DNA from: an uncultured Bacilli bacterium
Lineage (GTDB): Bacteria > Bacillota_I > Bacilli_A > RF39 > UBA660
Assembly: GCA_947588895.1 (NCBI GenBank)
Contig: CANQBF010000009.1
Coordinates: 1 to 35,223, forward strand
Length of the DNA: 35,223 nucleotides
Direction of reading: 5' to 3'
Shown: one piece after another, positions 1-35,223 of the stretch
Layout: each line of letters opens with the position of its first letter
How positions within the stretch are numbered: the stretch's first letter is position 1
Notes under the pieces: model-generated
What the model was told of the DNA's origin: nothing
The model's input: only the letters and a program-made list of their open reading frames with translations
Database searches by the model: none
Program-made: the position numbers and the translations under genes

Positions 1-147
1 TTGTCATCATATTAATCAACCTACCTTTGTATATATTATATCAAATTGATTGATTGCGAAAAAATTTCACTCCTTAGTGCTGATTTGCAACTTCATTAAT
101 TTACTAATTAGTATTATACGTGTTATAATTAATAAGAGGTTTTAGGT

Positions 148-1776
148 ATGAAAAAGAAAGATTATCTTATTGTCTTATTAATTATAACTTTTTTTATTGG
201 ACTTCCTCTTATATCTACAAGAAGTTTAGATGGCCATGATGCAGTATTTCATTTTTTTAGAAATTATGGAACTAAACTAGCTATTTTAGATAAAGAGTTA
301 ATTCCAATGGTTAATCCGGTAATGATGAATGGTTTAGGTTATGCTCCCAATATATTTTATGGAGTATTACCAACTTACATTATTACCTTCATATCTTTAT
401 TTACTAAAACTTTTGGTTTAGCTATTAATATTTTTATTTGGTTAATGATTTTTTTATCAGGGTACTTTATGTATCATTTTACTTATGCTTTAACTAAAGA
501 TAAAAAACTATCATTAGTTAGTAGTATTATCTATATTCTTATGCCTTATCATTTATATGATATATATGTCAGAATGGCCTTTGGTGAAATTGTCAGTTTT
601 GCCTTTATTCCACTTTTATTTCATGGTTTATATAATGTAATTTATGAAGATAAAACTAAATGGTATTATATAACTATATCATCTTCAATATTATTATTAA
701 CTCATGTATTAAGTACCGTTATGGTTGCTGTATTTGCTATTTTATATTTACTTATAAATATAAAAAAAGTATGGAATAAAGAATGTATAAAAAAAATAAC
801 TTTAAGTTTAATAATAACTGTGTTAATATCATTACCAACAATTATTCCGTTTTTAGAAGCTAAATTTAGTAGTGATTATATGGTTTTTGATAAAATATAT
901 ATGAAAACTAATGGCTTATTTATGGAAAATCATGCACTTAATTTATTAAAAGGTTTTAATTTATTAAGTACAATGAGTTATTTATGTATAATAATTATTA
1001 TTGTTATAGGTATTAAATATTTAATTTTAAAAAAGAATAAAAAAGAAATAAAATATTTTGATTTTTATATTTTAGGTCTATCTGCATTTATATTAACTCT
1101 TAATATTATTCCTTGGTCAAAATTACCTGATATGTTATCAATATTACAATATTCTTGGCGTTTATTAATGATTAGTGCTTTCTTCTTTAGTATTGTAATT
1201 GTTTTAATGTTTTCATCTTCTTTTCAAAAAAATAATAAATTATTAATAATACCTCTTGTTATCTTTTTTGCCTTAAGTACACCATATTTATATCGAGGAT
1301 TTATTAATAAAAGAATTGATAATGCTCTAATTAATAGTAATAAAATTACTATAAGAAAAGATGTGGTAAGGTCAACGGGTACCGCAAGTGCAGAATATTT
1401 ACCAAGAAATGCAATTTATAATTATGATTATTTAAAAAATTATGAAGAAGTAACAATTATTAAAGGAAATGGTTTAGTTAATAATTTTTCTAAAAAAGGT
1501 ACTCATATTAATAGTGAAATTGCTTGTGAAGATAATTGTTTAATTGAATTTCCTTATATATATTATCCAGGTTATATAATTAAAATAAATAATAAAGTAG
1601 TAGATAATTTTGAAACTAATAATGGTTTAGTTGGAATAAATATTACTAAAGGAAATTATAAGTTAACATCTTATTATCGTGGTACAAATTTAATGATTAT
1701 AGCATATTTAATTTCAATATTTAGTAGTGTTACATTATGTATAATTATTTACAAAAATCATAAAATAAAAAAGTAG
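148..1776 (+). CDS. Polytopic membrane protein, 6-pyruvoyl-tetrahydropterin synthase-related / YfhO-like family
   Basis: 542-aa ORF with many TM segments; 'DGHDAVFHFFRNYGTKLAILDKELIPMVNPVMMNGLGYAPNIFYGVLPTYI' resembles the PTPS-related membrane domain family. Confidence 0.7.
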   Translation: MKKKDYLIVLLIITFFIGLPLISTRSLDGHDAVFHFFRNYGTKLAILDKELIPMVNPVMMNGLGYAPNIFYGVLPTYIITFISLFTKTFGLAINIFIWLMIFLSGYFMYHFTYALTKDKKLSLVSSIIYILMPYHLYDIYVRMAFGEIVSFAFIPLLFHGLYNVIYEDKTKWYYITISSSILLLTHVLSTVMVAVFAILYLLINIKKVWNKECIKKITLSLIITVLISLPTIIPFLEAKFSSDYMVFDKIYMKTNGLFMENHALNLLKGFNLLSTMSYLCIIIIIVIGIKYLILKKNKKEIKYFDFYILGLSAFILTLNIIPWSKLPDMLSILQYSWRLLMISAFFFSIVIVLMFSSSFQKNNKLLIIPLVIFFALSTPYLYRGFINKRIDNALINSNKITIRKDVVRSTGTASAEYLPRNAIYNYDYLKNYEEVTIIKGNGLVNNFSKKGTHINSEIACEDNCLIEFPYIYYPGYIIKINNKVVDNFETNNGLVGINITKGNYKLTSYYRGTNLMIIAYLISIFSSVTLCIIIYKNHKIKK

Positions 1777-1780
1777 TATG

Positions 1781-1809
1781 TTTACATTCAAATAAAATTC
1801 AAGTATAAT
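1781..1809 (+). promoter_or_regulatory. Candidate sigma-A promoter upstream of prs
   Basis: TTTACA (1781-1786), 17-bp spacer, TATAAT (1804-1809). Confidence 0.6.
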
Positions 1810-1823
1810 AAAATTGAAAGGAT

Positions 1824-1859
1824 AAAAGGGATTTTATGAAGTTTATAAAATCTCTTTTT
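1824..1859 (+). terminator. Strong hairpin with 3' U-run in the prs leader (attenuator-like)
   Basis: AAAAGGGATTTTAT-gaagttt-ATAAAATCTCTTTTT, about 14 bp stem with one G-U, between the promoter and the prs start. Confidence 0.55.
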
Positions 1860-1875
1860 GTGTGAAAGTAGTATT

Positions 1876-2925
1876 ATGAATGAAAAATTAAAATTAATAT
1901 TTATTAATGATTGTTTACCTAAATTAAGGAGTTTAGCATTAGAAGATGAAATTGTGAATGCTGATTTTGTACGATTTCAAGATGGAGCAGGCAAAGTAAT
2001 ACTACCAACGGAATGTAGAGACCAAGATGTTTATATAATTTGTGATGTTAATGATAAGACACCAAATAAATATACAGGACATATAATGTCACCCGATGAC
2101 CATGTTCGAGATATAGCTAGAGTAATTGGAGCTTTAAGAGATAATCCAGCTAGGAAAACTTTAATTGTACCTTTTCAACCTTATGGCAGACAACATCGTA
2201 GAATGTTTGGTGAATCAACCGAAGCAGCTGATTTTTTAAGAGAATGTCATTATTTAGGATTTAAGAATATTTTGACTGTTGATTCTCATGATCCCAATGT
2301 AGCGGCTGCTATATCTAAACATAACTTTGATAATATGTATATGACTAATTCGTTATTAAGAGAATTAGTTATTAATGAAAATATTGATTATGAAAGACCA
2401 GAGGATATTTTAATTGTTGCTCCGGATGAAGGTGCACAAATAAGAGCAAGACATTTTGCTGATAGGTTTGGTTGTAATCATGCATTCTTTTCTAAAAGAA
2501 GAGATGTAACTAAAATAGTTGATGGTAAAAATCCTTTAGAATCAAATCAATATGTTGGTTTTAGTCCTAAAGATAAAACAATTATTGTTGTTGATGATAT
2601 GATTTCTAGTGGTGGTACAATTTTAAAAACTTGTAAAGAATTAAAAGATATGGGAGCAAATAAAATATATATTTGTGCAACATTTGGTTTATTTACTAAA
2701 GGAACAAATGAATTTATTCAATATTTTGATAAAGAAATAATTAGTGGTATATATATTTCTAATTTGACATATAATAACATTATTAATTCTGAATGTATAA
2801 ATGTTGTTGATGGTACAGAACAATTAATGACATGTATAAGAGCTATTCATGCAAGAAAAGAAAATATAAGTGAAGAATTAGGAATGTCTAAAATAGCTGT
2901 TAGAGAACTGGTAAGGAAAAGATAA
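1876..2925 (+). CDS. prs: Ribose-phosphate pyrophosphokinase (long clostridial-type variant)
   Basis: 'MSPDDHVRDIARVIGAL', 'PFQPYGRQHRRMFGESTEAADF', 'VVDDMISSGGTI' PRPP loop. Likely ATG at 1876 (ORF track start 1858). Confidence 0.9.
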   Translation: MNEKLKLIFINDCLPKLRSLALEDEIVNADFVRFQDGAGKVILPTECRDQDVYIICDVNDKTPNKYTGHIMSPDDHVRDIARVIGALRDNPARKTLIVPFQPYGRQHRRMFGESTEAADFLRECHYLGFKNILTVDSHDPNVAAAISKHNFDNMYMTNSLLRELVINENIDYERPEDILIVAPDEGAQIRARHFADRFGCNHAFFSKRRDVTKIVDGKNPLESNQYVGFSPKDKTIIVVDDMISSGGTILKTCKELKDMGANKIYICATFGLFTKGTNEFIQYFDKEIISGIYISNLTYNNIINSECINVVDGTEQLMTCIRAIHARKENISEELGMSKIAVRELVRKR

Positions 2926-2937
2926 TTAGAGGTAATT

Positions 2938-3336
2938 ATGAGTAAAGATGATTTAATAGATATATCAAATTACTGTGTATGTATTTATGATAATAGTCAA
3001 ATTGGTTTATTTATAAGAGAAGTAGAATATTATAATAATCGAAGAATTAATATATTTAGAGAAGTTAATAATTTAGATAATATAGGTATAATTTATACTA
3101 AGATAAATAAGGGAAATAGAGTAACTGTACATGGTACAACTCTTGATAAGTTTAGAAGTAAGAATGGTTATTATACTCCAACTTGTTGTATAAAAAAATA
3201 TATTAAATTAAAAGATTATTATAAGAATAAGAATAAGAATCCTAATTTTATAATATCTAAAGATCAATTTGATAATTTAGTAAATGAATTATTTATTGCT
3301 TTAGAATTTGAAAATAATATAAGAAAAACTAGATGA
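2938..3336 (+). CDS. Hypothetical protein (132 aa)
   Basis: ORF directly downstream of prs with nearby SD-like 'agaggt'; no recognised domain. Confidence 0.6.
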   Translation: MSKDDLIDISNYCVCIYDNSQIGLFIREVEYYNNRRINIFREVNNLDNIGIIYTKINKGNRVTVHGTTLDKFRSKNGYYTPTCCIKKYIKLKDYYKNKNKNPNFIISKDQFDNLVNELFIALEFENNIRKTR

Positions 3337-3406
3337 TTTTTTTCGCATGATAATTATTTACAAATTAAGTTTCGTCCTTTATAATTGTAATTGAGGTGAA
3401 TTTAAA

Positions 3407-4588
3407 ATGAAAATATTATCTGTAAATGCTGGTAGTTCTTCTTTAAAGTTTACATTAATTGAACTTCCAAATAGAGAAGTAGTTGCCAGTGGTTTATTTG
3501 AAAAAATTGGTTTAAATGATAGTAGATATACGATAAAGTATAATGGTGAAAAAATAGTAAAGGAAAAAGAGTTACAAGACCATAGTGTAGCTGTAAGTAT
3601 TTTAATGGAAGAATTAGTAAATTATAAAATTGTTAATTCTTTAGATGAAATTGAAGGAGTAGGTCATCGTATATTACATGGTGGTTCTGAATTTACAGAA
3701 TCAATGTTATTAGATGAAGATGTTTTAAAAAGAATAGCTAAGTATAATGAATTAGGTCCACTTCATAATCCGGCAAATATTATGGGAGTAGAAGCATTTA
3801 TGAAAGTATTACCTAACGTTAAAAATGTTGGCGTATTTGATACAACTTTCCATCAAACAATGGCTGAAACTGAATATTTATATCCTGTTCCATATGAATG
3901 GTACACAGAATATGGTGTAAGAAAGTATGGCTTTCATGGAACTAGTCATCGTTATGTATATAAAACTATATCTGAATATTTAAAAAGAGATGATTTAAAA
4001 GTTATTTCTTGTCATATTGGTAATGGTGGTAGTTTATGTGCCATTAATGGTGGTAAAGTAGTTGATACATCAATGGGATTTACTCCTCTAGCAGGTATTA
4101 TGATGGGTTCACGTTCTGGAGATATTGATCCTTCAATTATTCCATTTGTGATGAAGAAAACCGGTAAAACCGCTGAAGAAATAGTTAATGACTTAAATAA
4201 AAAGAGTGGTCTTTTAGGTGTAAGTGGTGTTTCTAGTGATAGTAGAGATGTTGAAGATGCAGCTAATGAAGGTAATGAAAGAGCTATATTAGCTCAAAAA
4301 ATGTATGCTCAAAAGGTTGCTAACTATATTGCTGTATATAATAATATGTTAAATGGTGCAGATGTAATTACTTTAACTGCTGGATTAGGAGAAAATTCTA
4401 AAAATATGCGTAAGATGATTATTGATAGAATTCAAAGTTTAGGAGTTAAAATAGATGATGAAAAAAATGATTTTCGTGGTGAATTTAGATTAATTTCAAC
4501 TGATGATTCTAAAATTCCAGTATATGTTGTACCTACAAATGAAGAATTAATGATTGCCCTAGATACTATGGAACTTATTAGTAAGTAG
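3407..4588 (+). CDS. ackA: Acetate kinase
   Basis: 'MKILSVNAGSSSLKF', 'GHRILHGG', 'VFDTTFHQTM', 'GFHGTSHRYV', 'HIGNGGSLCAI'. Confidence 0.97.
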   Translation: MKILSVNAGSSSLKFTLIELPNREVVASGLFEKIGLNDSRYTIKYNGEKIVKEKELQDHSVAVSILMEELVNYKIVNSLDEIEGVGHRILHGGSEFTESMLLDEDVLKRIAKYNELGPLHNPANIMGVEAFMKVLPNVKNVGVFDTTFHQTMAETEYLYPVPYEWYTEYGVRKYGFHGTSHRYVYKTISEYLKRDDLKVISCHIGNGGSLCAINGGKVVDTSMGFTPLAGIMMGSRSGDIDPSIIPFVMKKTGKTAEEIVNDLNKKSGLLGVSGVSSDSRDVEDAANEGNERAILAQKMYAQKVANYIAVYNNMLNGADVITLTAGLGENSKNMRKMIIDRIQSLGVKIDDEKNDFRGEFRLISTDDSKIPVYVVPTNEELMIALDTMELISK

Positions 4589-5581
4589 GTGGGCATTATA
4601 ATAAATAAAAAATTATTAAATAACATATATAAAGAAATTAAGAAAAGTGATGAAATAGTTATTGCCCGTCATATTGGACCGGACCCTGATGCCATTGCTA
4701 GTACCCTTGCACTACGTGATTCCATAAGAAGCACTTTTCCCGATAAAAAAGTATATGCCGTTGGGACAAGTGTCAGTAGATTTAAAGCATATGGTAATTT
4801 AGATCATCCCAATTTTAGTGAACTAGCTAAACCATTATTAATTGTTTTGGATGTACCTAATATGCATCGGGTTGATGGAATTGATGGATTAAAATATGAT
4901 AAAATAATTAAAATTGACCATCATCCAGAGGAAGATATCATTGGATTTTATGATTGGACTGATACAACTAAATCTAGTGCTAGTCAAATGGTATGTGAAT
5001 TAATTTTAAATACTAAATTAGAATTAACTAAAAAAGTAGCTGAAAATCTTTTCTTAGGTATTGTATCAGATAGTGAAAGATTTTCTTTAAAAAATACTAC
5101 TTATGAAACATTTGATACAGTCAAAGAATTATTAAGAGTAAGTAATATTGATTTTGTACCTTTATATGATATTTTATATAATAGACCATTTTCTGAGCAT
5201 AAGTTTATTGCTTATATAACTAATAATTTAAATATAAATGAAAATAAATTTGGTTATATAATTATTAAAGATGAAGTATTAAAAGAATATAATGTTGATA
5301 GTGCAACACCATCTAATTTAATTAATAATTATCATTTTATTGATGAACTATTAGTTTGGACATTTATTACGGAAGATGTTAAAAATAATGTATATAAAGT
5401 AAGTATTCGTAGTCGTGGTCCAATAATTAATGAAATAGCTAGTAAATATAATGGGGGAGGCCATAAATTTGCAAGTGGAGCAAAACCTAAAACTTTAGAG
5501 GAAGTAAATCATTTACTTGAAGATTTAAATATGGCTTGTAAAGAATATGAAGATAACGAAAATAAGCAAAAAGAAAAATAA
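4589..5581 (+). CDS. DHH/DHHA1 family phosphoesterase (NrnA-like oligoribonuclease/pAp phosphatase)
   Basis: 'VIARHIGPDPDAIAST', 'IDHHPEED', 'NGGGHKFASGA' motifs; starts with GTG abutting the ackA stop. Confidence 0.88.
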   Translation: MGIIINKKLLNNIYKEIKKSDEIVIARHIGPDPDAIASTLALRDSIRSTFPDKKVYAVGTSVSRFKAYGNLDHPNFSELAKPLLIVLDVPNMHRVDGIDGLKYDKIIKIDHHPEEDIIGFYDWTDTTKSSASQMVCELILNTKLELTKKVAENLFLGIVSDSERFSLKNTTYETFDTVKELLRVSNIDFVPLYDILYNRPFSEHKFIAYITNNLNINENKFGYIIIKDEVLKEYNVDSATPSNLINNYHFIDELLVWTFITEDVKNNVYKVSIRSRGPIINEIASKYNGGGHKFASGAKPKTLEEVNHLLEDLNMACKEYEDNENKQKEK

Positions 5582-6281
5582 TTTATATGAAATAACAACA
5601 TCTAATAATGATAAAATTAGTTTATATGATGATGTTATTTTAAAATATAATTTACTTATAACTAAAGAAATAAAAGATGATGAATTAAAAGATATTTTAA
5701 AAGATAATAGTTATTTAGAAAGTTATAATATTGCTTTAAAATATATAATTAGTAAACTTAGAACAGAAAAAGAAATTAGAAAAAAGTTAATAAATTTTAA
5801 TAAAGATGCAGTTAACTATACATTAGATAGATTAAAAAAAGAAGGCTACTTAAATGATAATATATATATTAAAGCTTATATTAATGATGAAGTTAATTTA
5901 AAAATGACTGGTCCAAATAAAATAATGCAAAATTTAAAAAAATTAGGCTTTAAAGAAAATGATATTAATAACTATTTAATGACATTTAATAATGATATAT
6001 GGCAAGATAAAATAAGAAAATATATTTCTAAAAAGATTAGTAGTAATCATAATTTATCTAGTCAAATGTTAAAACAAAAAATAATTCAAGATTTAATAGT
6101 TAAAGGCTTTTATAAAGAAGATATTTTATTTATCTTAAATGAATTTGAATTAGAAGATGATAAAGCAATATATGATAAAGAATATCTTAAATTAAAAAAT
6201 AAATTAAGTCGCAAATATAGTGGAGAAGAGTTAGAATATCAAATCAAAAATCATTTATATAAGAAAGGTTTTAAACTATAA
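5547..6281 (+). CDS. recX: Regulatory protein RecX
   Basis: RecX three-helix repeats: 'RTEKEIRKKLINFNKDAVNYTLDRLKKEGYLND...YIKAYINDEVN'; 35-bp overlap with the upstream gene. Confidence 0.85.
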   Translation: MKITKISKKKNNLYEITTSNNDKISLYDDVILKYNLLITKEIKDDELKDILKDNSYLESYNIALKYIISKLRTEKEIRKKLINFNKDAVNYTLDRLKKEGYLNDNIYIKAYINDEVNLKMTGPNKIMQNLKKLGFKENDINNYLMTFNNDIWQDKIRKYISKKISSNHNLSSQMLKQKIIQDLIVKGFYKEDILFILNEFELEDDKAIYDKEYLKLKNKLSRKYSGEELEYQIKNHLYKKGFKL

Positions 6282-6314
6282 AAAAAGCTATCACATTTGA
6301 GTGACAGCTTTTTT
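6281..6314. terminator. Bidirectional intrinsic terminator between convergent recX and prsA-like gene
   Basis: AAAAAAGCTATCAC-atttga-GTGACAGCTTTTTT. Confidence 0.85.
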
Positions 6315-7338
6315 ATTCTTCTTCTTCAGTATCATCAGTTGCGTTTAATAAGTTATGCATATAGATTCCATATTGTCTATCTATTTCATCATCAACAATA
6401 TCCATCTTATATAATTCACGATAATATTTTAATGATTTAGTATATAATTTATCATCGGCATCTTTTTTACGGTCTGCTAAAATTTCAATTATTTCATCTT
6501 TTAAATCTTCTTTAGATTCTTTTTCTTTAGAAGCATTACGATATATTACATGATAACCAACTGAAGTAGTAATTAATGATTTACTATATTCACCATCTTT
6601 TAAATTATAAGCAGCTTTAATAAGTTCATCATAATCTTCACCAAAATCAATATTAATATATCCTAAATTACCATCTTTATCTTTAGTGGCTTCATCTTCA
6701 GAATATTCTTTTACTAATTTTTTAAATTCTTCTAATTTATTATCAGCATCATTTAACTTTTTAATAATTTCATTAATTTTAGCTTTAGCAGCATCTTCAG
6801 CTTCTTTCTTTTCTGTTGTTGTCATACTATCCGTAACTTGTGGTGTAACTAAAATATGATAAACTTCAATATCCCCTTTAGCTTCCTTATCATAATAGTC
6901 ATCGATTTCTTTATCTTCAACTAAACTTTTAGCATAAGCATCTAAGGCATAATCTTTTAAATAACTTAAATACATAGCATCAGTGTAAGCTTCAATAGTT
7001 TGAAGTCCTGTTTGTTGTTGTAATAATTGTAAGAAAGTATCTTTACCACCAAGTTGTTCAACCATTGAATCAACAAAGTTTTCAGCTTCAACTTTAGCAT
7101 CATCTTTCTTATCTTTAAATTCTTCTTCTAAAACATATTTGTCAATTAAATTAACAACAACTTGAAGACCATAACTATCTTTAAGTTCTTCATAAACTTC
7201 ATCAACACTAATTTTATAATCTTTATCTCCTTTTTTAAAAGTAACAATTGCTTCTTTACCATTTTCTAATTTTGGTATTTTACCACAACCACATAATAGT
7301 AGGCCACATGCCATAAATAATATAATAAATTTTTTCAT
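6313..7338 (-). CDS. prsA: PrsA-like lipoprotein, PpiC/parvulin-type peptidyl-prolyl isomerase
   Basis: Lipobox 'LLLCGCGK'; parvulin core 'VYHILVTPQV...YSEDEATKDKDGNLGYI...SVGYHVIYR'. Confidence 0.85.
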   Translation of the reverse strand: MKKFIILFMACGLLLCGCGKIPKLENGKEAIVTFKKGDKDYKISVDEVYEELKDSYGLQVVVNLIDKYVLEEEFKDKKDDAKVEAENFVDSMVEQLGGKDTFLQLLQQQTGLQTIEAYTDAMYLSYLKDYALDAYAKSLVEDKEIDDYYDKEAKGDIEVYHILVTPQVTDSMTTTEKKEAEDAAKAKINEIIKKLNDADNKLEEFKKLVKEYSEDEATKDKDGNLGYINIDFGEDYDELIKAAYNLKDGEYSKSLITTSVGYHVIYRNASKEKESKEDLKDEIIEILADRKKDADDKLYTKSLKYYRELYKMDIVDDEIDRQYGIYMHNLLNATDDTEEEE

Positions 7339-7461
7339 ATATTTCCTCCCATCAAGTATTATAACACAACTAATATATTTAACACAATTAAATTAAGCAC
7401 TCACATCTCAAAAGATTAACCATAAATTATTAATGAATAGACAATAAAGGAGGAGTGAATT

Positions 7462-7548
7462 ATGAACTGTGGAAATAATGGTATCGGTGCTGCTATAATT
7501 TTAGTATTGTTTATTTTACTAATTATAATTCTTGGAGCATATATTTAA
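7462..7548 (+). CDS. YjcZ-like sporulation micro-protein (28 aa)
   Basis: MNCGNNGIGAAIILVLFILLIIILGAYI, with strong SD (aaaggaggagtg) 5'. Pattern matches the YjcZ family: short polar N-terminus plus one TM. Not in the supplied ORF track. Confidence 0.7.
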   Translation: MNCGNNGIGAAIILVLFILLIIILGAYI

Positions 7549-7575
7549 GTTTATTTTAAAAAGGAGGTATATAAA

Positions 7576-7701
7576 TTGAAAAACTGTAATAACCCATGTG
7601 GTTCCCAAAATAATAATAACAATAATTATAACTACTTTTTTATAGTATTAATTCTTTACATCTTACTTGCAATAATACTTGGAGGTAGTTTAATTTACTA
7701 A
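7576..7701 (+). CDS. YjcZ-like sporulation micro-protein (41 aa, TTG start)
   Basis: MKNCNNPCGSQNNNNNNYNYFFIVLILYILLAIILGGSLIY, preceded by AAGGAGG. Not in the supplied ORF track. Confidence 0.65.
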   Translation: MKNCNNPCGSQNNNNNNYNYFFIVLILYILLAIILGGSLIY

Positions 7702-7722
7702 AAGAAGCAATGCTTCTTTTTT
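7701..7722 (+). terminator. Intrinsic terminator after the micro-protein pair
   Basis: AAAGAAGCA/TGCTTCTTTTTT. Confidence 0.75.
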
Positions 7723-7778
7723 CTATTGCTATTTTTACTATTTTTTTATATAATAATAGCTAGTTTTGAGGGATTTAT

Positions 7779-8615
7779 ATGAATAATATGGAAATCGAAA
7801 TATTAAATAAATATAGTGATTCTATGTATAAAACATTAATGACATTAAAATACTTTGAAATTAAAAATAATAAAGTAGAATTTGAAAAAAATATTACTAA
7901 ATTAAGAAAAATTTTAAAAGAAGAAACTAATTTGTATGAAGAAGTCATAACTAATGGTATTGATAAAAAATTATTACATTCTGAAATTAATTTAGTAAAT
8001 TGCATAAAAAGTATTATTTTAAATGATTATGAAACAATGAAAAATAAACGAATATCTAATTTGTTTTATAAAATATTAAACGATAAAGATACTATGATAG
8101 ATAATGTTTTAGTAGATGATAGTATTAAATTTATTATTTATATATTAAAGGATTATCAAAAATATGATTATGATTTATATTATGATATGAAATATGCCTT
8201 GGCATATATATATCCCAATATATTAAAGTATTTATTAGAAACTAAATTTAATGTTTCCAAAGAAGTATATTGGTATTCATATTTTTTAAAAGATATTTAT
8301 AAAATAAATGATAATGATTATTTTTCAAGAAAATTATTATTTATAAATGATGAACTAATGATTGATGATTTATATAGCATAATGAAAATAGATGATATTA
8401 AAGGGAAAAAAGGAAAAATGCTTTGTGATATTATTAATCGCTTAATGGCTTTATTAGTTTATGAAAAATATGAAGGTTTAAATCCTGGTGAATATTTAAA
8501 ACTATTAAAAGCATATGATGAAAGTTTTACTTTAAAAGATGCTGAAAGAATTTTAAATTTTTATAATAATGATAAACAAATTCCTAAAATGGTAAGAATA
8601 ATAAAAGGTAGGTAA
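7779..8615 (+). CDS. Hypothetical protein (278 aa), tandem paralogue A
   Basis: Intact ORF; C-terminus 'ILNFYNNDKQIPKMVRIIKGR' resembles that of the next ORF. Confidence 0.65.
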   Translation: MNNMEIEILNKYSDSMYKTLMTLKYFEIKNNKVEFEKNITKLRKILKEETNLYEEVITNGIDKKLLHSEINLVNCIKSIILNDYETMKNKRISNLFYKILNDKDTMIDNVLVDDSIKFIIYILKDYQKYDYDLYYDMKYALAYIYPNILKYLLETKFNVSKEVYWYSYFLKDIYKINDNDYFSRKLLFINDELMIDDLYSIMKIDDIKGKKGKMLCDIINRLMALLVYEKYEGLNPGEYLKLLKAYDESFTLKDAERILNFYNNDKQIPKMVRIIKGR

Positions 8616-8618
8616 AAT

Positions 8619-9560
8619 ATGGAAAACGGATATGGTTTAACAATAAAAGATTATGATATTGTAAATAATTTATATGATATAACAAAAAAAATTTATCATG
8701 AATTAAATATTATTAAAGAAAATGATAAACATAATATTCCAAATAACTATACTAAAATAAAAAATTTAATTGCTATAGAAAATAGAATTTACAATTGTAT
8801 AGATAAACATAGTGTTAGTAATATTTGTTCGTTTATTAGTGATTTAAAAGATTATACTTATGCAGTTAATTATAATTATGCGAAATGTAATATAGGTGAA
8901 ATAGTTAAAGCACGTATAGTAAATAAATTAAATTATATAATAGATAATATGGATATTGAATGTGAATATGAAGAAATGACTGATACTGAACTTGATGAAT
9001 TAGCAGAAGTATATAAAGATGAAGACAATGAATACTTTAACGATTATTTTAATAAAGATATGGATTTACCTAATACATTTGTTGATATAGATAACATAAA
9101 AGAAGTAATTAATCAAGATATTCTAAAAATAGTATTTAAAATATTAGATAATGAAATTAATATAAATTATCAAGAACAATTAATTGATTTTAAATATAAT
9201 TTAATGTTTATGTATGATAAAGTTTTAAATGAATTTATTAATAAAGATTTTCAAACTGATAAAGATGTTTATTTAAATATTGGTGTTAATTCATCAGTAT
9301 ATAAAGTTTCTAATGAATTATTAGAAATATTATTTGATGAAGTAACTTGGGATATTATTAAAGAACAAATAAATGATTTAATAGTTGAAAGTAATTTAGA
9401 AATTACAACAATAATAATTCGTAGTGTATTAATATTTAGTAGTGAAAGTGTTATTAATGATTTTAAAAAGTCTTTAAATCAATATCATTTAAATAATAAT
9501 ATTTTAAATTATTTAAATAAAGATAAAGATATTCCTAAATTAGTTATTATAAAAAAATAA
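8619..9560 (+). CDS. Hypothetical protein (313 aa), tandem paralogue B
   Basis: ORF 3 nt downstream of paralogue A; C-terminus 'ILNYLNKDKDIPKLVIIKK'. Confidence 0.65.
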   Translation: MENGYGLTIKDYDIVNNLYDITKKIYHELNIIKENDKHNIPNNYTKIKNLIAIENRIYNCIDKHSVSNICSFISDLKDYTYAVNYNYAKCNIGEIVKARIVNKLNYIIDNMDIECEYEEMTDTELDELAEVYKDEDNEYFNDYFNKDMDLPNTFVDIDNIKEVINQDILKIVFKILDNEININYQEQLIDFKYNLMFMYDKVLNEFINKDFQTDKDVYLNIGVNSSVYKVSNELLEILFDEVTWDIIKEQINDLIVESNLEITTIIIRSVLIFSSESVINDFKKSLNQYHLNNNILNYLNKDKDIPKLVIIKK

Positions 9561-9586
9561 TACAAATTAATGTATTATCTTTTTTT
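9551..9586. terminator. Bidirectional intrinsic terminator
   Basis: AAAAAAATAATACA-aattaa-TGTATTATCTTTTTTT between convergent genes. Confidence 0.75.
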
Positions 9587-10850
9587 AAGCTACAACACTA
9601 GGTATTGGCTCGATATTAATTGATTCATCATATTTTTTTAATACTTTACTAAATTCATCATAAACACTGGAATAATTATTTAAATATTTACTTTCCATTT
9701 TACTAAATGGAATAACTAAATAATCATTTTTACCTTTAGTACTATTATAGCTTCGATAAGAGTAATTTAAATCAGCTCCAATATCTTTTATTTCAATTGT
9801 TGTTGTATCGTGTTCTTTATCAACTGTTTTAACAATATTTAAAGTAGCAAACATTCCTACAACTCCAACTTTTCTAACCTTTGCTGTTTCGGCTCCCATT
9901 TGATTAGAAACAAAATTACCTAAAGAATAAAATACAACCATATCACCAATTTTTTCCCATGGCTCAATACAATGAGAATGCGTACCTAAAACAATATCAA
10001 CACCATTATCTGCTAAAAACTTAGCTATATTTTTTTGCTCAGTAGTCGCATCTTGATAATATTCAACACCCCAATGCATAGCAACAATTAAAACATCAAC
10101 TTTATCTCTAACGGCTTCAATATCTTTTTTAACTACTTCTTCATTATAAGTATTTAAGATAAATGGTTCTTTAGCTAAAGCATTAGCACCCAAACCATTT
10201 GTACTAGTCGTATAAGATAACATGGTATATGTAATTCCATTTTTTTCCATAATTGGATAATTATTTCGATCTATTTCATCATAAAACATTCCGGTTGCTA
10301 AAATATCTTTTTTATTTCGCCAATAAGTAGCACTAACTTTAGCTGAAGTAGCACCACCATCCATTGAATGGTTAGTAGCAAGACTTACTAAATTAAAACC
10401 AGCATCAAGCATGTTATTTCCAAAAGCACTTGGAGTATTAAATACGGGATAACTACTATAAGCTTTATTATCATCAAATATAGTTTCTTGATTATAATAT
10501 CTAATATCATAATCTTGAATTTTTTCTTTAGTATAAGTTAATATACTTGAAAAATCATAAGTATTAGTATCTTTATTATAATATGATTCATATATTGGTT
10601 TATGAATTAATCCATCTCCCGTTGCAATTAAACTAGCAGTATAAGTTTTAATTTTTTCTTCTTCTTTATCTTCTTTATCTTCTTTATCTTTTTTATCTTT
10701 CTTTTCATTATAATTACTATTATTGTTATTTTTACTTGCTGGCTTTATATTACCAAGTAAATTACCGACATTAAAAGAAATAATAATAGCAAGTATAATA
10801 ATTACTATAATTTTTAATTTTTTCTTAACTTTCTTTTTTAATTTTAACAT
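9585..10850 (-). CDS. CapA family (poly-gamma-glutamate synthesis-type) metallophosphatase, membrane anchored
   Basis: N-terminal TM; 'LIATGDGLIH', 'NLVSLATNHSMDGG', 'VAMHWGVEYYQDAT', 'DIVLGTHSHCIEPWE', 'VFYSLGNFVSNQ'. Confidence 0.9.
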   Translation of the reverse strand: MLKLKKKVKKKLKIIVIIILAIIISFNVGNLLGNIKPASKNNNNSNYNEKKDKKDKEDKEDKEEEKIKTYTASLIATGDGLIHKPIYESYYNKDTNTYDFSSILTYTKEKIQDYDIRYYNQETIFDDNKAYSSYPVFNTPSAFGNNMLDAGFNLVSLATNHSMDGGATSAKVSATYWRNKKDILATGMFYDEIDRNNYPIMEKNGITYTMLSYTTSTNGLGANALAKEPFILNTYNEEVVKKDIEAVRDKVDVLIVAMHWGVEYYQDATTEQKNIAKFLADNGVDIVLGTHSHCIEPWEKIGDMVVFYSLGNFVSNQMGAETAKVRKVGVVGMFATLNIVKTVDKEHDTTTIEIKDIGADLNYSYRSYNSTKGKNDYLVIPFSKMESKYLNNYSSVYDEFSKVLKKYDESINIEPIPSVVA

Positions 10851-11209
10851 TATTTTAATTCCTCATATACTTCTTTAACATCTTTAATAGCTCTCATACC
10901 ATAGTTAGGAAGTAAATGCATATGATAATGTTTTATTTTTTGACTGTTACCATAATTTATATGAACACTTAATTCTTTAGCGTTTAATCTTTCCATTATA
11001 TGTTTCGTATATTTTTTAGCAATATTATTAATATGTAATACTAAATCATCTGGTATATCCATAAATGTATCATAATGAGTTTTAGGAATAATTAAAGTAT
11101 GACCATCAACATTAGGATAAGCATCTAATATAACTATTACTTTATCATCTTCATATAACTTATTACTAGGTATTTCACCATTAACTATTTTACAAAATAA
11201 ACATTCCAT
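10850..11209 (-). CDS. HIT family protein
   Basis: 'CLFCKIVNGEIPSNKLYEDDKVIVILD...GHTLIIPKTHY...HYHMHLLP'. Confidence 0.95.
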   Translation of the reverse strand: MECLFCKIVNGEIPSNKLYEDDKVIVILDAYPNVDGHTLIIPKTHYDTFMDIPDDLVLHINNIAKKYTKHIMERLNAKELSVHINYGNSQKIKHYHMHLLPNYGMRAIKDVKEVYEELK

Positions 11210-11264
11210 TTTTATCACCATCTTAATTTTACTAAAAATAGCGAATTTTGTCTATTACTCTTTA

Positions 11265-11945
11265 TTATTTTAAATTATTTAATTTTAATTTTTGTGTCTT
11301 ACTTAATCGATAAGAATCTCTAGCTTTACTAATAGTTTTATTAAATACAAAGTTATCAATCTTTTGTTTATTATTTTTTAAATATTCATAAGTTAAATCA
11401 TAATATTTAATTAAACAAATAGATAAACACCAAGATATTGCCATATTAACATAATACTTATTACTTTTTATTTTTAACATTTCATCTAAAACATAATTAA
11501 TATATTTATCATCAATATAATATTGTAATAAAATAACAATATAAAATCTTTGATAATATTCTTTTTTAATCTTTTTAATTTTCTTTAAATAATCTAAAAA
11601 TATTTCTTTATTATTTTTAACTAATTTAAGTTCACTACAAAAAGTATCACAAATAGCCCAATTATCTATTTTAGCTAAATACTTAGTAATTAATTCTAAT
11701 CTTTCTTTAATATTAATATCAATATTAGCAATAATAAATCCCTGGGTTAAAATTAATTCAAAGTAATTAGAATAATCATAATTTAATAAAATATCTTTAT
11801 TATATTCTTTAATTAATTTATAACTAATTTTTCTTAACATAGGAATTTTAATACCTAATATTTCATAATTAGTAAAACATATTTTTTCTTGAAACTTTTT
11901 ATATTTATCATCTTTATACTTATTTAATATTTCTAATATATTCAT
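11265..11945 (-). CDS. DNA alkylation repair protein (AlkD-like)
   Basis: 'GIKIPMLRKISYKLIKEY', 'DNWAICDTFCSELKLVKNNKE', 'VNMAISWCLSICLIKYYD'; start M inside the ORF at 11945. Confidence 0.85.
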   Translation of the reverse strand: MNILEILNKYKDDKYKKFQEKICFTNYEILGIKIPMLRKISYKLIKEYNKDILLNYDYSNYFELILTQGFIIANIDINIKERLELITKYLAKIDNWAICDTFCSELKLVKNNKEIFLDYLKKIKKIKKEYYQRFYIVILLQYYIDDKYINYVLDEMLKIKSNKYYVNMAISWCLSICLIKYYDLTYEYLKNNKQKIDNFVFNKTISKARDSYRLSKTQKLKLNNLK

Positions 11946-12089
11946 AAATACCTCACTCAATAAATAATTAATTTTAAATTTATAATATCATAATTTATAA
12001 TGTTTTAAAATAACTCATAAAAATTAAATTTTATATTGAATTTTAAAAATCATTACTTTATAATAGAAAGTCATAAAGGAGTAGGGTTT

Positions 12090-15000
12090 ATGGTAAAAGG
12101 TAAAAATAATAAAAAAATTATCACAATATTATTAGTTATTATTTGTTTAATTTTTAGTATATTTGTTGCAGGAAGTATTAAATATCAAGATAAAAAAGTT
12201 ATAAATAACAATTATCTTTCTTATGATATTAATAATTATCTTTATTTATCTGATATTAAATCTAATAATAATATTAATTTAGATAAAAACAAAGATGGTA
12301 AATTACTTAATTTAATAATTGATAATAATAAAAAAGTATTTATTAAAGGACTTTCATTTAATAATACTGAGGAAATAGTTTATGATTTAAGTAATTTACA
12401 ATATGATTATTTTACAAGTTATATTGGTTTAGATAGTAATAATTCAAATTCAAATAATATAACAACAAGTATTTATACATCACTTGATAATATTAATTAT
12501 GAAAAAGTTTATGAATATCAAGAATTAAATAAGAGTATTTTTGTTAAAATTGATATTCATGATATTAAATATTTAAAAATAAGTGTTACATTAGATGAAG
12601 ATAATACGGAAGTATATTATGCTGATGCTAAATTAGTTAAAGAAGGTTATGTTAAAGAAGAATTAAATACAACAGATATAATCAAAAATATTAATGAATA
12701 TGATAATTTAATTAAAGCATATCAAGATGATATTAATAATAATTTTAGTAATTTTAATAATTATCAATTTTTAATTTTACAAAGAAATTTAGTTAAAAAT
12801 ATTGGTTATAATGAAATTGAAGCTTTAATTAATTATGATAATGAATATCAAGAATTTTTAAATTATTTATTAAATAACCAAGATATTTTAGAATTATTTT
12901 TAATGGGTGGAATGCCTCAAGAAAATTATTTAACTAGTATCGAAATATTAAAAGATTTATTTAAGAATAATGAAGAAGATATAAATGATATTAATAATAT
13001 CAAATTAATGATAGCGATATCTTTATCATCTAATTTAAATACTGATTATCATAATTTATATAATACTAATAAACAATATATAGATGGATATGCAAATTTA
13101 AGTGTTTCAGAAATACGTTTAGCAATTAATAATAATGGTACGCCAAAAGTAGTTGTGAAAAATGATGAAATAAGTTCTTATTTAGTATTAGATAGTAATC
13201 GTTTATGGCATATTAATGATAAATTAAATATTAGTGATTTAAGAACTAAAGGCTATATTTTAAATAATTGGGGTTATGGTAAATATGCATCTAAAAATCA
13301 AGCTAGTTATTTACTTTTAAGTATTGATGCTTTAAAAGATTATGATAACTTTGTTAAAGTTAATGAATTAATTATGCTTTTAGATACATATAAAGATAAT
13401 AAAGATCTAATAAATAAAATTAATAATTATGCTTTAAATATTCAAAGTATTAATTTAGATATATGGTTAAATTTAATTAATGAATGTAATGATGATAATT
13501 GTTTAGTAAGTTTAGGTAATATGATTGTTGAAAAATTAGCTAATTATCCACTTCCAATGTATGATTTAATTAATCTTATTACTAATAAGATGACAAATTA
13601 TTCTTTAATAGCGTCTTTAAATAATACTTTAAATCTTACTTTAAATAATAATATTAACAATGATAATAAAATGATAAAAGATGTGGTTATATCTTTATTA
13701 AATAATAATTTAGATATAGTTAATTTTAGTTTTGATGGAGATAATAAAAATAAATTAATTTTAAATAATAAATATCAAGATAAGAATATTATTTGGCAAT
13801 ATAATTTAACTGGATTAGATAGTGATTGGCATGAAGTTAACACTAATGAAGTAGAATTAAGTTTAGATGAAATAAATTTAATAAATGAAGATAATGATAT
13901 TAAAATAAGATTTAATGATAATTTAGATGATATTTTTGTTATTGATATAAAGGGATCTCAATTACCAAATGATTTAGTTATTAATGATTATGAAAACAAA
14001 ATATATGGTGATTTAAGTTATTTAGAATGGCAAGATGAAAATAATAATTGGATTAGTTTTAATGATAAATTACCACTTTTAGATAATGAACGAGTTATAA
14101 CTATTCGAGTAAGAAAACATGAAACATATTTAGAAAGTGAAGTTAGTAGTTTAATCTTTACCCAAGATAATGTTAAAGAAGAAGAAACATATATATCACT
14201 AGATAATTTAAGTATTTTAAGTTTTTCATCAGAAGATGAAATTAATAAAGCTCAAAATATTATTGATGGTAATCCAAATACTTATTGGCAAACTAGTGAA
14301 GATGATTTAGATAAATATATAGTTATTAAATTAAATGAAGCTAAATATTTAAGTGGTTTAAGTATTAATAGTAATTCTATATCTAATGTATCTGTTTTTA
14401 CAAGTATTGATAATGTTAATTGGATAAATGTTACAAATGAGGTATCTTTAGAAAATAAAATTAATTTTGATCAAATTGAATTAGCATTATATGTAAAAAT
14501 AATTGGTATTGATAATGGAAGTGTATTAAATTTATTTGAAGATAAAACAAGAACAAGTATCCCAACAGCTAGTTTAGAATATAGTATAACTAGTCTTACT
14601 AATCAAAACGTTATTGTTAAATTAGTAAATCCTAGTAAAGAAATTAGAATCTTAAATAATAATGGTAGTGATACATATACTTTTAGTGAAAATGGCACAT
14701 TTACTTATGAATTTGAAGATTTATATGGTAATAAAAATAATGTAACTGCTGTAGTAGATTATATTGATAAAGAGTTACCAATAGCTAGTTTAGAATTTAG
14801 TACAATAGCTAAAACGAAAGATAGTGTTATAGTGACATTAAATAGTAATGAAGAAATAATTATTTTAAATAATAATGGTAGTAATGTATATACCTTTAAT
14901 GAAAATGGTACATTTATATTTGAGTTTACTGATTTAGCAGGTAATTATAATACAATAACGGCAAATGTTACATGGATTAATAAAAATACTGATGTTAAAG

Positions 15001-15455
15001 AAGAAACACCAAAAGATAATGATAATAATTATGAAGAAGAAATTCCAATTATTCCTAATAATGATAAAGAAGATAATAATAATCAAATAGTAGAAGAAGA
15101 ACATAAAGAAATTAATTGGGATTTAATATTATTCTTAATTATAGTTGGAGCTTTTATTATTGGAATTATTATTGTTAAATTATTTTCTCATAAGAAAGAA
15201 GAAAATTTAGATATTTTAAAAGATGATGATAAGTTATTTAAAGAAAATAAAAAAGAAGATTTAAAAGCGAAGAAAAATACAGAAGTATTTGAAGAAAATA
15301 CTAAAGAGTTATTTGCTAAAGAAGAAATAGTTGATGTTTTAGAGCGTAAGAAGACTGCTTCATTTGAAGCCAAAAAAGATAATTTATTAAAATCTAATAA
15401 TAATAAGAGAAATAATAAGAAAAAGGGAAGTAATAAAAATAAGAAAGCAAGCTAA
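12090..15455 (+). CDS. Large surface-anchored protein with discoidin (F5/8 type C)-like region(s) and two tandem Ig-like repeats, C-terminal TM plus charged cytoplasmic tail
   Basis: Signal/TM N-terminus; 'NIIDGNPNTYWQTSEDDLDKYIVIKLNEAKYLSGL' is discoidin-like; duplicated 'EIxILNNNGSxxYTFxENGTFxxEFxDLxGN'; TM 'WDLILFLIIVGAFIIGIIIVKLF'. Start M at 12090 with aaaggag SD. Confidence 0.8.
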   Translation: MVKGKNNKKIITILLVIICLIFSIFVAGSIKYQDKKVINNNYLSYDINNYLYLSDIKSNNNINLDKNKDGKLLNLIIDNNKKVFIKGLSFNNTEEIVYDLSNLQYDYFTSYIGLDSNNSNSNNITTSIYTSLDNINYEKVYEYQELNKSIFVKIDIHDIKYLKISVTLDEDNTEVYYADAKLVKEGYVKEELNTTDIIKNINEYDNLIKAYQDDINNNFSNFNNYQFLILQRNLVKNIGYNEIEALINYDNEYQEFLNYLLNNQDILELFLMGGMPQENYLTSIEILKDLFKNNEEDINDINNIKLMIAISLSSNLNTDYHNLYNTNKQYIDGYANLSVSEIRLAINNNGTPKVVVKNDEISSYLVLDSNRLWHINDKLNISDLRTKGYILNNWGYGKYASKNQASYLLLSIDALKDYDNFVKVNELIMLLDTYKDNKDLINKINNYALNIQSINLDIWLNLINECNDDNCLVSLGNMIVEKLANYPLPMYDLINLITNKMTNYSLIASLNNTLNLTLNNNINNDNKMIKDVVISLLNNNLDIVNFSFDGDNKNKLILNNKYQDKNIIWQYNLTGLDSDWHEVNTNEVELSLDEINLINEDNDIKIRFNDNLDDIFVIDIKGSQLPNDLVINDYENKIYGDLSYLEWQDENNNWISFNDKLPLLDNERVITIRVRKHETYLESEVSSLIFTQDNVKEEETYISLDNLSILSFSSEDEINKAQNIIDGNPNTYWQTSEDDLDKYIVIKLNEAKYLSGLSINSNSISNVSVFTSIDNVNWINVTNEVSLENKINFDQIELALYVKIIGIDNGSVLNLFEDKTRTSIPTASLEYSITSLTNQNVIVKLVNPSKEIRILNNNGSDTYTFSENGTFTYEFEDLYGNKNNVTAVVDYIDKELPIASLEFSTIAKTKDSVIVTLNSNEEIIILNNNGSNVYTFNENGTFIFEFTDLAGNYNTITANVTWINKNTDVKEETPKDNDNNYEEEIPIIPNNDKEDNNNQIVEEEHKEINWDLILFLIIVGAFIIGIIIVKLFSHKKEENLDILKDDDKLFKENKKEDLKAKKNTEVFEENTKELFAKEEIVDVLERKKTASFEAKKDNLLKSNNNKRNNKKKGSNKNKKAS

Positions 15456-15467
15456 AACTTGCTTTTT
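15444..15467 (+). terminator. Intrinsic terminator
   Basis: AAAGCAAG-ctaaaa-CTTGCTTTTT. Confidence 0.75.
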
Positions 15468-15518
15468 GTGTACTCTTTTTGCCTATATAAGCATAAATTA
15501 AATTAGGGAGTGATAAAT

Positions 15519-16064
15519 TTGTCTAATTATCGAGAAATTGTAACTAAAGCTGTTATAGGTAAAGCAAAGAAAACGAGTGGTAATAAATTTCAAATTGAAA
15601 CTGATGAAGAACCTAATACTGTTTTAGGATGTTGGGTAATCAATCATAGTTTTAATGGAATGAATAATAATGGTAGTGTTTTAATTAATGGTTCATTTGA
15701 TGTTAATGTTTGGTATTCTTATGATAATGATACGAAAACTAGCGTTAGTACCAAAAGATTTACTTATACTGATAAAATGAATGTGCCACTTAAAAGTGAT
15801 ACTGTATTAGATAATAATTCCGAAATTATTGTTCGCAGTTTAAGACAACCAACAGTTACGGATGTTAAGATTAATAATGGAATAGTAGATTTAAATATTG
15901 AAAAAGAACTTGGTGTCGAAATTGTTGGTAATACTAAAGTTAAAATTGCTGTTGAAGATTTAGATGAAGATTATGTTGAATTAATTGATGAAGAATTAGA
16001 TAAAGAAATTGATAATATTAATCCGGAATATTTAGAAGCAGAAGAAGTACAAGATGAAAACTAG
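15519..16064 (+). CDS. cotE: Outer spore coat protein CotE
   Basis: 'MSNYREIVTKAVIGKAKK...VLGCWVINHSF...FDVNVWYSYDNDTKTSVSTKRFTY...VEIVGNTKVKIAVED...INPEYL' matches the Bacillus CotE pattern (SEYREIITKAVVAKGRK / LGCWIINHKY / YDINVWYSYADNTKTEV / INPEFL). TTG start at 15519 with agggag SD. Confidence 0.92.
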   Translation: MSNYREIVTKAVIGKAKKTSGNKFQIETDEEPNTVLGCWVINHSFNGMNNNGSVLINGSFDVNVWYSYDNDTKTSVSTKRFTYTDKMNVPLKSDTVLDNNSEIIVRSLRQPTVTDVKINNGIVDLNIEKELGVEIVGNTKVKIAVEDLDEDYVELIDEELDKEIDNINPEYLEAEEVQDEN

Positions 16065-16089
16065 TCAACAAAAAATGTTGACAAGTTTT
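16064..16089 (+). terminator. Intrinsic terminator after cotE
   Basis: GTCAACA-aaaaa-TGTTGAC followed by aagttttttt. Confidence 0.8.
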
Positions 16090-16134
16090 TTTATGAATGA
16101 TATACTAATGGCAGTAAAGAAGGAGGAATAAGAA

Positions 16135-16407
16135 ATGGCTGTTAAATTAAGATTAAAAAGAATGGGAGCAAAACAAAAACCTTTTTATAGAATAGTTGCT
16201 GCTGATTCACGTTTTCCAAGAGATGGACGTTTTATTGAAACTGTTGGTACTTATAATCCAATTAAAGGTCAAGACCAAGTAGTTATAGATGAAGAAAAAG
16301 CTTTAAAATGGTTAAATAATGGAGCAATTCCTACTGATACCGTTAAAAATATTTTATCAAACGCTGGTATAATCAAGAAATATAACGATAATAAAAAGAA
16401 AAACTAG
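16135..16407 (+). CDS. rpsP: 30S ribosomal protein S16
   Basis: '[42 protein letters not shown]'. Confidence 0.98.
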
Positions 16408-16416
16408 GAGTATTTT

Positions 16417-16662
16417 ATGAATGTAGTAGAGTTTGCTGAATACTTAGTAAAAAGTATTGTCTTAGAGCCTGAATTAATTAAAGTATCTGAATTTCAAGCT
16501 GATGAAGATGTAACTATTTTAGAAATATTAGTTCCTGAATCAGAAATGGGAAGAGTAATTGGTAAAAATGGTAAAACATCAACATCAATTAGAACTTTAA
16601 TTCAAGCTTATGCCGCAGTTAATAAAATGCCAAAAATAAAAATAAATATTGATTCATTTTAA
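16417..16662 (+). CDS. khpA: KH domain RNA-binding protein KhpA
   Basis: 81 aa, 'VPESEMGRVIGKNGKTSTSIRTLI'; downstream of rpsP as in many Firmicutes. Confidence 0.93.
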   Translation: MNVVEFAEYLVKSIVLEPELIKVSEFQADEDVTILEILVPESEMGRVIGKNGKTSTSIRTLIQAYAAVNKMPKIKINIDSF

Positions 16663-16697
16663 AAAGTTTTACATAAAAAGTGTAGAACTTTTTTTAT
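16661..16697 (+). terminator. Intrinsic terminator
   Basis: AAAAAGTTTTACA...TGTAGAACTTTTTTT. Confidence 0.7.
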
Positions 16698-16751
16698 AAT
16701 AAAAAATTGCTTATATGGATAATATTTGTTAAAATTATGCTAGAGGTTAGT

Positions 16752-17423
16752 ATGATAAGATTAGAAAATATAATTAAAAGTAGTGATAAATATCAAAAAG
16801 GTGTTTTTTCTTTAAATAATATCAATATAACTTTTAATCTTAATCAAATATATAATATTGTTGGTAATATTAACAGTGGTAATAAAGATTTGTTATTAGT
16901 GCTAGGATTAATTGATAATGTTGTTGCTGGTTCATATTATTTAAATTCAAAAAAAATAAATGAACTAAGTAATAGGGAAAAAGCCTTTATTAGATTAAAA
17001 GAATTTGGTCTAGTTTTAGATAAACCTTTATTTATTAATACTTTAACAATCTTAGAAAATATTATATTACCCATTTATTTTAATAAAGAGATAAATTTAG
17101 AAACTAAAAAAAGTAAAGCTATAAAATTATTAAAAGAATATAATTTAGAAACTTTAGCTAATTTATATCCAAATAATTTAACCTATTATCAAAAACAAAT
17201 TATTAGTTTAATTCGAGCTTTAATTAATAATCCTAATTATATTTTAATAGATAATATATTTGATGAAATGACTGATTTAGAAATAAAAAATTATTTAGCT
17301 TATATAAAAAAATTGAAACAAGATAATAAAACAATTATAATGGCATCAAGTAAAAAAATAGAAGATACAGAAATTGATAAAGTAATTTATATGGATAAAG
17401 GAGTGATACTTCTTGATAATTAA
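16752..17423 (+). CDS. ABC transporter ATP-binding-like protein with degenerate catalytic motifs
   Basis: Overall ABC ATPase architecture of LolD/MacB/FtsE type, but Walker A 'GNINSGNKD', signature 'LTYYQ', Walker B 'ILIDNIFDE', H-loop 'IIMASSKK'. Confidence 0.75.
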   Translation: MIRLENIIKSSDKYQKGVFSLNNINITFNLNQIYNIVGNINSGNKDLLLVLGLIDNVVAGSYYLNSKKINELSNREKAFIRLKEFGLVLDKPLFINTLTILENIILPIYFNKEINLETKKSKAIKLLKEYNLETLANLYPNNLTYYQKQIISLIRALINNPNYILIDNIFDEMTDLEIKNYLAYIKKLKQDNKTIIMASSKKIEDTEIDKVIYMDKGVILLDN

Positions 17424-18255
17424 AGGATTTTTAAAAAATAAAAAGAATTATAAATGTTTAGTTATTTTGATTATATCAATTTTTATTTTAACAATATTAT
17501 TACTTTTAAAATCATATTATATAAATAAAATTAATAAATTTAATGAAGATTCACTATTTAATTTTCGAGTAAATATTGATTTATATGATGATATTAAAAA
17601 TATTAATAATATTAAAGATTTATATGTAAGTATTTTAGGTAAATATGATAGTAATGTTATTAATTTATTAGCTAGTAAAGATAATAATACTTTAAAAAAT
17701 AATGAAATAATAATTAATAAAAAAATTTTTAATAATGTGCATATTAATGATTTAATATCTATTAATTATCAAAATAAAAATTTTGAGTTTATTGTTAAAG
17801 ATGTTATAGATAATATAAATTATGATACTATTGCATATATTAATTATGATTATTTACAAGAAATAGCTAATGGCGAAAAAGAATTTTGGATGTATATTAC
17901 TTTAAATAATTATTTAGATTTTGATAATACTAAATATGAACTACAAAACTTACATGGCTTTAATGCTAGTGTTGATAAAATAACTAATAATAAAATTTTA
18001 GAAATAGATTATGAATTTCATTTAGCTATAGTTAATATTATATTATTTTTTTACTATATAGTTTTAGTAATAATTATTTGTTTTATTTTATATAGTGTAA
18101 TTCATAATAGTGAAGATAATAATTATTTATATAAATGTTTTGGTTATAATTTTAACCAAATTATTTGTATTAATATTATTAATATATGTATTATCTTTTT
18201 AATTCCCATATTTATTAGTATTATCTTTTATTATTTAATTTATTTAATTTTATAA
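17413..18255 (+). CDS. Putative FtsX/MacB-like permease partner (280 aa)
   Basis: Overlaps the upstream ATPase-like gene; N-terminal TM, soluble middle, two C-terminal TM stretches. Confidence 0.55.
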   Translation: MIIKGFLKNKKNYKCLVILIISIFILTILLLLKSYYINKINKFNEDSLFNFRVNIDLYDDIKNINNIKDLYVSILGKYDSNVINLLASKDNNTLKNNEIIINKKIFNNVHINDLISINYQNKNFEFIVKDVIDNINYDTIAYINYDYLQEIANGEKEFWMYITLNNYLDFDNTKYELQNLHGFNASVDKITNNKILEIDYEFHLAIVNIILFFYYIVLVIIICFILYSVIHNSEDNNYLYKCFGYNFNQIICINIINICIIFLIPIFISIIFYYLIYLIL

Positions 18256-18325
18256 ATTATTGCACCATATAAAAAAATATGTTATTCTTAAATTAGTAAA
18301 TATACATAGATTTGGGGAGGTTTGA

Positions 18326-20170
18326 ATGATAGCAATAAATAATGAATCAGGAATTTGTGAAGGAATAATTAATACTTTAAATATTATATATGATACATAT
18401 GAAAGTAATTTAAATAAGAAAATATATATCTATAATAATTTTATTAATAATTCTAAAGTTATTGATGAATTAAATAATTTAGGAATAGAAATTATTGATG
18501 ATATAACTTTATTAACTAGTGATGATATATTAATAATTAATACTTATGGAGTATCATATGATATTTTAAATTATTTAAAAGAAAATAAAATTGAATATAT
18601 AGATACTTCTTGTAAAAAAATTAATAATTTAAAAAAAGAAATATTTAAGAAATATAAAGATGATTATGAAATTTTAATTATTAATAATGAATATAGTGAG
18701 ATAATTAATTCTTGGATATTAGACACAGGAATTATAATTAATGATATTGATGATTTAAAAAATTTAGAAGAAAGTAAAAATAAAGTTTTAGTTGGGTATG
18801 ATTATTTTAATGATACAAATGAAATAATTAATTATTTAAAAGATAATTATCATAATGTATTAATTGAAAAAATAATATTAAATTGTGAAAATCATTTAGA
18901 GTTAAATGAATTAATTGAAGATAATAATATAACAAATAAAATTATTATTGCTGAAGAACATGAAAATATCAATAATAGTTTTAATAATATAGCATCCGTT
19001 ATTAAATATATTTTAGAAAGTAATTTAACTAAAGAAGATGATATAAATTTAATTGGGAGTAAAAATACAACAATTAAAGAATTATGTAATTATAAATATT
19101 TAATATCATTTTTATTATATTATAAAGAAATAGCTTCTAAATTAAGAGAGAATCAACAAGATTTTAATAATAAATTAAGAGTAGATAGTGATAATGAACT
19201 GGTTAATTTAGTTTATGATGATATTAGTTATTTAAATCAAGATGGTAAATATATAAGAGGAGTTTTAATTGCCCTAGGAGAATATATGACTACTTGTAAT
19301 AATATTAATTATCTTGATTTAGCATATGCTTATGAACTTTTTCAAACTTCTGTTTTAATTCATGATGATATTATTGATAATGCTAAAATTAGACGAGGAA
19401 AAGATACGATTCCAAGAAGTATATGTAAAAAATATTTAAATAAAAAACGTAGTCAAAATTATTATGACGATACTATAAGATTAGCTAATTCCATTGGTAT
19501 ATGTGCTGGTGATTATGGATTTTATTTAGCTAATAAAGTAATAATTGATAATTATCAAAATCATAAAAATTTTAATAAAATATTAGATTTATATAATGAT
19601 ATTGTTATTAAAACAATTAAAGGAGAAATAATTGATGTTTATTTACCATATTTAAGTAAATATAATTATAAAAAAGTAGAAGAGCAAGATATTATTGATA
19701 TATATCATTTAAAAACTAGTTGGTACACCATTATTGGACCAATGTCACTGGGTTATTTACTTGGCGAAAATCAAATATCTAAGGAATTACAAGATATTTT
19801 AAATAATATTGGCATATTGTTTCAAATTAAAGATGATTTATTAGGTATATATGGTAATACTAAAGTTATAGGTAAACAAAATACATTGGATATTGAAGAA
19901 TTTAAACAAACTTTATTATATTCATATATCATGAATACAAGTTATCAAAAAGAATTCTTAAAAATATATGGTAAAAAGAATGTAAGTGATAATGAAGTAA
20001 AAAGAATAAAAGAATTATTAAATGAAAGTGGAGCATATGAATATGTTACTAATTATTTAGATGATTTATATAGTTTAACTATTAATAATATAGATAGTTT
20101 AGAATTAGAAGAAGAATATAAAGATATCTTAAAAGGTTTATTAATATATATTTTAGAAAGAAATAAGTAG
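18326..20170 (+). CDS. Fusion: degenerate IspH-like domain (~1-255) + trans-polyprenyl diphosphate synthase domain (~260-614)
   Basis: N-terminus aligns along the IspH pattern with Cys at 11, 96 and 187; C-terminus has 'LFQTSVLIHDDIIDNAKIRRGKDTI' (DDxxD) and 'FQIKDDLLGIYG...GKQNTLDIEEFKQTLL' (second Asp-rich motif). Confidence 0.85.
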   Translation: MIAINNESGICEGIINTLNIIYDTYESNLNKKIYIYNNFINNSKVIDELNNLGIEIIDDITLLTSDDILIINTYGVSYDILNYLKENKIEYIDTSCKKINNLKKEIFKKYKDDYEILIINNEYSEIINSWILDTGIIINDIDDLKNLEESKNKVLVGYDYFNDTNEIINYLKDNYHNVLIEKIILNCENHLELNELIEDNNITNKIIIAEEHENINNSFNNIASVIKYILESNLTKEDDINLIGSKNTTIKELCNYKYLISFLLYYKEIASKLRENQQDFNNKLRVDSDNELVNLVYDDISYLNQDGKYIRGVLIALGEYMTTCNNINYLDLAYAYELFQTSVLIHDDIIDNAKIRRGKDTIPRSICKKYLNKKRSQNYYDDTIRLANSIGICAGDYGFYLANKVIIDNYQNHKNFNKILDLYNDIVIKTIKGEIIDVYLPYLSKYNYKKVEEQDIIDIYHLKTSWYTIIGPMSLGYLLGENQISKELQDILNNIGILFQIKDDLLGIYGNTKVIGKQNTLDIEEFKQTLLYSYIMNTSYQKEFLKIYGKKNVSDNEVKRIKELLNESGAYEYVTNYLDDLYSLTINNIDSLELEEEYKDILKGLLIYILERNK

Positions 20171-20180
20171 GAGGATTTAA

Positions 20181-21002
20181 ATGAATAAGAAAATGCATAG
20201 TAAAGAAAATGATAAAAGTTTAGAAAGAGATATATTAATAAGTAAAATATTAACTTGTATTATTATCTTTTTAGTTGGTGTAATTGGTGGAGTATTATTA
20301 GAAAAAAGCATGTTAACAGTTAAGAAAGAAGAAAAAGAAGATAATAATACTAATGAAAAAGTAGTAAGTATATATGATATAGAACCGATTGTTAAAGAAT
20401 ATAGTACTATTGATAAAAGCAAAGTATATTTATATAATACAAATGAAATAGAAATTAAAAAAGATAATGAAAATATAAAATTAAGTGAATATTTAAAAAG
20501 TTATAAAAATAGAGATGATTTATTTAAAAGTATTGAAAAAGAATTAGAATTAGTTAATAGTTTAAATGATGGAGGTACTAATATATATAAATCTAAAGAT
20601 AATAGTATGTTTAATAAAGATATTACTATTATAAAATGTAATACAACTGAAGGTAATAAAGATATATATATTGGTGAATATATGAATACTACAACAGCAT
20701 TTGAAAATGGTGCATGTAATAAAAAGATGATAAAAGATGCAAAATTTACAAAAGTATATACTATAAAAAAGATAAAATTAATTCAAGATAATAAATATGA
20801 ATTAACTATATATGATAAAACAAATGATAAAAGTGTTACCATAGAAAGAGTGATTAATCAAGATAGTTTAGATATATTAAAAGAAAATAAAGAATATACT
20901 TTCCATTTTACCAATAAATATCAAGAATTAATCAAAGATGATATTAGTACTATTTTTGATGAAGCTAGTTTAGCTGGAGTTGTTCCACTTGAAGAAGAGT
21001 AA
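20181..21002 (+). CDS. Hypothetical single-TM membrane-anchored protein
   Basis: 273 aa; TM 'ILTCIIIFLVGVIGGVLLE' then a soluble domain. Confidence 0.65.
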   Translation: MNKKMHSKENDKSLERDILISKILTCIIIFLVGVIGGVLLEKSMLTVKKEEKEDNNTNEKVVSIYDIEPIVKEYSTIDKSKVYLYNTNEIEIKKDNENIKLSEYLKSYKNRDDLFKSIEKELELVNSLNDGGTNIYKSKDNSMFNKDITIIKCNTTEGNKDIYIGEYMNTTTAFENGACNKKMIKDAKFTKVYTIKKIKLIQDNKYELTIYDKTNDKSVTIERVINQDSLDILKENKEYTFHFTNKYQELIKDDISTIFDEASLAGVVPLEEE

Positions 21003-21014
21003 TTCTTCTTTTTT
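20993..21014 (+). terminator. Intrinsic terminator overlapping the gene end
   Basis: GAAGAA-gagtaa-TTCTTCTTTTTT. Confidence 0.6.
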
Positions 21015-21032
21015 GTTAAGATTTTGTGAAAA

Positions 21033-21059
21033 TTAGCACTCAAGTGTTGCAATTGCTAA
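21033..21059 (+). promoter_or_regulatory. CIRCE-like HrcA operator upstream of hsp20
   Basis: TTAGCACTC-N9-AATTGCTAA versus CIRCE TTAGCACTC-N9-GAGTGCTAA: left arm 9/9, right arm 7/9. Confidence 0.8.
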
Positions 21060-21074
21060 AAATTGTGCTATAAT
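21047..21074 (+). promoter_or_regulatory. Candidate sigma-A promoter for hsp20, -35 inside the operator
   Basis: TTGCAA (21047-21052), 16 bp, TATAAT (21069-21074). Confidence 0.6.
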
Positions 21075-21150
21075 TATAGTTGTAAAGGGCATAAAAACTA
21101 CACTTTACGGGTATTATAATTATAAGTGAAAGAAAGAGGATGGTTATATT

Positions 21151-21564
21151 ATGATGATGATACCAAGAAGAAATAGTTTTGATTTATGGGAGGACTTCTT
21201 TAAAGACCCATTCTTTAATACTAACGAAAGTAAAGTAATGCGTACAGATATTAAAGAAGATGACAATAATTACAACATAATTATTGATTTGCCAGGATAT
21301 GAAAAAGAAGATATTAAAGTTGACATCGAAGATGGTTATTTAAATGTAACTGCTACTATGAATAATAGTAAGGATGAATCTAATAAGAAATTTGTTAGAA
21401 GAGAAAGATATTTTGGTGAATGCAGTAGAAGTTTCTATGTTGGTGATGTAATTAAGAGTGAAGATATTAAAGCTTCATTTAAGAATGGAACACTTAATCT
21501 AGAAATTCCTAAAAAAGAAGAAATTGAACAAAAAGACGAGAAGAAATATATTAATATTGATTAG
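21151..21564 (+). CDS. Small heat shock protein Hsp20/alpha-crystallin family
   Basis: 'MRTDIKEDDNNYNIIIDLPGYEKEDIKVDIEDGYLNVTA...FKNGTLNLEIPK'. Confidence 0.95.
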   Translation: MMMIPRRNSFDLWEDFFKDPFFNTNESKVMRTDIKEDDNNYNIIIDLPGYEKEDIKVDIEDGYLNVTATMNNSKDESNKKFVRRERYFGECSRSFYVGDVIKSEDIKASFKNGTLNLEIPKKEEIEQKDEKKYINID

Positions 21565-21587
21565 AAGATATATTTCTTCTTTTTTTA
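21563..21587 (+). terminator. Intrinsic terminator after hsp20
   Basis: AGAAGATATATTTCTTCTTTTTTT. Confidence 0.65.
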
Positions 21588-21657
21588 TAAGCAAATAAGC
21601 TTGATTTTTCTTGCAAAATAAGGGAAGTTATAATAAAATATGTTTAGGTGATGAGAA

Positions 21658-22092
21658 ATGTTAAAAGAATTTAAAGAGTTTATTTCAAGAGGCAATGTAG
21701 TAGACTTAGCAGTCGGTGTTATTATCGGAGCTGCTTTTGGAAATATTGTTACTAGTTTAGTTAATAATATTTTTACTCCAATTATTGGAATTGTTTTAGG
21801 AGGACATGATTTTTCTAATTTATCGATTACTTTTAGAGATGCCCATATTATGTATGGAGCATTCATTCAGTCAGTTATTGACTTTTTAATTAATGCTATA
21901 TGTTTATTTGTAGTTGTTAAAATAATTAATAACTTTAATAATGGAATACATAAATTAGGTAAAAAAGGAAAAGAAGAGAATAAAGAGGAAGCAAAAGAAG
22001 AAGTTAAAGAAGAACCTAAGAGTGAAGAAGTATTATTACTTGAAGAAATAAGAGATTTATTAAGACAAGAAAAGAAAGGAAAAAGTAAATAA
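21658..22092 (+). CDS. mscL: Large-conductance mechanosensitive channel
   Basis: '[45 protein letters not shown]'. Confidence 0.96.
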
Positions 22093-22301
22093 TGCTAGCT
22101 AAAATTTTATACTTAATAGTTGGTTTAGTAGTAGGAGTTATTTTAGGTTTTATAATTTCGAGAATAATAACAAAAAAATATATGCAAAAAAATCCACCAA
22201 TTAATGAAAAAATGATTGAAGCAATGATGAGTGGAATGGGTAGAAAACCTAGTCAAAAACAAATTAAACAAGTTATGAATCAAATGAATAAATTTAAATA
22301 A
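22092..22301 (+). CDS. YneF/UPF0154 family protein
   Basis: 'VGLVVGVILGFIISRIITKKYMQKNPPINEKMIEAMMSGMGRKPSQKQIKQVMNQM'. Confidence 0.88.
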   Translation: MLAKILYLIVGLVVGVILGFIISRIITKKYMQKNPPINEKMIEAMMSGMGRKPSQKQIKQVMNQMNKFK

Positions 22302-22302
22302 A

Positions 22303-22495
22303 ACGAAGATGAAAGATTAGTAGCAATAAAATATTTTAATAGAGAGTTAGTGGTTGGTGGAAACTAATAAATAATTATTGTGAATCTCCTTTCGGAGTAT
22401 ATTTAAAAAATATCGGTTAGTTGCGTTATAAACTAATAAGTAATATAAAGGATGGTACCGCAGAATTGCTCCTTAGGAGTAGTTTTGTGGTTTTT
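22303..22495 (+). promoter_or_regulatory. T-box riboswitch leader (serine)
   Basis: 'aacgaagatgaaagattagtag' start, 'ggttggtggaaac' Stem I motif, T-box 'GGATGGTACCGCAG' (22450-22463), terminator hairpin 'accgcagaattgctcct/aggagtagttttgtggt' plus U-run, immediately before serS. Confidence 0.93.
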
Positions 22496-22519
22496 ATTTT
22501 AAAGGAAAGAGGAAAAATT

Positions 22520-23806
22520 ATGATAGATATTAAATTAATAAGAGAAAATAGAGAATTAGTAAAAGAAAATATTAAGAAAAAATTTCAAAATAAAAAATTA
22601 CCATTAGTGGATGAAGTTTATGAACTAGATAAAGAATATCGTGAATACAAAGTTAAAGCTGATAATTTAAAAGCTGAAAGAAATAAATTAAGTAGTGAAA
22701 TTGGTTTACTTATGAAAGATAAAAAAGTTGAAGAAGCCAATAAAATAAAAGAAAAAGTTAATGAAATTAATAAAGAAATACCTGAATTTGAAGAAAAAGA
22801 AAATGCACTTGAAGGAAAAATCAAAGAAATTATGATGGTTATTCCAAATATTATTGCTGATGATGTTCCAATTGGGGAAGATGATTCAAAAAATGTTGAA
22901 GAAGCTCGTTTTGGTGAACCTGTAGTACCTAATTTTGAAATACCATATCATGCTGATATAATGAATAGTTTTAATGGCCTTGATAAAGATGCTGCCGGTA
23001 GAGTAAGTGGTAATGGTTTTTATTATTTAATGGGTGATATTGCTCGACTTCATTCAGCGGTACTTGCTTATGCTCGTGATTTTATGATTGATAAAGGTTT
23101 TACTTATTGTATTCCACCATATATGATTCATGGAGATGCTGTTAATGGCGTTATGTCTTTTGAAGAAAAAGATGCCATGATGTATAAAATTGAAGGGGAA
23201 GATTTATATTTAATTGGAACTAGTGAACATTCAATGATTGCTAAATATAAAGACCAATTATTAAAAGAAAGTGATTTACCTATAACCATGACTTCTTATT
23301 CACCATGTTTTAGAAAAGAAGTTGGAGCACATGGTATTGAAGAAAGAGGAGTATATAGAATTCATCAATTTGAAAAACAAGAAATGATAGTTATTTGTAA
23401 ACCGGAAGAAAGTGAAGAATGGTACAATAAAATGTGGAATTATTCTGTTGAACTTTTTAGAACTCTTGATATTCCAGTTCGTAAACTTGTTTGTTGTAGT
23501 GGTGATTTAGCTGATTTAAAATATCGTTCATGTGATATTGAAGCATGGAGTCCAAGACAACAAAAATATTTTGAAGTTTGTTCTTGTTCAAATTTAACTG
23601 ATGCTCAAGCAAGAAGACTTGGTATTCGTTATAAAAAAGAAGATGGTACTAAAGAATTTGCTCATACTTTAAATAATACTGTAATTGCACCACCTAGAAT
23701 GTTAATTGCCTTCTTAGAAAATAATTTACAAGAAGATGGTTCAGTAAAAATTCCAAAAGTTTTACAACCTTATATGGGTGGAAAAGAAAAAATTGAAAAG
23801 AAATAA
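22520..23806 (+). CDS. serS: Serine--tRNA ligase
   Basis: 'MIDIKLIRENRELVKENIKKK', 'TSEHSMIAKYKDQLL', 'CFRKEVGAHGIEERGVYRIHQFEKQEM'; ATG at 22520 (the track start 22421 lies inside the T-box). Confidence 0.97.
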   Translation: MIDIKLIRENRELVKENIKKKFQNKKLPLVDEVYELDKEYREYKVKADNLKAERNKLSSEIGLLMKDKKVEEANKIKEKVNEINKEIPEFEEKENALEGKIKEIMMVIPNIIADDVPIGEDDSKNVEEARFGEPVVPNFEIPYHADIMNSFNGLDKDAAGRVSGNGFYYLMGDIARLHSAVLAYARDFMIDKGFTYCIPPYMIHGDAVNGVMSFEEKDAMMYKIEGEDLYLIGTSEHSMIAKYKDQLLKESDLPITMTSYSPCFRKEVGAHGIEERGVYRIHQFEKQEMIVICKPEESEEWYNKMWNYSVELFRTLDIPVRKLVCCSGDLADLKYRSCDIEAWSPRQQKYFEVCSCSNLTDAQARRLGIRYKKEDGTKEFAHTLNNTVIAPPRMLIAFLENNLQEDGSVKIPKVLQPYMGGKEKIEKK

Positions 23807-23831
23807 GTATTTTAAAACTTATTCTTTTTTT
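23803..23831 (+). terminator. Intrinsic terminator after serS
   Basis: AATAAGT-attttaaa-ACTTATTCTTTTTTT. Confidence 0.6.
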
Positions 23832-23859
23832 GATTGAATAAAATCATATATTTATTTGA

Positions 23860-23905
23860 TGTCATTGTAAAAAAGTGGCAATGCTGCCAAAAAAACACAA
23901 TGACA
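23860..23905. repeat. 46-bp palindromic element, copy 1
   Basis: TGTCATTGT-aaaaaag-TGGCA-atgc-TGCCA-aaaaaac-ACAATGACA. Confidence 0.85.
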
Positions 23906-23939
23906 TATTGAAAAATATTTGTGTGATATGATGCAATAT

Positions 23940-23979
23940 TGTTGTAAAAAAGTGGCAATAATGCCAAAAAAATACAATG
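23940..23979. repeat. Palindromic element, copy 2 (imperfect left arm)
   Basis: TGTTGT-aaaaaag-TGGCA-ataa-TGCCA-aaaaaat-ACAATG. Confidence 0.8.
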
Positions 23980-23991
23980 GAGGATTTAATT

Positions 23992-24584
23992 ATGAAGCAA
24001 ATAAGAAGAGATATATATTTAAATAAATTAATTAATTGAAAAGATAATGGCATGATTAAAGTTGTAACTGGAATAAAAAGATCAGGTAAGTCTTATTTAT
24101 TGGACCCAATTTTTAAAGATTATTTAATGGAAAATGGTGTTAGTGAGGATCATATAATTAAACTTGATTTGGAAGAAAGAAAAAACAAAAAATATTTAGA
24201 TCCTGACGTCCTTGATGAATATATTCGTAGTTTAATAATTGATAATAAAATGTATTATGTAATATTAGATGAAATACAAAATGTTCCTGATTTTGAGTTT
24301 GTATTAAACGGATTTTTACACATAGAAAATGTTGATGTATATGTTACAGGAAGTAATTCTAAATTTTTATCATCCGATATAAAAGATATTATATTCAATG
24401 TACTTTACATTTAGAAGAAAGAGAAAAAACTATTCAAGAAGAAAAACCATTACTTAATATTGGAGATGAGTTTAAAAAAATAATTGTTGTAAAAGATAAT
24501 ATAAAGCATTGGTATACAGAAGAAGGTATATTGGTGATTGGAATTCAAGAATTCTTGCTAAATCAAGATAGCCTAGATTTATAG
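23992..24584 (+). pseudogene. Decayed DUF4143-type AAA ATPase (nonsense mutation, internal deletion, frameshift)
   Basis: 'MKQIRRDIYLNKLIN*KDNGMIKVVTGIKRSGKSYLL' with TGA at 24037; Walker A GIKRSGKS, Walker B 'YVILDEIQNV'; fused out of frame near 24390 to a family-like C-terminus 'HLEEREKTIQEEKPLLNIGDEFKKIIVVKDNIKHWYTEEGILVIGIQEFLLNQ'. Confidence 0.85.
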
Positions 24585-24617
24585 TAACAAAAGAAGTAAA
24601 TAAATTAATTGCTAATA

Positions 24618-24677
24618 AAAAAAGAAGTATATTTAAATGTTCTTTGAAATTTAAAGAATTATTATACTTCTTTTTTA
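24618..24677. terminator. Large inverted repeat, terminator-like
   Basis: AAAAAGAAGTATA ... TATACTTCTTTTTT with inner TTCTTT/AAAGAA stem. Confidence 0.55.
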
Positions 24678-24735
24678 CTTGTGTATTGAATAGGTAATTT
24701 AAAATTATAGTCATATATGGTTAACATTAATTAGA

Positions 24736-24779
24736 ATCATTGTATTTTTTTGAAATTTTTGCCACTTTTATACAATGAT
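24736..24779. repeat. Palindromic element, copy 3 (opposite orientation, downstream of the pseudogene)
   Basis: ATCATTGTA...TTGCCACTTTTATACAATGAT; its reverse complement shares CATTGTA..AAAAGTGGCAA with copies 1 and 2. Confidence 0.75.
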
Positions 24780-24828
24780 GTTAAAAAATTAATTCAAAAA
24801 ATATATGTATATTGTCAAAATAGATTAA

Positions 24829-26004
24829 TTATTTTTTTCTTATTTTTTTATATAGACTATCAATACAACAATATAAGTTATCATCTAAAGTAATTAAACT
24901 ACTTATATGATTAGTAACATTAATTATTTTATCAATATTATTAATAGTATAAATAAAACTTTGAATATTACTATTAATAGTTTTTTCTATGTTGGTATTA
25001 TCACCAAACATACCAATTGGATTACCCATCATTGGAGATAACTCAATTAATAAATCCCCTAAATAATTTATCCTTATAACATCATTGACACTTGTTATTT
25101 TATTAGCTTTTTCTACAATAATGTTATAATTGCTATCATTTTTAATTGTTAATTCTTGATAAAATTTACTTAATAAATAATTATATGTTAAATGATATAA
25201 ATCGTTATTTTCAGGACGTTGATAAATAATACCTCCAGTACTATGATAATTAAATATGCTTTTAATATTAGAAAGATTTGATAATAAACTATTTAAAGCT
25301 TCAATTTCATTTTCTTGTTTAAAATTTATATTTGTATTTTCTCCTGGATAACCAATTGGAGATGGAATATCTAATCTAATATTATTATAAGCATTACTTT
25401 TATTTGTTTCATTAGAATTAACTATTTTATTAATACTATTAGAATTTAAATCAATACCTTTACCATTACTAGCCCAATCAATGATACTACCTTTAGGATG
25501 ATTACTTAAAATATCAGAAACAGAATCTTTTAATATTGGATAATTCTCAGGAATAATTCTACTATCAATATCTTCAAACATAACTTGATGTAATTTAATA
25601 TCATCATTATGATAAATATCATAACGATAATTTTTATAAAATTGATAACAATATTCTCTAATATCTTGAGAAGATGAATATTTTGATAATTTACTTCTTA
25701 TAGCCATCGTATTTATTAAATAACCTTCCGGATTTAATATAGGTATAAAATGAATAGTTATATCATTAAATTCAATATTATTATTTAATAAATAGTGTAT
25801 TAAATTTATAACAAAAGTAGTGCTAATTATTTCACTGGAATGTTGACTACCTATAACAACAATATTATTATTACCATTTCCATAAGTAAAATATCTAATA
25901 GGTAAATGTTCTAAAGAAGTATAACCTAAAGGATTATGTTCGATTATTTTAGTATTATTAAATGAGTCAAATATTTTTTGACATTCAAAATAATCATATA
26001 TCAT
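24829..26004 (-). CDS. M14 family zinc carboxypeptidase/gamma-D-Glu-mDAP peptidase-like, cytoplasmic
   Basis: Zn ligands 'GSQHSSE' and 'NYHSTGG', catalytic Glu region 'LLIELSPMMG'; 'WASNGKGIDLNSN ... YPGENTN..EIEAL'; no signal peptide. Confidence 0.85.
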   Translation of the reverse strand: MIYDYFECQKIFDSFNNTKIIEHNPLGYTSLEHLPIRYFTYGNGNNNIVVIGSQHSSEIISTTFVINLIHYLLNNNIEFNDITIHFIPILNPEGYLINTMAIRSKLSKYSSSQDIREYCYQFYKNYRYDIYHNDDIKLHQVMFEDIDSRIIPENYPILKDSVSDILSNHPKGSIIDWASNGKGIDLNSNSINKIVNSNETNKSNAYNNIRLDIPSPIGYPGENTNINFKQENEIEALNSLLSNLSNIKSIFNYHSTGGIIYQRPENNDLYHLTYNYLLSKFYQELTIKNDSNYNIIVEKANKITSVNDVIRINYLGDLLIELSPMMGNPIGMFGDNTNIEKTINSNIQSFIYTINNIDKIINVTNHISSLITLDDNLYCCIDSLYKKIRKK

Positions 26005-27371
26005 AATTTATCACCATTTATAATTTTTAATACAGTTTCTTTATCGTTAAAATAAGTTTTAGTATTACCAATTATTTGATAATCTTCATGGCCTTTACCT
26101 AATACCATTAATATATCATTATTATCTAATAATTGAATGCCTTTTTTAATGGCATTTTCTCTATCTAAAATAATTTCATAATTAGTTTTTTTAGTATCTT
26201 TTAATAAATCTTTAATGATTGCATTTTCATCTTCATCACGGGGATTATCGTTAGTAAATATTACTTGGTTAGCTAAATTTAAAACAATATTACCCATTTC
26301 TGGTCTTTTATCTTTATCAGAACCTGTACCGCCACCACAACCAATGACAACGATTATTTTATTACCATGCATTTCCCTAGCAGTAGTTAAAACATTTAAA
26401 ATGCCATCAGGGGTATGAGCATAATCAATAATAATCGTATTATTTTTGTAAGCAATTTTTTCCATTCTCCCAACTGGACCAATAGTATGTTTTAAACATT
26501 CATTTATTTTTTCAAAAGTAAAACCGATTTTATGTAAAACAATAATAGCACATAAAGAATTATATATATTGTGTTTACCTAATAATTCAGTACAAAAAGT
26601 ATATTCTTGATTATTATATTTTAAAGTAAAATTACTTTCTTTTGTATTAATATTATAATTAGTTATTTCATAATCACATTTACTAAAACCATATAATATA
26701 TTATTATTTTCTTTTAAAATAAAAGTATCTTTATAGCTAGAATCATTATTGATAATAGCATATCCATCTTTTTTTATCATTTTAAACAATTTTTGTTTAG
26801 CTAAAGCATAATTTTCCATTGTTTTATGATAACCTAAATGTTCATGGGTTAGATTAGTAAAAATAGCAAAATCAAACTTTAAATTAGCTAATCTATTTTG
26901 ATGAAGTCCATGTGATGATGTTTCTAAACAAACATATTTACATCCTTTATTTTTACTTTCAATTAATAATTCATAAATATCAATTATTTCTGGAGTAGTA
27001 TTGGGTAGTTTTTTTACAAAATCTTTTATATAAAATCCATTAGTACCTATATAAGCACAAGTAATACCTAAACTATTTAGCATATTATGGATAAGCATAG
27101 CAGTAGTAGTTTTACCATTAGTACCGGTAACTCCGATTAATTTTAAATCTTTTATTTCATCATAATAATTATCATACAAATATTTAATTAAATATTCTTT
27201 AGTATCAGGTACTTTAATAGTAGGTACTTCATAATCACCATATTCGACAACTACTTTAGATGCTCCATTTTTAATGGCATCATTAACGTATTTATGGCCA
27301 TCATTAAATGTCTTAAGAGCAATAAAAATATCGCCTTTTTTAATCTCTTTTGAATTATATTTTATATTCAT
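26001..27371 (-). CDS. murE: UDP-N-acetylmuramyl tripeptide synthetase MurE
   Basis: 'GVTGTNGKTTTAMLIHNML', 'TNLTHEHLGYHKTMENYALAKQKLF', 'DYAHTPDGI', 'NDNPRDEDE', 'GKGHEDYQ'. Confidence 0.95.
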   Translation of the reverse strand: MNIKYNSKEIKKGDIFIALKTFNDGHKYVNDAIKNGASKVVVEYGDYEVPTIKVPDTKEYLIKYLYDNYYDEIKDLKLIGVTGTNGKTTTAMLIHNMLNSLGITCAYIGTNGFYIKDFVKKLPNTTPEIIDIYELLIESKNKGCKYVCLETSSHGLHQNRLANLKFDFAIFTNLTHEHLGYHKTMENYALAKQKLFKMIKKDGYAIINNDSSYKDTFILKENNNILYGFSKCDYEITNYNINTKESNFTLKYNNQEYTFCTELLGKHNIYNSLCAIIVLHKIGFTFEKINECLKHTIGPVGRMEKIAYKNNTIIIDYAHTPDGILNVLTTAREMHGNKIIVVIGCGGGTGSDKDKRPEMGNIVLNLANQVIFTNDNPRDEDENAIIKDLLKDTKKTNYEIILDRENAIKKGIQLLDNNDILMVLGKGHEDYQIIGNTKTYFNDKETVLKIINGDKL

Positions 27372-27566
27372 GATGTTCTCCTTTCTTTTCTTAATAATAT
27401 TATATTTTATTTTGATAAAAAAATCTTTATAAATGTTTTCTATTATACCATATTTTTAACTTTTATTTAATTATCATTTCTTACATTTACATAAGTTTAC
27501 AAAAATGCGAAAATTGTTGTATTATAAAGGGGAGAATGCTATAATATTCTTAGAAAGAAGGATGTT

Positions 27567-28172
27567 ATGAAGAAGGTAGGAATTTTATTATTATGTCTTA
27601 TGCTTATTTTACCAATTTCTGTAAATGCAGCGAAGAGTAATAGTAAAGATACAACAAAAGAAGAAGAAAAAGAGGATAATGTTGATACTTCAAAACTAGT
27701 TAAAGTTTATGTCTTTGTTGCTGGTGGTTGTGGTTATTGTGAACAACAATTAGCATACTTAGAAAGTTTGGATTCATACAACAAGAAATTTACCATTGTT
27801 GAAAAAGAATTATTTGTAGATAATCAAACATGGGCTCATGGTGCTGATTATGAATTAGGAGAAACAGTTGCTAATGGCTTTAATAAAGCTGGCTTTAAAA
27901 ATGCAAATGTTAGTGGTACACCTTTTGTAGTTATTAGTGATTTATATGCTGCAACTACTTATAGTGGTAATCTTGAATCAGTAATTAATGAAGCATATGA
28001 AGCTGGTGATAAAGATATAGTTTCATGTTATGCTGAAGGTAGAACTGATTGTTTACCAGAGCCTGATACTAAAATATCTCGTAAAGCATTAATTATTGCT
28101 GGCGTATGTAGTGTTGTACTTGCCGGCGCATTAATCGGAGCAGGTATAATAATTAGTAAAAAACAAGATTAA
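27567..28172 (+). CDS. Membrane-anchored thioredoxin-like protein (CGYC active site)
   Basis: Signal peptide; 'VYVFVAGGCGYCEQQLAYLES', 'VSGTPFVVI'; C-terminal TM. Confidence 0.8.
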   Translation: MKKVGILLLCLMLILPISVNAAKSNSKDTTKEEEKEDNVDTSKLVKVYVFVAGGCGYCEQQLAYLESLDSYNKKFTIVEKELFVDNQTWAHGADYELGETVANGFNKAGFKNANVSGTPFVVISDLYAATTYSGNLESVINEAYEAGDKDIVSCYAEGRTDCLPEPDTKISRKALIIAGVCSVVLAGALIGAGIIISKKQD

Positions 28173-28197
28173 CATTCCTAATTGGGAATGTTTTTTT
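28172..28197 (+). terminator. Intrinsic terminator
   Basis: ACATTCC-taattg-GGAATGTTTTTTT. Confidence 0.85.
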
Positions 28198-28545
28198 AGC
28201 TTTTAATTTACAAAAAATGTCGGATTTTGACAAGTTTTGATAACATTTGTCGAAGTCCTTGCAAATTAAAATAAATGGGTTTATTATCATCACTCGAAGG
28301 CAGGGTTTTGGTCGATTTAAACAAATATAAAATATAACTTTAATTCTTAAATAAAATATCTACCCGAACAACTTATCCCATATTAAATCACCACCTGCTT
28401 TCAATATAATTTTAAAGATGAAATAACTTTGTAGGTGTCTTTGATAAATTAAAAATCATTTGTAGTTAAGTATATACAAATTTATTAAAAACTAAAGACT
28501 TTTTGTTAGAAATTTGATACAATACTTTGATAGGAAGTGATTGGT

Positions 28546-29860
28546 ATGCATTTACCAGATTTAGATATTGCTAAAAAAAGAGAAAAAAGAGAAAATAAAT
28601 ATATTGATTTACAAGAAAATATTTCTAAACATTTTAATAATCAAAAATATTTTTTAAGGACTTATGGTTGTCAAATGAATGTTCATGATAGTGAAGCTAT
28701 TCGTAGTTACTTGGAAAGACTTGGTTTAACTAGTACAGAAAACATTGAAGAAGCAACAGTTATTGTTTTAAATACTTGTGCTATTAGAGAAAATGCCCGT
28801 GATAAAGTAATTGGCTTTTTAGGTAAATGTCACTATTTAAAAAAGAATCATCCTAATATTAAAATAGTTTTAGCGGGTTGTATGAGTGAACAACCTGATT
28901 TTGTAGAATTAATTCAAAAAAAATATTCTTTTGTTGACATTATTATTGGTACTCATAATTTACAAGACTTACCAAAATTATTAATTCAAGAATTTAATAA
29001 ATTAGATTATGTATGGTTGTGATAAATTTTGTACTTATTGTATTGTTCCTTATACAAGAGGTAGAGAAAGAAGTCGTCAACCAGAAAAAATTATTGAAGA
29101 AGTGATTGATTTAAAAAATCATGGATATAAAGAAGTAACTTTACTTGGCCAAAATGTTAATGCATATGGCAGAGATATTGGAGTTAAATTTAGTGATTTA
29201 TTAGAAAGTGTTGCTAAAACTGGTATTGAAAGAATTCGCTTTGTTACATCTCATCCTTGGAATTTTACAGATGAAATGATTGATGTAATTGCTAAATATA
29301 AAAATATTATGCCATATATTCATTTACCAATTCAATCTGGTAGTGATGAAATTTTAAAAAGAATGAATCGAAGATATACTAAAAAAGAATATTTAGAATT
29401 ATTTAATAAAATTAAAAATAAAATTCCTAATGTGGCAATTACTACAGATATAATTGTTGGTTTTCCAAATGAAAGTGAAGAAGATTTTGAGGAAACTTTA
29501 GATGTTGTTAAAACTTGTGAATTTGATGGAGCATATACATTTATTTTCTCCCCCAGAGAAGGTACTCCAGCAGCCAGAATGGAAGATAAAATATCAATGA
29601 AAGAAAAAGAAGAAAGATTATATAAGTTAAATGAGCTTGTTAATTACTATTCTAATAAAAGTAATCAAAAATTATTAAATCAAGAAGTTGAAGTATTAGT
29701 TTTAGGTGTATCTGAAAAAGATAGTAATAAAGTTTATGGTTATACTGATACTATGAAATTAGTAAATATTAATGGTCCAAAGAATATTATTGGTAAAATT
29801 GTTAGGGTAAAAATAACTGATGCTAAAAGTTTTAGTTTAGATGGTGAATATATTAATTAG
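28546..29860 (+). pseudogene. miaB: tRNA-2-methylthio-N6-dimethylallyladenosine synthase MiaB, split by internal deletion/frameshift
   Basis: N-terminal ORF (to 29022): 'TYGCQMNVHDS', 'NTCAIRENA', 'AGCMSEQ'. C-terminal ORF (from 29009, other frame): 'MYGCDKFCTYCIVPYTRGRERSR'. The linker segment normally between them is absent. Confidence 0.85.
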
Positions 29861-29935
29861 CAAAAAAAGTAAAGTAAATAAAATTATAAATACTTATTTT
29901 ATAAATTATATTGTATAATATATTTAGGAGTATAT

Positions 29936-30880
29936 ATGAAAAGAAAAAAGAATAATTATAAAATTGTATTAATAATATTTATTGTAGTTACAATAGCTTT
30001 ATTTGCTGAAATAGGATATTTAGTTTTTTATAAAAAAGATAATGAAAAGTCTATTAATAATAAAGAAGTTAATAATCAAGAAGTAACTGATAGCAATATC
30101 GATAATAATGACAATAATATTGATAATGATATAAAAGATGAGCCTAGTAATGAGGAGGATGAAATTATTAATTTATTAAAGCAAGAAGAATATTATATTG
30201 AAAATAATTTAGATAGATATTTAAGTTATAAAGCTTTAAATCCTGAAAAAACTAATAAAGAAATAATTACTGATGTTAATTGTAATATTGATAAAGATTT
30301 TTATACTGATATAGAGAATAGTGATTTAGATAAAGGAATATTAGTAATAGTTAATAAATATCATGCTTTAAGTAGTAATTATATACCAAATCTTACTACG
30401 ATGGAAAATAGTTATACTAGTGTAGCTGGAGCAAAAATGGAAGTTGAAGCTTATGAACATTTTAAAGAAATGGTTGATGCTGCTAAATTGGAAGATATTA
30501 AGTTATTTAATGTTTCAGCTTATCGTAGTTATGCCACTCAAGATACATTATATACAAATTATGTTAAAAGAGATGGTGTAGATGGAGCCGATAGATATTC
30601 AGCTAGACCTGGACATTCAGAACATCAAACTGGACTAGCATCTGACATAAATACAGCATCATCTAAAGCTCATTTTGAAAATACTAAAGAATATTCTTGG
30701 TTAATTTCTAATTCTTATAAATATGGTTTTATTTTAAGATATCCTGAAAATAAAGAATATCTTACAGGCTATAAATTTGAACCATGGCATTATCGCTATG
30801 TTGGAGTAGAAGTAGCAACTTATATTCATGAACATAATATAACTTATGATGAATATTACGCTTATTTTATTGAAAAGTAA
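29936..30880 (+). CDS. VanY-type D-alanyl-D-alanine carboxypeptidase (M15B), membrane anchored
   Basis: N-terminal TM; 'SAYRSYATQDTLY...RPGHSEHQTGLASDI...FILRYP...FEPWHYRYVG'. Confidence 0.93.
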   Translation: MKRKKNNYKIVLIIFIVVTIALFAEIGYLVFYKKDNEKSINNKEVNNQEVTDSNIDNNDNNIDNDIKDEPSNEEDEIINLLKQEEYYIENNLDRYLSYKALNPEKTNKEIITDVNCNIDKDFYTDIENSDLDKGILVIVNKYHALSSNYIPNLTTMENSYTSVAGAKMEVEAYEHFKEMVDAAKLEDIKLFNVSAYRSYATQDTLYTNYVKRDGVDGADRYSARPGHSEHQTGLASDINTASSKAHFENTKEYSWLISNSYKYGFILRYPENKEYLTGYKFEPWHYRYVGVEVATYIHEHNITYDEYYAYFIEK

Positions 30881-30905
30881 TTAGATTATCTAATTATTTT
30901 TTTAT
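30878..30905 (+). terminator. Possible intrinsic terminator
   Basis: TAATTAGAT-T-ATCTAATTA followed by TTTTTTT. Confidence 0.5.
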
Positions 30906-30957
30906 TTACTATTATAGTCTTTTGTATTATAATAAATCTTACTAAAAGGAGAAATAC

Positions 30958-31545
30958 ATGGAAAAAGATATTAATGCTTGGTGGAATGAACAAGTAAAAG
31001 AATATAATGATAGTGAATTTAAAAGAAGAAAAATAATAACTTTAAAAGAAGAAGCAAGAAAAAATTTGGCTATTGAAATGAATTGTAAAGATTATGATGA
31101 ATTAAGAAATGTATGGGAGTCATTAAATAATAAATATCAAAAATATAAAATAGGTAAAGATAATGTTTGGAAAATGGCTAAAAAGCAAAAGAATTTTTGG
31201 AAAACTTATGATTTTACTTATACTGTAAAAGTAATGCAAAGAATTCAAACTATTAATGATATTGTAAATAGTATTGATATTGAAAAAATAAGTAAAGATT
31301 TATGTCATAACATTTTTTTAGCAGCAGCTGAAAGTAAAGTTATATTTAGAGAAATTATTGATTTAGATATCTATTTTAATATGGAGCTAATTTATGATGA
31401 TGAAGATTTCTTCTTTGATGAAGAAAAATATTATACATTATGTAATAATTTAGTTTGTGCATATTTAGATAAAACCGAAGATTTATTAAATGAATTAAAA
31501 CATAATTATGAAGTACAAGATGTTTTGAAAAGAGTATTGAAATAG
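30958..31545 (+). CDS. Uncharacterised tandem family, copy 1 (divergent)
   Basis: 195 aa, 'INAWWNEQVKEYND...NCKDYDELRNVWE...DLDIYFNMEL' parallels copies 2-4. Confidence 0.7.
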   Translation: MEKDINAWWNEQVKEYNDSEFKRRKIITLKEEARKNLAIEMNCKDYDELRNVWESLNNKYQKYKIGKDNVWKMAKKQKNFWKTYDFTYTVKVMQRIQTINDIVNSIDIEKISKDLCHNIFLAAAESKVIFREIIDLDIYFNMELIYDDEDFFFDEEKYYTLCNNLVCAYLDKTEDLLNELKHNYEVQDVLKRVLK

Positions 31546-31558
31546 GAAGGTAATAAAA

Positions 31559-32230
31559 ATGACTATAAAAATGATTAATGAAGAATGGTTTGAAAAACAA
31601 AAAAATAAGTATTTAGATTCTTTAGCGGGTTTTGAATTTTCAAAACAATATAAGGAAAATAAAGAAAAATTTTTAGATAAATTAAAATCTGAATTTAGGT
31701 GTATTTTTAATTGTAGTTCTTATGATGAATTAGAATTTATTGTTAGACAAGTTAAAGATGAAAATTATCAAAAATTTGTTAATAATAAATTAAAAAACAT
31801 TAATATTTTTGATGAAAATTTTCAAAAATATTATGAATTTATGAAATCAGTTAACTTAGCTAAAATGATACACAAAATTTTTGGCAGTTATGAAAATAGA
31901 TTTTTAACAAACGAACGTAGTATGATTACATTTTTAAGAGTATATACTTTAAGTGATACAATATATTGTGATGTAATGGATTTAAACTTCTATTTTGGTA
32001 TGGAATTAGCTAAATATGAAGGTGTTACTTTTACTGAAGATGAAATACATACTTTAAATTTATATGATAGTTTATATGATACATACTTAGAATATTATCA
32101 AAGATTTGTAGATACACTTCCAAAGTCAGAATTAAAACAAGAATTAGAAGCAATACCAAATGAATTAACAAAAATAGAAAATAAAGAGATATTTGGTAAA
32201 AAGTCTTTAAAAAGAAAGAAAAATAAGTAA
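31559..32230 (+). CDS. Uncharacterised tandem family, copy 2
   Basis: 223 aa, 'INEEWFEKQKNKYLDSLAGFEFSKQYKENKEKFLDKLKSEFRCIFNCSSYDELEFI ... DLNFYFGMELAKYEG ... FGKKSLKRKKNK'. Confidence 0.75.
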   Translation: MTIKMINEEWFEKQKNKYLDSLAGFEFSKQYKENKEKFLDKLKSEFRCIFNCSSYDELEFIVRQVKDENYQKFVNNKLKNINIFDENFQKYYEFMKSVNLAKMIHKIFGSYENRFLTNERSMITFLRVYTLSDTIYCDVMDLNFYFGMELAKYEGVTFTEDEIHTLNLYDSLYDTYLEYYQRFVDTLPKSELKQELEAIPNELTKIENKEIFGKKSLKRKKNK

Positions 32231-32249
32231 AATTTATGGAGGTAAAATA

Positions 32250-32963
32250 ATGAATAATAAAATTAGTGAAGAATGGTTTAATAAACAAAAAGATAAATAT
32301 TCAGAATTTTTAGCAGAAGAAGAATTAGATAAAAAATATCTAGAAAATAAAGATAAAATTTATGATAAGTTAAAATCAGAATTAACTCTTAAATATAATT
32401 GTCATTCTTATAGTGAATTAAGTTATATTTTTAATGGAATTTTAAGAAGAAATAATTCAAAATATAGAATAAAAGATATAGATTTTGGTGATTTAGCTTT
32501 TCGCCAAAAGTTTAAATTTATGAATTCAATTAATTTAGTAAAGATGAGGGGAGAAATTCTTCGTGGTAGTCATCGAACTAGATATTTAGTAAATGAAGAC
32601 AGTATAAAAACATTTTTAGAATTATTTATTTTAAGTGATACAATATATCATGATTTATTATGTCCAGAGATATATTTTGGTATGGAATTAGCATGTTATA
32701 AAGGTGAACAATTTACAGAAGATGAAAGACAATATTTAAATTTATATAATAGTTTTTATGATACTTATTTAGAATATTATCAAAAATTTATTGATACTCT
32801 TCCAGAATCAAAATTCAAACAAGAATTTGAAGCAATTCCTAATGAATTAATAAAAACAGAAAATGAAAAAATAGATGAACTAATAAGAGTAGAAAATGAA
32901 GAAGTAATAGAAAGAATATTTGGTAAAAATGCTTTAAAAAGAAAGAAAAATAAACATAATTAA
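32250..32963 (+). CDS. Uncharacterised tandem family, copy 3
   Basis: 237 aa, 'MNNKISEEWFNKQKDKY...NCHSYSELSYIF...EIYFGMELACYKG...IFGKNALKRKKNKHN'. Confidence 0.75.
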   Translation: MNNKISEEWFNKQKDKYSEFLAEEELDKKYLENKDKIYDKLKSELTLKYNCHSYSELSYIFNGILRRNNSKYRIKDIDFGDLAFRQKFKFMNSINLVKMRGEILRGSHRTRYLVNEDSIKTFLELFILSDTIYHDLLCPEIYFGMELACYKGEQFTEDERQYLNLYNSFYDTYLEYYQKFIDTLPESKFKQEFEAIPNELIKTENEKIDELIRVENEEVIERIFGKNALKRKKNKHN

Positions 32964-32976
32964 TTGGAGAGTAATA

Positions 32977-33667
32977 ATGAATAATAAAATTAGTGAAGAA
33001 TGGTTTAATAAACAAAAAAATAAATATTTAGATAATATAGCAGGTTTTGAATTTTTAAAACAATATAAAGAAAATAAAGAACAAATTTTAAACAAGTTAA
33101 AATCTGAATATACGGGGGGGTACATTTAATTGTCACTCTTATGATGAATTAGAATTTATTATAAAAGAAGTTAGATATGATAATTATCATAAATTTAATA
33201 ATGGAAAAGACATTAATCTTCTTAATGATGATATTCAAAAAAAATACGAATTTATGAAATCAGTTAATTTAGCTAAAATGAGATACAAAATTCTTTGTAG
33301 TGCTCATAATAGATTTTTAGCAAATGAAGATAGTATGAAAAAATTTTTAGAAGTATATACTTTAAGTGATATAATAATACATCCTGATGTAATTGATTTA
33401 AATTTTTATTTTGGTATTGAATTAGCTAAATATGAAGGTGTTATTTTTACGGAAGATGAAGTACAAGTTTTAAATTTATATGATAGTTTATATGATACAT
33501 ATTTAGAATATTATCAAAAATTTATTGATACACTTCCCAATTCAAAATTAAAACAAGAATTAGAAGCAATCCCTAATGGATTAACAAAAGTAGAAACAGT
33601 GACTGTGGAAATAGAGAGTAAAACATTTGGTAAAAAGTTTTTAAGAAGAAATAAAAAAATACGATAA
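32977..33667 (+). pseudogene. Uncharacterised tandem family, copy 4, frameshifted at a G7 tract (candidate phase-OFF gene)
   Basis: Frame 1: MNNKISEEWFNKQKNKYLDNIAGFEFLKQYKENKEQILNKLKSEYTGGYI* (32977-33129). Removing one G gives ...SEYTGGTFNCHSYDELEFI..., which continues in the frame of the 33254-33667 ORF. Confidence 0.8.
33114..33120 (+). repeat. G7 homopolymer tract at the frameshift point
   Basis: 'tatacGGGGGGGtacattt' in otherwise AT-rich coding sequence. Confidence 0.9.
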
Positions 33668-33686
33668 ATTGACTATCGTATTTTTA
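33653..33686. terminator. Bidirectional intrinsic terminator
   Basis: AAAAAATACGATA-aattgac-TATCGTATTTTT. Confidence 0.8.
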
Positions 33687-34782
33687 TTATACCTATATCT
33701 GTATCAATATTATTAATATTATATAAGAATAAAACATTTTTAATATTATTATCTTGGATATAATCACTAATCTTTAAATTATAATATCGAGGATCAATAA
33801 CAATTATTTTTTGATAGTGATTAGCAATAAGAGGAATAAAAGAATTAGCATAACTATCTTTAATTATTAACAATTCTTCTTTATTGTCTATTTTATTATT
33901 AGTTATTTCTATTAATGGTTCATTAGTACCTAAAAAATAAGAATATTTATCTTTTTCTTTTAAATATTTTTCTTGATAAAAATCATTAACTGTTTTATTT
34001 AAATATTTAAGTGTTACATCATAATCCAAAGTATTTATTTTATATATATCATCATTATATTTTTTATTTGTAAATACTTTAGAATATAAAGTACCTAAGA
34101 AATTATCACTAACTTTTGTAATATTTAATTCATCTAAATTATAATAGTTAATATTATTATTTAGGCAATATTCTTTATAAGCAAAATATGCTCCATAACT
34201 AGTCCAATGATGGTCAGTTTTATAAAATAATTCATAATTATTTTTTTCTTTATTTAAAGTATCATAAATATTAATAGATTTAAAATTTAAATTTTTATAA
34301 TAATAATTAATCATCTCTATTTCACTTTTATTAATATTATATTTAGGTAATTTTTCTTTATAGATACTTGTTGCAGTTGGACTTAATAATATTTCCATAT
34401 TAACATCTATATTATTATTTTGAAATCTATTTAAAACATTAATTATTTTATCTTGATTAGTACTAGTTTTAAATCTATTAATTAGATAATTATCTTTAGT
34501 AATATAGACATCATTTATCATATCTTGACCACTTAATCTATATACTTTAGTTTTAAGGACTACTAAATGTTCTCGTAAAGGAAAATGGTCAGTTGTATAA
34601 TTTTCTAAATTAGAAATATAAATACCATCAATTAAATCATCAAAACTAAATTGCGGAAAATTAGTTAAATAACGAAATTCATTTTCGGAAAATTCTTTTT
34701 TATCACTAATAATAAAGAAAATAGAGAATAGTAAAATAATAATTGATATGCATATTGTAATTAATTTATAAACTTTTTCCAT
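33673..34782 (-). CDS. DHHW family protein (AlgX/DltD-like SGNH-type, exopolymer acetylation)
   Basis: 'YKTDHHWTSYGAYFAYKEYC', 'LLIIKDSYANSFIPLIANHYQKIIVIDPRYY'. Confidence 0.88.
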   Translation of the reverse strand: MEKVYKLITICISIIILLFSIFFIISDKKEFSENEFRYLTNFPQFSFDDLIDGIYISNLENYTTDHFPLREHLVVLKTKVYRLSGQDMINDVYITKDNYLINRFKTSTNQDKIINVLNRFQNNNIDVNMEILLSPTATSIYKEKLPKYNINKSEIEMINYYYKNLNFKSINIYDTLNKEKNNYELFYKTDHHWTSYGAYFAYKEYCLNNNINYYNLDELNITKVSDNFLGTLYSKVFTNKKYNDDIYKINTLDYDVTLKYLNKTVNDFYQEKYLKEKDKYSYFLGTNEPLIEITNNKIDNKEELLIIKDSYANSFIPLIANHYQKIIVIDPRYYNLKISDYIQDNNIKNVLFLYNINNIDTDIGIIKIR

Positions 34783-34784
34783 AA

Positions 34785-35223
34785 TTAAAATCTAAAGTAC
34801 AAGAAGGGATTATAAGTATCACTAACTAAGAAAGATATAGTAATTATAAATAAAATAAGATAACTTATAAAAAATATTGTACAATAAACTCCTTTCCATT
34901 TACTATTTGTTATTTTTTCTTTAATAATTTTACTAACTGGCATTGAGAAAATACTAGCAATTATTAATATTAAACCATAATTTTTAATAAAGAAATAAAA
35001 GTCATTTTGAATAAAATTAGAAGTAAAAATATGTTTAGTAAAATTAATTAAAATGTTAATATCATCAAAGGCAAATATTAACCAACCAATTAAAATTAAA
35101 ATAATACTATATAGATGTTTCAAAATATTTGGTAATTTTTCCAAATATTTTTTTAAAACAAATTTTTCAATAATTATAATAATACCAAAGTATAATCCCC
35201 ATATAATAAAGTTCCATGCTGCT
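34785..35223 (-). CDS. MBOAT family O-acyltransferase (AlgI-like), C-terminal part; 5' end outside the window
   Basis: The open frame runs to the window edge: 'AAWNFIIWGLYFGIIIIIEKFVLKKYLEKLPN...' is the MBOAT C-terminal hallmark; paired with DHHW. Confidence 0.85.
   Translation of the reverse strand, partial: AAWNFIIWGLYFGIIIIIEKFVLKKYLEKLPNILKHLYSIILILIGWLIFAFDDINILINFTKHIFTSNFIQNDFYFFIKNYGLILIIASIFSMPVSKIIKEKITNSKWKGVYCTIFFISYLILFIITISFLVSDTYNPFLYFRF

Follow-up and report, generated by a model that had tools for sequence, protein, structure and literature searches.

The window analysed here, a stretch of 35,223 nucleotides from the genome of an uncultured Bacilli bacterium, encodes a protein of 614 residues that unites an IspH/LytB domain with a complete prenyl diphosphate synthase in a single open reading frame. 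The three cysteines that serve as cluster ligands in IspH are all kept in this protein, and the catalytic residues of the reductase are gone. Both domains are known ones; their combination, its single origin and the decay state in which only the cluster ligands persist are new as far as we found. As a whole, we favour, with some reserve, the explanation that the N-terminal part would be a decayed IspH whose cluster has been kept as a redox- or iron-responsive structural or regulatory element in cis.

Domain architecture and genomic neighbourhood of the fusion gene

The Pfam family LYTB matched residues 2–181 of the protein with an E-value of 3e-21 (76 bits, cut-off 24.5), and polyprenyl_synt (PF00348) matched residues 300–564 with an E-value of 2e-40 (139 bits). 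PF00348 is the only C-terminal family according to Pfam, and C-terminal S1 RNA-binding repeats are absent from the fusion. The NCBIfam equivalogs of IspH were matched far under their cut-offs, with 68 versus 188 bits for TIGR00216. A phmmer search against the PDB returned IspH chains, the best with an E-value of 2e-9. Chance resemblance to IspH is ruled out by the profile and phmmer matches together with the Foldseek matches given below, and an assembly chimera is ruled out because dozens of independent genomes have the fusion and its synteny is conserved. The coordinates of the gene, its parts and the conserved neighbours are collected in Table 1.

Table 1. Positions in the window of the fusion gene, its functional residues and the genes of the conserved block
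Feature	Position	Strand	Basis or remark
CotE-like spore coat gene, first in the conserved block	15510..16064	+	Pfam
Ribosomal protein S16-like gene (rpsP), same block	16135..16407	+	Read from sequence
Ribosome-binding site GGGGAGG	18314..18320	+	5 bases upstream of ATG; read from sequence
IspH-like/trans-prenyl diphosphate synthase fusion gene	18326..20170	+	614 aa
Pseudo-IspH domain, residues 1–262	18326..19111	+	Pfam; three lobes by AlphaFold2/Foldseek
Cys11 (TGT), E. coli IspH C12, cluster ligand 1	18356..18358	+	Alignment
Asn41 (AAT), replacing catalytic His41	18446..18448	+	Alignment
Tyr74 (TAT), replacing catalytic His74	18545..18547	+	Alignment
Cys96 (TGT), E. coli IspH C96, cluster ligand 2	18611..18613	+	Alignment
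Tyr123 (TAT), replacing catalytic His124	18692..18694	+	Alignment
Cys187 (TGT), E. coli IspH C197, cluster ligand 3	18884..18886	+	Alignment
Polyprenyl_synt domain, residues 300–564	19223..20017	+	Pfam
First Asp-rich motif DDIID (347–351)	19364..19378	+	Sequence and alignment
Second Asp-rich motif DD (503–504)	19832..19837	+	Sequence and alignment
Gene of 273-aa protein with N-terminal hydrophobic stretch	20181..21002	+	No Pfam family above cut-off

Across the genus the gene order cotE, rpsP, fusion, 273-aa gene is conserved, and in 10 loci there the 273-aa gene adjoins the fusion. Between rpsP and the fusion, the window carries a pair of genes for an ABC ATPase and an FtsX-like permease (16707–18255), which most relatives lack at this place. 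The neighbour of cotE (12036–15455) encodes a protein of 1139 residues in which NPCBM and F5/8 type C domains, both carbohydrate-binding, are present. Judged by its sequence, the gene at 21658–22092 encodes a small heat-shock (Hsp20-like) protein, and several relatives have similar genes close to their fusion. In a second fusion clade (L046–L057 and L067) uppS adjoins the fusion gene, and in relatives with the synthase only the order is synthase, uppS, a cdsA-like gene and an rseP-like gene.

Both aspartate-rich motifs of the synthase are invariant among 29 aligned fusions, and so are the Gly-Lys-x-x-Arg motif of the IPP site, His346, Arg356/357, Lys463 and Gln500. The C-terminal half is thus a full prenyltransferase, as a sequence-only reading of this DNA had claimed. 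The small residues preceding DDIID resemble those of Corynebacterium glutamicum IdsA, and the sequence suggests a C15–C20 product. Exactly one PF00348 protein was found in each of the 48 genomes of our set, and UppS is present in 46 of them.

Active-site residues and predicted fold of the IspH domain

The window protein was compared with a sequence of E. coli IspH, the N-terminal part of which agrees with the PDB chain from phmmer; the catalytic and ligand roles of the aligned residues are those of the E. coli enzyme. In this alignment Cys11, Cys96 and Cys187 coincide with C12, C96 and C197, and the three catalytic histidines have given way to Asn41, Tyr74 and Tyr123; the sequence-only reading had proposed both, as well as the IspH (LytB)-like nature of the N-terminus, and the alignment, the LYTB match and the structure search bear it out. 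The losses extend further. The equivalent of T167 is D159, and the S225/S226/N227/S269 pocket is also gone, with A209, E211 and N247 standing at the phosphate-pocket positions of Ser225, Asn227 and Ser269. The same reading had stressed that the glutamate equivalent to E126 is kept. This glutamate is present in the window as E125, but it carries little weight, since the nearest relatives have T, N or K at the same position.

AlphaFold2 models, built without the cluster, have a pLDDT of 89.3 and a pTM of 0.86 for the whole protein, and a pLDDT of 92.7 for residues 1–265 alone. When the latter model was searched with Foldseek, every one of the 12 PDB chains matched at E<1e-3 was an IspH (TMq 0.65–0.75), and the alignments cover the full domain. 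The sequence profile fades past residue 181; nonetheless the model includes the third lobe and its Cys187. Because every Foldseek match is IspH, the window domain is predicted to possess the complete three-lobed fold.

Judging from these replacements, the domain almost certainly does not act as an HMBPP reductase, and it is very likely that the activity has been lost in the window lineage. It had also been suggested that the domain senses HMBPP or DMAPP. The equivalents of H41, H74, H124, S225, N227 and S269 are precisely the residues that were lost, and since the ligands of the diphosphate and of the substrate are thereby missing, such a sensor appears unlikely; a cluster that is redox- or iron-responsive, or merely stabilising, would be the likelier one.

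Might the new residues instead form a rebuilt pocket, in which the cluster acts on a different substrate? Asn41, Tyr74 and Tyr123 are common to the window protein, its three nearest relatives (about 55–60% identity in the domain) and L044, as would be expected of a new catalyst. However, the other decayed relatives differ at these positions (F/V, Y/R, D/V, E/T) and the region is deleted in some, and the changes from His to Asn and from His to Tyr are single AT-increasing ones, as expected from drift. A new catalytic function is therefore quite improbable in our judgement.

Probable single origin and repeated erosion of the fusion

About 40 genomes of uncultured Bacilli, many of them from gut or rumen samples, contain a full-length fusion, so that the two domains are not encoded separately throughout the relatives. 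Of the distinct fusions examined, 22 have a complete active site, nine of them in the window's genus, and in all 22 the residues C12, H41, H74, C96, H124, E126, T167, C197, S225, N227 and S269 are present. Two of these intact fusions (L005 and L006) have SHN where the others have SSN. Within the genus, to which some loci were assigned by the tree of the synthase part and others at the genome level, there are nine intact copies, 13 decayed ones with the three cysteines (the window and 12 more) and one, G332/L152, which has lost the cysteines plus much of the IspH domain. Outside the genus, two lineages (L051/L055/L057 and L056) have lost all three cysteines yet retain about 260–270 residues of the domain. 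Three further relatives (L007, L008 and L011, from G190, G085 and G057) have a synthase preceded by the third IspH lobe only, matched by Pfam with 27 bits in the L008 genome, and others have a synthase without any IspH part. The lone third lobe of L007, L008 and L011 retains the Ser-Ser-Asn motif and the stretch Ile-x-Gly-Thr/Ala-Lys-Asn.

All intact IspH domains of fusions fall into a single clade, separate from standalone IspH with a tree support of 100/100; therefore the fusion most likely arose once and was eroded many times. We have hardly any doubt that the window gene descends from an active fusion, and since intact fusions exist in the same genus, the window copy would have arisen by decay of an enzyme that probably had both functions.

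In the tree of the synthase part, decayed and intact copies are interleaved. An AU test against a single clade of the decayed copies gave a p-value of 0.03, or 0.018 with G332 included; the value is modest, and the group was defined after the sequences had been inspected. That the active site was lost just once in the genus is thus modestly rejected. From the interleaving and the AU test together it follows that the cysteines were probably retained through several separate losses.

A standalone ispH gene in another genome (G214:C6:37591-38431, L153) is broken by frame and stop changes. This genome has the intact fusion L053, so the separate copy seems to be dispensable.

Retention of the cluster cysteines and selection on the decayed domain

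In the nine intact members of the genus, 103 IspH columns are invariant, of which the 13 decayed copies keep 47% on average. Only nine of these columns are kept by all 13 copies, and all three ligand cysteines are among the nine (hypergeometric P 5e-4, a value that is indicative only, as related sequences are not independent). Each of the three ligand sites is a cysteine in 13/13 decayed copies. The four invariant histidine columns are kept in 0/13, and two non-ligand cysteine columns that are equally invariant in 2/13 and 4/13; these lost columns control, within the same sequences, for the type of residue and for mutation pressure. The codon TGT is one step from TAT and the gene has a GC content of 18%, so drift should have erased the cysteines. 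When intact, decayed and standalone domains are aligned together (27 sequences), C11, N42, G75, C96 and C187 are the only invariant positions.

As the three cluster cysteines are selectively kept, a bound Fe-S (or other metal) centre is argued for. A cluster is probably still bound by the pseudo-IspH domain, and the three cysteines could also hold a metal other than Fe-S. The idea of an Fe-S-bearing domain that is not a reductase, put forward in the sequence-only reading, is well supported as far as residues can tell, by the ligands that are kept and the catalytic residues that are gone.

The dN/dS values of intact IspH domains are 0.07–0.17, close to those of their own synthases. For the two closest pairs of decayed copies in the genus the values are 0.25 and 0.32 for the IspH part versus 0.15 and 0.17 for the synthase; in the pairs with the window itself, which are more diverged, they are 0.48–0.50 versus 0.35–0.49. 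Purifying selection still acts on the decayed domain, where the constraint is relaxed, not absent. Relaxed dN/dS fits a slow decay equally as well as a new role. The IspH part, cysteines included, might be a useless remnant that is eroding and that persists since its clean removal is hard. Such a relic would agree with the full erosion series (intact, cysteines only, no cysteines, third lobe only in L007, L008 and L011, synthase only), with the roughly doubled dN/dS of the decayed domains and with the internal deletions in L039, L041, L045 and L066. However, it leaves unexplained why the cysteines at all three sites survive in each of the 13 copies, although one event does not account for the losses and comparable non-ligand cysteines are gone, and it conflicts with the dN/dS of close pairs, which is well under 1, and with the confident AlphaFold2 prediction that the window domain folds. 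We thus regard a simple relic as unlikely.

The cluster could also be retained for purely structural reasons. In IspH one cysteine per lobe tethers the three lobes to the cluster (PMC3868525). A clasp that merely binds the lobes together and spares the synthase destabilisation, without any sensing, would suit this arrangement and the retention of the cysteines even in copies with a shortened lobe 2. Nevertheless, L051, L055, L056 and L057 keep their 260–270 residues without the three cysteines, with dN/dS of 0.32–0.38 for three of them, and a mere clasp therefore seems very unlikely. The cysteines have been lost in three lineages, so the cluster must be dispensable to the synthase in some species.

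Isoprenoid pathway context

The pathway was surveyed in 48 genomes, comprising 45 reduced Bacilli and three Clostridia with a normal pathway as in-set positives, and these positive controls behaved as expected. HMG-CoA reductase was found in 0/45 Bacilli genomes, which speaks against a mevalonate rescue, and type-2 IPP isomerase in 0/48 genomes, so it does not offset the lost IspH. IspF was likewise found in 0/45 Bacilli genomes, IspG in only two (G057 and G157) and DXR in one (G003). Order-wide, an IspH match is present in 37 of 385 genomes and IspG in only 5. Of the intact IspH proteins, about nine fused and ten standalone ones belong to genomes where IspG was not found. The genomes are MAGs, that of the window being 83% complete; because of this incompleteness single gene absences are weak, and the joint pattern of absences is not. 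HMBPP salvage would be the simplest reading of an IspH without IspG.

Intact fusions occur together with IspG in G392, where dxr adjoins ispG, and in G015, as would be expected if the fused IspH was once a true reductase of the MEP pathway. The genome G350 of the window's genus has a decayed fusion and a standalone canonical IspH (L126 and L151), and IspG was not found in it. This standalone IspH groups in the tree with that of another genus, and possibly it was re-acquired or is a contamination of the MAG; if not the latter, the pattern suggests that IspH activity is useful without IspG.

In G057 and G157, IspG and a standalone IspH are present, and IspF and DXR were not found, which looks like an MEP pathway truncated from the top, perhaps with uptake of MEcPP. 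In G003 (L123) dxr is retained, and IspG and IspF were not found; its sibling G392 (L148) has dxr and ispG adjacent, as if decay of the pathway were under way within one genus.

A canonical ispH elsewhere in the window's genome was looked for and none was found. This genome, having no IspH that would work by its sequence, should therefore need external IPP/DMAPP or prenyl phosphates.

Proposed history and role of the fused domain

We propose that a working HMBPP reductase (IspH) was fused once with a class I trans-prenyl diphosphate synthase. The ancestral polypeptide probably turned HMBPP into IPP and DMAPP and then condensed both, feeding UppS for undecaprenyl phosphate. In the window species the active site of the reductase would have decayed and the synthase, the cell's only one, would have stayed. 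It would have to run on external IPP/DMAPP or longer prenyl phosphates, and would be the sole source of allylic primer for UppS. The IspH part, with its fold and three cysteines under selection, most likely still carries an Fe-S cluster, and without the residues that bind and protonate the substrate, this cluster would most likely respond to redox state or iron as a structural or regulatory element in cis. That it regulates the synthase is a tentative suggestion, possible rather than probable. Doubtful as a whole is the wider account in which the intact fusion of Bacilli that have no IspG, and apparently neither the upper MEP steps nor the mevalonate pathway, salvages the HMBPP of neighbours into prenyl diphosphates within a single polypeptide, and in which the IspH body, where its reductase activity was repeatedly lost, has become an Fe-S switch that controls the synthase in cis.

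If the cluster is present, these proteins make up a natural series that shows the fate of an Fe-S enzyme once its pathway vanishes, from the active enzyme through the cluster-only, cluster-less and third-lobe-only states to the synthase alone. Of greater consequence are the intact relatives, in which the last MEP enzyme has stayed under selection in the absence of IspG. They allow a direct test of whether gut bacteria salvage a late intermediate of the MEP pathway, HMBPP, which is also a human T-cell antigen.

Comparison with known systems

No published IspH–prenyl synthase fusion, HMBPP salvage or IspH pseudoenzyme was found in the open-access literature. For the order RF39, genome reduction and auxotrophies have been described (PMC6784871), and so has uppS in RF39/RFN20 (PMC7301438); the passages searched in these two papers make no mention of such a fusion.

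The window domain shares with IspH/LytB (PF02401, TIGR00216) the three-lobed fold, the order of motifs, the three cluster cysteines, N42 and G75. Unlike IspH/LytB, it is fused to a synthase and is devoid of the three catalytic histidines, the threonine and the phosphate-binding Ser/Asn residues. The synthase part has both aspartate-rich motifs and the other invariant residues of class I trans-prenyl diphosphate synthases (PF00348), its nearest solved relative being the GGPP synthase of C. glutamicum (3lk5/3qqv), and differs from them in the added N-terminal IspH domain. In the fusion of IspH with ribosomal protein S1 (NF000907/PRK00087), an IspH domain also heads a larger protein. In contrast, the partner here is a prenyl synthase rather than S1, and the IspH domain of the window is predicted to be inactive.

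Isoprenoid genes have been lost from other reduced bacteria too, among them Mycoplasmoides gallisepticum, Rickettsia and Listeria (PMC10663253, PMC13001223). A survey that covered 4,400 complete genomes judged IspG and IspH to be evolutionarily rigid, and the one genome there from which IspG alone was missing was an incomplete file (PMC10663253); Mollicutes that have lost either only IspH or all steps are also on record (PMC13001223). In the published losses, the upper enzymes are kept and IspH or IspG is lost, or everything is lost (PMC10663253, PMC13001223). Different from these, the Bacilli described here have kept the last enzyme of the pathway, with IspG and apparently the upper steps missing.
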